From contig JADZFO010000010.1 in the NCBI GenBank assembly GCA_020849855.1, positions 1 through 64,000 of the forward strand: DNA of 64,000 bases. Reading direction: 5' to 3'. Origin of the DNA: a bacterium. GTDB lineage: Bacteria > 4484-113 > JAFGCY01. Position 1 is the first letter of the stretch; every line of letters begins with the position of its first letter. Below are positions 1 through 64,000 of this stretch, in pieces. Under the pieces are notes generated by a model. It ran no database searches, was not told the DNA's origin, and worked only from the letters and a program-made list of their open reading frames with translations. Position numbers and translations under genes: made by a program.

Positions 1-120
1 AGTGTGCTGGAAGGCATCAACAACCGCATCAAAGTCATCAAACGCATCGCCTATGGCTATCGCGACGACGAATACTTTTTCCTGAAGATCAAGGCCGCCT
101 TCCCCGGTGTTGGGCGATGA
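1..120 (+). pseudogene. C-terminal end of an ISL3-type transposase (cut by window edge)
   Basis: An open frame enters from the left edge and stops at the TGA at 118-120. Its last 39 residues contain EGINNRIKVIKRIAYGY, which matches the conserved C-terminal signature of ISL3-family (IS204/IS1001/IS1165) DDE transposases. Only the tail is visible, so I cannot say whether the element is intact. No terminal inverted repeat is evident in the 35 bases before the next gene. Confidence 0.75.
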
Positions 121-155
121 ACCTTTTCTTTGCCTGTGCGCTGGTGCCTGAGTGG

Positions 156-1340
156 TTACTGGTTGTAGTTCCAGTCCTCGGGCATGTCCTTCTTCAGCAG
201 CTTCTCATACTGCGCCAGGTGGGTCGCGGCGATATTGCTGAAGCTGAAGCGGCGGCCATAGTCGCGCTGCTTCTCGATCTGCGCCTCCCACTCCTGCTCG
301 GCCCGCCCGCGCAAGAGCTCAATCAGCAGCAGGGCCAGGGCCTCGGAGCTCTGGTTCTTCGGGACGTAGTAGGGATGCTCTTCGCTGCCCCCGGCGCCGA
401 CCACCAGCGGCAGCTCCAGCTGCGACAGGGTGGCGACGCTGGAGCGCTTGGAGCTGTAGCCTTCATCGAAGGGAAAGACGCCCAGCAGGCAGGACTCGGC
501 GCTGGCGGCGAGCTTATCAAGCGGGATATGGCCCAGACGCTCCACGCAGTCCTGCAGCTCGAACTGGGTGATCCAGCCCAGCAGCTCCTCGGTTTCGCGC
601 ATGCCGTTGCGGAAGTCGCCGCCCAGGTAAAGCCGCGGGTTAAGCCTGGCCTCGCGCATCACCTTCAGCGCCTCCAGAAGGCGCCGCAGGCCGCGGCCCT
701 TGGTGGTAGGCAGGCCATAGTGGAACAGCGACAGCGGCTTCCGGCCGCCGGGGCCGGCAAGCGGCGCTGCGGCAGGTGTAGCGCCTTCGGCCTCGGCCCA
801 GATCGCCTCCAGTTCCCCGCGGCTGGACAGCACATTTCCCACCGGGATGGCCATCACGGTGCGCTCACGCATCTTGCCGGCAAGCTTCTCCAGCTCCTGC
901 TCGTTGGTGACGATCAGCAGATCCAGGCTGGGCAGCATCTGGTCCATCACCATCACCCGCAGGGGGTGGCTGCTGGACCACTCATGCAGGGTGGCCACGA
1001 CCCTCGAGCGGCTGTTCATCCCGGCCAGCGACTGGGGGATGAAGCCGGGGGCCGGGCTGTTGCCAAAGCCCCGCGAGGGGTACTGCACATGCACGATGTC
1101 GTACTGGCCTTCACGCAGCTGGCGCACCACGCCGGGCAGGTGCAACACCGAGTAGCCCGCGACCGGCTGCAGCAGCAGGGTGCTGAGCTTCTCATAGGGC
1201 GGGCGTAGCGGGCCATGCTCGCGGTCGAAGTAAAGGTGCACTTCAGCGTCCAGCGAGAGGTGCTGGGCCAGCTCAAAGGCGTAATCACCGACCCCGCAGC
1301 GGGTGTCCCCGGCGGAGCCGCTCACCATGGCTATGCGCAT
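156..1340 (-). CDS. GT-B fold glycosyltransferase (GT4-like)
   Basis: 394 residues. The N-terminus (MRIAMVSGSAGDTRCGVGDY) is the first strand and glycine-rich loop of a GT-B enzyme, and HVQYPSRGFGNSP lies where acceptor-side residues usually fall. The C-terminal half has the nucleotide-sugar domain pattern, including LFHYGLPTTKGRGL and FPFDEGYSSKRSS. It probably transfers a sugar from a nucleotide donor to a cell-surface glycan on the cytoplasmic side; donor and acceptor cannot be read from sequence. A TAAACT hexamer sits 7 nt before the ATG with no Shine-Dalgarno sequence, suggesting a leaderless message divergent from the zinc-ribbon gene. Confidence 0.8.
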   Translation of the reverse strand: MRIAMVSGSAGDTRCGVGDYAFELAQHLSLDAEVHLYFDREHGPLRPPYEKLSTLLLQPVAGYSVLHLPGVVRQLREGQYDIVHVQYPSRGFGNSPAPGFIPQSLAGMNSRSRVVATLHEWSSSHPLRVMVMDQMLPSLDLLIVTNEQELEKLAGKMRERTVMAIPVGNVLSSRGELEAIWAEAEGATPAAAPLAGPGGRKPLSLFHYGLPTTKGRGLRRLLEALKVMREARLNPRLYLGGDFRNGMRETEELLGWITQFELQDCVERLGHIPLDKLAASAESCLLGVFPFDEGYSSKRSSVATLSQLELPLVVGAGGSEEHPYYVPKNQSSEALALLLIELLRGRAEQEWEAQIEKQRDYGRRFSFSNIAATHLAQYEKLLKKDMPEDWNYNQ

Positions 1341-1347
1341 CGGGGAG

Positions 1348-1353
1348 AGTTTA
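1348..1353 (-). promoter_or_regulatory. -10 element of glycosyltransferase gene (leaderless)
   Basis: TAAACT on the minus strand, 7 nt before the ATG at 1340. No convincing -35 is seen. The position implies transcription starts at or next to the start codon. Confidence 0.4.
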
Positions 1354-1402
1354 GCGCAGCCGAAGGAAGCGATCTGAATGCCCCCGGCCTGTGCCTATCC
1401 GT

Positions 1403-1408
1403 TAACAT
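1403..1408 (+). promoter_or_regulatory. -10 element of zinc-ribbon gene (leaderless)
   Basis: TAACAT, exactly 6 nt before the GTG start at 1415, with no ribosome binding site between. The same spacing recurs at kdsA, selA, the RAYT gene and the membrane protein at 41864. Confidence 0.45.
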
Positions 1409-1414
1409 AGCGCT

Positions 1415-2095
1415 GTGAGCAAGAGTGAGCCGCAGAACTACTGCCCGGCCTGCGGATCTGAGGTCCCGCCGCAGGCGCGCCTCTGCCATGCCTGCGGCGC
1501 GGCGCTGGCACGGGTGCCGGAGTCCGGCGCAGAGCCTGAGCCGGGCGTCCCGGCTGAGCAGGCCGCCGGAGTATCACTGCCAGTCGGCATCGCGCCGCGC
1601 GGCCCCTGGCAGGACGGCACAGCCATCGGTCTGAAGAGCGACGCCCAGCCGCCGGATGATGACAGCGAGCTGGACCTGGCCAGCCTGCCGCCGGAAGTTG
1701 CAGTGCTGCTCAAGAGCCCGCCGGTGCAGCCTGACAGCGGCATCATGGGCTCTGGCCTGACCTGGCCGCGGGTGATCGGCTGCCTGATCGGCATGGCCCT
1801 GCTGGCAGCGCTGGCCCTGTTCATGCTCTACATGCTGCAGGCCGCCCGCCGCGCCGTGAAGCAGATGGACTCGCAAAGCCAGGGCAGCGCAGCGGCGCCG
1901 GACAGCCCTGAAGCGCCGCCCTCCGACATTGACCAGGCCGCGCCGAACGAGCCAGCACCTGTGCAGGGCCTGCAGGGCGGCGCCCGGGAAGAAGCCGCTG
2001 AGCCTGAGCCAGGCGACGCTGCCGGCACTGCGGAGCCGGCGCCGGGAGCCGACGGCGGGAGCGGCGGAGGTGGCTCGGGCGACAGCCTCTTCTAG
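1415..2095 (+). CDS. Zinc-ribbon, single-pass membrane protein of unknown function
   Basis: 226 residues from a GTG. Residues 10-27 form a small zinc ribbon (CPAC at 10-13, CHAC at 24-27). An acidic, proline-rich stretch follows, then one membrane segment near residues 110-133 (VIGCLIGMALLAALALFMLY) and a low-complexity tail rich in Ala, Pro, Glu and Gly. Zinc-ribbon plus one helix plus disordered tail is a common bacterial arrangement without a fixed function. The ribbon would face the cytoplasm if the positive-inside rule holds. No partner gene is evident. Confidence 0.7.
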   Translation: MSKSEPQNYCPACGSEVPPQARLCHACGAALARVPESGAEPEPGVPAEQAAGVSLPVGIAPRGPWQDGTAIGLKSDAQPPDDDSELDLASLPPEVAVLLKSPPVQPDSGIMGSGLTWPRVIGCLIGMALLAALALFMLYMLQAARRAVKQMDSQSQGSAAAPDSPEAPPSDIDQAAPNEPAPVQGLQGGAREEAAEPEPGDAAGTAEPAPGADGGSGGGGSGDSLF

Positions 2096-2172
2096 CAAGC
2101 GTACCGGTGGCGCTCAGCCGCAGGAAAGCAGGGCAGGCGCCACGCCAGCGACTGCTCAGGCAGCTAAGCACA

Positions 2173-2178
2173 TATAAT
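2173..2178 (+). promoter_or_regulatory. -10 element (TATAAT) for lipoprotein gene
   Basis: A perfect TATAAT lies 28 nt before the ATG at 2207. A GGAGGA ribosome binding site sits between them, so this gene, unlike several neighbours, has a leader. Confidence 0.5.
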
Positions 2179-2206
2179 CAGGACTTCCAGACATGGAGGA
2201 ACCCGA

Positions 2207-4369
2207 ATGCAGCGCCTGCTTACTGTCTGCGCCCTGGCCATTCTTGGCCTGCTGAGTGCCTGCGCCGGAGGGGCTGCGCCGGCTTCCCGCGTAGTTGAGG
2301 CGCCGCGTCCCGACCAGGCAACGCTGGAGCAGTTGCGCGCTGGCCTGCCGCGGCTGAGCGAGCTGCGCGGTGCAAGCGTGCTAACCGACAACACGATAGA
2401 AGCCGGCGACCGGCTGTCGAACAGCGCGGGCTTCATGCTGGAGGGCCCCCCGGGCTTTGAACTGGGGCGTCTGGATGCCAGCGACGGCGGGCCATTTGAA
2501 TGGGCGGTCTATGGCTTTACTCCGCCCGCCGGGCCGCTGGTCGAAGTGGTGCTCAACCTGGTTGACGGCGAGAGTATCGATCCGGCCTATGTCGCGGTCA
2601 GCAACTACTCCAGCGGGCGCTGGGATCTGACGGGTCCCCACAGTTTCAACGACACGAGCCTGGCGGTCACACTGCCGCTGGACAATGCAGTGCACCTGTC
2701 GCCCGCAGATCCCCCCACGGCCTACTTCGCCCTGATCGCGCCGGTCGGCAGCAATATCGCGCTGCAGGGCATCACTGTCCGGACGGAAGAAAACAATGTG
2801 CCAACGGCGGATCTGCAGGCCAACATCAACCTCGGCATCGCCCCCTTGCTGGTGGACTTCAACGCCGCAGGCAGCAATGATCCGGACGGCAGCATCGTGC
2901 TCTATGAGTTCGACTTTGAAGACGACGGGATCTTTGATGTGACAGACGCCCAGCCGACGACGCAGCACAGCTTTGAAACTCCAGGCGACTTCACGGTTCG
3001 CCTGCGGGTGACCGACGATGATGGCGTTACGGCGGAAGCAACGGTGGAGATTGCCGTCAACGCGCAGCCCACCGCCGCCCTGAGCCTGCTGCCCTCGGGC
3101 AACATCAAGGTAGACGAGCTGTTCACGATGGATGCCTCTGCCAGCGCTGACAGTGATGGCAGCATCGTGCTTTATGAATGGGACAGCGACGGCAATGCGG
3201 ACTACGAGCAGAGCGGCACGGACAGCACACTCGCCGGTCTGAGCTTTGACACCCCGGGCACCTATAACCTTGGCGTGCGGGTGACGGATGATGCCGGCGC
3301 CACTGCCAGCGCTACAGCGCTGCTGCGGGTCTACAACTGGGACGCCGGCACCGCAGACGATGCGGGTATCACGGGCCAGTACACATCGCTGGCTGTGATC
3401 AACGGCAATCCCGCGATCAGCTACCACGATGCCGACAACGGCGACCTGCGCTTTGTGCGAGCCCAGGATGCCACTGGCAGCAGCTGGGCTGCTCCAGTCA
3501 CCGTGGACAGCGCGGGGGTCACCGGCCGCTTCACTTCGCTCGCTGTGGTCAACGGCAATCCCGCGATCAGCTATTACGACGTTGACAATGCCGACCTGCG
3601 CTTTGTCCGGGCCAATGACGCCGATGGCATCTCCTGGGGCTCACCCCTGACCCCTGACAGCACGAACAACACCGGCCAGTACACCTCGCTGGCCATCATA
3701 AACGGCAACCCGGCGATTGCTTTCTACTACCCCAGCTTTGGAGACCTGCGCTATGTGCGGGCCAGCGATGCCAGCGGCACAGCCTGGGGCACGGCGGTAA
3801 CGGTGGACGGTAATGGCAACACAGGCTTGTATGCCTCACTCAGCGTCGTCAACAGCAACCCGGCGATCGGCTACTACAACAGCGGCAATGGCGACCTGCA
3901 CTTTGCCCGGGCCACCGACTCGGACGGGGCCAGCTGGGCCACCCCCGTGACCGTCGACAGCGATGGCACAACCGGCCAGTATTGCTCGCTGGAAGTGGTT
4001 AACGGCAACCCCGCACTCAGCTACTTCGATGCCAGCAACCTGGACCTGCGCTTTGTCCGGGCCGCGGACGGCAGCGGCATGACCTGGGGCACCCCGTTCA
4101 CGGTGGACAGCAATGGCGATACCGGCTGGTACACCTCCCTGGCGGTTATCAACGGCCAGCCGGCGATCAGCTACTTCGATCTCGGCAGCGCCATAGTGCG
4201 TTATGTCCGGGCGACGGACAGCGACGGCGCGGCCTGGTCGGCCAGCGACATTGTTGATGACAGCAGCACAACCGGGCATTACAGCTCGCTGGCCCTGGTT
4301 GACGGCCGGCCGGCGGTCAGCTACTTCGACATCGACAATGGCGACCTGCGGTTCGCCATCGGCCCCTAG
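2207..4369 (+). CDS. PKD-domain lipoprotein with seven-blade propeller-like repeats
   Basis: 720 residues. The signal peptide ends in a lipobox (LSAC, Cys19), so it is predicted to be lipid-anchored. Residues about 95-190 form a domain shared with six other lipoproteins here (key stretch YVAVSNYSSGRWD). Two PKD-like modules follow, about 198-285 and 286-378, each with the D..GSIVLYE(F/W)D core. From about 383 to the end are seven tandem repeats of roughly 50 residues, each with a form of NGNPAISYYD followed by DLRFVRA; seven suggests a closed beta-propeller. No catalytic motif is seen. Binding of an external ligand or matrix is inference. It lies tandem with a paralogue at 4526. Confidence 0.85.
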   Translation: MQRLLTVCALAILGLLSACAGGAAPASRVVEAPRPDQATLEQLRAGLPRLSELRGASVLTDNTIEAGDRLSNSAGFMLEGPPGFELGRLDASDGGPFEWAVYGFTPPAGPLVEVVLNLVDGESIDPAYVAVSNYSSGRWDLTGPHSFNDTSLAVTLPLDNAVHLSPADPPTAYFALIAPVGSNIALQGITVRTEENNVPTADLQANINLGIAPLLVDFNAAGSNDPDGSIVLYEFDFEDDGIFDVTDAQPTTQHSFETPGDFTVRLRVTDDDGVTAEATVEIAVNAQPTAALSLLPSGNIKVDELFTMDASASADSDGSIVLYEWDSDGNADYEQSGTDSTLAGLSFDTPGTYNLGVRVTDDAGATASATALLRVYNWDAGTADDAGITGQYTSLAVINGNPAISYHDADNGDLRFVRAQDATGSSWAAPVTVDSAGVTGRFTSLAVVNGNPAISYYDVDNADLRFVRANDADGISWGSPLTPDSTNNTGQYTSLAIINGNPAIAFYYPSFGDLRYVRASDASGTAWGTAVTVDGNGNTGLYASLSVVNSNPAIGYYNSGNGDLHFARATDSDGASWATPVTVDSDGTTGQYCSLEVVNGNPALSYFDASNLDLRFVRAADGSGMTWGTPFTVDSNGDTGWYTSLAVINGQPAISYFDLGSAIVRYVRATDSDGAAWSASDIVDDSSTTGHYSSLALVDGRPAVSYFDIDNGDLRFAIGP

Positions 4370-4525
4370 GCGCAGAGCGGCGGCGTGAATTTGCAGCGTC
4401 GCCCGCAGCCCGGCAGCAGCAGCGCGAACCGAAGCGCCAGGCGGCCCGGCCGGCCGCCGCAGCGCACCGTTCAAGGCCTGAACAACTGATAGAATCGCTC
4501 CCAGCCGTTTCTGGGGAGAAATTCT

Positions 4526-7345
4526 ATGCACCGCAACTGGCTGCTCGCCGCGATCATCCTTCTGCTGGCAACAGCATGTGGGGGCAACAGCTCAAACTCT
4601 TTGAGTGCTTCGGATGAGTCTGGCTCTGCGGGGCCTGCGGCCGGGTCAGAGCTCGTCGAGCCCGCTGAACAGCCGCAAGCGGGGGCCTGGCCCCCCGGCA
4701 TCCCGGACGACGGCGTGCAGCCCTGGGAGCGCGTGGACGCCAGCGGCTTCGTGCAGCGCAGCAGCAGCGCGATAAACGCGGACAGTGAGTTCGCCGCTGG
4801 TGTGGAGGTCTTCCAGAGCGCTGCCAGCGGCAGCGGCGCTTCGACCAGCGAGCAGGGCGAGGCCCTGCGCCTGGACTCCGGCGCGGAGGGGAGCGGCGAC
4901 CGGGCCTGGTCGATCTATCGCCTGCCCCTGGGCGGTGCCGCGCTTGGCGCGCTGAGCGTGGACGTCAACCCGGCCAGCGCGGGCCAGTCCACGCACTTCT
5001 TCATCGGCCTGGCTGACTATGGCGCCATGCGCTGGCAGTGGTTTGGCCCCTTTGATGAAAACAACGTGCGACTGGCCGGCAGCCTGATCCCCGCCGGTGA
5101 CTACACCTCGCCCCAGGGAAGTGTCTTTGTCACGCTGTACGCCTATGACGGCACGGCCTTTGATGTGGTGGGCGTGGCCGCCAACCCCGACAACAGCGCT
5201 GACACCACGCCGCCTGCGGCGCCCACCGGGCTCAGCCTGACACCTGTCAGCGGCGGTGTCGAAGCGGTCTGGAACAGCGTGGTCGCCCCGGACCTGGCCG
5301 GTTATCGCGTTTATTACAGCAACAGCAGCTTCAGCAGCCCGGCCGACCCTGGCGTGAAGAGCCTGCCCAGTCTGACCAGCCTGACCCGGGCGCTGGTGCA
5401 GCGGCCGAGCAGCGGTCCGATCTTCGTCGCCATCCGCGCTGTGGATACCAGCGCTAACCAGAGCCTGCTGGGGACAGTGCAGACAGCGACCATTGCCTCG
5501 GCCAGCGCGGCAGCGCCGCTGAAACTGTCGGTGAATGCCAACTCGGCCATGCGCGACGGCTCTATCAGTCTGTCATCCAGCGCGGGCTACAGCAACTATG
5601 ACCTTGACCTTGACGGCGATGGCGTTTACGAGACCAGCAACGCCATCGGCAGCGCGGTTGTCGATACCAGCGGCGCCGGCCTGATCCGCGCCAATGTGCG
5701 GGCCAGCGAAGGTGACATGGTGGCCTATGGCGGGATCAGCGTGATCATCCTGGCCAATTCGCGCCCCGCCGCCAATGCATCGGCCAGCGATTACACGCCA
5801 ATACCGGACCAGCTGGTCACCCTGATTGGCTTTGGCGAGGATGCGGAAGACGCTTTCCCCGACCTTGTTTTTGACTGGGATACTGAGTGTGACGGTCTAT
5901 ATGACTTCACTGATCTGGGAACTGTCAATGACGTGTTGTTCGGCCCGGGGCTGCACAATGTCAGGCTGCGCGTCACTGACAGCCAGGGCGCCTGGGATGT
6001 GGATACGATCACAATTAATGTGTCCTATGGCCAGCCCCCGGTGGCCGATCTGATCATGTTCCCATCTCACAGCATTGAAGTGGGCGATTCGGTTCAGCTT
6101 GGAGTATCGTGCTTCGACTTCGACGGCGAAATTGTTGAAGTGTCCCTGGACCTCTCAGGCGATCCGCTAGATTTTGAAACCAGCATCTCACTGAACGAGA
6201 ACTTCACCTTTACCCCAATCGCCGGCGGTGATTATCCGATCGGCGCGCGGGCGGTGGATAACTCCGGTCTGGTCGCCGTGGACTTTGGCAACATCCATGT
6301 CAGAGGCATGAGCAACTTCACCAGCTTCTCAGCTACCACTGGTATTGGCAGTTTCTGCAGCCTGGCCGACGTGGGCGGCCGGATGGCGGCGACCTATTAC
6401 GATGCCAACACCGACTCTGTCATGTACATTCGGGCTAGCAACAGTTCGGGGACTGGCTTTGAAGCGCCTGTTTTGCTGCAAAACCTGCTGGGCGGCAGGG
6501 CCTTCAGCAGCCTCGCCATGGTTTCAGGTAATCCGGCCACTGTTTACCAGGCTGCCGGGGGCAGCGAGCTGCATTACCGCCGGGCCACCAACAGCAGCGG
6601 CACTGCCTGGGGTGGACCGGTGACTATTGCCAGCGGCTCGGACGTCGGCAACTGGTGCACCTTGAAGATGATCTCCGGCCGTCCTGCAGTGGCCTATGAC
6701 AACAGCACGACGGATAGTGTCCACTATCGCCGCGCTTCCGATGCGACGGGCACTGCCTGGGCTGCGGATGACACCGTGGACAACTGCTCAACTCTTGGCA
6801 GCCTGGTTAATCTGATTGACATCGATGGCGTGCCAGCAATGGCCTATCGCTACATCGATAACCACCTTGTCTATCTCCTTGGGTTCAGCCTTGATGACAT
6901 GGGCAACAACTATGAGGATCTTCCCGGTATCGTTAGCGGCATCAACCCGCGGATCTCTTTGAAAAAGGTCAACGGCAACCCGGCGATAGCTTATGAAGAG
7001 GCTGCAACCCTGCGCTACACCCGGGCGATCAGCGCCAGCGGTAACGACGGCTGGGGTCCGGTGCGCAACGTCGGCACACCCGGCGCGCTTTGCGCCCTTG
7101 AAACCTTCAACGACGTGCCGCTGATCGCCTACTATGACGCCAATGACGAGAGCCTGCACTTCCAGCAGGCCGAAGATGAGCACGGCTTTAGTTTCGCCCA
7201 GTGGTCCTACAGCCTGGCGATGGGTGATGCGAGCAGCCCGCTGGACAAGCAGTCGATCCGCATGGCCTATGTCAACAACCGCCTGAGCGTGCTGCTTTAC
7301 TCCCCCGCAGTCGATGTGGCGGCCTTCGCCAACTTCGTGCCTTAG
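4526..7345 (+). CDS. Fn3/PKD lipoprotein with seven-blade propeller-like repeats
   Basis: 939 residues, lipobox ATAC with Cys18. The shared N-terminal domain contains FFIGLADYGAMRWQW. A fibronectin type III-like module follows (TPPAAPTGLSLTPVSGG through the usual YRVYYS strand), then two or three PKD-like modules. From about 594 to the end there are seven repeats, recognisable by forms of SGRPAVAY or NGNPAIAY; they are more diverged than in the gene at 2207, but the count is again seven. GGGGAGA precedes the ATG and TAGAAT lies upstream. Likely a surface or periplasm-facing binding protein; function unknown. Confidence 0.82.
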   Translation: MHRNWLLAAIILLLATACGGNSSNSLSASDESGSAGPAAGSELVEPAEQPQAGAWPPGIPDDGVQPWERVDASGFVQRSSSAINADSEFAAGVEVFQSAASGSGASTSEQGEALRLDSGAEGSGDRAWSIYRLPLGGAALGALSVDVNPASAGQSTHFFIGLADYGAMRWQWFGPFDENNVRLAGSLIPAGDYTSPQGSVFVTLYAYDGTAFDVVGVAANPDNSADTTPPAAPTGLSLTPVSGGVEAVWNSVVAPDLAGYRVYYSNSSFSSPADPGVKSLPSLTSLTRALVQRPSSGPIFVAIRAVDTSANQSLLGTVQTATIASASAAAPLKLSVNANSAMRDGSISLSSSAGYSNYDLDLDGDGVYETSNAIGSAVVDTSGAGLIRANVRASEGDMVAYGGISVIILANSRPAANASASDYTPIPDQLVTLIGFGEDAEDAFPDLVFDWDTECDGLYDFTDLGTVNDVLFGPGLHNVRLRVTDSQGAWDVDTITINVSYGQPPVADLIMFPSHSIEVGDSVQLGVSCFDFDGEIVEVSLDLSGDPLDFETSISLNENFTFTPIAGGDYPIGARAVDNSGLVAVDFGNIHVRGMSNFTSFSATTGIGSFCSLADVGGRMAATYYDANTDSVMYIRASNSSGTGFEAPVLLQNLLGGRAFSSLAMVSGNPATVYQAAGGSELHYRRATNSSGTAWGGPVTIASGSDVGNWCTLKMISGRPAVAYDNSTTDSVHYRRASDATGTAWAADDTVDNCSTLGSLVNLIDIDGVPAMAYRYIDNHLVYLLGFSLDDMGNNYEDLPGIVSGINPRISLKKVNGNPAIAYEEAATLRYTRAISASGNDGWGPVRNVGTPGALCALETFNDVPLIAYYDANDESLHFQQAEDEHGFSFAQWSYSLAMGDASSPLDKQSIRMAYVNNRLSVLLYSPAVDVAAFANFVP

Positions 7346-7480
7346 TCGACTTTGCCGCGCCTGGTCCGCCAAGGGCGGCCAGAGAACCGCGCTGATTGCC
7401 AGAGCTTCACACGGCCCCGCGCTGCTGGTGTTACAACCTATGCAGCGGCGCGCAATGCTGCGCGGCCCGGGGAGGCGGAA

Positions 7481-8092
7481 ATGAGCGAGTCAATGTTTGA
7501 TCTCTTCACCGGTATGCTCAGCGGCGGCGCGCTGGGTCAGCTCAGCGAGAAGCTCGGCGCGGACGATGCGACCACCAGCCAGGGCTTCGGCGCGGCCGTG
7601 CCGGCCATCCTCGGCGGCCTGGCCCGCAATGCCCGCAGCGCTGATGGCGCCGCGGCCCTGCATGAGGCCCTGCAGCGCGACCACGACGGCTCTGCGCTTG
7701 AAGACCTCGGTGGCCTGCTTGGCGGCAGCCATCCTCAGGCAGCCAAGGGCGGCAAGATCCTGGGCCATGTTTTTGGCGAGCAGCAGTCCGGGGTGGAGCA
7801 GCAGCTGGCCAGAAGCAGCGGCCTCTCGCAGGCCCAGATCAGCCAGCTGCTGGCCCTTGCCGCCCCGCTGGTACTGGGCTGGCTGGGGAAGCAGCAGCGC
7901 GAGAAGGGCCTCGACCCCGGCGGTTTGGCCGGCTACCTTGGCGAGCAGCAGGACATCGCCCTGGGGCAGAACAGCGGCTTGATGGGCATGGTCATGGGCT
8001 GGCTGGACCGCGACCGCGACGGCTCGGTGATGGACGACATCGGCGATATCGCCGGCGGCCTGCTGGGCGGCGGCAGAAACCCGGCCGGTTAG
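7481..8092 (+). CDS. YidB-like / DUF937 family protein
   Basis: 203 residues. MFDLFTGMLSGGALGQLSEKLG and GFGAAVPAILGGLARNA match the DUF937/YidB pattern of short glycine-rich amphipathic helices; a second set near 105-145 (QISQLLALAAPLVLGWLGKQQ) repeats it. The frame is open upstream to 7352, but GGGGAGGCGGAA just before 7481 and the start of family similarity decide the start. No signal peptide, so cytoplasmic. The family's biochemical role is not established. Confidence 0.8.
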   Translation: MSESMFDLFTGMLSGGALGQLSEKLGADDATTSQGFGAAVPAILGGLARNARSADGAAALHEALQRDHDGSALEDLGGLLGGSHPQAAKGGKILGHVFGEQQSGVEQQLARSSGLSQAQISQLLALAAPLVLGWLGKQQREKGLDPGGLAGYLGEQQDIALGQNSGLMGMVMGWLDRDRDGSVMDDIGDIAGGLLGGGRNPAG

Positions 8093-8137
8093 CCCTGGAT
8101 ATCGGCCTGCCAACAAAATCTCCGGGGCGAAGTCAGG

Positions 8138-8156
8138 GTATTACCGTGTGTAATAC
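8138..8156. promoter_or_regulatory. 19-bp palindrome upstream of dps (possible operator)
   Basis: GTATTAC and GTAATAC form a perfect 7-bp inverted repeat around a 5-nt spacer, ending 17 nt before the dps start. Dps genes are commonly under redox or metal repressors, so an operator is reasonable; the sequence is not a classical Fur or PerR box. Confidence 0.45.
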
Positions 8157-8173
8157 GCTTTGGAGGTGGGGCA

Positions 8174-8698
8174 ATGCACAACACCCTCAACGACATCGCA
8201 CTGACTAACCGCAGGAAGCTCTGCGACATGCTGCAGCAGAGCGTGGCCGACTGCAGCGATCTGGCCAGCCAGGCGCGCCAGGCTCACTGGAACGTCAAGG
8301 GGCCGAACTTCATCGCCCTGCACGAGCTCTTTGACTCGGTCTACAACATCGTCGGGGCGCAGATCGACATCCTCGCCGAGCGGATGGTCCAGCTTGGCGG
8401 CCAGGTTCAGGGCACGGTGCGGGCCGCCGCGAAGAGCAGCAGCCTCAAGGAGTACCCGCTGGAGGCCAGCAGCGGCGAGGAGCACCTGAAGGCCCTCAGC
8501 GCTGCGCTGGCAGCATTTGGCAAGAGCTGCCGCGCCAATATCGACAAGGCCGGCGAAGAGCTGCGGGACATGGATACCGCGGATATCTATACCGAGATCA
8601 GCCGCGAGATTGACAAGCAGCTCTGGTTCGTCGAGGCCCATATGGAGGGCGCGACAGCCGAAGCCCGGCCCACCGCCCGGAGGGCTGCCGCGGGATAA
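8174..8698 (+). CDS. dps: Dps-family ferritin-like DNA-protection protein
   Basis: 174 residues, normal Dps length. QAHWNVKGPNFIALHELFD carries the His and Asp/Glu ligands of the Dps intersubunit ferroxidase site, and the four-helix pattern continues to the end. Dps forms 12-subunit shells that oxidise and store iron and can coat DNA during stress. GGAGGTGGGG precedes the ATG. A 19-bp palindrome just upstream is a candidate operator. The basic tail (ARPTARRAAAG) could help DNA binding. Confidence 0.92.
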   Translation: MHNTLNDIALTNRRKLCDMLQQSVADCSDLASQARQAHWNVKGPNFIALHELFDSVYNIVGAQIDILAERMVQLGGQVQGTVRAAAKSSSLKEYPLEASSGEEHLKALSAALAAFGKSCRANIDKAGEELRDMDTADIYTEISREIDKQLWFVEAHMEGATAEARPTARRAAAG

Positions 8699-8713
8699 AG
8701 CCGGGGAGCGAGG

Positions 8714-8800
8714 TGATGAGTGCTGAGTGCTGAGTACTGAGCGCTGAGTGAAAGGCCCCAGCAGTGAGGCTTTACTTGGATCCGCACTCAGCACTCATCA
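8714..8800. repeat. Inverted-repeat element with internal GCTGAGT repeats
   Basis: 16-bp arms at 8714-8729 (TGATGAGTGCTGAGTG) and 8785-8800 are perfect reverse complements. The left half also contains several tandem TGCTGAGT/ACTGAGCG variants. It lies between dps and kdsA and could fold into a long hairpin. No T-tract follows, so it is more like a small repeat element than a terminator. Confidence 0.65.
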
Positions 8801-8828
8801 CACAGCACAGTACTTGTCCGCCCCAATG

Positions 8829-8834
8829 TAGAAT
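8829..8834 (+). promoter_or_regulatory. -10 element of kdsA (leaderless)
   Basis: TAGAAT, exactly 6 nt before the GTG at 8841, no Shine-Dalgarno sequence in between. Confidence 0.45.
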
Positions 8835-8840
8835 GCGCGA

Positions 8841-9809
8841 GTGACAGACACTGCTTCAGACAAGACCGGGCAAATCAGCTTCAGCCTGCCGGGCAGCGCT
8901 CCCGGCGGGGGGGCGGCTCGCGTCAGCAACGCGGACAAGCTGCTGCTGATCGCCGGACCCTGCATGGCCGAAAGCCTCGACATGTGCGTCGAGGTGGCCG
9001 GCCATATGAAGGCGCTTTGCGCCAGGCTGGGTATCGCCTATGTCTTCAAGGCCAGCTATGACAAGGCCAACCGCAGCAGCGGCAGCACCACGCGCGGGCC
9101 GGGCCTGGAGGCCGGGCTTGCGCTGCTGGACAGCGTGCGCGCTCAGGTCGGGGTGCCCCTGCTGACGGATGTGCATGAAAGCGCGCAGGCCGAGGCCGCC
9201 GGCGCAGTCTGCGAAGTGCTGCAGGTGCCGGCTTTCCTCTGCCGCCAGACCGACCTGCTGCTGGCCTGCGCCGCCCAGAGCGCGCAGCGCGGCCGCATAG
9301 TCAACGTCAAGAAGGGCCAGTTCATGGCGCCCTGGGACATGGGCAATGTCTGGGACAAGCTGGTTGACGGCGGCTGCGCGGATGCCGTAGGGGCCGACCT
9401 TGTGTCGGCCCGTGGGCCGCTGTCTGAAACCCGGGCGGAGACAAGCTCCGCCCCTACAAAGACAGTCCGCGCGCTGATCACCGAGCGCGGCGCCAGCTTT
9501 GGCTATAACAACCTGGTGGTGGACTATCGCTCCCTGCTGTGGCTCAAAAGCCAGGGTATCCCGGCCTGCTTCGACGCCACGCACTCCGTGCAGCTCCCCG
9601 GCGGCGCCGGTACCAGCTCCGGGGGCCAGCGCGAATACATCCCCGGCCTGACCTGCGCCGCGCTCAGCCTCGGCATCGCCGCGCTCTTCATGGAAGTCCA
9701 TCCCGACCCGTCAAAGGCGCTGTCCGACAAGGAGACCCAGTGGCCGCTGGACAAGGCTGAAGCGCTGCTGACGCGGCTGCTGGAGCTGGATAGATGGGCT
9801 AAGGGCTGA
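8841..9809 (+). CDS. kdsA: 3-deoxy-8-phosphooctulonate synthase (KDO-8-P synthase) with repeat-derived insertion
   Basis: Condenses phosphoenolpyruvate with arabinose-5-phosphate to make KDO-8-phosphate for LPS inner core. IAGPCMAES (Cys41), FKASYDKANRSS, TDVHE and ITERGASFGYNNLVV are family motifs. The Cys in AGPC is the metal ligand of the metal-dependent class. The protein is 322 residues against roughly 280 in typical homologues. Part of the excess is an N-terminal extension; the rest is about 25 residues near 183-207, between the WDMGNVWDKL helix and the TERG loop, encoded by a palindromic repeat. The frame stays open, so the enzyme may be functional. GTG start. Confidence 0.93.
   Translation: MTDTASDKTGQISFSLPGSAPGGGAARVSNADKLLLIAGPCMAESLDMCVEVAGHMKALCARLGIAYVFKASYDKANRSSGSTTRGPGLEAGLALLDSVRAQVGVPLLTDVHESAQAEAAGAVCEVLQVPAFLCRQTDLLLACAAQSAQRGRIVNVKKGQFMAPWDMGNVWDKLVDGGCADAVGADLVSARGPLSETRAETSSAPTKTVRALITERGASFGYNNLVVDYRSLLWLKSQGIPACFDATHSVQLPGGAGTSSGGQREYIPGLTCAALSLGIAALFMEVHPDPSKALSDKETQWPLDKAEALLTRLLELDRWAKG
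9387..9457. repeat. Palindromic GTAGGGGC element inserted inside kdsA
   Basis: 71 bp bounded by GTAGGGGC and GCCCCTAC. The outer 26 bp of each end pair at 22 of 26 positions. It interrupts an otherwise conserved loop of KdsA and is absent from the family consensus. Related elements with the same GTAGGG ends lie at 34292 and, as a half copy, at 37442. Confidence 0.8.
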
Positions 9810-9821
9810 AGCCGGAGATCG

Positions 9822-11828
9822 CTAGGGCAAAACAACAATGCTTGGCATTCCGGCGTTTGTCGTGTCATGCCACTGTCTGTAGATTCCCTCGTTGCCATTT
9901 GAATACATGGTCTTAAGGGTCCCATTCTCCACCTGGAATCCAAGCGGGGTTGAGTTATTCACTTCAAGCTCAAAACTGAACATCGGGCCGCTGGCCAGGT
10001 CAATGTCGTGGCCATATAGCGGGACTATGGAGAAGTCAATTGCATTGAGTCCGTTGCCAATATCAACCTGCTGGAATAACGCGCCGCCAACTTCTAGAAA
10101 GGAATCCGGTTCCACCTGTGTCCATATCCCGTCAATGTCGTATGTGGCGCCACCCGGCGAGCCGCAATTAAAGCTGCCGGGGACATAGCTGTTGCCAGCG
10201 GCGTAGGTCATGCGTACGCCAGTCATGAATTGGAAGGGATAGACAGCTTCACTGGTGTAGACAGTCACACGAACTTGCTCACCTGGCAAACAGCTCGTTT
10301 TTTCCGGAATGGCGTATATGCGGTCGTCGGCATTCGGGTCAAGTACATAGAAGCTCTGGTGATCCATCTTTTCGTAACCATAGCTGTTCACTACACGGAC
10401 CTGCGCCTCGTAAAAGTCGGCCTGTTCATAGATATGCACAAGCTTGAAGTCGGGTCCCATTGGCAGCCATCCGCTGCCGTCGCCAGGGTCCAGTTCACAG
10501 CTCACAAGGGTTGACGGGGCATCGACAGAGGTTGCTGTAGCGTCGAAGAGCACCTGGTTGCCAGCGTGGATGACTACCGGAGAAACCTTCAGCTCGGTAG
10601 CAGGTCTTAAACGGCGGATTCCAGGAAGCTCAGGCAGACCAAGGTGCTCCCACTGGTTCATCACGCCATCCGCATCCAGATAGAAGTTCGCGGGCAGCTC
10701 GAAGAAGCCTGTCTCAAATCCCAGCTCGACGTGACTACCAACGGCAAGCGTGAAGTTGAAGAGCACTCCAATGTTGGGAGGCGCCGCTCCCGCCGCAGAA
10801 TCCACGTCGATATGCAAGAAACGCCTGCCAGCACTTACATGCCCGTCTGGGTTGTTATGGAGATCATCATGCAGGTCGATGCTAAGCGGCTCCTCATCCA
10901 GGCTGAGTCCCAGGCCAGACCAGAAACCGTCCGCCGCCCCGCGTTTGCCGCCAGGTATGCCTGCGTTTCCGTTTTCATCCAAACTCGTCGCGAAGCTTGA
11001 GCCTTCGTCGAAGCTGCATTGCAGGTTTCGGACTCCCACTATTCCTTTAGGCGTAGCTGTTGTATAGACAGCCACCCCAGGGTACGCAGATGCCCCCACG
11101 GCACTTTGTTCAGGCAACATGAAGACTGAGTTGTCAGGGAGCTCAGTCCCGTATTGCACTATATCCAGGTTCACATGCTCATCACCAAGCATCAGTACAT
11201 AGAAGTAGGACAGGCCGCTGACAGGGTCAACGTATTGGCCATCCTCGGGTAGCAGTACCAGGCCGCAGAAGCCGGGATGAACAACCCGCCAGCGCATGGA
11301 GTTGAAGTCAGCGGCGAGGATGTACAGACCAGCGCAATCTCTTGGCGGATCTTCCCACCCAAGAATCAGGTTGGGCGGCGCGAGTCCGTCTGCCGGGTGA
11401 AACGCAAAGCAGGCGTATGCAGCCTCTGAGAGACTGGTACCTGTACTGTCAAAGCGAAGAGTATAGATTATTCGAGGCGTGACACCACAGTGTGGGAGAT
11501 CCTCAGCAAACTCATCGGCTTGAATGCGAATTGGTGTAGTAGCTGGAGCCGAGGCCATTCTAGCTGAGAGCTCTGCGACTGAAGGCAGTGAGTCTTGGAG
11601 TGACGGCAAGGCTGACTGGGAATCGTCGATCTCTGCACGAGAGGCGAGTCTTGTTGGTACCTCGACTTTGGTTCCCGCTGATACCAACTGCTCAGTGTGC
11701 TGGCCACAAGCCGGGACCAACAAAACCAGGAACAGCATGCAAGCAAGGCCTTGCAGCACAAGCAACGCGCCACGCAAACCTCGTATGGCTGGACTTACAT
11801 GCCCTCCCGATTGGCTCCCTCTTGACAT
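9822..11828 (-). CDS. Large lipoprotein with shared N-terminal domain and cohesin-like C-terminus
   Basis: 668 residues from the ATG at 11828; a frame extension to 11972 lacks a ribosome site, while GGGGAGCAGGG precedes 11828. A hydrophobic segment ends in VPAC (Cys41), a lipobox. The N-terminal domain shared with six other lipoproteins here contains YILAADFNSMRW. A PKD-like segment lies near 430-520. The last 150 residues (PGEQVRVTVYTSEAVYPFQFMTG onward) have the strand pattern of a cohesin-like module. It has no propeller repeats. Its GC content looks lower than that of its neighbours, which may indicate separate acquisition. Confidence 0.75.
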   Translation of the reverse strand: MSRGSQSGGHVSPAIRGLRGALLVLQGLACMLFLVLLVPACGQHTEQLVSAGTKVEVPTRLASRAEIDDSQSALPSLQDSLPSVAELSARMASAPATTPIRIQADEFAEDLPHCGVTPRIIYTLRFDSTGTSLSEAAYACFAFHPADGLAPPNLILGWEDPPRDCAGLYILAADFNSMRWRVVHPGFCGLVLLPEDGQYVDPVSGLSYFYVLMLGDEHVNLDIVQYGTELPDNSVFMLPEQSAVGASAYPGVAVYTTATPKGIVGVRNLQCSFDEGSSFATSLDENGNAGIPGGKRGAADGFWSGLGLSLDEEPLSIDLHDDLHNNPDGHVSAGRRFLHIDVDSAAGAAPPNIGVLFNFTLAVGSHVELGFETGFFELPANFYLDADGVMNQWEHLGLPELPGIRRLRPATELKVSPVVIHAGNQVLFDATATSVDAPSTLVSCELDPGDGSGWLPMGPDFKLVHIYEQADFYEAQVRVVNSYGYEKMDHQSFYVLDPNADDRIYAIPEKTSCLPGEQVRVTVYTSEAVYPFQFMTGVRMTYAAGNSYVPGSFNCGSPGGATYDIDGIWTQVEPDSFLEVGGALFQQVDIGNGLNAIDFSIVPLYGHDIDLASGPMFSFELEVNNSTPLGFQVENGTLKTMYSNGNEGIYRQWHDTTNAGMPSIVVLP

Positions 11829-12000
11829 CCCTGCTCCCCGCGCGCCGCTGGCCTTTTGCCCGGCCGCGCTGTCTGGCTTGAGTATAACAAGCCGGACGCG
11901 CGAATCCCTGTGCGCGTTTGGCGCGGCGCGGTTTGAGCCTGGTTCTGCTGCCGCCGCGCGTCCCGCAGGCAATGCCCTTGTCGCCGCAAAGAGCTGCCCG

Positions 12001-15000
12001 CTACGGCCCGGTCAGGGTCGCGCTGAGGAGGTAGTCCATATAGTTCTCATAGTTGCGCACCTGCAGCTGGTAGTTGCCTGCTTCGCTGAAGGTGTGGTCC
12101 AGACTCGTCACGTCGCCGACCCGGTCTGTGTCAAAGACGCTGGCCAGCAGGCCGGAGCCGTCGCCGTTGGTGATCCAGACCGCCCAGCCGTCGTCGGGGT
12201 CGTGGACGATCTTGCCGGCGTTGCGCATCTCGATGTGAATCGTCTGGCCGGCGCCGGCGCTGAAGCTGTAATAGTCGTTCTCGTAGTCCTCCGCGTAGCC
12301 GGGGTACTCTGTATAGCGCGTACCGATACTGCCCCTGAAGTTGTTGACCGGGAAAGCCGGCAGCGCCTGGGGCGAGCTCTGGCTGTCCGGTTCCATCTCG
12401 TCGTACCACTCCGCGTTGCCGGTCCCGAGGGTGACCCGGCGGAAGCACCAGCTGGCTGTGGCACCGTGGTACTCGTTGGTGTTGGTGTAACCATCCGCGT
12501 CCGTCACCCGCAGCACGGCCAGGTAGCTGCCCTTGCCGCTGTAGGTGTGCTCAAAGGTCGGGTCCGAGCCGTTGTCGATAAAGACGCCGGTGTTCTCAGG
12601 GTCGAACTCGTACTTCACGATGCCGTCGCTGTCACTGCTGGTGCTGCCATCCAGGGTCACCATCAGACTGTCGTCGGTGTCCGAGTTCGGCGTGGCGGTC
12701 AGGCCGGCGATTGGTGTGTCGCTGGTGGTGATGTCAATGCGGTAATCCGTCTCCAGCCCCTTGCTCTCCACCTGGAGATACTGCGGCACGCTGGGCAGGT
12801 TGGCCCGCGCGCTGTAGCGCAGCTGGCCGACGCCGCCGACGCCGGTATCCATCTGCGCCAGCGGGTAGCCGGAGTCGTTGTACAGGACAATCCTGACCTG
12901 CGAGGTTGTGCGGCTGATGCTGACGTCAACCTGGATGCTGCCGCGGGTTTCCGGCGTGTTGCCCATGAAGAACCAGTCTTCAGTATCACCATCATAGAAA
13001 CCGCTGTTGCCGACATTGCCGTCAAAGTCGCTCAGCGGCAGGCTGATGCTGTTGGCCTGGGCCTCGCTGTCGTTGTTCTCGGTTTCTTCGTAAGTCTGCG
13101 GCCAGGCATAGACCAGGAATTCCTCGGAGATCGTAGTCAGGCCGTCATCATCAGTCACCCGGCAGGTCGCATGGTAAACGCCGGCCACGGTGAAGTTATG
13201 GCTCACGGTGTTGTCGGTCCCGCTGTCCTCCTCAAAGGTGCCGTCGCCGTTCCAGTCCCATTCGTATTTGGTGATCGGTCCCTCGCCGTCGCTGGCGCTT
13301 GCCGTGAAGTCCACGCTGAGCGGCGCCGGGCCGCTGAAGGCCGGTGCCGAAATGCTGACCGTCGGCGGCAGGCCGGCGATGGCCTCAAGCGTGTAATCGC
13401 CAAAGGTGCCGCTCTGGACATGGACCTTGTACAGCCCGTCCTGTTCTGCCGTGACGCCGACCAGGCAACGTGACGTGTCCGTCATTTCGCCCACGCTGTT
13501 GAACTCAGGATCCCAGACATCCAGGCTGACACTGCCGGGGTCGCCAAGCGGCGTGAAGTCCAGAACGATGGTCCACTGGTCGCCGGTAGTCAGCGGGAAG
13601 GTGAAGTAGTCAAAGGCGTCGTTGTCATAGGCATCCGGGCCGAAGCCGATGTTGCCCTTATAGCCGCTGAAGGGCAGCGCTGGCAGCACGTTGGGGTGCT
13701 CGTCAAAGGCGAAGTCGTTGTCTTCACGCTCGTCGTACTGGATATCGCCCACGGTCACGGTGCGTGTACCCGGCGGGTAGTGGCTCTCGGAGTCGTTGAA
13801 CCAGGGCGCGCCGTGTGTGTCGTAGACGCGCACTGTCGGGTGGTAGATACCGTCAGCGTTATAGGTATGCTCGACGATGCTGTCATTGCCAGAGTCAAGG
13901 TCGAAGACGCCGTCGCCCTCGAAGTCCCACTCATAACGCACGATGCTGTCGCCGGGGTCGTCATCATAGCTGGCCGAGGCGTCCAGCGTCACCATCAGCG
14001 GCGCCGTGCCGCTTCGCGGGTTTACCGCCAGCGATGACAGGGGTGGGGCATTCGCGGCGTCGGTGAAGTGTACATAGATGTAGTAGTCGCCCCATTCCGC
14101 ATCCACATCCGTCAGCGGGTCGCAGTAGATGCCAAGCTTGAAGGTCGTATCCACCCCGCCAGTCTGAATGCCCTCAATGGACGCGGGCTTCAGGCCGGGA
14201 TAGGTGGGGAAGCCGACAACGAGGTCATTTGAGTTACGCAGTTCCAGGACCATGTTCTGCGTGCCGTCGGAAGAGCCCAGCACGATGATGGTCATGAACT
14301 TGCCCGCCGGGGCGTTGATCAGGTACCAGTCCTCGCAGTCGCCATCCTGGCCCGGATAGCCCGGGCCGGTGCCGATGCTGCCCTTGAAGCCCTCCACCGG
14401 GGCGCTTGGCAGGGTCTCGGCATCGTTGAAGCTGTCATTGGGCTCCTGCTCGTCATAGCCGCCGGGGCTGCCGAGCTGGATCATGTTCAGGGCCGCCGGC
14501 AGGTTGCCGCGCAGAGCGACCACGACATATGACGTGTTGTTGCTGCTGTAGTTGGTCAGGCTGCCCAGGGGCAGGCTGCCGCCGGCGGAGGCGCTGTGCC
14601 ACTCCCAGGCGTCCTGGCTGAAGTTGGCCACCGCCAGGAAGCAGTTGCTGACAGGGTCGGGGGGAGTGCTCCAGTTGTAAAGAAAGCTGGCGTTGCCTGT
14701 GTAGTCCGTCGTGTCTAAGCTGTAGACGGCATAGGCGATCTGCTCCAGGGCTGCGCCGACAGGGCTGAACTCGCCATCCGTGCCGTTGGCGTTCACCCGG
14801 CTGCTGGGCAGGGCCTGGTCGAAGTCCGAGCCTTCACGCAGCACCGTATCGGCAGAGATACCGCGCTTGAGCAGCGCTAGCTGGCTGGGCGCTGGCAGCT
14901 CCAGGCCACCAGGTGCGCCGACGGCCGGGCCCTCGCTGCCGGCGGGTGTCCGGCCTCCGCCGCAGCTGCCAAGGCAAATGGCAAGGCAAAGCACGAATGC

Positions 15001-15027
15001 AACGCAAAGCAGATGGCTGAGCCTCAT
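12001..15027 (-). CDS. PKD-domain lipoprotein with four repeated D-rich modules
   Basis: 1008 residues; lipobox LGSC (Cys22); GGGGGAG before the start. After the shared N-terminal domain (FLAVANFSQDAWEW) it alternates four modules, each opening with an acidic stretch and FKGSIG/YKGNIG/FDGNVG/FRGSIG followed by a D-rich DxEDW/Y segment, with three PKD modules (core YEWDFEGDGVFD). The D-rich modules resemble bacterial pre-peptidase C-terminal (PPC) domains. No enzyme domain is present, so it looks like a purely structural or binding exoprotein. Its paralogue at 16235 has the same order. selD starts divergently 134 bp upstream. Confidence 0.82.
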   Translation of the reverse strand: MRLSHLLCVAFVLCLAICLGSCGGGRTPAGSEGPAVGAPGGLELPAPSQLALLKRGISADTVLREGSDFDQALPSSRVNANGTDGEFSPVGAALEQIAYAVYSLDTTDYTGNASFLYNWSTPPDPVSNCFLAVANFSQDAWEWHSASAGGSLPLGSLTNYSSNNTSYVVVALRGNLPAALNMIQLGSPGGYDEQEPNDSFNDAETLPSAPVEGFKGSIGTGPGYPGQDGDCEDWYLINAPAGKFMTIIVLGSSDGTQNMVLELRNSNDLVVGFPTYPGLKPASIEGIQTGGVDTTFKLGIYCDPLTDVDAEWGDYYIYVHFTDAANAPPLSSLAVNPRSGTAPLMVTLDASASYDDDPGDSIVRYEWDFEGDGVFDLDSGNDSIVEHTYNADGIYHPTVRVYDTHGAPWFNDSESHYPPGTRTVTVGDIQYDEREDNDFAFDEHPNVLPALPFSGYKGNIGFGPDAYDNDAFDYFTFPLTTGDQWTIVLDFTPLGDPGSVSLDVWDPEFNSVGEMTDTSRCLVGVTAEQDGLYKVHVQSGTFGDYTLEAIAGLPPTVSISAPAFSGPAPLSVDFTASASDGEGPITKYEWDWNGDGTFEEDSGTDNTVSHNFTVAGVYHATCRVTDDDGLTTISEEFLVYAWPQTYEETENNDSEAQANSISLPLSDFDGNVGNSGFYDGDTEDWFFMGNTPETRGSIQVDVSISRTTSQVRIVLYNDSGYPLAQMDTGVGGVGQLRYSARANLPSVPQYLQVESKGLETDYRIDITTSDTPIAGLTATPNSDTDDSLMVTLDGSTSSDSDGIVKYEFDPENTGVFIDNGSDPTFEHTYSGKGSYLAVLRVTDADGYTNTNEYHGATASWCFRRVTLGTGNAEWYDEMEPDSQSSPQALPAFPVNNFRGSIGTRYTEYPGYAEDYENDYYSFSAGAGQTIHIEMRNAGKIVHDPDDGWAVWITNGDGSGLLASVFDTDRVGDVTSLDHTFSEAGNYQLQVRNYENYMDYLLSATLTGP

Positions 15028-15161
15028 GGAACTCCCCCGAAAAGTTGGACAGATAAATCCTAACAGAAGTCATCAGCAAGGTGCAGACGATTTCTCCGTG
15101 GCTCAGCATCCCGGCTGCGCTATAGTGAGCCGGCGGCGACTTGCTGCCGCCCTGGAAACAC

Positions 15162-16232
15162 ATGGAGATCAAGTACAAAACTGAGGAGCTGGCAAGCATC
15201 GCCAAGGCCGCCGGCGGTTGAGCCGCCAAACTGGGTCCGGGTGACCTGGAGCGGCTGCTGAGCGGTGTGCCGGTGGCGCAGCATCCCGACCTGCTGGTGG
15301 CGCCCGTCATGGGCGCCGACAACGGGGTGCTGCGTCTGAGCGATGAGCTGGCGATTGTGCAGAGCGTCGACTTCTTCCCGCCGATGCTCGCCGATTCGCG
15401 CGCCTTCGGCCGGATCGCCGCGGCCAACGCCTTGAGCGATATCTACTGCGCCGGGGCTCTGCCGCGGACGGCGCTGAGCCTGCTGGCCCTGCCGCGGGAC
15501 AGCGATTTTGACGCGGTGCGGGAGGTACTGCTGGGGGCACAGGAGAAGCTGGACGAGGCCGGGGTGCTGAGCCTTGGCGGACACACCATCATCGACAAGG
15601 AAGTCAAGTTCGGCCTGGCGGTGACCGGGGTGGTCCATCCTGACCGACTGCTGCGGCACAACACACCGCAGATCGGCGATGTGCTGCTGCTGAGCAAGCC
15701 CCTGGGCAGCGGTGTGCTGGTGACCGCCTTTGGCAAGGGCCTCGCCGCTGACGGCGACCTGGCCCTTGGCGTGGAGGTGATGAGCGCCCTGAACCGCAGC
15801 GCCGCTGAGCCGCTGTTTGACTGCGGGGCGCACTGCGCCACCGACATTACCGGCTTTGGCCTGCTGGGCCATGCCAGGGACATGCTGAGCCTTGGGCACT
15901 GCGGCATCGAGCTGGACTTCGCCGCCCTGCCGCTCTACCCGACACTGCAGCCCGGCGCCCTGCTGGACTGGATCCTGGCCGGTGCGATCTGCGGCGGCAC
16001 GGCCCGCAATATCGAATACATGGAAGGCAAGGCCGACTATGGCCTGCACCGTGATGACCAGGCCGCCAAGGTGCTGCTTAACGACTCGCAGACCTCCGGC
16101 GGCCTTCTTGTGGCCCTGCCGCCGGAACGCAGCGCTGAGTACTGCGAAGGTGTGCAGGCCGCTGGCGGCGCAGCCCCGGTAGCCATCGGCCGGGTGGTCG
16201 AGGAGCACCCCGGCATCGTCAAAGTGGTCTAG
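15162..16232 (+). CDS. selD: Selenide, water dikinase; selenoprotein with in-frame UGA
   Basis: Makes selenophosphate from selenide and ATP. Conventional calling starts at 15267, but the same frame runs back to an ATG at 15162 through a TGA at 15219-15221 (residue 20). The context GG-Sec-AAK aligns with the catalytic Cys/Sec-x-x-Lys site of SelD (Cys17/Lys20 in E. coli), so the TGA is almost certainly selenocysteine. Translated this way it is 356 residues, normal family length. A SECIS-like hairpin follows at once, and selA and selB lie nearby. The gene is convergent with the lipoprotein gene at 16235, ending 2 nt from it. Confidence 0.93.
15222..15255 (+). promoter_or_regulatory. Bacterial SECIS-like hairpin in selD
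   Basis: Directly after the UGA codon, GCCGC (15222-15226) pairs with GCGGC (15251-15255), and an upper stem GGTC/GACC (15234-15237, 15243-15246) presents a 5-nt loop CGGGT. The loop lies 17-21 nt past the UGA and has G as its second base. Both agree with the known geometry of bacterial SECIS elements read by SelB. Confidence 0.75.
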
Positions 16233-16234
16233 CC

Positions 16235-19200
16235 TTACTCCAGCGTCGCGTCGAAGCTGTAGTCCCCAAAGCCGGGCGCGAAGGCCTGGACCCAGATGTA
16301 GTAGTTGCCGGTCTCAGGCAACACCTCCAGCATCTGCGCTGTGGCTCCTGCGTCCTCGGACGGTGCAAGTGATGCAACATAGCCGCTGGTTGAGCTGTAG
16401 AGCCACAGCAGGCTGTTGGCAAAGGCGCCGTTGCAGCGCAGGTCGATGGTCAGGGTCTGGCCGGCGGTCCCGCTGAAGCCGAAGAAGTCATCGTTATCTC
16501 CATCCGTGGATGTATAGCCGGCCGCCGAGCCGATGCTGCCGCGGAAGTCGCTGATCGGGAAGGCCGGCAGGGCCGGCGGGTTCATCCAGTCGTCGTTGTT
16601 CTCGACCTCGTCATAGAAACCGCTGCCGGCGATGACATGCACAAAGGACAGCGCGTTGCTGACATTGCCCAGGCTGTCCGTGACCCGGACCCGGACAACA
16701 TAGCTGCCGGCCTCGGTGTAGGTATGGCTGAGGGTTGAATCGGCGCCGTTATCGGTCCAGACATTGTCGCAGTTCAGGTCAAACTCGTACTTCGCGATGC
16801 CGTCGCCGTCCGTGCTGGCTGAGGCGTCGAAGTCGACCGTCAGCGGCACATCACCACTGAGCACCGGGGCGCTGATGGCCGGGATCGGCGTGTCGCTGGG
16901 CGCCGCGATATTCAGGGTGTAGTCACTGTTAAGAGGAACCACATTGGAATCCTCATCCACCTCATAGAGCTGGACGCGCAGCTTGATCGGCAGCGCATCA
17001 GTGGGCTTGATGCTGTAGCGCAGCACCTTGCTGGCGCCGGGTCCTCCTTCCACCAGCACGTTGCCAGCGCCGTTGTAGAGGATGCAGTAGGCCTTGGCGC
17101 CATCAGGGCCGGCGAGGTCAATCGTGGCCTGGACGCTCTGGCCAGCGGTGAAGCCATCGAGGATGTAGTTGTCAAAGCTGCTGCCATCATTGGAGCCGGC
17201 GGTGCCGACATTGCCCTTGAAGTCCACCAGCGGGAAGACGCTCAGGCTCTGGGGCGTGTTGTCGTTGCTCTCGATCTCGTCATAGGCGATGGGCCAGGCA
17301 TAGACAGTGCTCATGCCGTCGCTCTCGCCGCTGAAGCCGCCGGCGTCAGTGATGCGCACCCTGGGCTTGAAGATGCCGGCCTGGGTATAGGTGTGGCTGG
17401 TGCTGGCACTGGCGCCTGTGTCGCTGTCCCAGGTGCCGTCGCCGTCAAAGTCCCACTCGAACTTGCTCAGGGCGCCATGGCCGTCGGTGGCTGTGGCGCT
17501 GAAGTCGACAGTGAAGGGGATTGCTCCGCGGTCCGGGCTGTCGAGGTTCAGCGTGACAGCCTGAGGCGGCAGGCCGGGAATCGCCTGGAGCTGGTAGTCG
17601 CGCAGCACCGGGCTGGTGACCCGGAGGTAATAGTCGGTCGTCTCGTCAAAGAGCACACCGACATAGCAGCGTGTGGTGCTGAAGTGCAGGCCGAGGTTGC
17701 CGAAGTTGGTACGGGTGACCTGCAGGGCCGGCGAGTACTCAAGGCCCTCTGGAGCAGGGTCGAAGTCAGAGATGAAGGTCCACTTTTCGCCGGCGACGGC
17801 GCTGAAGCGGTACTGGTCCTGGCTGTCACCGTCGTAGCCGAGGGTCGCCGGCGCCGGGCCGACATTGCCGCGATAGCCGTTGAAGGGCAGGGCTGGCAGC
17901 TGGTTGTATTCCAGCTCGGTATAGTAGTCGTCGTTGTTCTCTCGCTCGTCGTAGGGGATGTCGCCGACGGTGATGGTCAGGTTGCCCCGGGGGAAGAAGT
18001 TCTGCGCCAGGCCGATGCCGATATCGCCGACCGCATCGACCAGTTTCAGATGAACGCGGTAGACACCGGGCTCAGTGAAGGTGTGGCTGACCGTGCTGTC
18101 GGTGCCGCTGTCCTCGTCGAAGACGAGGTCGCCGTCCCAGTCCCACCAGAAGTTGGTGATCGCATCGCCGCCCGAGTCATAGCTGGCCGAACCGTCAAAG
18201 TTGACCGTCAGCGGGGCTGCGCCGCTGTAGACATCCGCTTTCAGGGAAGGCAGCAGCTGGTCACCGCTGTTGAACTGGCTGTCGTGATAGACACGCAGGA
18301 AATAGCGGGCTCCTTCCACGCTGCCGTTGCTGGTTACCTGCAGTCTCAGGGGCAGGTCGTCGGCGTTCTGTATCGGCTGCCGGCCCACCGCAGCATAGCT
18401 GTAGCCGCCGGTGTAGGCAGGCAGGCCGATCAGTTCACCCTTGGCGGTGGTCAGCGCCATGCCGATAAAGAGGCTGGGGTTGTCCGTATAACAGACCACG
18501 GTGACCCAGTCGCCGACCTCGGCGTCGATCTCGTAGTAATCATTGCTGTCGCCATCGGGACCGTTGACATAGGGCTGCTGGCCGATGTGGCCGGCGAAGA
18601 GGGTGTCGCCAAGGGTCAGGGTCTGCTTGATCTGCTCAAAGCTGTCGTTGTCCTCAATCTCGTCAAAGCCGCCGTCGCTGCCCAGCTGCACTGTGGCCAG
18701 CTCGGCACTGTCCTGGGCCGCCAGCACGATGGCCACCAGGCTCTCGCCAGCCGGGCTGACATAGTCCGCCATGTTCGCCAGATGCACGCCGACGCCGGCG
18801 CTGGCATTGCTCCACTCCCAGCGGTCGCTGGCGAAGTTGGCCACGCCGATCCAGGCATAGGCCGGGCCGGCGGGCAGCTTGCCCCAGGAGCAGGAGAAGA
18901 CCGGTGTGCCGCTGTAGTCCTGGGTGTCAAAGCTGTAAAGCGCATAGGCGCTGTCAGACAGCTTTGCCGCGCTGCCGCTGTAAATGCCGGCGAGGCCGGA
19001 GGCGCTCACTGACTGGTTCGGCAGAGCGGGGTCAAACTCGCCGCCATAGCGCAGCAGCGGATCCGCCGCCGAGCTGATCCGGGCCGTGCCGGCCAGCAAT
19101 GAAGGGGCCGGCAGGCTGAGCGCCGGGCTGTCCGGACGGGCCTCAGCCGCGGGCTGGCCCTTAAGGCCAGAGCTCTCACGAGCTCCGCCACCGCAGGCGC

Positions 19201-19258
19201 CGAGCAAGAAAGTCAGGGTCAGGGCTGCGAGCAGTGCAGCATTCAACAGCAGCTTCAT
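16235..19258 (-). CDS. PKD-domain lipoprotein with four repeated D-rich modules (paralogue)
   Basis: 1007 residues from the ATG at 19258, chosen over an in-frame ATG at 19285 because GGGGAG lies just upstream and the signal peptide starts there. Lipobox LGAC, Cys22. Order: shared N-terminal domain (WIGVANFASDRWEW), then four D-rich PPC-like modules (FAGHIG, YRGNVG, FKGNVG, FRGSIG) separated by three PKD modules (e.g. YEFDLNCDN). It is colinear with the protein at 12001 along its length, so the two arose by duplication, with selD now between them. Confidence 0.82.
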   Translation of the reverse strand: MKLLLNAALLAALTLTFLLGACGGGARESSGLKGQPAAEARPDSPALSLPAPSLLAGTARISSAADPLLRYGGEFDPALPNQSVSASGLAGIYSGSAAKLSDSAYALYSFDTQDYSGTPVFSCSWGKLPAGPAYAWIGVANFASDRWEWSNASAGVGVHLANMADYVSPAGESLVAIVLAAQDSAELATVQLGSDGGFDEIEDNDSFEQIKQTLTLGDTLFAGHIGQQPYVNGPDGDSNDYYEIDAEVGDWVTVVCYTDNPSLFIGMALTTAKGELIGLPAYTGGYSYAAVGRQPIQNADDLPLRLQVTSNGSVEGARYFLRVYHDSQFNSGDQLLPSLKADVYSGAAPLTVNFDGSASYDSGGDAITNFWWDWDGDLVFDEDSGTDSTVSHTFTEPGVYRVHLKLVDAVGDIGIGLAQNFFPRGNLTITVGDIPYDERENNDDYYTELEYNQLPALPFNGYRGNVGPAPATLGYDGDSQDQYRFSAVAGEKWTFISDFDPAPEGLEYSPALQVTRTNFGNLGLHFSTTRCYVGVLFDETTDYYLRVTSPVLRDYQLQAIPGLPPQAVTLNLDSPDRGAIPFTVDFSATATDGHGALSKFEWDFDGDGTWDSDTGASASTSHTYTQAGIFKPRVRITDAGGFSGESDGMSTVYAWPIAYDEIESNDNTPQSLSVFPLVDFKGNVGTAGSNDGSSFDNYILDGFTAGQSVQATIDLAGPDGAKAYCILYNGAGNVLVEGGPGASKVLRYSIKPTDALPIKLRVQLYEVDEDSNVVPLNSDYTLNIAAPSDTPIPAISAPVLSGDVPLTVDFDASASTDGDGIAKYEFDLNCDNVWTDNGADSTLSHTYTEAGSYVVRVRVTDSLGNVSNALSFVHVIAGSGFYDEVENNDDWMNPPALPAFPISDFRGSIGSAAGYTSTDGDNDDFFGFSGTAGQTLTIDLRCNGAFANSLLWLYSSTSGYVASLAPSEDAGATAQMLEVLPETGNYYIWVQAFAPGFGDYSFDATLE

Positions 19259-19362
19259 ACTTTCTCCCCAGTGAAAGTGCCGCATTGCGCGGCCCCAGAG
19301 ATTAACACAGCCTTTTGCGCTCTGCCGCAGCCCCTGACATAAATGAGCCGCGGCGGCCGGGC

Positions 19363-19368
19363 TACAAT
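19363..19368 (+). promoter_or_regulatory. -10 element of selA (leaderless)
   Basis: TACAAT, exactly 6 nt before the GTG start at 19375. No ribosome binding site. Confidence 0.45.
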
Positions 19369-19374
19369 CAGCAG

Positions 19375-20847
19375 GTGAGCAAGCAAGTGAAGCAGTCCGA
19401 GTCCGGGGCCAGCAGCGAGCTTTTGCGGCGCCTGCCGCAGGTGGACAGCGTGCTGGCCTCGCCCAGACTTGCGCCGGCCCTTAGCAGCTACCGCCGGGAT
19501 GTGGTGCTGCGCCAGGTGCGGGCCGAGCTGCAGCAGATGCGGGAGAGCCTGCGCCGGGGCGCTGACCTGCTGGGTCCCGACGGGCCCAGCGAGGACTTCC
19601 TGCTGGAGGAGACAGCCCTGGCCGTGCTGGAGCGCCTGGCGCGGCTGGAGGGCTCCTGCCTGCGGCCGGTGGTGAACGGCAGCGGCGTGCTGATCCACAC
19701 CAACCTGGGCCGGGCCCTGCCTTGCGCCGCGGCGCAGGAGGCCCTGAGTTCTGCCGCCAGGGCTTACTGCAACCTGGAGATGGACCTGCACAGCGGCGAG
19801 CGGACCCGCCGCGATGTGACCCTCGAGCCCCTGCTGCAGGCCCTCAGCGGCGCCGAGGCCGCGACGGTGGTGAATAACAACGCCGCCGCGGTGCTGCTGG
19901 TGCTGCATGCCCTGGCCGGGCACAACGCCCCGGACCCGGCCCGGCGTGAGGTGATCGCCTCGCGGGGCGAGCTGGTGGAGATTGGCGGCTCCTACCGAGT
20001 GCCGGACATGCTGCGCTCCAGCGGCTGTGTGCTGGTCGAGGTCGGCACCACCAACCGCACCCGGATCAGCGACTATGAGAAGGCCATCACACCGGCCACG
20101 GCGATGCTGCTGAAGACGCACCCCAGCAACTACCGCATCCATGGCTTCACCGAGGAAGCCAGCCTGGAGCAGCTGGCGGCGCTGGGCCGCCGCAGCGGCA
20201 TCCCGGTCTACTTCGACATGGGCTCGGGCTATCTTGCCCCGGAGGGCCGCCACGCAGTGCGGCTGCCGGAGCCGGATATCCTGGGCGCCCTGGAGGCCGG
20301 GGCGGACATCGTCAGCTTCAGCGGCGACAAGCTGCTGGGCGGGCCGCAGGCCGGCATCGTGCTGGCCTCGAGCGCTTTGATCCGCCGTCTGCGCAGCGAC
20401 CCACTCTGGCGCTGCCTGCGCATCGACAAGTTCACGGCCAGCGCGCTGGCCGCGGTGCTGCTGGAGCAGATGCGGCGGCCCGAGCAGCGCTCCCCCGGCG
20501 GTCTGGCGGAGCAGCTCAGCGCGGACAATGCGGCTCTGCGCAGCCGGGCCGATGAGCTGGCGGCGCAGCTTGCCGCGGCCTGTCCCGGCTGGAGCTTTGC
20601 CGTGCTGGAAGCCGCAGGCAGTTATGGCGGCGGCAGCCTGCCCGAGGAGGAACTGCCCAGCTTCGCCGTCACGGTGCAGGCGCCGGGCCTGGAGGCCGGC
20701 GAGCTGGAGCAGCGTCTGCGGCGCGGCCAGCCGGCGGTGGCCGGCGGCTTTATCCGCGGCAGCTACTGCATCAACGTGCTGGCCCTGCTGCCCGGCGACG
20801 GCGAGCGAATCGCCGCCGCCTGCCAGGCGATTGCACAGCAAAGCTAA
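19375..20847 (+). CDS. selA: L-seryl-tRNA(Sec) selenium transferase
   Basis: 490 residues. Converts Ser-tRNA(Sec) to Sec-tRNA(Sec) with selenophosphate in a PLP-dependent reaction. VNGSGVLIHTNLGRA and the PLP-lysine motif SFSGDKLLGGPQAGI (Lys319) are diagnostic. The GTG at 19375 is preferred to the upstream open frame because of the -10 element 6 nt before it and because similarity begins soon after. selB follows after 30 nt. Together with selD this gives three of the four bacterial Sec genes; I could not find the tRNA(Sec) gene in the window. Confidence 0.95.
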   Translation: MSKQVKQSESGASSELLRRLPQVDSVLASPRLAPALSSYRRDVVLRQVRAELQQMRESLRRGADLLGPDGPSEDFLLEETALAVLERLARLEGSCLRPVVNGSGVLIHTNLGRALPCAAAQEALSSAARAYCNLEMDLHSGERTRRDVTLEPLLQALSGAEAATVVNNNAAAVLLVLHALAGHNAPDPARREVIASRGELVEIGGSYRVPDMLRSSGCVLVEVGTTNRTRISDYEKAITPATAMLLKTHPSNYRIHGFTEEASLEQLAALGRRSGIPVYFDMGSGYLAPEGRHAVRLPEPDILGALEAGADIVSFSGDKLLGGPQAGIVLASSALIRRLRSDPLWRCLRIDKFTASALAAVLLEQMRRPEQRSPGGLAEQLSADNAALRSRADELAAQLAAACPGWSFAVLEAAGSYGGGSLPEEELPSFAVTVQAPGLEAGELEQRLRRGQPAVAGGFIRGSYCINVLALLPGDGERIAAACQAIAQQS

Positions 20848-20864
20848 AGCTGCCTGTTCAGCGC

Positions 20865-20870
20865 TACACT
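20865..20870 (+). promoter_or_regulatory. -10-like element of selB
   Basis: TACACT, 7 nt before the ATG at 20878. It may allow selB to be expressed independently as a leaderless message, in addition to read-through from selA. Confidence 0.35.
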
Positions 20871-20877
20871 TAGCCGG

Positions 20878-22926
20878 ATGCAAGAGACTGCTCCTGAGCT
20901 TGCGCCCGGCTCTGCGCAGCCCGAAGCGCCGCGTTATGTGGTGCTGGGCACCGCGGGCCATATCGACCACGGCAAGACCAGCCTGGTGAAGGCACTGACC
21001 GGCGTGGACTGCGACCGCTTCGCTGAAGAGAAGCTGCGCGGCATTACCATTGACCTGGGCTTTGCGCACTGGCAGCTGCCGGCCAGCGAAGGCGAGGCCG
21101 CGCTGGAGCTGGCGATCATCGACGTGCCGGGGCACCGGCGCTTCATCCGCAACATGGTGGCCGGCGCGGTGGGCATCGACCTGCTGATGCTGGTCATCGC
21201 CGCCGACGACGGCGTGATGCCCCAGACCATCGAGCACCTGCAGATCGCCCGCATGCTGGGCATCGAGCGCGGCCTGATCGCCCTGAACAAGGCTGACCTG
21301 GTGGACAGCGACCTGCTGGAGCTGGCGGTGGCCGACGTGCAATCCCTGGTTCGCGGCACATTCCTTGAGGGCCAGCCGATCATCCCGGTCTCGGCCCTCA
21401 GCGGCCAGGGCCTGGCCGAGCTGGGCAGCGAGGTGCGGCGCATCGCCGCTTCGATTAAGCCGGCCCCGGCGGGCCAGCGCTTCCGCATGCCCATTGACCG
21501 CGCCTTCACCATCCGCGGCGCCGGCACGGTGGTGACCGGCACGGTGGCCAGCGGCACGGTGAAAGTGGACGATGAGCTGGTGCTGATGCCCGGCGGCCAG
21601 CGCTTCAAGAACGGCGGGGCAGTGCGGGTGCGGGCCATCCAGGCCCACGGCCAGCAGCAACAGTCGGTGGGCCCGCGGCGCCGCGCCGCCCTGAACCTGG
21701 TGGGCGTCGAGAAGGACGAGCTGCAGCGCGGCGATGTGCTCTGCACCCCGGACAGCCTGATCGCCACCAGCATCATTGACGCCCGTATTGAGCTACTGCC
21801 CGGTAACTGGCGGCCCCTGCACAGCGGCTCCTGGCTGATGCTGCATGTCGGCACGGCGGAGCTGGGGGCCAAGCTGGTGCCCCTGCAGCAGGAGCAGTTG
21901 CCCCCCGGCAGCAGCGCGCTGGTGCAGCTGCGCCTGGAGGAGGAAGTGGCGGTGGCCGCCGGCGACCGCTTCATCCTGCGCGGGGCCAGCGGCGACGAGA
22001 CAGTCGGCGGCGGCGTGGTGCTGGACGCGCACCCCACGGTCCACCGCCGGCGCCGCGAGGAGGCCGCCGAGCAGCTGGAGCGCCTGCAGAGCCTGGAGCT
22101 GGGCCCGGCCCTGCTGCATGAGGTGGGCAAGACTGCCTTTGGCATCGACCGCGCCTCGGCGGAGCGCCTGCTTTCCGCCGGGCCGGCCATGCTGGACCAG
22201 GCCCTGGAAGCGCTGCTCTACCGCGGCAGTGACGGCCTGCTGGTGCACAGCGAGGGCCGCCAGACCGTGCTGAGCCTGCCGGCCAACCGCCAGCGCATCC
22301 TGCAGGCCGCGGAGCGCGCCCTGACCACCTACCACCAGGCGCATGCCCTGAGCAACCGCGGCATGCTGCTCAGCGAGATCCTGCAGGCCCTCAGCTCTGA
22401 GGTGGCCGCGCAGAACCGCAGCGGGCAGCTGCACGTGCGCCTGCCGGCCGAGCTGCTGCGGGTCAGCCTGCAGGCCGGGCTGGAAGCCGGGCGTCTGCGG
22501 ATGGCCGGCGAGAGCTATGCCCTGAGCAGCCACCAGGCCAGCGCCAGCGACAAGGACCTGCGGGCGGCGGAGATGATCGTGCGCGAGCTGGAGGCCAGCA
22601 TGCAGCCCGACCAGCCCGAGGACTTCGCTGCCAGCCTGCCGGTGAAGAAGGACCGCCTAAAGCAGGTGCTGGACCTGCTGCTGGAGGAAGGCCGGGTGGT
22701 GCTGATCCCCCAGGGCCTGTTCATGGGCCGCGAGCGGACCGAGCGGGCCCGGGCCGCGCTGCTGTACTACCTGCAGGGCGCCGAGGGCCAGAGCGCCGGC
22801 GGCATTACGGTGAGCGTCTTCAACCAGCTTGTCGGCACGACGCGCAAGTTCGGCCTGCCCCTGCTGCAGTACTTCGAGGCCGAGGGCCTGCTGGTCCGCG
22901 ACGGCGACCTGCGGCGGCTGAAGTAA
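20878..22926 (+). CDS. selB: Selenocysteine-specific elongation factor
   Basis: 682 residues, somewhat longer than E. coli SelB (about 614). GTPase motifs are intact: GHIDHGKT at 27-34, DVPGH, NKAD. EF-Tu-like domains II and III follow (FRMPIDRAFTIRGAGTVVTGTV, then DRFILRGASGDETVGGG), and the C-terminal third is the chain of winged helices that reads the SECIS hairpin. Brings Sec-tRNA(Sec) to UGA codons; selD at 15162 is a visible client. Confidence 0.95.
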   Translation: MQETAPELAPGSAQPEAPRYVVLGTAGHIDHGKTSLVKALTGVDCDRFAEEKLRGITIDLGFAHWQLPASEGEAALELAIIDVPGHRRFIRNMVAGAVGIDLLMLVIAADDGVMPQTIEHLQIARMLGIERGLIALNKADLVDSDLLELAVADVQSLVRGTFLEGQPIIPVSALSGQGLAELGSEVRRIAASIKPAPAGQRFRMPIDRAFTIRGAGTVVTGTVASGTVKVDDELVLMPGGQRFKNGGAVRVRAIQAHGQQQQSVGPRRRAALNLVGVEKDELQRGDVLCTPDSLIATSIIDARIELLPGNWRPLHSGSWLMLHVGTAELGAKLVPLQQEQLPPGSSALVQLRLEEEVAVAAGDRFILRGASGDETVGGGVVLDAHPTVHRRRREEAAEQLERLQSLELGPALLHEVGKTAFGIDRASAERLLSAGPAMLDQALEALLYRGSDGLLVHSEGRQTVLSLPANRQRILQAAERALTTYHQAHALSNRGMLLSEILQALSSEVAAQNRSGQLHVRLPAELLRVSLQAGLEAGRLRMAGESYALSSHQASASDKDLRAAEMIVRELEASMQPDQPEDFAASLPVKKDRLKQVLDLLLEEGRVVLIPQGLFMGRERTERARAALLYYLQGAEGQSAGGITVSVFNQLVGTTRKFGLPLLQYFEAEGLLVRDGDLRRLK

Positions 22927-22980
22927 ACCTGCGCCTTCCGGCCGCTGCCTTGGCGGCTCTGGCGGCCGCCTTCATCCGGC

Positions 22981-23757
22981 CTAGCGGTGCACTCTGCGCT
23001 TGCTGCTGCTGTTTCCGGGCCGCGCGAATTTAACCTTGGGCCCCTGTTTTGTGACTAGGGAAGCCGTTTTCACATTCGCCGTCGCAGCAGGATCCGGCGG
23101 CGTGAGGGGCGCAAGAAGCAGGGCCGGCGCGGCGGCCGGGCCAGCTGCGAGCGTGGCGGCGGGAGGCGCTTCGGCGAGGACAGGTGGCATAGCGAGCGCG
23201 GCGGTACCTTCCATGGCGTCCTCCGCCGGGCTGACAGCGGCGGCTGAGGCTTCAAGCTGCGCAAGCTCGGCGCAGTTTGCGCCGCTCAGCTCACGGCGCA
23301 GGCGCGCGGTCTGCAGGCGCTGCAGCTCAGCCTGCTCGCGGCGGGCATGCGCCTCAATGATCCGCGCGGTGGCGCCGGCGCTGCGCGCCTCGCATTCCAG
23401 GCGGTCCAGCTCGGGGTTGCGGATCCACATGGGCAGGCGGGCATAGGCGCGCATGGCATCGCTCAGGTCCCGCGTGCTGCCGCTGACCCGCGCTTCCTCT
23501 ACCTTTTCCGCCAGCATGCCCATAACCAGCTTCGAGACCCCTTCCAGCGGCAGCTCCCCGCCCCTGACCAGCAGTTCAAGCTGGGCCAGGTCGGACTCAA
23601 AGACCTGCCGCACGGACTCGACATCCACGTTCTTGATGCCGAGCAGGGCCAGCAGGGCGGAATCGAGGCGGCCGCTGAGGACGAGCTGCCAGAGCAGCAT
23701 GGCGGTGATGGGGCGCTGCAGGGCGTGGGCAGCGGAGGCAGAGAGAGCAGCAGACAT
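22981..23757 (-). CDS. Helical protein of unknown function with Ala/Pro tail
   Basis: 258 residues, not recognised. The first 150 are predominantly helical and charged (RLDSALLALLGIKNVDVESV, LDRLECEARSAGATARIIEA); about 165-235 is Ala/Pro-rich and probably disordered; the end is basic (KVKFARPG to SSSKRRVHR), suggesting nucleic acid contact. No signal peptide. AAGGAG lies 8 nt before the ATG. It has a near-consensus sigma70 promoter overlapped by a short palindrome, so it is probably strongly expressed and perhaps repressible. A DNA-binding or phage-derived small-terminase-like role is possible but unsupported. Confidence 0.65.
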   Translation of the reverse strand: MSAALSASAAHALQRPITAMLLWQLVLSGRLDSALLALLGIKNVDVESVRQVFESDLAQLELLVRGGELPLEGVSKLVMGMLAEKVEEARVSGSTRDLSDAMRAYARLPMWIRNPELDRLECEARSAGATARIIEAHARREQAELQRLQTARLRRELSGANCAELAQLEASAAAVSPAEDAMEGTAALAMPPVLAEAPPAATLAAGPAAAPALLLAPLTPPDPAATANVKTASLVTKQGPKVKFARPGNSSSKRRVHR

Positions 23758-23781
23758 GGCGGGGCTCCTTGTGTAGTAATA

Positions 23782-23795
23782 AGTATCGCTATACT
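23782..23795. promoter_or_regulatory. Short palindrome overlapping promoter (possible operator)
   Basis: AGTAT-CGCT-ATACT, a perfect 5-bp inverted repeat that overlaps the -10 of the minus-strand promoter at 23793-23798. It sits where a repressor would block RNA polymerase. Confidence 0.4.
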
Positions 23796-23821
23796 ATACA
23801 GCGGATATCTAAATTTGTCAA
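23793..23821 (-). promoter_or_regulatory. Near-consensus sigma70 promoter
   Basis: On the minus strand, TTGACA (23821-23816) and TATAGT (23798-23793) are separated by exactly 17 nt. It drives the gene ending at 22981, about 30 nt from its ribosome binding site. It is one of the two best promoter matches in the window. Confidence 0.8.
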
Positions 23822-23938
23822 GTAAAACAGCATATTTATGCAAGGCAGGCTTGGAAGAAGGCGCAAGCTGTGCACAAGGGCGAGAGGGTGAAGCGCGCAG
23901 TGCGAATCTACAAGGAAGCGGTGTGACCCTGCTGCGAC

Positions 23939-23956
23939 CCTACATAGATATGTAGG
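23939..23956. repeat. 18-bp palindrome CCTACAT-AGAT-ATGTAGG
   Basis: A perfect 7-bp inverted repeat with a 4-nt centre, in the gene-free stretch between the promoter at 23793 and the RNA terminator at 24021. It could be a protein-binding site; no neighbour explains it. Confidence 0.4.
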
Positions 23957-24019
23957 ATCGGTTTCAGCGGGTGTGGATCGGCTATACGGAGGTTAAGGAA
24001 AACAGCACCGGAGACCAGA

Positions 24020-24355
24020 TAAAAAGAAGCCCCGGAAGGTGACTCCCGGGGACTACCGGCTGAAATGTTAGGAGGTAAGCAATTTCTGGAAGCCTCACCG
24101 GCTTCAACCCTCGCACTTTCAAAACCCTTACCCAAGGCTCTGAAAGCGGCCCTCTCCAGGGCTGGCCCGCCGAGGCGGGGAATAAAAATGATTCCGAAGT
24201 TGGTTCAACATCCTGGGGGTCGGTCTACCCTTCCGGCAGTTCCACCCCAGCTTTCCACGAGGCTTTCCCGCCGGAGCTTTCCGGTAAGAGGCCCCGCCCC
24301 CAGGTGATGTTCAACCAACCTGCGAACTGGTGACGGCTACTAGATGCAGGGCAGG
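24020..24355 (-). ncRNA. Candidate structured non-coding RNA, unknown class
   Basis: About 335 nt without credible coding capacity. Read on the minus strand: a TAACAT -10 candidate at 24367-24362; a long rod whose arms (24319-24294 and 24223-24199) pair over about 23 bp with one G-G mismatch and a 2-nt bulge; hairpins at 24179-24166 (CCCGC/GCGGG), 24162-24149 (GCCCT/AGGGC), 24146-24116 (13 bp, two G-U pairs, one bulged G) and 24105-24089 (GAAGCC/GGCTTC); finally a Rho-independent terminator. The G-U pairs would be C-A mismatches on the plus strand, which favours the minus strand. I find no signature of RNase P RNA, tmRNA, SRP RNA or 6S RNA. Confidence 0.6.
24021..24051 (-). terminator. Rho-independent terminator of the structured RNA
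   Basis: On the minus strand CCCCGG/CCGGGG (24051-24046 with 24035-24030) forms a 6-bp GC stem with a 10-nt loop, followed by CTTCTTTTT. No minus-strand protein gene ends nearby, so it must terminate a non-coding transcript or a leader. Confidence 0.75.
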
Positions 24356-24426
24356 CGGGAGATGTTACAGGTCGACCGGGGAATTTGGAGATTTTCCTGC
24401 AAGCTCTCCCGCCAGCCGGAAGAAGG

Positions 24427-25704
24427 ATGTTTCGGCGGCTAAACTTGTTCAAGGTGCCCCCCGCCAGCGTCAACACCCAGACAGCCCCGCCCAGCACAAC
24501 GCAGAGTGCCGGCGGTGGACGCGGCTGGATGAAGATCGTGGACCGCATGATGCTGGGCGAGCTGCGCGGGCCGGTGATCTCGGGCATCGCGATGTTCGCC
24601 CTGCTGATCATCTTTGCCGCCGTGCTGCAGGAAGCGCTGAAGTTCCAGATCAAGTACGGCCTGCCCAACAGCCTGATGTTCAAGTGGCTGCTGCTGGCGG
24701 CGCCGCAGTTCATCGTGCTGGCCATCCCGATGGGCGTGCTGCTGGGCACCATGCTGGCCATCGGCCGCCTGAACAACGACCATGAGATCGTGGCACTGCG
24801 GGCCAGCGGCCTGTCTTTGTGGCGCGTGATCCTGCCGCCCCTGCTGCTGGGGGCGCTGCTCTCGGTGGTGACCTACTGGGGTAATGAGTGGCTGGTGCCG
24901 CGCAGCCTTTCCGCCCTGACCCGGATGAAGAACGACGTCATCTCGGGCAAGGAAGGCACGATGCAGCGCGACCGCGCGATCATCCCGATCTACCAGAACG
25001 ACGAGATGCGCTGGGCCCTGCTGGCCGACCGCATCGACGGCCAGGAACTGACCGGGGTGAAGCTTCTGTACTTCGACCCGGTGAATGACTACAACGATTA
25101 TTTCCTTGAGGCGCGGCGGGCGCAGTGGAACGGCAGCACCTGGATTTTCTATGGAGTGCGGATCGTCAAGCTGCAGGAGAGCGAGAACAGCACGGCCCAG
25201 GACCCGCAGGCCAGCGGGTCCGCTGCGGAAACGCTGCCGGATCAGCGCCAGAATGACCGCGTGATTCTGGAAGTCGAGGAAGCCGAGGCGCCGGACTTTG
25301 ACATCCGGCCGGGCAACCTGGGCATCAAGGCCAAGACCACCGACGAGCTGACCAGCCGCGAGCTGCTGGCGACCATCCGCGATACCCTGCGGCGCGGGGA
25401 CAAGCTGAGCTCGCCGGTGGTGCGCGAGCTGCGCACGAAGTTCTACTTCAAGCAGAGCATCCCGCTGACCCCGCTGCTCTTTGTGCTGCTGGCCTTCCCG
25501 CTGGCGATCCGCTCCACCCGCACCAGCACCGGTGTGGGCTTCGGCATCGCGCTGCTGCTGGTGCTGGTCTATTACGCCTGCTATTCCACCTGCCTGCGCA
25601 TGGGTACCTCCGGCGCGCTGGCCCCGGCCCTGGCGGCCTGGCTGCCGAACCTGATCCTTGGCGGCACCGGGATCTGGCTGATCCAGCGGCGCCAGAAGCA
25701 ATAA
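24427..25704 (+). CDS. LptF/LptG family LPS export permease
   Basis: 425 residues with the LptF/G layout: three N-terminal helices (from MLGELRGPVISGIAMFALLIIF, through LAIPMGVLLGTMLAIGRL), a large periplasmic beta-rich domain (about 115-335), and three C-terminal helices (IPLTPLLFVLLAFPLAIRST onward). In the Lpt system two such subunits pair with the LptB ATPase to extract LPS from the inner membrane. Sequence alone does not separate LptF from LptG; no second copy or lptB is in the window. The ATG at 24427 is chosen for GGAAG just upstream; an ATG near 24529 is possible. Confidence 0.88.
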   Translation: MFRRLNLFKVPPASVNTQTAPPSTTQSAGGGRGWMKIVDRMMLGELRGPVISGIAMFALLIIFAAVLQEALKFQIKYGLPNSLMFKWLLLAAPQFIVLAIPMGVLLGTMLAIGRLNNDHEIVALRASGLSLWRVILPPLLLGALLSVVTYWGNEWLVPRSLSALTRMKNDVISGKEGTMQRDRAIIPIYQNDEMRWALLADRIDGQELTGVKLLYFDPVNDYNDYFLEARRAQWNGSTWIFYGVRIVKLQESENSTAQDPQASGSAAETLPDQRQNDRVILEVEEAEAPDFDIRPGNLGIKAKTTDELTSRELLATIRDTLRRGDKLSSPVVRELRTKFYFKQSIPLTPLLFVLLAFPLAIRSTRTSTGVGFGIALLLVLVYYACYSTCLRMGTSGALAPALAAWLPNLILGGTGIWLIQRRQKQ

Positions 25705-25828
25705 GGGATAGGGCGGATGGCGGAGGATGGATGGCGTGGCTGAGGGCAGTCAATTGACCAGAGTTCTATAATTTTGAGGATTCAAAGGTTAAATCTCGCC
25801 TCGATTCGCCTCTGGCCAGCCCGGCTTA

Positions 25829-25857
25829 TTGACGCAGCAGCGGCGGGCACGTATAAT
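25829..25857 (+). promoter_or_regulatory. Near-consensus sigma70 promoter of rpmB
   Basis: TTGACG (25829-25834), 17-nt spacer, TATAAT (25852-25857). The expected start is near 25864, giving a leader of about 200 nt before rpmB. Confidence 0.85.
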
Positions 25858-25863
25858 TCATCT

Positions 25864-26067
25864 ACCGGGGCGCGATGCGAACCGGTCTCGGACTAGCGCC
25901 GGGGTCGCCGGCGGAGCGGCAAGGGGGGTATCGTTTCAGGGGCAAACTGAAACGCGGGGGCACCTGATACCACTAAGCAACTCCCTGGCAGCGAAGGAAG
26001 GAAGGCTCACGCTCGCACTCTTTCCCCAGCTCTGCGGCCTGTCCGGGGTTCTGGAGGCTTTTGAACC
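25864..26067 (+). promoter_or_regulatory. Long folded 5' leader of rpmB
   Basis: The leader has ACCGG/CCGGT (25864-25868, 25881-25885) and a nested hairpin at 25927-25971: GGTATC pairs with GATACC around an inner perfect GTTTCAG/CTGAAAC stem with loop GGGCAAA. CTGGAGG near the end is the likely ribosome site. Ribosomal-protein leaders are often autoregulatory; that this one binds bL28 is inference. It is not a riboswitch class I recognise. Confidence 0.5.
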
Positions 26068-26265
26068 ATGTCCAAGGTTTGTCCAATTACGGGAAAGCGG
26101 CCGGTTACCGGCCATCACGTGTCGCACAGCCAGCGGCACGTCAAGCGGCGCTGGATGCCCAATCTCATCAACGTCACCCTGACGGATGAGCGCGGGCGCA
26201 AGGTGCGGGTGCGGATCGCGGCCAAGGCCCTGCGCACCCTGTGCAAGGCTCCGCGGATCAAATAA
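26068..26265 (+). CDS. rpmB: Large-subunit ribosomal protein bL28
   Basis: 65 residues. MSKVCPITGKRPVTGHHVSHSQRHVKRRWMPN matches bL28, including CxxTGK, the HS..KRR.PN segment and a basic C-terminus ending in CKAPRIK. Only one of the usual zinc-site cysteines is seen at the N-terminus. Single-gene unit with a strong promoter and a clear terminator. Confidence 0.95.
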   Translation: MSKVCPITGKRPVTGHHVSHSQRHVKRRWMPNLINVTLTDERGRKVRVRIAAKALRTLCKAPRIK

Positions 26266-26296
26266 CCAAGTTAACCCCTTTCATCTCAACCCTCCT

Positions 26297-26329
26297 AGCT
26301 CACCCAACCCCTGGGTGAGCTTCTTTTTT
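26297..26329 (+). terminator. Rho-independent terminator after rpmB
   Basis: AGCTCACCC/GGGTGAGCT, a perfect 9-bp stem with a 7-nt loop (26297-26321), runs into TTCTTTTTT. Confidence 0.9.
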
Positions 26330-26493
26330 GCGTTTGGAGGCCGCCCGCCTCTGCCTGCGACAAGCCCTGCCAGGCGAACGGCAGGCCGCGATGCCCTGCG
26401 CTGCACACCAGACTCTGGAGATTCGGCCGGCAGGGAGGATATACTTGGCGCGAGGCAGCAGCAAGCCTGCAGGGCTGCCTTCGGAGTGCAAGT

Positions 26494-28671
26494 ATGAAGA
26501 GATTCCCCGCCCTGATTGCCGCTTTGGCCATGTTGCTCACCGGCGCCTGCGCCGGTTCGTACAGTGGAGCCCGGGACAGCGGGGACAGCGGCCTTGCGCT
26601 GGCGGATCAAGCAGTGGGCAGCATGCCGCTGCCGGCCCCCGGCGCGTCGGCATCCCTGCCCGCGCTGTCTGCGCTGGACGCCTTGCGCTCGGGCAGCGAC
26701 CTTGTTGAAACCCTGATCGGCGGCAGCTTTACCCTCGGCCGCAGCGCCGGCGCGACGGAGCAGGGCGATGCCCTGCTGCTGGATGCAACAGCGACGGGGC
26801 CGGGCCTTGGCGCGGTATCCGAGTGGGCGCTGTATGGTTTTGACCCGGCGGCGGCAGGCGGCAGCCTGGACAGTGTGCAGGTGCTGCTGGATGCGCCGGG
26901 AACAGGTGCATGGATCGGGTTGGGCGATTTCAGCAGCGGGCGCTGGGAGTGGCACGGGCCCTACAGCAGCTTCAAGTCCTTCCTTGTGGATGACCCGAAG
27001 TATCTTTCGCCCGGCGGGACGCTGTTCATCAGCGTGGTCAGCCCGGCGGGGATCAGCACGACGGTGAATGCGCTCAGCCTTCGCACGATCAACCCGAACA
27101 ACGTCGCGCCGAGCGCGGACCTGCAGGCGGACGTGCCCGGCGGCGATGCGCCGCTGCTGGTGAGCTTCGATGCATCGGCTAGCGCGGACCCGGAGGGGCA
27201 GGCGCTGGTCTACCTGTGGGACTGGGAGGGCGACGGCCTCTTTGACGCCAGCTCGATCAGCCCGCTGGCCAGCCATGTTTACAGCAGCGGTGGCAGCTTT
27301 ACGCCGACGCTGCGCGTGGAGGATTCCTCCGCCGCAGCGGACAGCGCCAGTGTGCAGCTTGAGGTGAACAGCCCGCCGGTGGCTGTGCTGGATATCGCCA
27401 GCGGCGAGCTGCGCAAGGATGAGCCGGTGCACCTCTCGGCGCTGGGTTCCGGCGACAGCGACGGCAGCATCGTGAACTTTGAGTGGGACACCGACGGCGC
27501 GCCGGGCTTCGAGGCCAGCTCCGGCACGGCTCCTGACTACAGCTTCAGTGCAGCGCTGGCCGGGCCGCAGACCTGGCGCCTGCGCGTGACGGATGATGAG
27601 GGCGCGCAGAGCCTGACTGAAGCTCCGGTCTGGGTCAGGGGCTTCAACCACAGCGCGCCGAACGGCAACCAGAGCACCGGCAACAGCACCGCGATCGCCG
27701 TGATCAACGGCCAGCTGGCGATCTGTTACCGGGATGTCGACACGCAGGAAATGCGCTACAGCACAGCCCTTGACGCGGGAGCCACCAGCTGGAGCAGCCC
27801 GGTGGTGATCAAGCAGCCGGAGAATGGCTCCGGCTTCAAGCTGCGCGAAGTGGCCGGGCGTCCGGCGGTGGCCTGGCAAAGCACCCCGGGCCCTAACAAT
27901 TTAGTCTTTTGCCGCGCCGAGGATGCCAGCGGCTCAAGCTGGGGTGCGGTTCAGGTGCTGGACCCCACGTCCAATGCCGGCCAGTGGCTGGATCTGGACT
28001 TCATCGGGGGCAAGCCTGCGCTGGCCTACTTTGATCCGACCAACGACAAGCTCAAGTTCATTCTGGCCAGCGACCCCGAGGGCCTGAACTGGGGCGGGCC
28101 GGTGACAATCGAGAATGGCTCGGACCTGCGCTACTGCTCGCTGGAGGAGATAGCCGGCCGGCCGGCCGTGGCCTTCTGCGAGGCGAACAACTTTGACCTG
28201 CTGTTTGAGCGGGCCGAGGACAGTGAGGGCACGGCCTGGTCGAACGCCTCCCTGCTGCTGGATGTGGCGAACGTCACAGGCATCTCCTGCTGCCTGGTCA
28301 ATGTGGCCGGCCGGCCGGCCATTGCCTACAACGATGCCGACCTGGGCTTGCTGAAGTACTTCCGGTCGGAGAACGAGGCAGGGACGCTATGGCTCCAGCC
28401 TCAGGTGGTGGATGACACGCAGGACAGCGGGCAGAGTCTGAGCATGGTGCTGATCGGCGGCCGACCGGTGATCGGCTATGTGCAGAGCGCAGCGGGCAAG
28501 AACAAGCTTGTCACGTCCCGGGCGCTGGACAGCATCGGAGTCGGCTGGAGCAGCCCGCAGCAGGCCTACGGCGGAGAGCAGGTCGAGACCCTGGACATGA
28601 CCGCTTTCCAGGGGCAGCCGGCCTTCAGCTTCTACCGTTTCGGCGGCATCGGCTGTTCAGTGGGCTTTTAG
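26494..28671 (+). CDS. PKD-domain lipoprotein with seven-blade propeller-like repeats
   Basis: 725 residues; lipobox TGAC (Cys19). The shared N-terminal domain contains WIGLGDFSSGRWEW (about residue 145). Two PKD-like modules follow (ALVYLWDWEGDGLFD and GSIVNFEWDTDGAPG). From about 385 to the end are seven repeats with forms of AGRPAVAY, NGQLAICY or GGKPALAYFD. The seven repeats and module order match the genes at 2207 and 28796. TATACT lies well upstream of the ATG. No enzymatic residues are recognisable. Confidence 0.83.
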   Translation: MKRFPALIAALAMLLTGACAGSYSGARDSGDSGLALADQAVGSMPLPAPGASASLPALSALDALRSGSDLVETLIGGSFTLGRSAGATEQGDALLLDATATGPGLGAVSEWALYGFDPAAAGGSLDSVQVLLDAPGTGAWIGLGDFSSGRWEWHGPYSSFKSFLVDDPKYLSPGGTLFISVVSPAGISTTVNALSLRTINPNNVAPSADLQADVPGGDAPLLVSFDASASADPEGQALVYLWDWEGDGLFDASSISPLASHVYSSGGSFTPTLRVEDSSAAADSASVQLEVNSPPVAVLDIASGELRKDEPVHLSALGSGDSDGSIVNFEWDTDGAPGFEASSGTAPDYSFSAALAGPQTWRLRVTDDEGAQSLTEAPVWVRGFNHSAPNGNQSTGNSTAIAVINGQLAICYRDVDTQEMRYSTALDAGATSWSSPVVIKQPENGSGFKLREVAGRPAVAWQSTPGPNNLVFCRAEDASGSSWGAVQVLDPTSNAGQWLDLDFIGGKPALAYFDPTNDKLKFILASDPEGLNWGGPVTIENGSDLRYCSLEEIAGRPAVAFCEANNFDLLFERAEDSEGTAWSNASLLLDVANVTGISCCLVNVAGRPAIAYNDADLGLLKYFRSENEAGTLWLQPQVVDDTQDSGQSLSMVLIGGRPVIGYVQSAAGKNKLVTSRALDSIGVGWSSPQQAYGGEQVETLDMTAFQGQPAFSFYRFGGIGCSVGF

Positions 28672-28795
28672 CAGGCGGTTCAAAACAGCCCCGGCTGGGA
28701 CATTGAGCTGCGCTGGGGTGGAGCTTTGCTGGGCCAGGCTTGCTGGACAAGGCTTGTTATACTTTTCCTGCTACTGTACCGGGGAGGGATCTGCC

Positions 28796-31063
28796 TTGAA
28801 ACTGCTCCGCTGTGTGACCCTGCTGCTCAGCCTTTGCATAGTTCTGCAAGTCAGCGCCTGCGGCGGCGGCCAGCGCAGCGATGTAAAGCCACAGGCTGAA
28901 AGCAAGGCCCTGCCGGCCGGCAGCACAGCGCCGGACGCGGCTCCAGAATCGACGCAGCCAAGGGCAGCACCAGCGCAGCTGCAGGCGGGGCTGCCCCCGC
29001 TGGACAGCCTGCGCGGGGCCTCGACAGCGCTGGAGAACAATTACCTGAATCCATCGCAGTACAGCACGATCAGCTCTAGCGGGGCATCGACCAACGGCCT
29101 GGATCTGCTGCTTGACAGCGCGCCCGGCGAGCTGGCCTTTGGGACTTATGTGCTGGACATCACGCCGCAGATCACGCAGCGCTGGCTGGACCTGCTGCTG
29201 ACCTACCCCGACGCTACACCGGACGACGAGCCGGTCTGGGTCGCGCTGGCCGACTTTTCCGCCGGGCGCTGGGAGCTGCACGATGTGCGCAGCGAGGGCA
29301 GCAGCTTTGAGCTCAGCGACCCGCGCTATCTGTCCAGCGCGCAGACGATCAGCCTGGCCCTGCTGGCCTGGGACGGCGGCACGGTGACCTGCGAGGGGAT
29401 CTACCTGACGGCCGCGGGCGGCAACAGCGCGCCGCTGGCTGACCTGCAGGCGGATGTGACCAGCGGAGCCGCGCCGCTGAGCGTGAACTTCGACGCCTCG
29501 GGCAGCAGCGACGTGGATGGGAACATCACTTCATACCGCTGGGACTTCGACGGCGACGGGATCGCTGATGATTTCACGCAGCTGCCACAGGCCAGCCATA
29601 GCTATAACGGCGGCGGCACATTTGAAGCCAGCGTGACGGTGCAGGATGTCTACAGCGAGCAGGCCACAGCGCAGCTTACGGTCACGGTCAACGGCGGGAA
29701 CCAGTCGCCGCAGGCCAGCTTCCTGGTGCTGCCCGATACGGTGGACACGATCGAGGCGGTGGTGCTGGACGGCAGCGCTTCCAGCGACCCCGACGGCAGC
29801 ATTGTGAAGTATGAGTGGGACACCGATGGCGACGGCATCTTCGACCCGGCCTTCGACTTTCAAGAGATAACCGACGGCTTCACCTTCCTGACCGGCGGCG
29901 TGCGCACGTTGACTTTGCGCGTCACCGATGACGATGGGGCGACCGACACGGCCATCGCGCCGGTGACGGTGCACGGCTGGTCGGGGCTGCTCACGATCCC
30001 GGTGCCGGGCACTCCCAGCGGCGGCGTTTATGAAGACTGCTCGCTGGCCCAGATCTCCGGCCGGCCCGCCTTCAGTTGCATGAACACCAACGGAGCGCTG
30101 TATTACGTGCGCGCCGAGGATGCTGTCGGCTCAAGCTGGGGGGCGGCGCAGAGGATCAGCAACGCCAACAATGTTGCCGGCGAGAGCAGCCTCTGCTTTG
30201 TCAACGGCCGCCCGGCGGTAGCCTTCTGGAACCAGGCGAGCGAGAAGCTGCGCTATGTCCAGGCCACTGACGCTGTGGGCAGCGACTGGCCCGACCCGGT
30301 GACGGTCGCGGACGGCGTGACGGCGTACTCGCTGAAACTGATGGAGTTCCAGGGCAAGCCGGCGATCGGCTACAACGAGTCCAGCTCACAGTTTCAGGAG
30401 ATCTTTTTCCAGCGCGCAGCGGATGCGGACGGCACGGCCTGGCTCAGCCCGCTCTTTGTGGCGAACTGCGGCATCACACCGATATGCATGATGCTGGTCA
30501 GCTCGCGTCCGGCCTTCTGCTCTTTCGGTGATGCAGGCACCTATTCCAATGGCTTCTATAAGCGCTCCGGGGATGACGACGGTGCGCAGTGGAATGCTGA
30601 CCCCGAGCAGATAAACTCGGTTGAGGGCGACAGTTTCATCTTTGGCGGATCCATGATCGAAACCGGCAGCGGTCGGCCGGCCTTCTCAGGGCTGGCGGTG
30701 AGCGAGGATCTGGGCACGGTGCTGGGGATCCGCTATTGCCTGGCGGACACAAACGGCCAGAACTGGAGCAACGAAGAGACCTTCGCGGCCGGGGATCACC
30801 CGACTTATTGCTGCCTGGCCCGGGTTGACGGCCGACCGGCGCTGATCTACAGCGCCGACCCTGACGGTGACTTTGTTGACAGCCTCTTCTACTGTGAGTC
30901 GCTGAACGACAATGGCACCAACTGGGCGGCGCCGCAGGAAGTTGTGCAGATGCCAAGCGATCTGGATCTGGTCAACGAGCTGGATCTGATTGATGTGGCT
31001 GGCAGCCCGGGGGCGCTGGTCAAGAGCAATCGGGAGTACTACTTCATCTACGAGACGCCCTAG
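28796..31063 (+). CDS. PKD-domain lipoprotein with seven-blade propeller-like repeats
   Basis: 755 residues from a TTG. The frame is open to 28703, but GGGGAGGGA sits just before 28796 and the signal peptide (MKLLRCVTLLLSLCIV) starts there, ending in the lipobox VSAC (Cys22). Shared N-terminal domain with WVALADFSAGRWE; two PKD modules (YRWDFDGDGIADD, YEWDTDGDGIFD); from about 393 seven repeats with SGRPAFS, NGRPAVAFW, QGKPAIGY and so on. Tandem paralogue of the gene at 26494. TATACT at 28758-28763 is a possible -10. Confidence 0.82.
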   Translation: MKLLRCVTLLLSLCIVLQVSACGGGQRSDVKPQAESKALPAGSTAPDAAPESTQPRAAPAQLQAGLPPLDSLRGASTALENNYLNPSQYSTISSSGASTNGLDLLLDSAPGELAFGTYVLDITPQITQRWLDLLLTYPDATPDDEPVWVALADFSAGRWELHDVRSEGSSFELSDPRYLSSAQTISLALLAWDGGTVTCEGIYLTAAGGNSAPLADLQADVTSGAAPLSVNFDASGSSDVDGNITSYRWDFDGDGIADDFTQLPQASHSYNGGGTFEASVTVQDVYSEQATAQLTVTVNGGNQSPQASFLVLPDTVDTIEAVVLDGSASSDPDGSIVKYEWDTDGDGIFDPAFDFQEITDGFTFLTGGVRTLTLRVTDDDGATDTAIAPVTVHGWSGLLTIPVPGTPSGGVYEDCSLAQISGRPAFSCMNTNGALYYVRAEDAVGSSWGAAQRISNANNVAGESSLCFVNGRPAVAFWNQASEKLRYVQATDAVGSDWPDPVTVADGVTAYSLKLMEFQGKPAIGYNESSSQFQEIFFQRAADADGTAWLSPLFVANCGITPICMMLVSSRPAFCSFGDAGTYSNGFYKRSGDDDGAQWNADPEQINSVEGDSFIFGGSMIETGSGRPAFSGLAVSEDLGTVLGIRYCLADTNGQNWSNEETFAAGDHPTYCCLARVDGRPALIYSADPDGDFVDSLFYCESLNDNGTNWAAPQEVVQMPSDLDLVNELDLIDVAGSPGALVKSNREYYFIYETP

Positions 31064-31210
31064 GCAGGGCATGGTGGCCGGATATGGCCGCGCCTGTTGA
31101 AACAGGTCAGTCCTCGATGGTCTGGGGAACACGCAGGCAGCGGCGCAGCAGGGGCGAAGTTGAGCAGACAGGCAGCCGAGACATCCACGCGCATCGCGGC
31201 GTCACAATAA

Positions 31211-31735
31211 GTGATGGCCGAGGGCAGAGAACAATTCGAGGCCGCACTGCGGGATGGCGCTTACGAGCTGGCCTGGCGTTACTGCTGCCGTCTGCAGCGC
31301 AGCCGCGAAGAAGCCGAAGACCTGCTGCAGGGCAGCCTGCTTAGCGCCTTCCAGGCCTTTGCTTCGCTGCGCGAGCGTGAGAGTTTCCGCGCCTGGCTGC
31401 TGTGCATCATCCGCAGGCGCTTTCTGAGCAGCCTGCGGCGCCGGCGCGAGACCGCCGCGCTGGAGGATGAACTGCCCGCGCGTATCGAAGCCGGCGAAGA
31501 CCCCCGCGATCAGCTGGTGCTGGCGGCGCTGCGCGCTATGCCGCAGCCACAGCGTGAGCTGCTTGAGCTGTTCTACATCGAGGGGCTGAACCTGGCGGAG
31601 CTGGGAGGGGTGCTTGGGCTGCCGGCAATTGCTGCGCGGCATCGCCTGCACCGCGCCCGTGAAGCCCTGCGCCGGGCAACGGCCCGACTGGAAGCCGCGC
31701 TGCCGGGGATGCTGATACAGGAAGTGGAGGACTGA
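31211..31735 (+). CDS. ECF-type sigma-70 family factor
   Basis: 174 residues. Region 2 is seen in AWRYCCRLQRSREEAEDLLQ with SFRAWLLCIIRRRFLS, and region 4 in MPQPQRELLELFYIEGLNLAELGGVLGLPAIAARHRLHRAR, the usual -35-reading helix-turn-helix. There is no region 1 or 3. The start may be GTG 31211 or ATG 31214. The next gene begins one base after the stop, the usual arrangement for a sigma factor and its regulator. Its targets are unknown. Confidence 0.88.
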   Translation: MMAEGREQFEAALRDGAYELAWRYCCRLQRSREEAEDLLQGSLLSAFQAFASLRERESFRAWLLCIIRRRFLSSLRRRRETAALEDELPARIEAGEDPRDQLVLAALRAMPQPQRELLELFYIEGLNLAELGGVLGLPAIAARHRLHRAREALRRATARLEAALPGMLIQEVED

Positions 31736-31736
31736 G

Positions 31737-33203
31737 ATGCGGGAAAGAAGACACGAGATCAAAATGGACAGCCTGGACCTGGAAGGTGCGCTCAGACGGT
31801 CACGGATCACAGCGCCGCAGGCGCCACTGATGCAAGGCATGCTGGCACCAGGGAGTGGGCAAGCCGCAGGCGCAGGCGTTGGATCACAACCGCGCCGCCG
31901 CGGAACCGGCGCCCTGCTGCTGCGGGTCGGGCTGGCAATGCTAGTGATTACTGCTCTGCTGGTTGGTCTGCAAGTGAGATTCGACAACGTCGCGCGCCGT
32001 TCGTGGAGCGTTTCGCCGTTCAATACAGTTAACGCGGCCTATGCCAGTGCCGGCGGCTTCAGCCTGGACTTCACCATCTATGACAAGGACTTTCCGCGGC
32101 CTAAGAATGGCGAGTGGAAAGGGCCAAACATCAAGAGGTTTGAAAAGGAAGCTGAAGACTGGGCGCGAAGCAATGGTCTGGATCGTTCAAGCTTCGAGCC
32201 GGCTATGGGAGTTGAGCTGCCAGTTTTTCAGCTTATGTGGACGGGAGGAGGACGAAGCGAAGGCCAATACCTGAGCAAAAGGTTTCAGGTCAGTCTGCGG
32301 ATCGAGGAGCGTGGCGCTGTTGAGGACTTTTGCTCCAGAATGGCGCAGCTGCCTGGGGTATCCGACCCGGAGATACGCAAGCTGGCACTCTATGCCGGGA
32401 AAGATGGCGTGTCATTCGTTGGCATCGGGGGCTTTACGCCGGAGCAGGAAGCGGCAAAGGTGTTCATCAATGGCATCAGTCATGAATATCCCGAGGACTT
32501 CGAGGCATTCGAGGCACAGGACCTTTACTGGAGCTTTGAGGTGTTGAAGGAGGGCGGAATCGACTATTGGGCCTTCAGGGACAAGCGGGACTGGCTGAGG
32601 GATCGCTCGACAAGGACTTCGCGCTTTGATCTTGGCGATGTCTTCAGGGTTGCGCTGGACAAGCAAGGCAACATGCATATCGACACAGTGCTTGAGAACT
32701 GGGAACTGCCTGCAGCCACGCTGAAGGCACCGGTAAACCTGCGACTTATGGAAGGTTGGTGCCTCCGCCTTCCAGCCGGATTTGATGAGAGCACGATTGA
32801 CCCGGTTGAGGAGCTGTCAAGGAAGTTTGACCCGCTCCCGGGCGACAGCGATCCTCGATACTATGAAGGTTTGCATTACTGGCTTGTCCCGCTGGAGCGC
32901 CTGATCGGCAGCGGTGCCGGAACATGGGCAAGAGCGGATAAGGCCGAGGCACGGCGCATCGCCGACGAGATGCAGGCGGTAATCGACGCATGGACAGACG
33001 CGCATCCGGAGGTGCAGCGCAGCCTGGTCTTTGGCGACCGTATCGATTCCGGTCCCTGGCTCGCCGGGCCGAATGTGATCGCCTTCACCGTCGGCCTGCA
33101 CAGCGAGGATCTGCATGAGTTTGATGAGCTGAAGGCGCAATTGGCGGCGATACCTGGCGTGCCGCAGCCTCAAAGCAACACCACCGACCTGGTGAAACGG
33201 TAG
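31737..33203 (+). CDS. Membrane-anchored partner of the ECF sigma factor (possible anti-sigma)
   Basis: 488 residues. A cytoplasmic N-terminus of about 55 residues, one membrane helix (about 58-79, LLLRVGLAMLVITALLVGLQ) and a large extracytoplasmic domain of some 400 residues. This topology and the one-base gap to the sigma gene fit an anti-sigma factor. The N-terminus is short, lacks the zinc HxxxCxxC motif of ZAS anti-sigma factors, and the outer domain matches nothing I know. It contains two similar halves with ..FEVLKEGGIDYWAFRD-type strands. Sensing or anti-sigma activity is inference from position. Confidence 0.6.
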   Translation: MRERRHEIKMDSLDLEGALRRSRITAPQAPLMQGMLAPGSGQAAGAGVGSQPRRRGTGALLLRVGLAMLVITALLVGLQVRFDNVARRSWSVSPFNTVNAAYASAGGFSLDFTIYDKDFPRPKNGEWKGPNIKRFEKEAEDWARSNGLDRSSFEPAMGVELPVFQLMWTGGGRSEGQYLSKRFQVSLRIEERGAVEDFCSRMAQLPGVSDPEIRKLALYAGKDGVSFVGIGGFTPEQEAAKVFINGISHEYPEDFEAFEAQDLYWSFEVLKEGGIDYWAFRDKRDWLRDRSTRTSRFDLGDVFRVALDKQGNMHIDTVLENWELPAATLKAPVNLRLMEGWCLRLPAGFDESTIDPVEELSRKFDPLPGDSDPRYYEGLHYWLVPLERLIGSGAGTWARADKAEARRIADEMQAVIDAWTDAHPEVQRSLVFGDRIDSGPWLAGPNVIAFTVGLHSEDLHEFDELKAQLAAIPGVPQPQSNTTDLVKR

Positions 33204-33310
33204 GCAGAGATGGAAGCTGAGCTCGCACGGCGCCAGAAGGGAGAGTGAAGCGGAGAAGTGCCTGCGTCCCAGGGAGATGCAGGTCGGGACCAGCGAGCAC
33301 AAGCGAGGAC

Positions 33311-33402
33311 GGGCGGGGACAAGCCCCGCCCTTGTAAGACGTAGCAAGATGCGGGCTGGGGTGCCCGCGCTCCCGGAAGATGCCGGCTAAAGCCGGCGCT
33401 CC
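33311..33402. repeat. Cluster of three REP-like palindromes
   Basis: Within 92 bp: GGGCGGGGAC/AAGCCCCGCCC (33311-33331); GCGGGC-6 nt-GCCCGC followed by GCTCC (33351-33373); GCCGGC-TAAA-GCCGGC followed by GCTCC (33382-33402). The last resembles the 27-bp REPs beside the RAYT gene (GCCGGC-5 nt-GCCGGC-GTTCC). A partial copy follows near 33411-33430. They fill most of the 225-bp gap between convergent genes. Confidence 0.7.
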
Positions 33403-33428
33403 TGGAAGTGCAGCGACAAGCCCCGCCT

Positions 33429-34280
33429 CTAGCCTGAGCGCTTGAGCAGGCCGGTGCGCTTGGCATAGCGCTCGGCCCAGGCAAATAGCAGGTAGCCCAG
33501 GGGGATATAGAGCAGGCCGGTCAGCACCAGCGCCCCGATATCGCCCCAGACTTCCGACAGCGGCGCGCCGGCCAGCAGGGCCTTGCGCTGGGCCTCCAGC
33601 ATCCAGTAGACCGGGTTGATATAGGCCAGCCAGCGGATCCACTCCGGCAGCACGGTGATGGGGTAGTAAACCCCCGAGGCCAGCAGCAGCACCGCCGAAA
33701 GGATGTGGTTGGCCTGGCTGCCCTTCTCCGGGCTGAGCAGCGGCATCACCGCCGCGCAGAGCGACAGGCCGATCATCGCCAGCGATCCCAGCAGCAGCGC
33801 CACCCCGCAGGCGGCCAGGTTGACCTGCTCGAAGCTGAGGCCGAAGGCCCACCACAGGATGATGATCATCAGCAGCGAGCGCAGCACGGAATAGATCAGC
33901 CCGACCAGGGCCACGCCGCTTAGGTGCGTGAAGCGGTGCACCGGGGCCATAAAGGTGTACTCGAGGGTGCCCTCCCAGCGCTCCAGCGCGATCGTGTCGG
34001 CGACGATGAAGAAGATCACGCTGAGATAGCTCCAGAGCACCGCGCCGACCAGCAGGTAGGCCACGAAGCTCTGGCCCGCGGGCACGTAAGGCGGCGCGAC
34101 CCCGGCGGAGACGCCGAGGTAGCCCATGGCGAAGGCGGTGATCAGGTGGTAGACCAGCCAGACGATGTCCCAGGCGAGATAACGCTTGGTCAGGTCGACG
34201 TGCAGGCCGAGGAAGGCCCAGGTGGCCTTCAGCTCGCTCCTCAGCCGGCGTGATGTTGTTTCTTTTGCGATCAGTGACAT
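33429..34280 (-). CDS. ABC-2 type transporter permease
   Basis: 283 residues, six predicted membrane helices, with the ABC-2 layout. ERWEGTLEYTFMAPVHR is the conserved cytoplasmic coupling region, and ASGVYYPITVLPEWIRWLAYINPVYWMLEA is the typical C-terminal motif of drug or polysaccharide export permeases. Nearly colinear with its neighbour at 34356, so a tandem duplication; they may form a heterodimer. No ATPase gene is in the window. The ribosome site AGGAAACTGAG abuts a palindromic repeat at 34292. Confidence 0.85.
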   Translation of the reverse strand: MSLIAKETTSRRLRSELKATWAFLGLHVDLTKRYLAWDIVWLVYHLITAFAMGYLGVSAGVAPPYVPAGQSFVAYLLVGAVLWSYLSVIFFIVADTIALERWEGTLEYTFMAPVHRFTHLSGVALVGLIYSVLRSLLMIIILWWAFGLSFEQVNLAACGVALLLGSLAMIGLSLCAAVMPLLSPEKGSQANHILSAVLLLASGVYYPITVLPEWIRWLAYINPVYWMLEAQRKALLAGAPLSEVWGDIGALVLTGLLYIPLGYLLFAWAERYAKRTGLLKRSG

Positions 34281-34291
34281 CTCAGTTTCCT

Positions 34292-34347
34292 GTAGGGTGC
34301 AGGCATGCCTGCACCATCCGGAAGGTGCACGCAGGCGTGCACCCTAC
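34292..34347. repeat. GTAGGGTGC palindromic element between duplicated permeases
   Basis: 56 bp bounded by GTAGGGTGC and GCACCCTAC, with inner palindromic halves (GCAGGCATGCCTGC and GCACGCAGGCGTGC). Same end sequence type as the element in kdsA. It lies directly before the ribosome site of the downstream permease. Confidence 0.75.
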
Positions 34348-34355
34348 AAGCATCC

Positions 34356-35207
34356 TTAGCCATTTCTCTTCAGCAGGCCCGTCCGCTTGGCATAGTTCTC
34401 GGCCCAGCGGAAGGCGAGGTAGCCCAGGGGTACATAGATCAGCCCGCTGAGCAGCAGCATGCCGAGGTTCGGCAGCATCTCGCGCAGCGGCGCATGTTCC
34501 AGCAGGGCCTGGCGCAGGGCCAGCAGGGCCCAGTAGGGCGGGCAGATCCAGGCCAGGGGCTGCAGCAGGGCCGGCAGCACGCTGATCGGGAAGTAGGTCC
34601 CGCTGACAAGCAGGGTGCAGGCCAGGATGATCTCGGTCGCCTGCGCGCCCTTCTCCGGGCTGAGCAGGGGAAAGACCGCGGCCACCAGGCCCATGCCCAG
34701 CATGGCGATGGTGCTCAGCCCCAGCGTCATCAGCGCCGCGCCGAAGTTGGCCCCGCGCAGGTCCAGATCAAAGATCCAGACCAGCAGGGCCATCATGATC
34801 ACGATGCGGATCAGGCCGTAGATCACCGAGGCCAGGCACATGCCGGCCAGGCGCGTGAACTGGTGCACCGGCGCCATGAAGGTGTACTCCAGGGTGCCTT
34901 CCCAGCGCTCCCAGGCGATGGCCTGGGCCACGAAGATGAAGACGACGCCGAGGTAGCTCCAGATGACCGCGCCGATGCAGAGGTAAAGCACATAGCCCTG
35001 GTGGTCCATGGCGAAGGCCGGGGCTGCGCCGGAGCTGACCCCGATGAGGCCGATGATGATGGCGTTGATCAGGTTGTAGATCAGCCAGACGATGTCCCAG
35101 AGCAGATAGCGCTTGGTCAGGTCGACATCGCGCAGCAGAAAGCCGCGCACAGCCGCCAGCTCCCGCGAGAGCCTGCTGCCGGGGTTATGGATGCGTTCAA
35201 CAGACAT
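34356..35207 (-). CDS. ABC-2 type transporter permease (paralogue)
   Basis: 283 residues, six membrane helices. It shares long identical stretches with the permease at 33429, such as ERWEGTLEYTFMAPVH, and the end YAKRTGLLKR. The proteins differ mainly in helices 1-2 and in loops. The genes read in the same direction, separated only by a repeat element, as the downstream part of a minus-strand group with the CPBP protease and glycosyltransferase genes. Substrate unknown; export of a surface glycan is plausible given the glycosyltransferase but not shown. Confidence 0.85.
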   Translation of the reverse strand: MSVERIHNPGSRLSRELAAVRGFLLRDVDLTKRYLLWDIVWLIYNLINAIIIGLIGVSSGAAPAFAMDHQGYVLYLCIGAVIWSYLGVVFIFVAQAIAWERWEGTLEYTFMAPVHQFTRLAGMCLASVIYGLIRIVIMMALLVWIFDLDLRGANFGAALMTLGLSTIAMLGMGLVAAVFPLLSPEKGAQATEIILACTLLVSGTYFPISVLPALLQPLAWICPPYWALLALRQALLEHAPLREMLPNLGMLLLSGLIYVPLGYLAFRWAENYAKRTGLLKRNG

Positions 35208-35306
35208 GGCATTATTGAGACAGTATCCACGTGCTAAGTCGCGCGTGGCAGGGGGCGAAGGTTAGAGGTGAGTAGGGCGGCGGAGCTGGCCGTCGCCGGA
35301 AGAGGA

Positions 35307-36266
35307 TCAGTCAGCCTGATCCCCGCGGGTCCCGTCCGGTGAAGCCGTGTGCGGCTCGGCGGGACCGCCGGGGCGGTCACTCAGCGCGTTTGCGGTTGAA
35401 TGATGATCATGGGCCAGTGCCTCCTGGCTGAACTTCCAGGAGCGCGCAGTATACCAGATCGAGAGGGCCAGCAGGCCGAGGGTCACCGGCAGCCCGGCCT
35501 CCGGCCCGAAGGCGCCGCCACTGAGCAGGCCCGGCTGAGCGCCGGCAATGCCGATGCCGTACTGCGCCGCGCTGAAGTGGATGCCGCTGACCGGCAGGCC
35601 CAGGATGGCCAGCGCGAAGTTCCAGATGAAGTGCGCGCTCCAGGCGCCCAGCAGCGAGCGCTGCCAGAGCATCAGCGCGCCGAGCCAGTAGCCCGCCAGG
35701 GCGATGTTGGCCAGGGCGATGGGCGAGACCTCGGGGTTGCGCGAGTGCACGGCGGCGAAGGCCAGGCTGACCACCAGGTTGGCGCTGAGGCAGCAGAAGA
35801 ACCATACGCGTCCGCCGGCGCTGCGCGGGATGAAGAAGCTGCAGATCCACAGCAGCAGCAAGGCAAGCAGCGACAGAGCGAAGCCGCGGAAGAGCGCCTC
35901 CTCAAAGAGGCTTTGCAGCAGGAAGAGCAGCTTGGAGCCGAGGCGGACCTGGTTGTCGATCAGGCGCAGGCCCGGCTCAAAGGCCTGCCAGCCCGGCCGG
36001 GCCGGGGAGTAGGCGCCAAGGGCCAGGGCGGGCAGGACGGCAAAGCCCAGCAGGAAGAGGCCGTTGCCAAGGCCGGCGGCGAAGTCGAGGGCGCCGGCAC
36101 GGGCCAGGGCCGGCAGGCCGCGCGGCGGCAGGCTGAGCCAGCGCGCCAGGCCAAAGCGCAGCAGCAGCCACAGCGAGACAAGCCCGAAGGGCAGCACAAA
36201 GAGATTGGCGATGAGATAGAAGCCCGTCTCGCGATACAGATCCGCCGCGCTGCTGATCTCCCCCAT
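35307..36266 (-). CDS. CPBP family intramembrane metalloprotease
   Basis: 319 residues, about eight membrane helices. Contains the family motifs EEALFRG (EExxxR), FAAVHSRN (FxxxH) and HFIWNF, the predicted zinc-coordinating and catalytic residues of CAAX-protease/bacteriocin-processing (CPBP, formerly Abi) enzymes. Its ATG overlaps the stop of the glycosyltransferase gene (TGATG), so the two are translationally coupled. The hydrophilic tail after about 285 is probably disordered. Substrate unknown. Confidence 0.83.
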   Translation of the reverse strand: MGEISSAADLYRETGFYLIANLFVLPFGLVSLWLLLRFGLARWLSLPPRGLPALARAGALDFAAGLGNGLFLLGFAVLPALALGAYSPARPGWQAFEPGLRLIDNQVRLGSKLLFLLQSLFEEALFRGFALSLLALLLLWICSFFIPRSAGGRVWFFCCLSANLVVSLAFAAVHSRNPEVSPIALANIALAGYWLGALMLWQRSLLGAWSAHFIWNFALAILGLPVSGIHFSAAQYGIGIAGAQPGLLSGGAFGPEAGLPVTLGLLALSIWYTARSWKFSQEALAHDHHSTANALSDRPGGPAEPHTASPDGTRGDQAD

Positions 36267-37438
36267 CAGGCCCGGGCCTCTTCGAGCACCTGCTCCAGCT
36301 CGGCGGCGGCCTTGTCCCAGGAGAAGAGCCGCGCGCGCTGCCAGGCCTGGCGGCCGAAGTCCTCGCGCAGGGCCTTGTCGCGGGCCATGGTCAGGGCGGC
36401 GCGGCAGAGCTCGTCATAGTTCAGCTCGGGCACCAGGATGCCGGAGGCGTGCTCGGCGTGCGCGCCGACCTCATAGGCCACGGTCGGCACGCCGTGCCAG
36501 GCGGCCTCGAGGATCGGCAGGTTGAAGCCCTCCCAGCGCGCGGCGGTGACATAGAAATCGAGGCTGGCATAGAAGCCCGGCATGTCCGCCGGCGCCGTGT
36601 TCAGCAGGGGCAGCGCGCCCTGCTCGCGGACCCAGTGGCCGTCCTCCTCCGAGCCGATGCCGCACATGGCCAGCATGATGCGGCTGTCGCGCTCGGCGAG
36701 GCGGCGGCCCAGGCGCATCACCTCGGTAGTGCCCTTGTAGGCCGGGTGCTGGCGGTGCAGGCGGCCACAGTAGCCCAGCAGCAGCGCGTTCTCCGGGATG
36801 CCACAGCGCTCTCGAAAGCCGCTGCGCAGGGCCGCGCGGTCATAGTGCGCGTCGACCGTCGAGCTGGCGGGGTCGAGGTCCCAGGCCGGCCAGTAGTGGT
36901 CGCCGCCCAGATGGATCACCGTGCCGCGGGCCTGCTGCTCGGCCGTCTGCTGCTCGTGCAGGAAGCGGCTGATGGAGACGATGCGCGCGGAGCGGTTCTT
37001 GAAGACGAGGTCCTCGGAGTGGTGCAGCCAGGCCCAGTTCAGCTTGCGCTTCCAGGTAAAGCCGTCAGTGGGCACATTGCCGAAGTTGAAGAAGACCTGC
37101 GGCGTGTCCAGCACGGTACCGGCGGCGTAGTAGGGGTGGGTGCAGGGCAGGAGCACGTCATAGCCGCGGCCGGCCTCGGCCAGCTCGCGGCGCAGGCGGC
37201 CGAGCGCGATCTGGGCGTTGCGCTCCAGGATGGGGAGGGCGCGGTTGGCGGAGTCGCCATGCACGGTGATCTTATGCAGGCCGTAGGGCTGGTTCAGGTA
37301 GGTGTCGTCGAAGGTCGGCGTCCAGACGTCCACCTGATGGCCGCGGCGGGTCAGGCGCAGGGCCAGCTCATGCACGGTGAGGTCCACGCCATAGCCCAGC
37401 AGCATGCGCGTGGTGAAGAAGGCGATTCGCACTCTCAT
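36266..37438 (-). CDS. GT4-like glycosyltransferase
   Basis: About 390 residues. The N-terminus (RIAFFTTRMLLGYGVDLTVHELALRLTRRGHQV) is a GT-B acceptor domain; LLGYCGRLHRQHPAYKGTTEVMRLGRRLAER and the late EAAWHGVPTVAYEVGAHAE belong to the GT4 donor domain with its C-terminal acidic motif. The start is uncertain: an in-frame ATG at 37453 lies inside a palindromic repeat and the one at 37438 directly follows it; neither has a clear ribosome site. The repeat may have displaced the original 5' end. First gene of a minus-strand group with the CPBP protease and permeases. Confidence 0.85.
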   Translation of the reverse strand: MRVRIAFFTTRMLLGYGVDLTVHELALRLTRRGHQVDVWTPTFDDTYLNQPYGLHKITVHGDSANRALPILERNAQIALGRLRRELAEAGRGYDVLLPCTHPYYAAGTVLDTPQVFFNFGNVPTDGFTWKRKLNWAWLHHSEDLVFKNRSARIVSISRFLHEQQTAEQQARGTVIHLGGDHYWPAWDLDPASSTVDAHYDRAALRSGFRERCGIPENALLLGYCGRLHRQHPAYKGTTEVMRLGRRLAERDSRIMLAMCGIGSEEDGHWVREQGALPLLNTAPADMPGFYASLDFYVTAARWEGFNLPILEAAWHGVPTVAYEVGAHAEHASGILVPELNYDELCRAALTMARDKALREDFGRQAWQRARLFSWDKAAAELEQVLEEARA

Positions 37439-37441
37439 ATT

Positions 37442-37465
37442 GTAGGGGCGCACAGAGTGCGCCCG
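37442..37465. repeat. Half GTAGGGGC palindromic element at glycosyltransferase start
   Basis: GTAGGGGCGCAC-AGA-GTGCGCCCG: a short hairpin with the same GTAGGGGC end as the element in kdsA, directly upstream of the ATG at 37438. Confidence 0.6.
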
Positions 37466-37504
37466 GCAGGGCTGATGTCGAAAGTCAAGAGTGCGGCAAG
37501 AGGC

Positions 37505-37536
37505 GTGAAGAGTGAAGAGTGAAGAGTGAAGAGTGA
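37505..37536. repeat. Tandem GTGAAGA repeat in purine-rich spacer
   Basis: About 4.5 copies of the 7-nt unit GTGAAGA, followed to about 37610 by degenerate copies (GTGGAGA, GTTAAGA). The whole 37490-37640 spacer is purine-rich on the plus strand and has no credible gene. Confidence 0.8.
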
Positions 37537-37646
37537 GCGTGGAGAGTGAGGCGTGAAGAGTTAAGCATGGAGAGAGGAGAAAGAAGAGTGGAGAGTTAAG
37601 AGTGCTGAAGGCGGGGAGGTGGAAATTAGAAGGCGTTGGCCGAAGA

Positions 37647-37673
37647 CTCGGAACGCCGGCTGCAAGCCGGCCT
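37647..37673 (-). repeat. REP palindrome, copy 1 (27 bp)
   Basis: Begins CTCGGAACGCCGGC and ends AAGCCGGCCT. It is the exact reverse complement of the two copies on the other side of the RAYT gene, and lies 1 nt beyond the RAYT stop codon. Confidence 0.9.
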
Positions 37674-37674
37674 C

Positions 37675-38301
37675 TCAGCTCTTCCTGTAGAGCTCAAAAC
37701 TCCCGGTTTGTATCCGCCAGCGGGCGCTGCTGAAGGCAAAGTCTTCAGGGCGGCGGCAGATTCCGCAGAGTACCGGGTTGGCCTCGATGTACTCAACAGT
37801 CCGCCGCAGGTGATCATCGTCTCGGATCGCCCGGTCGAAGTACTCCCGCTCCCAGAATGCCCCCTCCCGGCCGAGCAGTCTGTTGATCACCCCGCCGGTG
37901 TAGGACTTGCAGCCATGCATCACTTTCGACAGCGGGTAAGCATCCACAAGCTCAATCAGCATATGCACGTGGTTGGCCATGACGCACCAGGCCAGCAGAT
38001 GGTAGTGCGAAGAATCGTGGTGCAGCAGATTGTCCTGAACAACTCGCGCGGCAGCGGGAATACGCAGAGCGCAGGCACCGTGACACTGATCCAGCAGTTC
38101 CTCCAGCGCCTGCCTGCGCTCCGCCTGCTGCGATGCCGGAATGCCTTGGAGCAGCCGATACACGAGCGCCTTGGGAAGTGAGTCGGCGGTTCTGTAGGTA
38201 ACGAACTGCAGGCTGCCATGACCCGTGTAATGGGGCAGATAGCCTCGCGAGCGCCATTGCGGTGCGTCCGAGTACTTCTGCATCATTTCGACTTTATACA
38301 C
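37675..38301 (-). CDS. REP-associated tyrosine transposase (RAYT, Y1_Tnp)
   Basis: 208 residues. CVMANHVHMLIEL holds the HUH metal-binding pair, and EYFDRAIRDDDHLRRTVEYIEANPV contains the tyrosine region and the YxxxNP signature of the TnpA_REP branch of the IS200/IS605-like Y1 transposases. RAYTs nick and move REP palindromes as single strands. Identical 27-bp REPs lie on both sides, inverted relative to each other, which identifies likely substrates. Starts at GTG 38301, with a perfect TATAAT exactly 6 nt upstream and no ribosome site. Confidence 0.92.
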   Translation of the reverse strand: MYKVEMMQKYSDAPQWRSRGYLPHYTGHGSLQFVTYRTADSLPKALVYRLLQGIPASQQAERRQALEELLDQCHGACALRIPAAARVVQDNLLHHDSSHYHLLAWCVMANHVHMLIELVDAYPLSKVMHGCKSYTGGVINRLLGREGAFWEREYFDRAIRDDDHLRRTVEYIEANPVLCGICRRPEDFAFSSARWRIQTGSFELYRKS

Positions 38302-38307
38302 GCTTTT

Positions 38308-38313
38308 ATTATA
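38308..38313 (-). promoter_or_regulatory. -10 element of RAYT gene (leaderless)
   Basis: TATAAT on the minus strand, 6 nt before the GTG at 38301. The -35 position falls in the neighbouring REP. Confidence 0.5.
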
Positions 38314-38323
38314 ACACGGGGAA

Positions 38324-38350
38324 AGGCCGGCTTGCAGCCGGCGTTCCGAG
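38324..38350 (+). repeat. REP palindrome, copy 2 (27 bp)
   Basis: Starts AGGCCGGCTTGCAGCCGGC and ends GTTCCGAG; GCCGGC-TTGCA-GCCGGC forms the hairpin. Identical to copy 3 and to the reverse complement of copy 1. Confidence 0.9.
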
Positions 38351-38372
38351 TCCTGGTGCAGCTTGCGAGCAG

Positions 38373-38399
38373 AGGCCGGCTTGCAGCCGGCGTTCCGAG
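38373..38399 (+). repeat. REP palindrome, copy 3 (27 bp)
   Basis: Identical to copy 2, same orientation, 22 nt downstream. The pair resembles the paired REP units mobilised by RAYTs. Confidence 0.9.
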
Positions 38400-38466
38400 G
38401 CGGCAGGCCACTTTGCTCACGAGTGGAGCAGCGCCGGGATCGAATGCTGCCTATGCTGAAGGGGGG

Positions 38467-39615
38467 TTATTGATGTTCTTTCGCCGCCTGCGCCGCCGAG
38501 GAATTCTGCTGATCCTGCTGATCGCTCTGATCCTGGCCTGGATCATCTGGCGCTTCGTCAATATCCCGGTCTTCAATGTGGTCAATGTGATCAAGTGAGG
38601 CCAGTTCGGCAGTAAGGGCTGATTGCTTCTGCACGGTCCCTTGTGTTCCTTCAAAAAGCCCTGATTCCTGAGCTGCGGAAAGTTCACTGGCGTCATCCCG
38701 GTACTGCCCGAACAGATATAGATAAAGCTCCTCGGCATTAATCTGGGCGGCGTCCGATCCCGGCAGGCGGGTCCAGAGCTCGTCCTTGTTGTGGCTTCGG
38801 ATTATCAGGCTGCTAAAGGACAGTAATCCAAGGTAGAACAGCATGAAGGAAACAGCGGAAAGAAGTCGCTCCAGCTCAGGGGCGAGAGCCTGATCTGGAG
38901 GCTCAAAAGCGTTGCCGCCTAGCAGCCAGTAGAACAAGCCCGCGCCGCTGGAAATGATCAGCCAGACAGGTAGTGGCGATTTGTCCTGGCCGCTGCCGAT
39001 GCTGGAAACTGAGCGGCCGGCCAGGTAGTGCAGAGTCAGGCCGATGGCGGCGAAGGCAGTTACCAGCGCCAGGCGGATGTCTATCGTCAGGTCAAACAGC
39101 CGCGGAAAACAAAAGAAGAACGGCATGATCCACCAGAAGCTGAGCCCGGGGCGCAGGGGCTGATCAGAGGCGAGATACCAGTTCAGGTTCCGTCGCACAT
39201 GTCTGGCCCAGGCTTCGATGCTGCGTGGACGGGTAAATCTGGCCCAGGCCGACCAGGGCCAGGGCAGGGCATCAGCCATGTCAGGCAACATGGTTTCGGC
39301 TTCGATCATCCGCGAGGCGAGTCCACTTGCCTGCAGCCTCCCGCGGATGTGGCCGCGATACTCGGCCAGCTCCCTGGGATCGGTTGCGCCTTCGACTATC
39401 GCCCGCCTGTGGTGTTCGACCGGGCGGACAGCTTCAAGGATGCGCTGAGCCGCCGGGTTGCTGACATGCGAGCTGACCCAGCGATTCGTCGGCAGATCCG
39501 GCCATTTCGCCAGCTCCGGCGGCGGCGGCGGGTTGCGGACCGCATCAACCGTCACGCCCGCGGCACGGTGGGCGGCTGAGAACCAAAGCGCAAATTTGTC
39601 GCGCAGGGATGTCAT
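38467..39615 (-). CDS. Multi-pass membrane protein of unknown function
   Basis: 382 residues, not recognised. A soluble N-terminal part (1-165) is followed by three or four membrane helices (FWWIMPFFFCFPRLFDL; RLALVTAFAAIGLTLHYLAG; VWLIISSGAGLFYWLLGG; FMLFYLGLLSFSSLI). The C-terminal tail is acidic and glutamine-rich (DQSDQQDQQ) and probably disordered. A TATAGT lies upstream of the ATG. Its 3' end overlaps a short antisense reading frame (38473-38598). No operon partner. Confidence 0.65.
   Translation of the reverse strand: MTSLRDKFALWFSAAHRAAGVTVDAVRNPPPPPELAKWPDLPTNRWVSSHVSNPAAQRILEAVRPVEHHRRAIVEGATDPRELAEYRGHIRGRLQASGLASRMIEAETMLPDMADALPWPWSAWARFTRPRSIEAWARHVRRNLNWYLASDQPLRPGLSFWWIMPFFFCFPRLFDLTIDIRLALVTAFAAIGLTLHYLAGRSVSSIGSGQDKSPLPVWLIISSGAGLFYWLLGGNAFEPPDQALAPELERLLSAVSFMLFYLGLLSFSSLIIRSHNKDELWTRLPGSDAAQINAEELYLYLFGQYRDDASELSAAQESGLFEGTQGTVQKQSALTAELASLDHIDHIEDRDIDEAPDDPGQDQSDQQDQQNSSAAQAAKEHQ
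38473..38598 (+). CDS. Possible 41-residue membrane miniprotein, antisense to the gene at 38467
   Basis: Starts MFFRRLRRRG, followed by one strong hydrophobic helix (ILLILLIALILAWIIWRF) and a short tail. AGGGGGG lies 9 nt before the ATG, a good ribosome site, and the charge pattern is that of a real single-pass peptide. It lies wholly antisense to the acidic tail of the minus-strand gene, whose Asp/Gln-rich codons would by themselves generate a Leu/Ile-rich complement. It may be an artefact. Confidence 0.25.
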   Translation: MFFRRLRRRGILLILLIALILAWIIWRFVNIPVFNVVNVIK

Positions 39616-39896
39616 TCGCGTTGGGATGACTATAGCGCGATGCCTGCTGCGAAAAGTTCAGCCACAGAGAGCATGGAGAGCACAGACCTCAGACTCAAGT
39701 TAGGTGAACAAGGGCGCGTGCCGAAAGCAATGTGCAGATTGAAGAGTTCAAAGTTGAGAGTGCATGGAAGGTGGCGACTGCAAGGCGCTGGACGAAGGCG
39801 CGGAGCGCGGGCTGCTGGCGCAGCCAGAGCCCGCATTCATGATTCTGCCATTCCTGGGGCAAAGGTGAACTTGCTTTGTCAGACTGCGCTAAGTGG

Positions 39897-40826
39897 ATGA
39901 TGCAAAGAAAGCGGTCCCCTGCCTTGCAGGCGGCCCGCGCTCCGCGCCCGGCCCGCGGCGTCCTGCTATGCTGTGCAGCGGCCGCGCTGGCGGCATGGAG
40001 CGGGCTTATGGCGATGGACCACGATGCTGTGTTGAACGCGCCGGGCGAGGACCGGACGCGCATCCTGCAGGAGATCTGCGAGGGCAGCGGCGCCGACGGC
40101 CTGATCGCCTGGCTCTCCGCCGCCCGCAGCGATGAGACGCGGCGCAAGCTCTTCGGCCAGGCCCAGCAGCAGCTGGACCTGCGCAGCTGGCCCGCCGGCA
40201 ACCTGGACGACTATATCCAGGTCTCGCGCGCCGGCATCGCCGAGTATGTGCGCCAGAGCGATGAGCTGGCCCTTGACGACCCGCAGCTGAGCGTGAAGCT
40301 GCTCGACAGCGCCAACGCGATGAGCTACAACCTCAGCGCATCGCTGGCCGACTGCTGGCCCGGCGACGAGCTGCCCCGCGAGCGCCGCCACCACAGCGAA
40401 GGCTTCAACGCCGCCGAGAACTGCGTGCGCTGGCGCCAGCAGCTGGGCAAGGGGCCCTACAGCCTGCAGATGGCCTACTGGGCCGGCGGTGTCCACCTGC
40501 TGGCCCTGGAAGACCTTACCGGCGCCCTGCAGTATTTCGAGCAGGAGCTGGAGGCGGCCCTGGCCTATTCCCGCGAGCAGGGCAAGAGCGAAGAAAGCGG
40601 CGCGGAGGCTGACTTCTGCCTGCTGCTGGCCCACGGCTGCCGCGGCATCGCCCGCATGCTCAGCGGCGACCGCGAGGGCCAGGCCGAGTATGAGGCCGCG
40701 ATGGACGCCTTCAACGAGCAGCTGGCTTCGGACAACAGCGAGCTGCGCGAGGATGCCGAGATCGGCCTGGGCCAGCTGCGCAAGCTGTACCAGCGGCGCG
40801 TGCTGGGCCTCAGCGCCGAGGCCTGA
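39897..40826 (+). CDS. Putative secreted protein with TPR-like helices
   Basis: About 309 residues. A basic N-terminus (RKRSPALQAARAPRPARG) leads into a hydrophobic stretch (VLLCCAAAALAAWSGLMA), a probable signal peptide or anchor. The rest is helical with paired-helix patterns such as AGGVHLLALEDLTGALQYFEQELEAALAYSREQG, reminiscent of tetratricopeptide repeats. No enzyme motif. ATG 39897 or 39900 is preferred over 39876. Function unknown. The upstream gap (39616-39896) holds only purine-rich remnants like those at 37505-37610. Confidence 0.6.
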   Translation: MMQRKRSPALQAARAPRPARGVLLCCAAAALAAWSGLMAMDHDAVLNAPGEDRTRILQEICEGSGADGLIAWLSAARSDETRRKLFGQAQQQLDLRSWPAGNLDDYIQVSRAGIAEYVRQSDELALDDPQLSVKLLDSANAMSYNLSASLADCWPGDELPRERRHHSEGFNAAENCVRWRQQLGKGPYSLQMAYWAGGVHLLALEDLTGALQYFEQELEAALAYSREQGKSEESGAEADFCLLLAHGCRGIARMLSGDREGQAEYEAAMDAFNEQLASDNSELREDAEIGLGQLRKLYQRRVLGLSAEA

Positions 40827-40842
40827 GCCTGCCAGCCTGCGC

Positions 40843-40870
40843 TTGACCTGCCTGCCGGGTTAGCTATACT
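40843..40870 (+). promoter_or_regulatory. Sigma70-like promoter of proline dehydrogenase gene
   Basis: TTGACC (40843-40848), 16-nt spacer, TATACT (40865-40870). CAGGAGGA follows as the ribosome binding site before the GTG at 40897. Confidence 0.7.
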
Positions 40871-40896
40871 TATTCCCTGCTTCGCAGGAGGATTGT

Positions 40897-41793
40897 GTGA
40901 GCTTAATCGGCGGGCTGGTGAAGACAGTCCTGCCCTATGTCCCCCGGTCTGTGGTGGGCCGGGTTGCAGCGCGCTACGTGGCTGGAGAGACTCTCGCCGC
41001 CGCACTGGATACCGTGCGGCTGCTCAACAGCGGCGGGGCCTGCACCACAGTGGACATTCTGGGCGAAAGCATCGCTGAGGCCAGCGCCGCGCGCGCGGCG
41101 GTCGAGCAGTACAGCACCCTGATCCAGGCCATCGCCTCCAGCGGCCTGGACAGCACGGTTTCGCTCAAACCCACCATGCTGGGCCTGCTGCAGGGCAAGG
41201 ACGCCTGCCGCGAGAACCTGGAGACGCTTTACCGCCTGGCGCAGGAGCTTCGCGTGGTGCTGACCATCGACATGGAGGACAGCACCACCACCGACGCCAC
41301 CCTGGGGCTCTTCGGCGAGATGCAGCAGCGCTATGGCAATGCCGGCTGCGTGCTGCAGGCCTACCTGCGCCGCACGCGCCATGACATCGAAGCCCTGCCG
41401 GCGGGCAGCAACGTGCGCCTGTGCAAGGGCATTTACGTGGAGCCCCGCGAACGGGCCTACAAGGAGTTCCAGGAGATCCGCGGCAACTTCCTTGAATGCC
41501 TGCGCGACCTTTTCGCCGCCGGGCACTATGTGGGCATCGCGACCCACGACGACTGGCTGGTCGACCGCGCCCTGAGCATCATTAACAGCCTGGGCCTGAG
41601 CCATGAGCAGTATGAGTTCCAGATGCTGCTGGGCGTGCGCGAGAAGCTGCGCTATCAGATCCTCGACGCCGGCCACCGCCTGCGGGTCTATGTGCCCTAT
41701 GGCCGCGACTGGTATGCCTACTCCATCCGCCGCCTGCGCGAGAACCCCGCCGTGGCGATCCACGTGATCAAGGCCATGCTCGGGATGGGCTAG
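40897..41793 (+). CDS. Proline dehydrogenase (FAD-dependent, monofunctional)
   Basis: 298 residues, the size of stand-alone bacterial PRODH. Oxidises L-proline to pyrroline-5-carboxylate, passing electrons to the respiratory chain. TIDMED, VLQAYLRRTRHDIEAL, VRLCKGIYVEP, GIATHD, YEFQMLLGVRE and RVYVPYGRDWYAYSIRRLRENP are the barrel strands and the arginine-rich C-terminal helix of the family. The GTG is set by a good ribosome site. The partner P5C dehydrogenase is not adjacent, so it acts as a separate enzyme here. Confidence 0.93.
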   Translation: MSLIGGLVKTVLPYVPRSVVGRVAARYVAGETLAAALDTVRLLNSGGACTTVDILGESIAEASAARAAVEQYSTLIQAIASSGLDSTVSLKPTMLGLLQGKDACRENLETLYRLAQELRVVLTIDMEDSTTTDATLGLFGEMQQRYGNAGCVLQAYLRRTRHDIEALPAGSNVRLCKGIYVEPRERAYKEFQEIRGNFLECLRDLFAAGHYVGIATHDDWLVDRALSIINSLGLSHEQYEFQMLLGVREKLRYQILDAGHRLRVYVPYGRDWYAYSIRRLRENPAVAIHVIKAMLGMG

Positions 41794-41851
41794 CAGGGCG
41801 CAAGGCAGGAGGCGCAGGGCAGAAGGCGCAGTCGGCTGCCTGCCGTGGTCC

Positions 41852-41857
41852 TACAAT
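41852..41857 (+). promoter_or_regulatory. -10 element of membrane protein gene (leaderless)
   Basis: TACAAT, exactly 6 nt before the GTG at 41864; identical hexamer and spacing to selA. Confidence 0.45.
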
Positions 41858-41863
41858 CACGCC

Positions 41864-42622
41864 GTGATCCGGACCGGCACGCTGTATCTGGCTGAGCTGC
41901 GCAAGCTGGCGCGGGCTGACGGCCGCCTGCACCTTGCCGTCAGCGTGCTGAGCGTGATGCTGGCCGGGCTGGTCCTGGGCGCCCGGGTCGACCCGCAGCT
42001 GGGGGTCTACAGCCTGCGCTCGCTGCTCGCCGCCTGGCCCTCCGTGCTGCTGGCCGGCGCGCTGGGCCTTGGCCTGCTGGCACCGGCCTACTACTGGGCG
42101 CTGGCGCAGTACCGCTACTACTGCGCCTGGACCCTGCTGGACAGCGGCCTGATGTACCTGGCCCTGGAGCATGAACCGGCGGAGATGCTGGGCGCCCTGG
42201 CCAGCCGTGAACGCCGCGCGCGCCACGGGGCGGCCGGGCTGCTGGGCGCCGGCGCCGGGGCCGGCCAGGCGGGCGGAGCGCTGAGCTTCCGCGGGCGGAT
42301 GGACGCCCTGCTGCGCAGCTACGGCGCCTGCTGCAACGCGCTGCTTTACCAGGCCTGGCCCGCGCCCCTGCGCTGGCTGGACCTGGGCGTGATCTTCATC
42401 AGCGCGGCGGGCCTGATCTGGATCGGGCTGCTGATCGGCACCGCAGTACTGCCCTACATGCTTAACCCTTATGGCGCAGCGCCCGGGGCGCAGGTGCTGG
42501 GCCAGCTGCGTCTGGCGGCGCTGTGCGTGCTGGCGGCGATGCTGATGCGGGGCTGTCTGCGCCGGGCGCGCTTTGATGCCCTGCGCCTGGCTCTGGCAGA
42601 TGTGCTGGAGGGGGAAGACTGA
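41864..42622 (+). CDS. Membrane protein of unknown function
   Basis: 252 residues from a GTG. About five hydrophobic segments: LHLAVSVLSVMLAGLVLGA, LLAAWPSVLLAGALGLGLLA, YYWALAQYRYYCAWTLL, LDLGVIFISAAGLIWIGLLI and LGQLRLAALCVLAAMLM. A Gly/Ala-rich hydrophilic loop lies near 110-145. It loosely resembles membrane subunits of ABC-2 exporters, but I see no firm motif. Short palindrome-bearing spacer to the convergent gene. Confidence 0.6.
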   Translation: MIRTGTLYLAELRKLARADGRLHLAVSVLSVMLAGLVLGARVDPQLGVYSLRSLLAAWPSVLLAGALGLGLLAPAYYWALAQYRYYCAWTLLDSGLMYLALEHEPAEMLGALASRERRARHGAAGLLGAGAGAGQAGGALSFRGRMDALLRSYGACCNALLYQAWPAPLRWLDLGVIFISAAGLIWIGLLIGTAVLPYMLNPYGAAPGAQVLGQLRLAALCVLAAMLMRGCLRRARFDALRLALADVLEGED

Positions 42623-42659
42623 CGCGGCTCAGATGCGAGGTTTGGTCTTTGTTGCATAT

Positions 42660-42677
42660 TGCTGCATAGATGCAGCA
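42660..42677. repeat. 18-bp palindrome between convergent genes
   Basis: TGCTGCAT-AG-ATGCAGCA, perfect 8-bp arms. There is no T-tract, so it is not a standard terminator; its position between two converging genes suggests a role in 3' end formation or a protein site. Confidence 0.45.
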
Positions 42678-42694
42678 GACGTGGCTGTGTACTA

Positions 42695-43528
42695 CTACTT
42701 TGTGGACTGGCGGTTAAGCCTGGAGTAAGCCATCCGTTTTCGGGACTTGCGGCTTGTGGCCTGCGGACTTGGGGTAAGCAGCTCGACTAGTTCATCCAGT
42801 AATGCGGCTTGCCAAGCGCTTCGCGACACCACGTATTGTGCGAGGGGCAGAGAGATGCCCCAGACCAAAAGCATGACACCCAGAACAAACACGCCCGAGC
42901 TGGATCTCCAGGCGACTGTCAGAGCGGCGGGCACTAGAAGCATGCCAAGCAGCAAGTGGTTGGAGTTGAGCTCACTTCTTTCCCAATCGCTGGCAGGCAG
43001 CGTGGGCAGAGAGTCCTCGAAGACGCTGTGGTAGTCCTGCGGCCGCGCGAGAAAACCCAGGATTCTTCTGGATAAGGAGTATCCCGCTCTGGTGCGGCCA
43101 AAACCGGAAGCAGACTGATCTCCGTCCTCTCTTTTGCTCCAGCCCTTACCGGGCTGAAAGTCAGGATCGCTCAGCGCCAGCAGCAGGTTGCTGGTCTTAA
43201 AGGTCCTCCTGAAACGCTGCCTCATGCCGCTTGCCCGGCTTGCCAATTGCAGGCGGTACCAAGCTGCGGCCAGGTAAAGCAGAAGAACAGCATGGGCCAG
43301 CCCCAAAAAGGCAGTCTTGTAAGCAAGTTCTGTTTCCCGCGGGCCGGTTTGCAGCTGTGGACCCAGCAACGCGAAGTAGTAAGCGAAGCCTGCCAGTAGC
43401 GGATATGGCAGACTGATGAAGAAGGCGCGGTTCTCGCACAGCACCTGCTGCCTGGCACGCAACACTGACAGCACCGACTCCAGCTCTGACTGGCGCGGGA
43501 CGGTAACCGCTGTGCGGCTTTCCTGCAT
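42695..43528 (-). CDS. Membrane protein of unknown function
   Basis: 277 residues. Four hydrophobic segments: FFISLPYPLLAGFAYYFALLG, TAFLGLAHAVLLLYLAAAWY, LLLGMLLVPAALTVAW and GVFVLGVMLLVWGISLPLAQYVV. A hydrophilic middle section (about 105-185) contains SDPDFQPGKGWSKREDGDQS. TAACAT lies 8 nt before the ATG. Divergent from the four-gene membrane operon. No family recognised. Confidence 0.6.
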   Translation of the reverse strand: MQESRTAVTVPRQSELESVLSVLRARQQVLCENRAFFISLPYPLLAGFAYYFALLGPQLQTGPRETELAYKTAFLGLAHAVLLLYLAAAWYRLQLASRASGMRQRFRRTFKTSNLLLALSDPDFQPGKGWSKREDGDQSASGFGRTRAGYSLSRRILGFLARPQDYHSVFEDSLPTLPASDWERSELNSNHLLLGMLLVPAALTVAWRSSSGVFVLGVMLLVWGISLPLAQYVVSRSAWQAALLDELVELLTPSPQATSRKSRKRMAYSRLNRQSTK

Positions 43529-43617
43529 CAGTATTGATGTTAGCGCTTTTCCTACGATGCGCTACAATGCAAATCGGTCGCAGTGGGCCGCAGGCCCGGC
43601 TGCAGTGGGGAGGAATA

Positions 43618-45039
43618 GTGGCGCGGGAGTGCCCGGCTGAAACGGAGATCTACAGCGGCAGGCAGCGCAGTGCTGCGGCCGCGAAATGCGCTTTCAGCCG
43701 CCCTCGCAAAACCCTGAGGTCCTTCCCCGCCCTGAAGCTGCCGCTCTGCCTGCTGCTGGCCGCGCTGCTGCTGGCCCCTGGCCTGGCCAAGGCGCATTTC
43801 CTGCCCCCGCGCAGCGAGAACATCGAAGCCCAGAAGAGAGCGGAGGAGCGCGGCATCCCGGTGCCGACGGAGCTGGAAGTCTTCGACCGCCCCAATGATG
43901 ACGGCTCGTCCGTGCTGCTGAGCTTTGAGGTGCCGACGGCGGATGAAGACACCGCGGTGATGGCCCAGGCCTCGGTAGACAAGGTCTGGCAGGACTGCGC
44001 CGAGAAGCCCGTCCTGCTCTCCGAACTGCCGCGCCATATTGATGAGCCGCGCTACTACAGCGGAGAAGAGCTGTCGCCGGAGCATGCCCAGCAGTACAGC
44101 CTGACCGTTGACAGTGTGATGCTGCCCGGTGAGGACGGGGCCCTGGCCCTGCAGCCCCTGGAGACGGGCCGTACTTACAGCTTCCGCCTGATGCTGTACA
44201 AGAACGGCGGCGACCCGGCCGCCGGACGCATTGCCTTCCTGGCCGGCGATGCCGCGCCGCTGGAGCAGTGGTTCAACACAGCCTTCCTGAACCAGGTGCT
44301 GATGGCCCTGGTGTTTACGATGATCATGATGGGCGCGATCTTCGCCGCCCGCCAGAACCCCAACCTCTTCATCCGCCGCATCGCCGGCCTTGAAGCGGTG
44401 GACGAGGCCATTGGCCGCGCGACCGAGATGGGCCGCCCGGTGATGCAGGTCAACGGCCTGGACCCCCTGACCTCGGCCTCCACGGTGGCGGCGGTGAACA
44501 TCCTGGGCCGCATCGCCCGGCGCATCGCTTCCTATGACAGCACCCTGATGGTGCCCTGCGTGGACCCGGTGGTGATGACTGTCAGCCAGGAGACGGTGAA
44601 GCAGGCCTATGCCGAGGCCGGCCGCCCCGACGCCTACCGCAGTGACAGCGTGTTCTTCGTCACCGACCAGCAGTTCAGCTATGTCGCCTCGGTCTGCGGC
44701 TTCATGATGCGCGACCGCCCGGCGGCGATTGTCTATCTCGGCGCCTTCTATGCCGAGAGCCTGCTGCTTGCCGAGACCGGCGCGGGCACCGGCGCGATCC
44801 AGATCGCCGGCACCGACAGCCAGCACCAGCTGCCCTTCTTTGTGGTGTCCTGCGACTACACACTGATCGGCGAGGAGCTTTACGCCGCCAGCGCTTATCT
44901 GTCCCGCGAGCCGATGCTGCTGGGCAGCCTCAAGGGCCTCGACATCGCCAAGGCGATTGTGATGCTGCTGATCCTGCTGGGCACGATCATGGCCACCGCC
45001 GGCCAGGACATCCTGACAAGGTGGTTCACGCCGCTATGA
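43618..45039 (+). CDS. Membrane protein A of a four-gene operon of unknown function
   Basis: 473 residues from GTG 43618, chosen for GGGGAGGAATA directly before it. A long basic N-region and hydrophobic core (LKLPLCLLLAALLLAPGLAKA) form a signal peptide. A beta-rich extracytoplasmic domain (about 60-215) is followed by a helix (LNQVLMALVFTMIMMGAIFAA), a second globular domain (about 245-430, starting FIRRIAGLEAVDEAIGRATEMGRPV) and a C-terminal helix. The second domain has alternating strand/helix character. From memory it resembles proteins labelled DUF6754, but I cannot confirm this. Leads an operon with 45101, 45790 and 46678. Confidence 0.68.
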   Translation: MARECPAETEIYSGRQRSAAAAKCAFSRPRKTLRSFPALKLPLCLLLAALLLAPGLAKAHFLPPRSENIEAQKRAEERGIPVPTELEVFDRPNDDGSSVLLSFEVPTADEDTAVMAQASVDKVWQDCAEKPVLLSELPRHIDEPRYYSGEELSPEHAQQYSLTVDSVMLPGEDGALALQPLETGRTYSFRLMLYKNGGDPAAGRIAFLAGDAAPLEQWFNTAFLNQVLMALVFTMIMMGAIFAARQNPNLFIRRIAGLEAVDEAIGRATEMGRPVMQVNGLDPLTSASTVAAVNILGRIARRIASYDSTLMVPCVDPVVMTVSQETVKQAYAEAGRPDAYRSDSVFFVTDQQFSYVASVCGFMMRDRPAAIVYLGAFYAESLLLAETGAGTGAIQIAGTDSQHQLPFFVVSCDYTLIGEELYAASAYLSREPMLLGSLKGLDIAKAIVMLLILLGTIMATAGQDILTRWFTPL

Positions 45040-45100
45040 TCCAGACGCAGATCCAGCAGGGCATGGCGGCGGGCAGGCTGAGCCGGGGAGGAGCGGCCTG

Positions 45101-45790
45101 ATGGTCTTTCTCAAGCGCCAGTTCCCGGTGATCCTTGCCTTTGTCTTTGGCATGCTGCTGTGGCTGCAGTATTACGTGCCATCGAAGGCCAGCAACAGCA
45201 TGCTGGAGAGCTTCAGCTCCTCCTGGCTGATCACCCTTGCCGGCTGCGCGCTGATCCTGGGCGTCTTCAGCGCGGTCTTCCACCACGTTGAGAAGGTCAA
45301 GGCCAGGCGGGCCGGTTTTGGCTACAGCCTGATCACCCTGGTCTGCTTTGGCATCACCTTCACCTGCGGCTTCATCCTGCCGCTGATCGGGCGCATCGCC
45401 CCGGGCAGCGGGATCGAGCCCATCCCGACCCAGCCCGACACACCCTTCGACTGGATCTTCAACAACGTCCAGGTGCCACTGGACTCCACGGTCTTCTCGC
45501 TGCTGGCCTTCTTTGTGGCCTCCGCCGCCTTCCGCGCCTTCCGGGCGCGCAGCATGGAGGCCACGGTGCTGCTGCTGGCGGCCTGCATCATGATGCTGGG
45601 CCGCGTGGCCTTCGGAGAGATGATCGGCACCCAGACGCTCAACCTGTCCGACGCCGCGGAGTGGATCCTGAACAACCCCTCCACCGGCGCGCAGCGCGGC
45701 ATCCTCTTTGGCATTTACCTAAGCCAGGTCGCCCTGGCCCTGCGCATTATTTTCGGCATTGAGAAGACCTACCTGGGAGGTGGCTCCTGA
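45101..45790 (+). CDS. Membrane protein B of the four-gene operon
   Basis: 229 residues with six hydrophobic segments (e.g. FPVILAFVFGMLLWLQYYV; WLITLAGCALILGVFSAVF; YSLITLVCFGITFTCGFILPLIG; VFSLLAFFVASAAFRAF; VLLLAACIMMLGRVAF; GILFGIYLSQVALALRIIFGI). Integral membrane, no enzyme motif. A ribosome site (GGGGAGGAG) precedes the ATG; the stop overlaps the next start by one base (TGATG), implying coupled translation and a likely complex. Confidence 0.68.
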   Translation: MVFLKRQFPVILAFVFGMLLWLQYYVPSKASNSMLESFSSSWLITLAGCALILGVFSAVFHHVEKVKARRAGFGYSLITLVCFGITFTCGFILPLIGRIAPGSGIEPIPTQPDTPFDWIFNNVQVPLDSTVFSLLAFFVASAAFRAFRARSMEATVLLLAACIMMLGRVAFGEMIGTQTLNLSDAAEWILNNPSTGAQRGILFGIYLSQVALALRIIFGIEKTYLGGGS

Positions 45791-46674
45791 TGCGCCTGAC
45801 CCAGCGGATCCTCAACCTCGACCGCCGGATCATCTATCTGGCCATCTTCCTGTGCGTGCTGATCCCGACGGTGATCCCGATCGGCTTTGACGTGCAGGTG
45901 ACGCCGGAGGTCCAGCGCGGCTATGACCTGATCGAGGGCCTCAGGGAAGGCGATGCCGTGCTGATCTCGGTGGACTTCGGCCCCAGCGCGATCCCCGAGA
46001 ACTATCCGGTGCTGGTCTCCGTGCTGCACCAGTGCTTCCGCAAGAAGCTGCGGCCGATCCTGGTCTCGCTGATCCCCGACGGACGCGGCATGGCCACCAA
46101 GGGCCTTGATGAAGTGCTGCATGCGGTGGGCGCGGACGGCAAGGAGCTTTACCCGGGGCTGCAAAGCGGCGTGGACTATTCCTTCCTGGGCTACAAGAGC
46201 GGCAACAACGCCGTGATCGTCGGCGTGGGCCAGAGCTTCACCTCGACCTTCCCGACGGACTCGGAGGGCAAGTCGACCACTGGCCAGCCCCTCTTCAAGC
46301 AGGTGCGCTCGCTTAAGGACGTCAAGGTTCTGGTCAATACCGCCTCCGTGGGAATGCCGGAAGTCTGGCTGCCCTACGGCGCGCAGAAGTTCGGCATCCC
46401 GATGGTGGTGTCCTGCACTGCGGTGTCCACTGTGCAGTACTACCCCTTCTATAACGCGGGCCAGTTCACGGGCCTGCTGGGCGGCATGAAGGGCGCGGCG
46501 GAGTATGAGAAGCTGGTGGGCCTGGCCGAGATCACCGGCCGCCCGGGCAAGGCCACCGCGGGCATGGACGCCCAGGCGGTGAGCCATGTCTTCATCGTCT
46601 TCGCCATCGTGCTGGCGAACGTGTGTTTCTTCATCGAGCGCCGCCGCGGGACCGCAGCGAAAGGAGGTGCCTAG
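45790..46674 (+). CDS. Membrane-anchored protein C of the four-gene operon
   Basis: 294 residues: an N-terminal helix (RRIIYLAIFLCVLIPTVIPIGF), a globular outer domain of about 220 residues with alternating strands and helices (AVLISVDFGPSA; RPILVSLIPDGRGM; NAVIVGVGQSF; VKVLVNTASVGMPEVWLPY; IPMVVSCTAVSTVQYYPFY) and a C-terminal helix (VFIVFAIVLANVCFFIE). The strand order hints at a Rossmann-like or periplasmic-binding fold, but no ligand motif is recognisable. Coupled upstream and 3 nt from the next gene. Confidence 0.68.
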   Translation: MRLTQRILNLDRRIIYLAIFLCVLIPTVIPIGFDVQVTPEVQRGYDLIEGLREGDAVLISVDFGPSAIPENYPVLVSVLHQCFRKKLRPILVSLIPDGRGMATKGLDEVLHAVGADGKELYPGLQSGVDYSFLGYKSGNNAVIVGVGQSFTSTFPTDSEGKSTTGQPLFKQVRSLKDVKVLVNTASVGMPEVWLPYGAQKFGIPMVVSCTAVSTVQYYPFYNAGQFTGLLGGMKGAAEYEKLVGLAEITGRPGKATAGMDAQAVSHVFIVFAIVLANVCFFIERRRGTAAKGGA

Positions 46675-46677
46675 GCC

Positions 46678-47346
46678 ATGAGCTGGGAAATCATCGGCAT
46701 CTGGGTCGCCACTCTGCTGACCTTCGGCATCGCGAGCTTCCTGTACAAGGACAACCCGGTCTATAAGATCGCCGAGCATATCTACCTGGGCGTGGCCCTG
46801 GGCTATGGCCTGACGATCTACTTCTGGGACAGCATCAAGCCCAACGCCATTGACAAGGTCCTGCCCAGCGACGGTTCCGCGCCGGAGTACCTGGTCTGGA
46901 TCCCCATCGTGCTGGGCCTCTTTATCCTGCTGCGCGTTATCCCATCGCTGGCCTGGCTTTCACGCTGGAGCTTCGCCGTCTACATCGGCGGCAACATGGG
47001 CATCCTGGTGCCCAGCGTCATCGCCAACCTGCTGATGCCGCAGCTCGCCTCGGCCATGCGTCCGCTGTACGACACTGCCCAGCCCCTGAATGCACAGTGG
47101 GGGCCGCTGATCGGCCAGGCGGTCATTCTGATCGCGACCTTCGCGACGATGATCTATTTCTTCTTCAGCCTGGAGCACCGCGGCTTTGTGGGCAAGCTCA
47201 GCCGCCTGGGCGTGCTGTTCATCATGATCAGCTTCGGCGCGGGCTTCGGCTATACGGTGATGGCGCGCATGAGCCTGCTGATCGGCCGCTTCCAGTTCCT
47301 GATCATCGACTTCTTCGGCCGGGCCCTGGGCCTGCGGATCGGCTAG
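46678..47346 (+). CDS. Membrane protein D of the four-gene operon
   Basis: 222 residues, about six membrane helices (WEIIGIWVATLLTFGIASFL; IYLGVALGYGLTIYFW; LVWIPIVLGLFILLRVIP; WSFAVYIGGNMGILVPSVI; LIGQAVILIATFATMIYFFF; LGVLFIMISFGAGFGYTVMA). AAAGGAGGTG before the ATG lies within the end of gene C. No catalytic motif. With A, B and C it probably forms one membrane complex; transport or envelope assembly are possible roles. Confidence 0.68.
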   Translation: MSWEIIGIWVATLLTFGIASFLYKDNPVYKIAEHIYLGVALGYGLTIYFWDSIKPNAIDKVLPSDGSAPEYLVWIPIVLGLFILLRVIPSLAWLSRWSFAVYIGGNMGILVPSVIANLLMPQLASAMRPLYDTAQPLNAQWGPLIGQAVILIATFATMIYFFFSLEHRGFVGKLSRLGVLFIMISFGAGFGYTVMARMSLLIGRFQFLIIDFFGRALGLRIG

Positions 47347-47352
47347 CGACGG

Positions 47353-47358
47353 TATAAT
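47353..47358 (+). promoter_or_regulatory. -10 element of TIR/NDT-like pair (leaderless)
   Basis: Perfect TATAAT, 4 nt before the ATG at 47363 and 7 nt before a second in-frame ATG at 47366. It directly follows the stop of the membrane operon, so the pair has its own promoter. Confidence 0.5.
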
Positions 47359-47362
47359 CCCA

Positions 47363-47779
47363 ATGATGAGTACGAACGGAAGAGTAAAACTACTTGCCTC
47401 TGAGCCTCGCGCGCACCTGTATCTGTCGTCTTCCAGTGAAAGCAAGGTCTCGTTTGCTCTCGTGGAGATGCTTAGAGCCAAAGGGTTTGTGGTTCATCTA
47501 GACGACGGTGACCAGATGATCGAGTATCAGGCTCACAGTCAAGTCCAGAGAAGCGATGTGGTTGTCGTGGACATTACTGGCAACAACCCATATGTGAGCT
47601 TTGAGCTTGGAGTCGCCAGAGGGCTTGGGAAACCAGTCGTGCTTATCTCTGATAAGAATTACAGCCCACCTAAGTTCTACAGTTCTCTGTTTACGCTGTA
47701 CTACGATGCCCAGGAAGTTGCTAAACTAAGCGATGACCTGACCTTTTTGGTGGACAAGTTACTGCCCGTGGCGGCATGA
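47363..47779 (+). CDS. TIR/nucleoside deoxyribosyltransferase-like protein, first of a pair
   Basis: 138 residues. SDVVVVDITGNNPYVSFELGVARGLGKPVVLIS is the core strand-loop-helix of the nucleoside 2-deoxyribosyltransferase/TIR-like (STALD) fold, with the Glu of FELG in the catalytic or ligand position. The protein is essentially just this domain. Base composition is visibly less GC-rich than that of the operon before it, suggesting horizontal transfer. It overlaps the next gene by 4 nt (ATGA). Nucleotide or NAD hydrolysis or binding is inferred from the fold; defence is a hypothesis. Confidence 0.72.
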   Translation: MMSTNGRVKLLASEPRAHLYLSSSSESKVSFALVEMLRAKGFVVHLDDGDQMIEYQAHSQVQRSDVVVVDITGNNPYVSFELGVARGLGKPVVLISDKNYSPPKFYSSLFTLYYDAQEVAKLSDDLTFLVDKLLPVAA

Positions 47780-48423
47780 TGCCGGATAGAGAATATAAGA
47801 GCTTCTTGATCACACCGTTTGCCCCAGTGCACTCTTTTGTTGCGTTTTGGCTTGATCAGCAGCTCTGCGAGCGCAAGGTCCGAGTTCGCACCGCAGCGGA
47901 TGAGATCAGGCCCTACGCCTTCTCAGACAAGATCAAGGAAATGATTGAGTCATGCGATTTTGTAATTTGTGATCTTTCAGGCCCTCGCCCCAATGTGACA
48001 TTTGAATTGGGAATTGCACACGCGCTGCTAAAACCTGTCGTCCTCATTTCAGGCGATGATCCGAATACTGCTCCAAGCGACGTCAGACACCTAGACATTA
48101 TTTGGTACTCACGAGATCTCAAGGACTTTGCCGTCAGGATGGAAGCCGCGGTTGATTACATATTGGCGGTAAGGTTCACTGAGCTGCTTCAGAAGTGTTC
48201 CGCACTTGTGGAAGAGATCAACAAGACTGAGACTCAGCCAATTGTTCTGTGCTCAAAGGAAGAATTTGTCGAAAGAGCATGGAGTACACCAACTTTGAAG
48301 CAAAGCAAAGCTACATGGAGTGCAACCGAACTTGGCCATGACGTCCTTCCATTGGCAGCTGCAGACGGACTTAGTCAGGAGCAACAGTCAGCGGTCTTTG
48401 AGTGGATCAAAGCCCGGAAGTAG
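47776..48423 (+). CDS. TIR/nucleoside deoxyribosyltransferase-like protein, second of a pair
   Basis: 215 residues. The N-terminal 125 residues repeat the fold of the preceding protein: KSFLITPFAPVHSFVAFWLD opens it, and CDFVICDLSGPRPNVTFELGIAHALLKPVVLISG is the core with the Glu. The C-terminal 90 residues are helical and unrelated to anything I recognise, possibly a dimerisation or effector region. ATG overlaps the upstream stop, so the two are made together and may form a heteromer. Low-GC codon use is shared with the upstream gene. Confidence 0.72.
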   Translation: MMPDREYKSFLITPFAPVHSFVAFWLDQQLCERKVRVRTAADEIRPYAFSDKIKEMIESCDFVICDLSGPRPNVTFELGIAHALLKPVVLISGDDPNTAPSDVRHLDIIWYSRDLKDFAVRMEAAVDYILAVRFTELLQKCSALVEEINKTETQPIVLCSKEEFVERAWSTPTLKQSKATWSATELGHDVLPLAAADGLSQEQQSAVFEWIKARK

Positions 48424-48428
48424 TCCAG

Positions 48429-48608
48429 CTACTTATCCTGCTCGGCGGAGGCCTTGAGGAACTCGTGGCGGGTGCGCGCGGCTTCATAGAGCGCCTTGGC
48501 GAACTCCTTATGCTCCGGCTTGTCACTGGTGCGGCCAATCTCGACGCAGCTTTTCATCAGCTCGTCCAGAGCGATGATGCGCATCTTCACACCGTCCATC
48601 TCAGCCAT
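48429..48608 (-). CDS. Small helical protein of unknown function
   Basis: 59 residues from ATG 48608, chosen because GGGGG lies 7 nt upstream; in-frame ATGs at 48614 and 48677 are alternatives. One amphipathic helical unit (MRIIALDELMKSCVEIGRTS, KEFAKALYEAARTRHEFLKA). No signal or membrane segment. Converges on the TIR/NDT-like pair, ending 6 nt from it, but composition and strand differ, so no link is implied. Confidence 0.55.
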   Translation of the reverse strand: MAEMDGVKMRIIALDELMKSCVEIGRTSDKPEHKEFAKALYEAARTRHEFLKASAEQDK

Positions 48609-48861
48609 CGTCATTCCCCCGCGCTGCTGTACACCGGCTGTGCCGGCCAAACCATTTGCTATACCCGTTGTTGCCATGGCTTAGATATCGGAATACCAGG
48701 GCCCCGGCCGCAGCGGGCAGGTCAATTTTCCCACAGGCGCTGCGCCGCGTCTCCCGGCCTTTGGAATTGTGCTGGCGCCGAGCGCTTCGCCGGGCGGAAA
48801 GCCGGCGCTGCAGGTCCCTGCATTATCCTATGAACACCAAGCCAGCGCGGCGGAGAAGCAC

Positions 48862-49800
48862 TTGAGCATTCCCATCGGCATCAGCACACTTGTCGACCTC
48901 GACCTCAGCATGCCTGAGCTGCTGGACCGCATCGCCAGCGCCGGCTTCAGCCATGTTGGCCTGAGCCATGACGTGGCGCATGCGGGCTACCAGCGGCCGG
49001 CCGGCCGGCGCCAGCTGGCGCGCTGGCTGCAGCAAAGCCGGCTGGAGCTGGACTATATCCACCCGCCGATCACGCCCTACATCGACCTGTGCAGCCTGGA
49101 TGAGGGCGTGCGGGCCTACAGCATCGCCCTGCATGAGTTCATCATCCGCGCCTGCGCCGAACTGGGCGGCCAGGCCCTGACCGTGCATGCCAATAACGAC
49201 CTGCTGTCCCCGCCTGAGGAAGACAGCGCCCGGGCCGCGGCCGGGCGCGAGTCCCTGGCCCGGCTGGGCGAGCTGGGGCTGCGCGAGGGCGTGCTGCTGT
49301 GCGTGGAAAACCAGCCCGGCAACATGGCTTCTCAGCGCATCACCGCCGCGCTGCTGCCCCTGATCGCCGATCTGCCCGGCGTGGCCCTGACCCTTGACCC
49401 GAACCACGCGCGTATCGACAACGAGGATTACCTGAGCCTGGTGGAGTGCATGGCGCCGGCCGTGCGGGCGACGCACTTCTCCGATACGATGGGCGCCCAC
49501 GACAGCCACCAGATCCCCGGCGAGGGCGTGGTGGACTTCGCCGCGGTGGGGCGCCTGCTGGGCAGCCAGGGCTTTGGCCGGCCCAGCCCCGGCGGGCCGC
49601 GCGAACTGCCGGCCGGCCGCCAGGGCGTGCTGAACCTGGAGAGCAGCCTGTGGATGCTGCGCCGCCGCCTGGCCGCGGGCCAGCCGCAGCCCGGCGACCC
49701 TGAAAGCGTGCCGACGACGGACGAGTACCTGATGCGTTGCGCTGACAGCGCGCGCCGCATCGCGCTGGGCATCGAGGCCGCCTGGCCGGTCCAGGCGTAA
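48862..49800 (+). CDS. Xylose isomerase-like TIM-barrel protein (sugar isomerase/epimerase or AP-endonuclease-2 type)
   Basis: About 312 residues from TTG 48862 (GCGGAG upstream). IGISTLVDLDLSMPELLDRIASAGFSHVGLS, ALTVHANND, LLCVENQPGN, LTLDPNHARI, THFSDTMGAHDSHQIPGEGVVDF and VLNLESSL give the barrel strands with metal-ligand Glu, Asp and His residues of the AP_endonuc_2 family. An extra segment after SQGF (GRPSPGGPRELPAGRQG) sits where homologues have a short turn before the last strand. The substrate cannot be named. Confidence 0.8.
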   Translation: MSIPIGISTLVDLDLSMPELLDRIASAGFSHVGLSHDVAHAGYQRPAGRRQLARWLQQSRLELDYIHPPITPYIDLCSLDEGVRAYSIALHEFIIRACAELGGQALTVHANNDLLSPPEEDSARAAAGRESLARLGELGLREGVLLCVENQPGNMASQRITAALLPLIADLPGVALTLDPNHARIDNEDYLSLVECMAPAVRATHFSDTMGAHDSHQIPGEGVVDFAAVGRLLGSQGFGRPSPGGPRELPAGRQGVLNLESSLWMLRRRLAAGQPQPGDPESVPTTDEYLMRCADSARRIALGIEAAWPVQA

Positions 49801-49856
49801 TCAATTCAGTCCGTCTGCCAGGCTGGCCCTGAGCATGGGACAATGGCCCCCTGCAC

Positions 49857-50882
49857 ATGCCGAGCTACGATTTCAGCCAGCTTGACGCCCTGCTTGATTC
49901 GCCCGAGGCCCAGATTGACGGCGGGTTGAGCCTGGTGCTGCGCTTTGGCGGACAGCAGGTCTATGCTCGCTCCGTCCGGCGGCACCTGGCGCGCTGGCGC
50001 CAGTACATCGCCTCCGCCACCAAGTGGACGACTGCCGCGCTGCTGCTGCGCCTTTGCAGCCATGAGGGCTTTGGCCTGAGCCTGGACGACCCGCCGGCGA
50101 AGTGGCTGCCCGGCTGGGGCGGAGACGACCCGCGCAAGGCGCGGATTACGCTGCGCATGCTGCTGAGCCATACACATGGCCTGCCGGCCGTGCCACAGGC
50201 GCTCAATGAGCGCTCGCTGAACCTGCATGAAGCGGCCATGGCCATCGGCCAGGAGGAGCTGCAGTTTGAACCCGGTGCCGGCTTTCTGTACAGCGAGGGC
50301 GGGATGCAGGTGGCCGGGGCGCTGGCGCAGACGGCCAGCGGACTTAGCTATCTGGAGCTTTTCGAGCGCGAGCTGAGCGAGCCCCTTGGCATCCCTGAGA
50401 TGAACTTCATCGGCCCCAGCGGTCAGCCCCCGCAGCAGCCGCACCTGGGCGGCGGGCTGCACTGCTGCGCCGAGGACTACTGCGTCTTTCTGGAAGCGCT
50501 GCATGACAACTGGCGCCTGGCGCAGGGCGAGGAGCTGCCCGTCGGCAGCCCGGCCCGCAGCTTTGCGATCAGCCCGCCGCTGATGCGAGAGATGTTCGCC
50601 GAACGGACCGCCGGGATCGAGCCGCCCTTCGCCTCAACGCCCTATGTGCTGGTGCCGGGCATGCACCGCACCGGCTATGGCCTGGGCTGCTGGCGCGAGG
50701 AGCTGGATGCCGGGGGCGCGCTGCTTGTGGCCTCCAGCCAGGGCCTGCCGGGCACCAGCCCCTGGATCGACTTTGACACCGGCATCAGCGGCTGCCTCTG
50801 GGCCCTGAGCCACTTCGCCAAGGTCTATCCGCTCTACCGCGAGATCCGCCTGGCCGCGCGCAGGATCATCAAAGGCGGCTGA
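49857..50882 (+). CDS. Beta-lactamase-related serine hydrolase
   Basis: 341 residues. SATK (Ser53-Lys56) is the SxxK nucleophile motif of class C beta-lactamase/PBP-like hydrolases; LLSHTHGLPA is the next conserved block, and YSEGG sits where YxN is found. No signal peptide is apparent, unusual for a true beta-lactamase, so an intracellular esterase or peptidase role is more likely. A GACAAT hexamer lies 12 nt before the ATG. Stand-alone gene. Confidence 0.82.
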   Translation: MPSYDFSQLDALLDSPEAQIDGGLSLVLRFGGQQVYARSVRRHLARWRQYIASATKWTTAALLLRLCSHEGFGLSLDDPPAKWLPGWGGDDPRKARITLRMLLSHTHGLPAVPQALNERSLNLHEAAMAIGQEELQFEPGAGFLYSEGGMQVAGALAQTASGLSYLELFERELSEPLGIPEMNFIGPSGQPPQQPHLGGGLHCCAEDYCVFLEALHDNWRLAQGEELPVGSPARSFAISPPLMREMFAERTAGIEPPFASTPYVLVPGMHRTGYGLGCWREELDAGGALLVASSQGLPGTSPWIDFDTGISGCLWALSHFAKVYPLYREIRLAARRIIKGG

Positions 50883-50979
50883 GCAGGCAAGCGGCGTCCC
50901 ATCCGCGCTGCGGCTGCTAAAATGCCTGCCTCACATCGCGCGTCCGCGCGCAGTCCAAGTTTAGGCTCAGGGGTTAGGA

Positions 50980-51867
50980 ATGGCGATCCTCGTCAACAAT
51001 GAAAGCCGCGTCTGCGTGCAGGGCATCACGGGCCATGAGGGCAGTTTCCATGCCAGCGCCATGCTGGACTATGGCACCCAGGTGGTCTGCGGCGTAACCC
51101 CCGGCAAGGGCGGCCAGGTCTTCGAGCACGAGGGCCACAAGGTGCCGGTCTTTGACACCATGGCCCAGGCCATCGAGGAAACCGGCTGCGATGTGAGCTG
51201 CGTCTTTGTCCCGCCGCCAATGGCCGCCGACGCCGTCAGCGAGGCGGCGGAAGCCGGCATAGAGCTGATCGCCTGCATCACCGAGGGCATCCCGGTGCTG
51301 GACGGCCTGCGCCAGTACAACTACATCGCCCGCTATGGCGCGACGATGATCGGCCCCAACTGCCCCGGCCTGGTCAGTGTCGGCATGTGCAAGGTGGGCA
51401 TCATGCCCGCGCGCATCTTCAGCCCGCAGCCCGGCCCGGTGGGCCTTATCAGCCGCTCGGGCACCCTGACCTATGAGGTGGTCAACGCCCTGACCGAGAA
51501 CGGCCTGGGCCAGAGCACCTGCATCGGCATCGGCGGCGACCCGATCATTGGCACCACCTTCCTTGACCTGCTGATGGAGTTCGAGGAAGACCCCGACACC
51601 GAAGTGGTGGTGGTGATCGGCGAGATCGGCGGCTCCGACGAGGAGATGGCCGCCGAGTTCGTCAAGGAGATGAGCAAGCCGGTGGTCGGCTTCATCTCCG
51701 GCCGCACGGCGCCTCCCGGCAAGCGCATGGGCCACGCCGGTGCGATCGTTTCGGGCAATACCGGCACCGCGGCATCCAAGGTGGCGGCCTTCGAAGAGGC
51801 CGGCATCGTGCTGGCCAGCCTGACGATGGAGATCCCGGGCCTGGTCAAGACCGCGCTGGGGAAGTAG
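50980..51867 (+). CDS. sucD: Succinyl-CoA synthetase alpha subunit
   Basis: 295 residues. Interconverts succinyl-CoA and succinate with nucleotide phosphorylation, in the TCA cycle, as a partner of Suc[34 protein letters not shown] is the CoA-binding domain, GPNCPGLV and SRSGTLTYE follow, and GHAGAIV holds the phosphorylated histidine. GGTTAGGA precedes the ATG, with TAAAAT about 60 nt upstream. sucC is not adjacent. Confidence 0.95.
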
Positions 51868-51869
51868 GC

Positions 51870-52547
51870 CTAGGTTACCTTCTGCAGCTCCGCGAGATAC
51901 GGTTGATAGCCAGTCTTATAGATATCAGCAAAGCGGTCGTATGGTCGCAGAGACTCGTACATGTCGGCGCTGAGCCACTTTGTCATTTCTACGACGTCCA
52001 TGTGTGCCTCGTCCAGGTCAGCCCACTGCCAGATGGGTTCATGGTGAAAGACGCGGTTGCGCAGAAATCGGATTCGGAACAGCCTCCTGCGCAGATTGTG
52101 GTATCCAAGATCCTTCCTTAGCGCATATGGAAAGGTCCTGCGAAGTGCATCTCCCTTCCAGAGTAGCCGCTCATGGTCCGCGGCGAACAGCCCGACCCAG
52201 AACCCAAGCGTCAGACCGGAAACGACGCGACCGATGTTAGGGTGCTTGCCCTCTCTTGCAAGTCTCTTCATCACCTTATCGACCTGATCAAGATCCCTGT
52301 TTGGCAGCAGCTTCCATTGTGGGTCCCACCATCTCCCTTTTCCAAGCTTGGTGGAAAGTGTTCGCTGGACTCTGTTTCGCAGAGCAATCTCCAGGCCATT
52401 GAGCGGCAGGTAGAGACTTTCACAAAGCCCCATGTTCCAGAGATATCGCGATAGAGTCTCCGGTAGATGAGCTGCGTTCAAGCTCCCATATGGCTGCAAA
52501 CGGTCTCGGCTAAGTACATGCTCCATCAATTCCTGGAGATCAAGCAA
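51870..52547 (-). CDS. Abi-like HEPN protein (AbiD/F, Abi_2 type)
   Basis: 225 residues. YLWNMGLCESLYLPLNGLEIALRNRV and FLRNRVFHHEPIW match the Abi_2/AbiD-F pattern; RNRVFH (Arg163-His168) is the R-x4-6-H motif of HEPN ribonucleases. Such proteins act in abortive infection or as toxins. It is less GC-rich than the flanking genes and converges on sucD with 2 nt between stops, consistent with a recent insertion. No antitoxin-like gene is adjacent, so it would be a single-gene system. Confidence 0.78.
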   Translation of the reverse strand: MLDLQELMEHVLSRDRLQPYGSLNAAHLPETLSRYLWNMGLCESLYLPLNGLEIALRNRVQRTLSTKLGKGRWWDPQWKLLPNRDLDQVDKVMKRLAREGKHPNIGRVVSGLTLGFWVGLFAADHERLLWKGDALRRTFPYALRKDLGYHNLRRRLFRIRFLRNRVFHHEPIWQWADLDEAHMDVVEMTKWLSADMYESLRPYDRFADIYKTGYQPYLAELQKVT

Positions 52548-52581
52548 TCTTGTTACTTCCCAAGGTAGAATCTGTTTGGTA

Positions 52582-52644
52582 CCCCGGAGCTTCCTCTCCC
52601 GCCAAGGTCTACGTGCCGGCGGCGGTGACGATTCCGGGGCTTTT
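52582..52644 (+). terminator. Weak hairpin plus T-run in 326-bp gap
   Basis: CCCCGGA (52582-52588) pairs with TCCGGGG (52633-52639), followed by CTTTTCATTTT. A TAGAAT lies at 52566-52571, so a transcript of about 65-75 nt is conceivable. The long 44-nt loop weakens the call. The rest of the 52548-52873 gap shows nothing else I can support. Confidence 0.3.
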
Positions 52645-52873
52645 CATTTTAGCTCGGCTTTCTTGCTCAGTGGCGCCGTCAAGGTACATGCGATGCTGCC
52701 GTTGTTTCCAGTGCTTCACGCTCCTTCCCGCACGGCATCTTCCTTGGTGCGGGGTTTAAGGGAAGCAGGCTCAAGGGCGCATCAAGTCCCGATCAATTCC
52801 TCCGCAGACCGGGCGGCTTTGCCTGCCGCGCACTAGAATCAGCCAGCCGCTGCCTGCGGTGCGGGAGCAAGAG

Positions 52874-54733
52874 ATGCCCGAGTACCCCGTGATTCTGCTG
52901 CGTGGATTTGACCCGGTGGGCGGCGCGGACCGCGACCCCTTCACCGGCTATAACGACGGCACGGCTTATACCGGCGCGGTCTACCAGAGCCGTGACTTCG
53001 AGGGCTTCGTCATCAACTTCTACAAGGACGCCAGCCGCTCCTACCGCGACACGATCAACGTCTTTCGCTTCCATCCGCCCCTGCCCCTGCCGCATCCCGA
53101 GCTGGGCTTCGGCCTGGCGGACTCCTGCTTCAGCAAGGCCGACCCGGAGAAGTACCAGGCCTGGCAGCAGTTGGGGCAGAGTGACCCGGCGCAGGCCGCG
53201 CGCAGCCTGTGGGTCTTCAACTACTACGCGGCCAGCCAGGGCAATGTCTTCAAGCGCCGCGGCTTCCGCACCGTGCCCTACTTCGCCCGCGAGCTGCAGC
53301 GCTTCATAGAACAGGTGCTGAAGCTGACCAAGGGCGGCAAGGTGAACATCATCGCTCACTCCATGGGCGGCGTGATCCTGCGGCACCTGGTACAGCGGCG
53401 CTATAAGGACAAGGCCGATGCGCAGCGCCGGATCAACCGCATCGTGACCCTCGGCTCGCCCCTGACCGGGATCAGCTATATGGAGGGCGGGGTGGTGGAG
53501 GCCCTGCGCAGCCTGCTGGGCCTCGGCGACCAGAGCGAACTTGACGCCATGGACCCCTCGGAGATCCTGAAGCCGGCGCTCAAGCTGGGCGAGCTGGGCG
53601 GTGACAGCGACTTCCTGCCCTCGGCGGACACGGATATCCAGCCGGCCAACCATTATGGCCTGATTAACGCCGCGCTGTGGGACGGCAAGAAGAAGATCAG
53701 CAGTGATGAGAAGGAGGCACTGGCCCGGCGCATCGACCTGGACTTTGACCCGCGGCGCTGGCTGTGCGTGGTGGGCACTGACCCCGAAAGCTACAGCGCC
53801 GCGCTGGGCCGCTTGGGCAGCGCGCTGCGCGGACACGGCGGGCGTACCGACGGCCTGGTGGCCCAGGACAACGCCTGGCTGGAGGGCTCGCCGCGCAGCT
53901 ATCTGCACAAGCCCCATGGCGGGCCCGACGGCCTGCAAACTTCGCGCGAGAGCTATGAGGTGGCGACGCGCTTCTTCTTTGGCACGCATGACATCAGCGT
54001 GCGCCTGAAGGCCGGCGGGGTGATCGCCAACTTCGACCGCAACAGCCAGTACTACCTTGGCGCCTCGATCAAGGTCCGCGGTGTGGACTTCTTCCTGCAC
54101 CAGATGGACCGCGAAAGCAAGAACTGCATCGTGCTGTTTGAGCCCGGCCGCGAAAGCGACTGGCTGGGCCTGGAGGCCGGGCAGCGCGCGCGCCTGAAGC
54201 AGGAAATCCTGCTCTGGGAGGGCAGCCTGGACATGACCCGCGCGCTCTCCAGCGGGCAGATGGTCTTCCGCTTCGACTTCAACCTGTACGGCGAGGACAA
54301 GCCCAGCCTGCTGAACCCCCTGCGCCTGCTTTCGCTGAAGCACAGCGACCAGATCGTGGCCCAGGAGCAGTTTGTGGCGATCTTCACGCCCAGCCCGGAC
54401 CGGCTCTACTGGTTCCGCAACAGCAAGGAGATCGTGGGCATGGCGGCGCAGATGCTGAAGTCGCCGATGAGCGTGGGCATCAAGTCGGCGGCGGTGAAGG
54501 CCAGCGGGGATGTGGCGCAGCAGAACGTGAACAGCTTCCTGGCCCAGCTGGCCGCCAGTGAGAAGCAGGGCATCAAGACACTCAGCGCAGGGCCGGACGG
54601 CGCGCCGGCGGGGACGCAGTATGTCTATGACTGCACGGTGAAGGGCGACACCTATACCATCGACGGCCTGCCGGTGGACACCCTGAGCTTCCACGGCGAG
54701 CTGCTGGTGCAGATCAGCAAGCGCAAGGATTAG
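52874..54733 (+). CDS. Alpha/beta-hydrolase (lipase-like) with unrecognised C-terminal domain
   Basis: 619 residues from ATG 52874 (GGAGCAAGAG upstream). YPVILLRGFDPVGG is the first strand and oxyanion region, and VNIIAHSMGGVILRHLVQRR the nucleophile elbow (GxSxG variant HSMGG), as in lipases and PGAP1-like esterases; GSPLTG follows as in those families. The last 270 residues (from about FFGTHDISVRLKAGG) are beta-rich and unknown to me. No signal peptide, so cytoplasmic or exported by another route. Substrate unknown. Confidence 0.75.
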   Translation: MPEYPVILLRGFDPVGGADRDPFTGYNDGTAYTGAVYQSRDFEGFVINFYKDASRSYRDTINVFRFHPPLPLPHPELGFGLADSCFSKADPEKYQAWQQLGQSDPAQAARSLWVFNYYAASQGNVFKRRGFRTVPYFARELQRFIEQVLKLTKGGKVNIIAHSMGGVILRHLVQRRYKDKADAQRRINRIVTLGSPLTGISYMEGGVVEALRSLLGLGDQSELDAMDPSEILKPALKLGELGGDSDFLPSADTDIQPANHYGLINAALWDGKKKISSDEKEALARRIDLDFDPRRWLCVVGTDPESYSAALGRLGSALRGHGGRTDGLVAQDNAWLEGSPRSYLHKPHGGPDGLQTSRESYEVATRFFFGTHDISVRLKAGGVIANFDRNSQYYLGASIKVRGVDFFLHQMDRESKNCIVLFEPGRESDWLGLEAGQRARLKQEILLWEGSLDMTRALSSGQMVFRFDFNLYGEDKPSLLNPLRLLSLKHSDQIVAQEQFVAIFTPSPDRLYWFRNSKEIVGMAAQMLKSPMSVGIKSAAVKASGDVAQQNVNSFLAQLAASEKQGIKTLSAGPDGAPAGTQYVYDCTVKGDTYTIDGLPVDTLSFHGELLVQISKRKD

Positions 54734-54843
54734 CGGGCGCAGGGACTGGCCACAAAGGGTCCAGCGGGCGCAGGACTGGCAGACGCGGAACCGGCGCAGC
54801 AAAAGCGGCGGATTGTGCCAGGGTAGTCGGGCCTGCGCGGAGC

Positions 54844-55368
54844 TTAGTTAATCGCGTAGAGGTCCGGGAGCTGGCGCCAGCGCTGCTCGAAGTCGAGGCC
54901 GTAGCCGACCACGAACTTGTCGGGGATGCTGAAGCCGCAGTAGTCCAGCTGCAGGTCCACCTCGCGGCGGTGCGGGCGGTCCAGCAGGGCGCAGATCGCC
55001 AGGCTGGCCACCTTGCGCGCCTGCAGCATCTCCTTGATGTAGTGCAGGGTGCGCCCGGAATCGAGGATGTCCTCCACCACCAGGACATGGCGGCTCTCGA
55101 CGCTCTCCTCCAGGTCCTTGACCAGCTTGACCTGGCCCGAGGAGGATTCGCCGGCATAGGAGCTGACCGCGATGAAGTCGTAGCTGATCTCGATGTCGAT
55201 GCTGCGGCTCAGATCGGCCAGGAAGGTGGTCGCCCCGCGCAGCACGCCCACCAGGTGCAGGCTGCGGCCTTCATAGTCCGCGCTGATCTGCGCACCTAGT
55301 TCGCGCACGCGGGCGGCGATGTCGTCGGCACTGTGGAGGAGCTGGAAATAGCTCGGGATATCGAGCAT
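54844..55368 (-). CDS. hpt: Hypoxanthine phosphoribosyltransferase
   Basis: 174 residues. VLVVEDILDSGRTL is the PRPP-binding motif of type I phosphoribosyltransferases; LVGVLRGATTFLADLSR (PPi loop), SYDFIAVSSY (mobile loop) and PDKFVVGYGLDFEQRWRQLPDLY are specific to hypoxanthine/guanine enzymes. Salvages purines to IMP and GMP. Start chosen at 55368 by family length; an in-frame ATG at 55389 is also possible, and neither has a clear ribosome site. Confidence 0.93.
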   Translation of the reverse strand: MLDIPSYFQLLHSADDIAARVRELGAQISADYEGRSLHLVGVLRGATTFLADLSRSIDIEISYDFIAVSSYAGESSSGQVKLVKDLEESVESRHVLVVEDILDSGRTLHYIKEMLQARKVASLAICALLDRPHRREVDLQLDYCGFSIPDKFVVGYGLDFEQRWRQLPDLYAIN

Positions 55369-55551
55369 GGCAGGGAGATAGGATAGCATACCCGGACCGG
55401 TGGCGCCCCGCGGCGGCGGCCAGGGCGGCCCGGCTTTAAGCCAATTTTCAACGGGCAGGCAAGCTCAGCGGGAACTGACATATATAAGGTGTGGTCTAAA
55501 CGCCCGGTGCTCGCTGAGGCTGTAACCAGCAGGCCCGGGCGGGCGTCTGGG

Positions 55552-55557
55552 TATAAT
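55552..55557 (+). promoter_or_regulatory. -10 element (TATAAT) before the pilin cluster
   Basis: Perfect TATAAT about 100 nt before the first prepilin gene. The leader contains an AGCGCC-GCG-GGCGCT hairpin, and GGAAGG is the ribosome site. The -35 is poor. Confidence 0.5.
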
Positions 55558-55659
55558 GTCCGGGTAGCGAGCGCCGCGGGCGCTGCGCGCCTTACTTTCA
55601 GGCCTGGCCTGGAAGCATGCTGAGAGAGGCTGAGCGATTTGGCCGGAAGGATGGACGAA

Positions 55660-57126
55660 ATGTCAACTAATACGGGCCGCCCGCGGGGCAGCAGGCGTCT
55701 GCGCCGGGGTTTTTCGCTGATTGAAATCCTGGTGGTCCTGCTGATCCTGGCCATTCTGATTTCAATTGTGGTGCCGACCCTGATCGCCACCCAGCCCCAG
55801 CGCAACCTGGCCTCCGCCAGTGAGCGCTTCGCCAACGACATCAACTACTGCCGCTCCAAGGCTGAAGCCACGGGCAACGATATCTACATGGCCTTCGAGT
55901 GCCAGCTGGATGAGAACAGCGTGGAGGGCTATTACGAGGAAAGCAGCAACAGCTTCCTGGACAGCCCCAGCCGCAACGGCAACTCCTATATCTCCCCGGG
56001 CAACCCGGGCGTGAAGCGCACGGCGCGGGCCTATTACATCGTTGAGGCCCGTCCGCGCACCAAGGGTGACGGCAGCGCTTATACATATCTGGACTGGCTG
56101 AACGATTACGACGTCTGGAACGCCGGCAACGGCGACTACCCGGTGGAGCCGCTCTTCCCCTTCAGCACCGACGACACCGCCCTGAGCGGCACCCTGCCGG
56201 ATCCGAGCCTTGGCGCCTTCAACGCCTTCGCCGCGCCGCTCTCGATCTTCCCGCAGCACATGATCTTCGGCGGCGGCGGCACCACCTACGCCCAGCGCCA
56301 CTTCAACCAGAAGGGCCTGACCGGCGGTGACTGGCGCAACGGCGACCCCGACGACCAGATCTACAAGACCTTCTGCGTGGCCGATGAGGCCGAGATCCTG
56401 TCCTACGACCAGAACACCGCCGACGTGAACATCGACCGCTTCCCGGCCGGCGACCCCAACGGTGAGCGCACCTACGACCCCACGCCGGGCGGCCTGAACG
56501 GCGGCAACGGCGGCAGCCGCGGTGACCATCCGCGCCTGCAGGAGCAGGTGGTGGACTACGTGCTGCTCAAGCGCGTCGAGCTGCCCGAGCACGTCTTCTT
56601 CATCAACCCCTGGCAGAACTACTTCGTCACCGGCTGGTATGACAACGGCGGCGGCGTGAACTATGTGCGCCAGGACATGCAGTTCCTGCAGTACCTCTGG
56701 GCCTTTGATTCCAGCGGCGCCGTCAGCCTGCGCCAGTGGGGCTATGACCCCGAGTCCTTCCCCGACGGCAGCTATGCCGGCCTGGTGCATGGCGAGCCGG
56801 TGGATGTCGGCTCCAACTACCCGGTGGTACGGATGATGTGGATGGCGCTGGACGAGTGCCTCGACTTCAGCGGCTCCAGCTCGGTCATCCCGACCAACAA
56901 GAAGAGCCAGCAGGAATCCAGCGGCCGCCTCTTCGGCCTCTGGCCGATGAACGGCAAGCATTTCGTGGAAGACTACGCCCCCAACGACCGCACGCGCCAG
57001 ATCAACCCTGACGACCCGGCGCTGGACGTGGGCAATGTCAACAACGTCAGCCAGGGCGACCAGGGCAACTTCCCGCAGTTCCAGCGCGAAGTGGCCTACA
57101 GCCAGAATTTCCTGGTCGCACCCTAA
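55660..57126 (+). CDS. Prepilin-like protein 1 (large type IV pilin-like)
   Basis: 488 residues. After a short basic leader, RRGFSLIEILVVLLILAILISIVVP is a class III signal: cleavage after Gly, N-methyl-Phe, Glu at +5, then a hydrophobic helix. The remaining 440 residues are an unusually large Asn/Asp/Gly-rich beta domain; ordinary pilins are 130-180 residues. ATG 55660 is chosen for GGAAGG 9 nt upstream. First of six such genes; no ATPase or platform gene is in the window. Confidence 0.83.
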   Translation: MSTNTGRPRGSRRLRRGFSLIEILVVLLILAILISIVVPTLIATQPQRNLASASERFANDINYCRSKAEATGNDIYMAFECQLDENSVEGYYEESSNSFLDSPSRNGNSYISPGNPGVKRTARAYYIVEARPRTKGDGSAYTYLDWLNDYDVWNAGNGDYPVEPLFPFSTDDTALSGTLPDPSLGAFNAFAAPLSIFPQHMIFGGGGTTYAQRHFNQKGLTGGDWRNGDPDDQIYKTFCVADEAEILSYDQNTADVNIDRFPAGDPNGERTYDPTPGGLNGGNGGSRGDHPRLQEQVVDYVLLKRVELPEHVFFINPWQNYFVTGWYDNGGGVNYVRQDMQFLQYLWAFDSSGAVSLRQWGYDPESFPDGSYAGLVHGEPVDVGSNYPVVRMMWMALDECLDFSGSSSVIPTNKKSQQESSGRLFGLWPMNGKHFVEDYAPNDRTRQINPDDPALDVGNVNNVSQGDQGNFPQFQREVAYSQNFLVAP

Positions 57127-57142
57127 GCAGATAGTTAAACCG

Positions 57143-57174
57143 GGCCCGGCAGCCCTCAGGCGGCCGGGCCTGTT
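57143..57174 (+). terminator. GC-rich hairpin after prepilin 1
   Basis: GGCCCGG/CCGGGCC with a 14-nt loop, followed by TGTT only. A weak terminator or attenuator; transcription may continue to the next gene. Confidence 0.35.
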
Positions 57175-57275
57175 GCATGCGGGGCGGCTTCAAGAGCGCC
57201 GCGCAGGGGTAAAATAAGCTGCCGGGCCCCGTGGCCCGGAGGCGGCGCTGCCGCCAGAGCTCAAGGTGGAATAAG

Positions 57276-58376
57276 GTGAATCAGCATATGACTGCCAAGC
57301 AGATGCCCCGGCGCTGTAAGCGTGCCGGTTTCTCGCTGCTCGAGCTGCTGGTCGCGCTGACCATCCTGGCCATTGCGCTGATCCCCGTAGCCTACTTCTA
57401 CAGCAAGTCGCTGCAGAGCGTTGAAGAGGCCGGCATCCGCACCCGGGCCCTGACCCTGGCCCAGGAGCGCCTGGCCGAGCTGCGCCAGATGCCCTATGAC
57501 CAGATCCGCAGCAACATCACCATGTCCGGCGAGCAGCGCTCGGTGTTTTCTTCCACCGGCGATATCGACCTGAGCATGGAGGACTGGACGGGCAACGACT
57601 TTGAGGTCGCCGGGCGGATCAGCCTGCGCGGCAGCGAGCATGCCGGGATGTTCTTCTTCCCGCTGCCGCTGGACTTCAACCCCTACCAGCCGCAGACCCA
57701 GGGCTACAACAACGCGATCGGCGTGAACCACTACGCGCCCTTCAACCCCCTCGGCACCGTGGCCGACGGGCATGTGAACTTCAACGACGGCTCCGGCAAC
57801 AACCTGGACTACGAATACGAGCCGATCGGCTTCTATACGCAGAAGATCCTCAACCGCAACCGCAGCCTGGCGGTGGCCGACCTTTCCGACATCTCGATGG
57901 CGGACCGCCGCACTATCCCGGCGCTTGAGCCGGCCCTGAACATCGACGGCACCGGCACCGCGGTGGACAACTTCCGCTTCGGCACCCAGGAAGAGGCTGA
58001 CAAGTACGCCATTTACGGCCGGCGCACCATCATCATGGACACCGTGCCCAGCTACATGATCTTCGACAACGACGGCGACACCTTCGCGCCGGATGACGAC
58101 CGCGACGGCGGCGCCACGGCCCTCGACCCCTATCCCCTGGGCAAGGGCCCGGACAATAAGTTCCAGAAGATCAGCCGCTATGGCCTGGGCAAGGAAGTCA
58201 CGGTCATCGTCTTCTGGCTGCCCCGCGACGCCACTGATGGCTATGTCGACGCCGACGACCTGAACAAGATCGAGCTCAAGACCTTCATCCCCGACCCGAA
58301 GGCCTTCAAGAGCGGTGAGCCCAGCCAGGGCAGTGGCGTCAGCCGCAACGACAACCTGTTCATCACCACTGACTAA
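57276..58376 (+). CDS. Prepilin-like protein 2 (PilV/minor pilin-like)
   Basis: 366 residues from GTG 57276 (AAGGTGGA 5 nt upstream; ATG 57288 possible). CKRAGFSLLELLVALTILAIALIPVAYFY is the prepilin signal with Glu at +5. The segment after it (ALTLAQERLAELRQMPYDQI) is the conserved stretch of PilV/GspI-type minor pilins, which help start or cap the fibre. The C-terminal domain is large and D-rich, like the rest of this cluster. Confidence 0.82.
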   Translation: MNQHMTAKQMPRRCKRAGFSLLELLVALTILAIALIPVAYFYSKSLQSVEEAGIRTRALTLAQERLAELRQMPYDQIRSNITMSGEQRSVFSSTGDIDLSMEDWTGNDFEVAGRISLRGSEHAGMFFFPLPLDFNPYQPQTQGYNNAIGVNHYAPFNPLGTVADGHVNFNDGSGNNLDYEYEPIGFYTQKILNRNRSLAVADLSDISMADRRTIPALEPALNIDGTGTAVDNFRFGTQEEADKYAIYGRRTIIMDTVPSYMIFDNDGDTFAPDDDRDGGATALDPYPLGKGPDNKFQKISRYGLGKEVTVIVFWLPRDATDGYVDADDLNKIELKTFIPDPKAFKSGEPSQGSGVSRNDNLFITTD

Positions 58377-58502
58377 GGCTCCTTCACAGTCCAGCAGCCG
58401 CGCCCCCCGGGGGCCCTGCTTTGCGCGTACAGCGCCAGCCCGCCGGAGCTGCGGGAATGTCAGGCGCGGGGCCCTTCGTTTACTAGTGGATGTAACCTGA
58501 CA

Positions 58503-58508
58503 TATAAT
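58503..58508 (+). promoter_or_regulatory. -10 element (TATAAT) before prepilin 3
   Basis: Perfect TATAAT, with TTACTA 17 nt upstream as a poor -35. It suggests a second transcription unit starting within the pilin cluster. Confidence 0.45.
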
Positions 58509-58621
58509 CGTCCGTCTGAGTAAAGTGGCGGTCCGGGGCAGGCGGTCTTACAGCCCGCCTGGGACAGGCCGGGAAAACTTTGCGATCTGCGAACGCACTT
58601 GAATCAAGCGAGGCCAGCGAA

Positions 58622-59674
58622 ATGGTTCTGAGCAAGAATGGCGGCAGCCGGCCGGCTTTGAAGGCCGGCAAGCCAGCGATGCCCGGGCGCCGTGCTTTCA
58701 CCCTGATTGAACTTCTGGTGGTGATGGGCATCATCCTGGTGCTGGCGTCCATCGCCATCCCGGTGGCCAACAGTGCGCGCCAGAAGGCCAAGGACACCGA
58801 GGTCAAGGCCGGCTGCAGCAATATCCAGAAGGCCCTGGAGCTTTACGCCACCGACCACGCGGGCCAGTACCCCGGCGCGCACTGGGAGCGTGACTCCACG
58901 GGCGCCTACTACGTCGGCCCCGGCGTGCTGGGCGGCACCCCGACCTATTTCGGCACCGAGGTCAACCAGGACTTCTACACCCCCAAGGACAGCGCCGACC
59001 CGCGCATGCCCTTCCTGGCCGACGGCACCCCCAACCCGCAGTCCCTGGACTCGCTGGTGGTCGGCGGCTACCTGGAGGACTACCCCTCCAACCCCTTCCT
59101 GCGCGCCAGTGACGGCAAGAAGGCTCAGATGAGCAACCTCTTCCTGTTCAACCCCATCCTGGGCACCAGCGCGCCGGACCCGGCCCTGCCGGACACCCTG
59201 GACTGGAACCGCTATACCGGCGTCGGCGAATCGATGCGCACGGAATACCTGGACGTCGGCCGCGGCCACTTCAGCTATATCCCGCTGAACCCGACCAACA
59301 CCACCGGCTTTGACTATGTCGGCGAGTGGAACACCGGCAACCTCTCGGACGCCCAGCTATCCGAGTACTACAAGGGCTGCAAGGGCTATATCCTGGTGGG
59401 CTGGGGCCACGAGCGCATGGACGATTCCCAGGCCAAGGGCGTCAGCACGCGCTTCTGGGACAACGGCCTTGGCGGCTTTGACTTTGACAAGAACCTTTCG
59501 CTGGACAGCCTGGAGCAGGTGCTCAGCAACACCGGCGGCGGCGGCCTGCTTTCCATAGAGCAGCAGGACAGCACCGGCGCGGTGGGCGCTTTCGGCGGGC
59601 CCCTGCCCGGCGGCGCCGTTGATATTGACCAGGCCTTCTACGGCGCCACCTTCTTCACGGTCTCGGGGAGCTAA
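58622..59674 (+). CDS. Prepilin-like protein 3 (pseudopilin-like) with Ala at -1
   Basis: 350 residues from ATG 58622. GRRAFTLIELLVVMGIILVLASIAIP is the prepilin helix with Glu at +5, but the residue before the cleavage site is Ala instead of Gly. NIQKALELYATDHAGQYPG resembles the GspG/pseudopilin pattern that follows the helix. The C-terminal domain is about 280 residues and unrecognised. Stop lies 3 nt before the next ATG, so prepilins 3 and 4 are co-translated. Confidence 0.82.
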   Translation: MVLSKNGGSRPALKAGKPAMPGRRAFTLIELLVVMGIILVLASIAIPVANSARQKAKDTEVKAGCSNIQKALELYATDHAGQYPGAHWERDSTGAYYVGPGVLGGTPTYFGTEVNQDFYTPKDSADPRMPFLADGTPNPQSLDSLVVGGYLEDYPSNPFLRASDGKKAQMSNLFLFNPILGTSAPDPALPDTLDWNRYTGVGESMRTEYLDVGRGHFSYIPLNPTNTTGFDYVGEWNTGNLSDAQLSEYYKGCKGYILVGWGHERMDDSQAKGVSTRFWDNGLGGFDFDKNLSLDSLEQVLSNTGGGGLLSIEQQDSTGAVGAFGGPLPGGAVDIDQAFYGATFFTVSGS

Positions 59675-59677
59675 GAA

Positions 59678-60682
59678 ATGTTGAATCAATCCAGCCGCCG
59701 CGGCTTTACGCTGATCGAACTGCTGGTGGTGATCGTCATCATCGGCATCCTGGTGACGCTTTCGATCCCGCGTTTCGCCGACTTCCGCCGCAAGGCGCGG
59801 GAGACCGAGACCGCTGCCAACGTCAAGAAGATCCAGACCGCGCTGGAATCCTTCGGCGCGGACAATAACGGCAACTATCCCTTCAAGGTCCGCTACTTCA
59901 ACCAGGCGACCTACAACAACCCGGGCTTCGACCCTGCCGCGAGTACGCCGACCCGGACCAGTGATTCCAACGGCGACTACTTCAGCCTCGGCCTGATCGG
60001 CGGCGTGCGCACCGTGAACCCGGACTTCTCCGACAACAGCACAATGACCGCTGTGGAGAAGGACGCGGGAATCAACGAGCACAAGATCGTCCAGCCCTTC
60101 GGCTTCAGCTACAACGACTTCTACCAGTACTTCAACCAGTACTCCGACCCCCTGCGGGCCAACGGTTACCTGGACGACTATCCGGAGAACCCCTTCCTGA
60201 AGCGCCCGATGGGTAACATCATGTGGGCCTACGGTAATGCGAACTGGCGCAACGGCGGAGCGTATCTCTATGACTCCACCGTGCCCTATGAGCGCATCAC
60301 CCCCAGCCCCGGCGACTTCGTCTACACCTTCTTCTACCGGGCTGATGCCAATGGCATCGATGCCCCGGCCGGCGTGCTGCCGGCCAAGAAGAGCTACCAG
60401 GCCAAGAGCGAGAACGCCACCTTCCCCGGCGAGTATTACATCGACCTGGTGGACAGCTACCAGCTCTGGGGCCTGGGCGAGCTGAAGCTCAACGGCCCCT
60501 GGTGGCAGGCCTATCCCAACAATGCCGCCGGCGCCGCGGTGCCGCGCCAGGAAGCCAAGGTGGACTGGAACGGCAACGGCACCAAGGACATTTTCGAGCT
60601 GGGCATGGTGATTTACTACAAGAACGCCAGCGCGTCTTCATCCCAGAGCACACAGCAGGGCGGCAAGCCCCTGGAGTTCTAG
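59678..60682 (+). CDS. Prepilin-like protein 4
   Basis: 334 residues. SRRGFTLIELLVVIVIIGILVTLSIPRF has a canonical cleavage site and Glu at +5. ETAANVKKIQTALESFGADNNGNYPF is the helix extension shared with proteins 3 and 5. It is followed by a 260-residue domain; like proteins 3 and 5 it contains a DYPENPFLK segment, suggesting a common fold in the cluster. A weak ribosome site precedes the ATG; coupling to the upstream gene is likely. Confidence 0.84.
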   Translation: MLNQSSRRGFTLIELLVVIVIIGILVTLSIPRFADFRRKARETETAANVKKIQTALESFGADNNGNYPFKVRYFNQATYNNPGFDPAASTPTRTSDSNGDYFSLGLIGGVRTVNPDFSDNSTMTAVEKDAGINEHKIVQPFGFSYNDFYQYFNQYSDPLRANGYLDDYPENPFLKRPMGNIMWAYGNANWRNGGAYLYDSTVPYERITPSPGDFVYTFFYRADANGIDAPAGVLPAKKSYQAKSENATFPGEYYIDLVDSYQLWGLGELKLNGPWWQAYPNNAAGAAVPRQEAKVDWNGNGTKDIFELGMVIYYKNASASSSQSTQQGGKPLEF

Positions 60683-60733
60683 TCAAGATTGGACAGCCCG
60701 CGGAAAGCGCCGCGGAACCTGAGGAGCGGATCA

Positions 60734-61852
60734 ATGAACGCAGTTGCTGAAAACAGGCCGATGCAGCGGGGTTTCACCCTGATCGAGCTGCTGGTGGTGG
60801 TGACCATCATCGGTATCCTGATCGTCGCCCTGGTGCCGGTTGTCCGGCGGGCCCAGGTGGCCGCCAAGGAGACCAAGTGCAAGGCCGGCTTCTCGCAGAT
60901 CGAGGCGGCGCTGGCGGCCTACGCCCAGAACCACGGCGGTAACTACCCCGGCGTGGCGACGGACGTGATGGCGCCTTACAGCGACCACGCCCTGGGCGAC
61001 CCGACCTTCACCAACTCGGCGGCGGGCTCGGCCCAGGATGCGGCGCCCAACCGTCTGGTGGCGGGCATCATCGGCGGCCGCGGCGTCTACAACGCCATCG
61101 CCGGCGACATGTTCACCCAGCTGCGCGACGCCAAGAACCTGCCGGTGGCGGGCAATGAGGACACCCTGCGCTACTTCGACGTGCTGATGCACTCGGGCGC
61201 CCTGCAGGAGTATCCTGAGAACCCCTTCGTCAGCACCCCCGGTTCCGGCGAGCGGGCCCGCATGACCAACGTCTTCCGCTTCGCCGTGGACATGAACGAC
61301 TTTGACGGCAACGCCGGCTTCTATCCCGGCCAGCCCGACACCAATGGCATCTTCAACCCGGCGATCTATGGCAACAAGCTGAACTGGGCCACCGAGGCCG
61401 CGGCCTTCGAGGATCCGCTTGACCCCAGCCGCGCCTTCTATCCCGGCACCCCGAACATGCTGGTGGGTATCCCCAGCACCACGCCGCCGGAAACCGTCGA
61501 CGACGATTCCAACTTCGGTACCGGTTCCAGCACCGTTTCGGGCACGGAGCGCGATGACTACTTCGCCCCCGGCGACTTCGCCTATGTGCCGATCCTGAGC
61601 TCCAGCGTCTATCCCTGGGGCGATGCGGCCGCCACCCTTGAGGACGAGACCTTCAAGTGGGGCACCGCGGTGACCGGCTATTACATGTTTGGCTATGGCG
61701 CTCCGGACCACAAGAGCCGCGAGTTCGAGGATGCCCAGCGCGAGTTCCTGCAGACCGGCATCAGCGGCTGCGGCAGCGCCGGCGTGGACACGACCTTCGA
61801 GGCCACGGTCCTGCAGCTCTTCGAGGGCGCGATCTACTTCAGCAAGAAGTAG
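60734..61852 (+). CDS. Prepilin-like protein 5
   Basis: 372 residues from ATG 60734, set by GAGGAG upstream. MQRGFTLIELLVVVTIIGILIVALVPVV is the prepilin signal. KCKAGFSQIEAALAAYAQNHGGNYPG and a later EYPENPFVSTPG stretch match proteins 3 and 4, indicating duplication. No Ca-site or adhesin motif is certain, although D-rich loops are present. A terminator follows. Confidence 0.84.
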   Translation: MNAVAENRPMQRGFTLIELLVVVTIIGILIVALVPVVRRAQVAAKETKCKAGFSQIEAALAAYAQNHGGNYPGVATDVMAPYSDHALGDPTFTNSAAGSAQDAAPNRLVAGIIGGRGVYNAIAGDMFTQLRDAKNLPVAGNEDTLRYFDVLMHSGALQEYPENPFVSTPGSGERARMTNVFRFAVDMNDFDGNAGFYPGQPDTNGIFNPAIYGNKLNWATEAAAFEDPLDPSRAFYPGTPNMLVGIPSTTPPETVDDDSNFGTGSSTVSGTERDDYFAPGDFAYVPILSSSVYPWGDAAATLEDETFKWGTAVTGYYMFGYGAPDHKSREFEDAQREFLQTGISGCGSAGVDTTFEATVLQLFEGAIYFSKK

Positions 61853-61878
61853 GACGGCTCCTTAACATGTGTTCAGGG

Positions 61879-61910
61879 GACGCCGTCCTGCGGGGCGGCG
61901 TCTGGCTTTT
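61879..61910 (+). terminator. Rho-independent terminator after prepilin 5
   Basis: GACGCCG/CGGCGTC 7-bp stem, 10-nt loop, then TGGCTTTT. Confidence 0.65.
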
Positions 61911-61968
61911 GAATCCCCGCTGCAGGGGGAATAATAGATAGCCGGGCTTACCGGCAGGTGGTAGCACG

Positions 61969-63600
61969 ATGCAATACGGGAACGACGGGAACAGGCCGCT
62001 GGCGCACTGCGCTGGCAGTAGCGGCCGCCGGGGTTTCACTCTGGTCGAGGTGCTGGTGGTGGTCCTCATCGCCGGCATCGTGCTGGTGGTGCTGGCCCAG
62101 GTGCTGGGAGCATCCTTTGAGATTCTGCGCACCGGCGAGCAGCGCGCGCAGCTCAACAGCAACGCCCGCGTGGTCCTGGAATACCTGGCTGATGACATCG
62201 GCTCCGCGACCAGCATCCCGCTGTGCGACGACCGCGACCTCAACGGCGTGCCCGACGAGGCCCCGCTGGCCGAGGGCGGCTACGATGTCGACGCCGTCTG
62301 GCGCGTGGCCCGCCGGATCAACAACGCCAACGTCATCGCCTCCAGCTACTTCCTCTCCGAGGCCTGGTCCGACCGCATCATGACGGTCCACGACAACAGC
62401 GTTTACATTGACGGCTCAGTGGTGCAGGCCGAAGGCTTCACCAACCCCAAGGTGATCGGCAACGGCCAGACCCGCGTGCGCCAGGTCCCGGTGGCTGACA
62501 ACATCAGCCGCATCCACTTTGACTATCTGCACCAGGTGCCGGTCTACCTTTCCCGCGTGAACGGCAACACCCTTGAAATCGCCTACCAGGACGTCGAGAC
62601 CGGCGCAGTTGAGTGGGAGGCGCCCAGCGCCGACCGTACCGGCACGATGATCAACAAGGTCCCCGTGATCAGCCACTGGGAGCAGCGCGTGGTGGACGTG
62701 GCCTATGACGAGGCCAACGCCGGCGGCTTCTTTGCCGACGGCTCCACGGGCGCCACCTATGGCGTGACTTTCTGGTCCCTGCGCGACCAGTACCCTGAAG
62801 GCCACTCCGACCTCAAGCGCACCGGCGACCACGTCGCGGTGCCTACCGGCATGGGCCTTGGCACCATCGGCGGCGGCGGCGTGGAGACCGGCTGGAACTG
62901 CACGGTCTTCTACAACACCTCCACCGGCGGCGCCGGCACCCCGGCGGACAACGCGCCGATCGACCGCTTCGCCTTCGTCTCCACCGGCCTGTCCGGCGGT
63001 AACGCGGTGGAGGGCGGCATCGCCCAGCTGCGTCCCGACATGGAAGCGCTGCACGGCGGCGGCTACTACAACTACAGCATCGACCCCACCGGCATCGGCG
63101 ACTTCGGCGATGCCGACGGCATCCCCGACGGCGACGGCATCCCGGATGACCCCGTGCCGGGCTGGTGGCTGCCCTATGTCCGCGCCGTGCGCATCACCGT
63201 GGTGGCGACCCCGGAGCGCGTGATGCAGCAGCGCACCGAGCGCTCGGGCCTGCAGGGCTCAACCGGCACGCCGCTGTACTACAAGCTGGACTCGCCGGTG
63301 CCTTATGCCGACCCCAGCCGCACCCAGCCGCTTTACAACCTGAAGAAGGACTACATCGGCGCCGGCCAGGACCTGATCCTGACCAAGACCGTGCCGGTCA
63401 ACTTCAGCTACCGCCGCGACCTGCACTGGGATCCGCGCGACAGCAGCGTGGCCCAGAACATCTTCAACCAGCGCCGTGTGGAGCTGAACTACCGTGAGGC
63501 CGAGACCCTGATGTTCCACGACCCGGCCAACCCTGACGGCCTGATCGTGGCCCGCAACCCGGTGGAGAAGCTCTACGAGAAGGACGCCTCCCTGCCTTAG
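61969..63600 (+). CDS. Prepilin-like protein 6 (PilW-like)
   Basis: 543 residues, the largest of the cluster. RRGFTLVEVLVVVLIAGIVLVVLAQVL is the prepilin helix with Glu at +5. GEQRAQLNSNARVVLEYLADDIGSATS resembles the segment after the helix in PilW/GspJ minor pilins. The 480-residue C-terminal part is Asp/Gly/Asn-rich with no known domain. AGGTGG precedes the ATG. A strong terminator closes the cluster. Confidence 0.83.
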   Translation: MQYGNDGNRPLAHCAGSSGRRGFTLVEVLVVVLIAGIVLVVLAQVLGASFEILRTGEQRAQLNSNARVVLEYLADDIGSATSIPLCDDRDLNGVPDEAPLAEGGYDVDAVWRVARRINNANVIASSYFLSEAWSDRIMTVHDNSVYIDGSVVQAEGFTNPKVIGNGQTRVRQVPVADNISRIHFDYLHQVPVYLSRVNGNTLEIAYQDVETGAVEWEAPSADRTGTMINKVPVISHWEQRVVDVAYDEANAGGFFADGSTGATYGVTFWSLRDQYPEGHSDLKRTGDHVAVPTGMGLGTIGGGGVETGWNCTVFYNTSTGGAGTPADNAPIDRFAFVSTGLSGGNAVEGGIAQLRPDMEALHGGGYYNYSIDPTGIGDFGDADGIPDGDGIPDDPVPGWWLPYVRAVRITVVATPERVMQQRTERSGLQGSTGTPLYYKLDSPVPYADPSRTQPLYNLKKDYIGAGQDLILTKTVPVNFSYRRDLHWDPRDSSVAQNIFNQRRVELNYREAETLMFHDPANPDGLIVARNPVEKLYEKDASLP

Positions 63601-63620
63601 GCAGCAAGTCTGACTTTCCC

Positions 63621-63667
63621 GGCCCCGGCCGACTGCAGCAAGAGCGCAGCGCCGGGGCCTTTTGTTT
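63621..63667 (+). terminator. Rho-independent terminator after the pilin cluster
   Basis: GGCCCCGGC pairs perfectly with GCCGGGGCC (9 bp), with an inner CTGC/GCAG stem, followed by TTTTGTTT. Confidence 0.85.
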
Positions 63668-63821
63668 AACCAGCGTGCCAGGAATTGCCAGAATCGGGCC
63701 GCTTTTGCAGCGGCCGCGGCCAGGCCGGCGGCCCCCGCCGGGGTTTCAAAGGGCAGGGGGTGGGTATAATCTTTGTGCAGGAAGGTTTCTCTTCCACGAC
63801 ATTTCAGGACCCAAAACCAAA

Positions 63822-64000
63822 ATGGAAAAAAGAATGCCAGGCGGTACCCTGCCGTGCGGGCGCATGCGCCCCGATTTGTTGCGCGCGGATTCAGGCGCGC
63901 AGGCGGGGCGGATGCCACTTTCTGGCTTTTCCAGCCTGCCGGAAGCGGATGCTCCGGCGACGGACTTTACCGGGAGTAAGGCTATGCAGCTGTCCCTAAA
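63822..64000 (+). CDS. Possible start of the next gene (cut by window edge)
   Basis: An open frame from ATG 63822 (MEKRMPGGTLPCGR) runs off the right edge, about 60 residues, rich in Gly, Ala and Pro. A TATAAT lies about 55 nt upstream, after the terminator. A later in-frame ATG at 63984 (MQLSLK) could be the true start. Not enough is visible to assign a family. Confidence 0.3.
   Translation, partial: MEKRMPGGTLPCGRMRPDLLRADSGAQAGRMPLSGFSSLPEADAPATDFTGSKAMQLSL

What the first reader, a model, noticed from the sequence alone, without database searches (positions are those of the whole stretch)
24020..24355. Structured non-coding RNA of unrecognised class on the minus strand
In a gene-free stretch between a hypothetical gene and an LptF/G gene I can draw six consecutive helices: a 23-bp rod (24199-24319), four hairpins (24166-24179, 24149-24162, 24116-24146, 24089-24105) and a Rho-independent terminator (24030-24051) with U-tract. 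The hairpin at 24116-24146 has 13 pairs, two of them G-U on the minus strand, which would be C-A on the plus strand. No minus-strand protein gene ends before the terminator. I find no hallmark of RNase P, tmRNA, SRP, 6S or common riboswitches.
Basis: seen in the sequence. Interest (0 to 1): 0.72.

Follow-up and report, generated by a model that had tools for sequence, protein, structure and literature searches.

The report
ECF-sigma-driven small RNA, new family
This is the gene of a previously undescribed bacterial small RNA, conserved in three related genomes of a poorly known phylum and sharing its promoter with a stress-type (ECF) sigma factor gene, so it is probably the RNA arm of a stress response; neither its transcript nor its targets have been tested.

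Summary
The minus strand at about 24334->24021 carries a strongly folding RNA (z -4.0; middle part alone -4.3) that ends in an intrinsic terminator. No Rfam family matches it. tmRNA and RNase P lie elsewhere in the genome, as does a probable 6S RNA (below its cut-off).

Homologues exist in two of three other genomes of the same family, at loci with different neighbours. Conserved are the two ends: 5' CG(A/U)CACCAGUU(U/C)GC, and 3' UUACCUCCUA..AUUUCAGCCGGUAGUC plus the terminator, which keeps all pairs with two double-sided changes. Between the ends each genome has its own folded middle of 75-243 nt.

Just upstream lies a two-box promoter, GTAACAT-N17-TCTAGTAGCCG. In four genomes the five best matches (<=1 mismatch) are three ECF sigma genes and two of these RNAs. 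The G003 sigma site, and the G001 sigma site at 2 mismatches, were not used to define the pattern.

Best reading: an ECF-sigma-dependent trans-acting sRNA, the noncoding arm of an autoregulated sigma/anti-sigma module, pairing with mRNAs through its conserved ends (anti-Shine-Dalgarno-like ACCUCCU). Hfq was not found in the four genomes. The promoter assignment is well supported by sequence; target pairing is inferred.

The parts
24334..24369 (-). Two-box ECF-type promoter: -35 TGTAACAT (24369-24362), 17-nt spacer (24361-24345), -10 TCTAGTAGCCG (24344-24334)
   Evidence: Same boxes and spacing in G001 and G003 RNA loci and before orthologous ECF sigma genes in four genomes
24021..24334 (-). 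Small RNA, about 314 nt; start inferred to within a few bases from the promoter, end from the U tract
   Evidence: no transcript data
24322..24332 (-). Conserved 5' block CACCAGUUCGC (candidate seed)
   Evidence: RNA-against-RNA identity 0.90 over the 13 nt after the promoter, against 0.22 for RNA against sigma genes (alignment)
24199..24319 (-). Long imperfect rod, specific to this genome
   Evidence: MFE fold; middle region z -4.3; other genomes have different folded middles
24089..24179 (-).
24051..24078 (-). Conserved 3' block UUACCUCCUAACAUUUCAGCCGGUAGUC with anti-Shine-Dalgarno-like ACCUCCU; UUACC can pair with GGUAG
   Evidence: Alignment; the 27-nt pattern matches G001 and G003 exactly
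24021..24051 (-). Intrinsic terminator: 9-bp stem 24051-24030 and U tract
   Evidence: (all pairs kept, two changed on both sides)

Best explanation
The locus encodes a free-standing small RNA transcribed from an ECF-sigma promoter by the sigma factor of an autoregulated sigma/anti-sigma operon (G000:C9 in this genome). When the anti-sigma lets the sigma go, presumably on envelope or similar stress, the sigma transcribes its own operon and this RNA. The RNA then base-pairs with target mRNAs through its conserved ends, most likely masking ribosome-binding sites with the ACCUCCU motif and selecting targets with the 5' CACCAGUU block. It is the noncoding arm of the response, as RybB/MicA and FoxI/FoxJ are elsewhere. 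The variable folded middle probably serves as a stabilising spacer in genomes where Hfq was not found. Shown by sequence: conservation, promoter shared with the sigma genes, terminator, no shared peptide. Inferred: expression, inducing signal, pairing mode, targets, role of the middle.
For: Homologues in G001 and G003 with different neighbouring genes. Terminator helix retained with two double-sided changes. TGTAACAT-N17-TC at the same place in all three RNAs. Orthologous ECF sigma genes, each followed by a gene for a candidate single-pass anti-sigma, carry the same promoter in all four genomes. All five sites with <=1 mismatch in four genomes are sigma genes or this RNA; the G003 sigma site and the G001 sigma site (2 mismatches) were not used to define the pattern. 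The same pattern with a spacer one base longer gave no site at <=1 mismatch. RNA loci and sigma genes agree in the boxes (identity 0.81 and 0.69) but not in the spacer (0.36) or downstream (0.22), whereas RNAs agree with each other downstream (0.90). tmRNA and RNase P are elsewhere in the genome, and a probable 6S too.
Against: Only three sequences, so covariation is not statistically strong (97 of 500 shuffles reach it). The G001 RNA promoter has a weak -10 (4 mismatches). At <=3 mismatches the promoter pattern is no more frequent than its reversed control, so only the best sites carry weight. Predicted accessibility of the conserved ends is only moderate: mean unpaired 0.41-0.53 for the 5' block and 0.37-0.51 for UUACCUCCUA. 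G002 has the sigma module but no detectable RNA; its assembly is 87% complete. No target was identified.
Confidence: 0.65

Rival explanations
1. The RNA is ECF-driven but works by binding a protein (for example as a sponge for a CsrA-like regulator), not by pairing with mRNAs.
For: Stable rods in all three genomes; no Hfq found; predicted accessibility of the conserved ends is only moderate.
Against: GGA motifs are at chance level: 9 against 8.8 expected, 8 against 6.3, 4 against 3.8. The conserved parts are the ends, not the rod. Whether CsrA is present was not tested.
Confidence: 0.12
2. The RNA is transcribed by the housekeeping sigma-70, with TAACAT as its -10 box, and the resemblance to the sigma-gene promoter is coincidental.
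For: TAACAT serves plausibly as a -10 before a tRNA-Lys gene in G001, with TTGACG 17 nt upstream (L065).
Against: No conserved -35 at 16-18 nt upstream of TAACAT in the three RNAs (sequence); no sigma-70-type promoter found by the scan there; the second box TCTAGTAGCCG and the constant unconserved spacer would be unexplained.
Confidence: 0.1
3. It is a cis-acting leader (riboswitch or attenuator) or the 3' end of a neighbouring mRNA.
For: In G001 an ECF sigma gene begins about 50 nt after the terminator; in G001 and G003 a same-strand gene lies upstream.
Against: The downstream genes differ: an unknown gene about 265 nt away, an ECF sigma gene, and none within 1 kb on that strand in G003. In the window the upstream gene lptF is divergent. 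The RNA has its own promoter.
Confidence: 0.06

Closest known systems
FoxI and FoxJ, sigma-E-dependent sRNAs of Fusobacterium nucleatum (PMC11005410)
   Same: sRNA sharing -10 and -35 boxes with the ECF sigma gene's own promoter; C-rich seed; FoxJ seed in a hairpin loop; works in an organism without Hfq; FoxJ about 156 nt, like the G003 homologue (154 nt)
   Different: No sequence relation shown; different phylum; a large variable folded middle in two of three members; targets (FomA porin there) not established here
RybB and MicA (enterobacteria), VrrA and MicV (Vibrio), sigma-E-dependent sRNAs (PMC1804206, PMC11005410)
   Same: ECF-sigma promoter, Rho-independent terminator, conserved 5' end as likely seed
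   Different: Those use Hfq (general knowledge); here Hfq was not found; no match to their Rfam families
sRNAs with anti-Shine-Dalgarno motifs, such as alphaproteobacterial 'cuckoo' RNAs (search hit PMC10746234 on NfeR1, not read in full; details from memory)
   Same: Conserved CCUCC-type motif expected to mask ribosome-binding sites
   Different: Here the motif occurs once, next to the terminator; promoter is of ECF type; no sequence relation shown

Membership tests
Any Rfam family (release 15) | Covariance-model score at or above the gathering threshold | tested here: not met
   0 matches in the window; best sub-threshold Spot 42, 19.1 bits against 80
tmRNA, RNase P RNA, 6S RNA | Match to the family model (and no other copy in the genome) | tested here: not met
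   No match here. tmRNA at G000:C60 and RNase P at G000:C27, both over the cut-off; 6S candidate at G000:C45, 35.4 bits, below the 46.4 cut-off but over it in relatives
ECF-sigma-dependent sRNA (functional class) | Promoter shared with the ECF sigma gene | tested here: met
   G001 RNA promoter weaker
ECF-sigma-dependent sRNA (functional class) | Free-standing non-coding unit with intrinsic terminator | tested here: met
   Terminator conserved; short ORFs in the three RNAs share no peptide (by inspection); neighbours differ. No transcript data
ECF-sigma-dependent sRNA (functional class) | RNA level rises when the sigma is active | not testable with these tools
   Needs RNA from a cultivable host
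ECF-sigma-dependent sRNA (functional class) | Regulates envelope mRNAs by base pairing | not tested
   No genome-wide target search was made
Hfq-dependent sRNA | Hfq encoded in the genome | tested here: not met
   PF17209 not found in four genomes of 84-94% completeness; found in 5 of 14 control genomes
Riboswitch or leader RNA | Conserved downstream gene | tested here: not met
CsrA-sponge RNA | Excess of GGA motifs | tested here: not met
   GGA count at chance level in all three RNAs; loop positions not examined separately

The most novel reading that the evidence does not exclude
A dedicated ECF sigma/anti-sigma module whose main output besides itself is one RNA, in genomes without Hfq: a fast-evolving folded middle replaces the chaperone, and the 3' GGUAGUC can pair either with the 5' GACACC end or with UUACC, so that a conformational switch exposes either the 5' seed or the anti-Shine-Dalgarno motif.
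Probability: 0.15. Interest if true: 0.72.

Novelty: new member of a known kind. Interest (0 to 1): 0.5.

Why it matters
ECF-sigma-driven sRNAs are documented in Proteobacteria and Fusobacteriota. An unrelated RNA wired to an ECF factor in an uncultured phylum, apparently without Hfq, would suggest that a noncoding arm of ECF stress responses has arisen more than once. Here the sigma factor, candidate anti-sigma, promoter rule and RNA are all named, so the link is directly testable. The family also shows an unusual pattern of evolution: fixed ends around an interchangeable folded middle.

Tried and rejected
A genome-wide exact pattern for the 3' block in 84,980 species genomes gave the two relatives and one chance match inside a reverse-transcriptase-like coding gene of a Collierbacteria MAG (L009), rejected because it lies in a coding gene and lacks the terminator. 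A covariance model of the 3' domain over all 10 held genomes of the phylum gave, beyond the three, only weak hits (E 4e-4 and worse) that on inspection are generic terminators or other chance matches (two at contig ends could not be inspected). A 15-nt match in G007 (L034) lacks CCUCC and the terminator. The first promoter pattern had a spacer one base too long by my mistake; it is kept as a control. The FG-GAP genes next to the RNA in G001 and G003 are only weakly alike (26%), so synteny was not used as evidence. A closing stem GACACC/GGUAGUC fits G001 and G003 but has a U-U mismatch in G000, so it is not claimed. The whole-length MAFFT alignment of the three RNAs misaligns the variable middle and was not used for pair counting.

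Full report
Observation. Folding is better than in all dinucleotide shuffles (z -3.99 for the inferred transcript; z -4.3 for the middle without terminator and conserved ends). The plus strand folds too (z -2.96), so the strand is fixed by the terminator, the promoter and conservation, not by energy. No Rfam family matches. tmRNA and RNase P of this genome lie elsewhere. A 6S candidate lies elsewhere as well; it is below the family cut-off here but above it in relatives.

Relatives. A 401-nt query found the 3' part in two of three other genomes of the same family, G001 (contig JAFGCY010000113.1) and G003 (JAHEFU010000042.1). Reading those loci gave whole homologues. The surrounding genes differ. 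In the window an lptF gene diverges from the RNA (Pfam LptF_LptG). In G001 and G003 an FG-GAP-repeat protein gene precedes it on the same strand. Downstream are an unknown gene, an ECF sigma gene and no close gene respectively. This argues against a conserved cis-regulatory target. The rest of the phylum (10 genomes held) and viral contigs gave nothing credible.

Anatomy. From 5' to 3': a block G(A/U)CACCAGUU(U/C)GC; a folded middle of 243, 166 or 75 nt in G000, G001 and G003 with no evident sequence relation; UUACCUCCUA(n)AUUUCAGCCGGUAGUC; and a 9-bp terminator stem with U tract. The 27-nt 3' pattern matches G001 and G003 exactly and G000 with one insertion. All 27 terminator-stem cells are paired, with two pairs changed on both sides and two on one side. 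With three sequences this is supportive, not significant (97 of 500 shuffles reach it). The three middles each fold better than shuffles, z -4.3, -5.9 and -2.2.

Promoter. Immediately upstream, the three loci align without gaps from TGTAACAT to GTT(T/C)GC. TGTAACAT is followed after exactly 17 nt by TC. This is the layout of ECF-sigma promoters (AAC in the -35 box, TC in the -10 box; from general knowledge). Upstream regions of ECF sigma genes in the four genomes were then inspected, and two of them (G000:C9, G002:C32) carry the same arrangement, GTAACRTT-N16-TCTRKTARGCG. A pattern built from these two and from RNA loci was searched in all four genomes. The five sites with at most one mismatch were three sigma genes (G000:C9, G002:C32, G003:C61) and two RNAs (G000:C10, G003:C264). 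The G003:C61 site had not been used to build the pattern, nor had the G001:C15 sigma site, found with two mismatches. In all four genomes the sigma gene is the same orthologue, followed by a gene for a protein with one likely membrane segment, a candidate anti-sigma factor (membrane segment judged by eye). The same pattern with the spacer one base longer gave no site with at most one mismatch. At up to 3 mismatches the pattern is no more frequent than its reversed control, so only the best sites carry weight.

Box by box, RNA loci and sigma genes agree in the -35 (0.81) and -10 (0.69) boxes but not in the spacer (0.36) or downstream (0.22), whereas RNAs agree with each other downstream (0.90). 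The transcription start is therefore placed at about 24334. The G001 RNA promoter is the weakest (4 mismatches).

Mechanism. The most economical account is an ECF-sigma-dependent trans-acting sRNA. The sigma/anti-sigma operon appears autoregulated. In this genome only the sigma gene and the RNA match the promoter with at most two mismatches, so the RNA may be a major output. ACCUCCU is complementary to a full Shine-Dalgarno sequence, and a conserved 5' end such as CACCAGUU is where sigma-E sRNAs like RybB carry their seed (general knowledge). Hfq was not found in the four genomes although controls were positive. Fusobacterium, whose FoxI and FoxJ are sigma-E-dependent sRNAs with C-rich seeds (FoxJ's in a hairpin loop), also lacks Hfq (PMC11005410). 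The pairing mode, the signal and the targets are inference. Most ORF starts listed in the window lack a strong AGGAGG (starts there were chosen mechanically and include spurious ORFs), which if real would make the CCUCC motif selective.

Rivals. A protein-binding RNA remains possible, but GGA motifs are not enriched. A leader RNA is contradicted by the differing downstream genes. A sigma-70 promoter with TAACAT as -10 (as at tRNA-Lys in G001) lacks a conserved -35 and leaves the second box unexplained.

Verdict. A genuine, apparently new sRNA family with a well-supported candidate regulator; its kind (ECF-dependent sRNA) is known. Transcription and function remain to be tested.

Noticed in passing
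L004:1763-2305 (G001:C36) and G000:C8:22064-22570: A second ECF sigma subgroup: the member next to the RNA in G001 has CGTTACAT-N17-TC upstream, and its homologue in G000 has TGTAACAT-N17-TC; it might also recognise the RNA promoter.
   Followed up: partly
L160 / G002:C109 about 120000 (-): A large lipoprotein-like gene (1109 aa ORF) in G002 has a close variant of the same promoter (TGTAACATTTTCTACGCTGGTTCAATCTAGTTAAGCG); possible protein member of the regulon.
   Followed up: partly
window 24205-24319 (-): Three GGAAAG motifs (0.35 expected by shuffling) in this genome's RNA, within the rod, absent from the relatives' RNAs.
   Followed up: no
window 19315-22926 (+): Two ORFs that look like selA and selB (selenocysteine insertion) side by side, judged from the translated sequence only; ARAGORN found no tRNA gene in the window.
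   Followed up: no
window 22981-23757 (-): Gene of 258 aa without Pfam match, with a good sigma-70-like promoter (TTGACA-N17-TATAGT) at 23821-23793.
   Followed up: no
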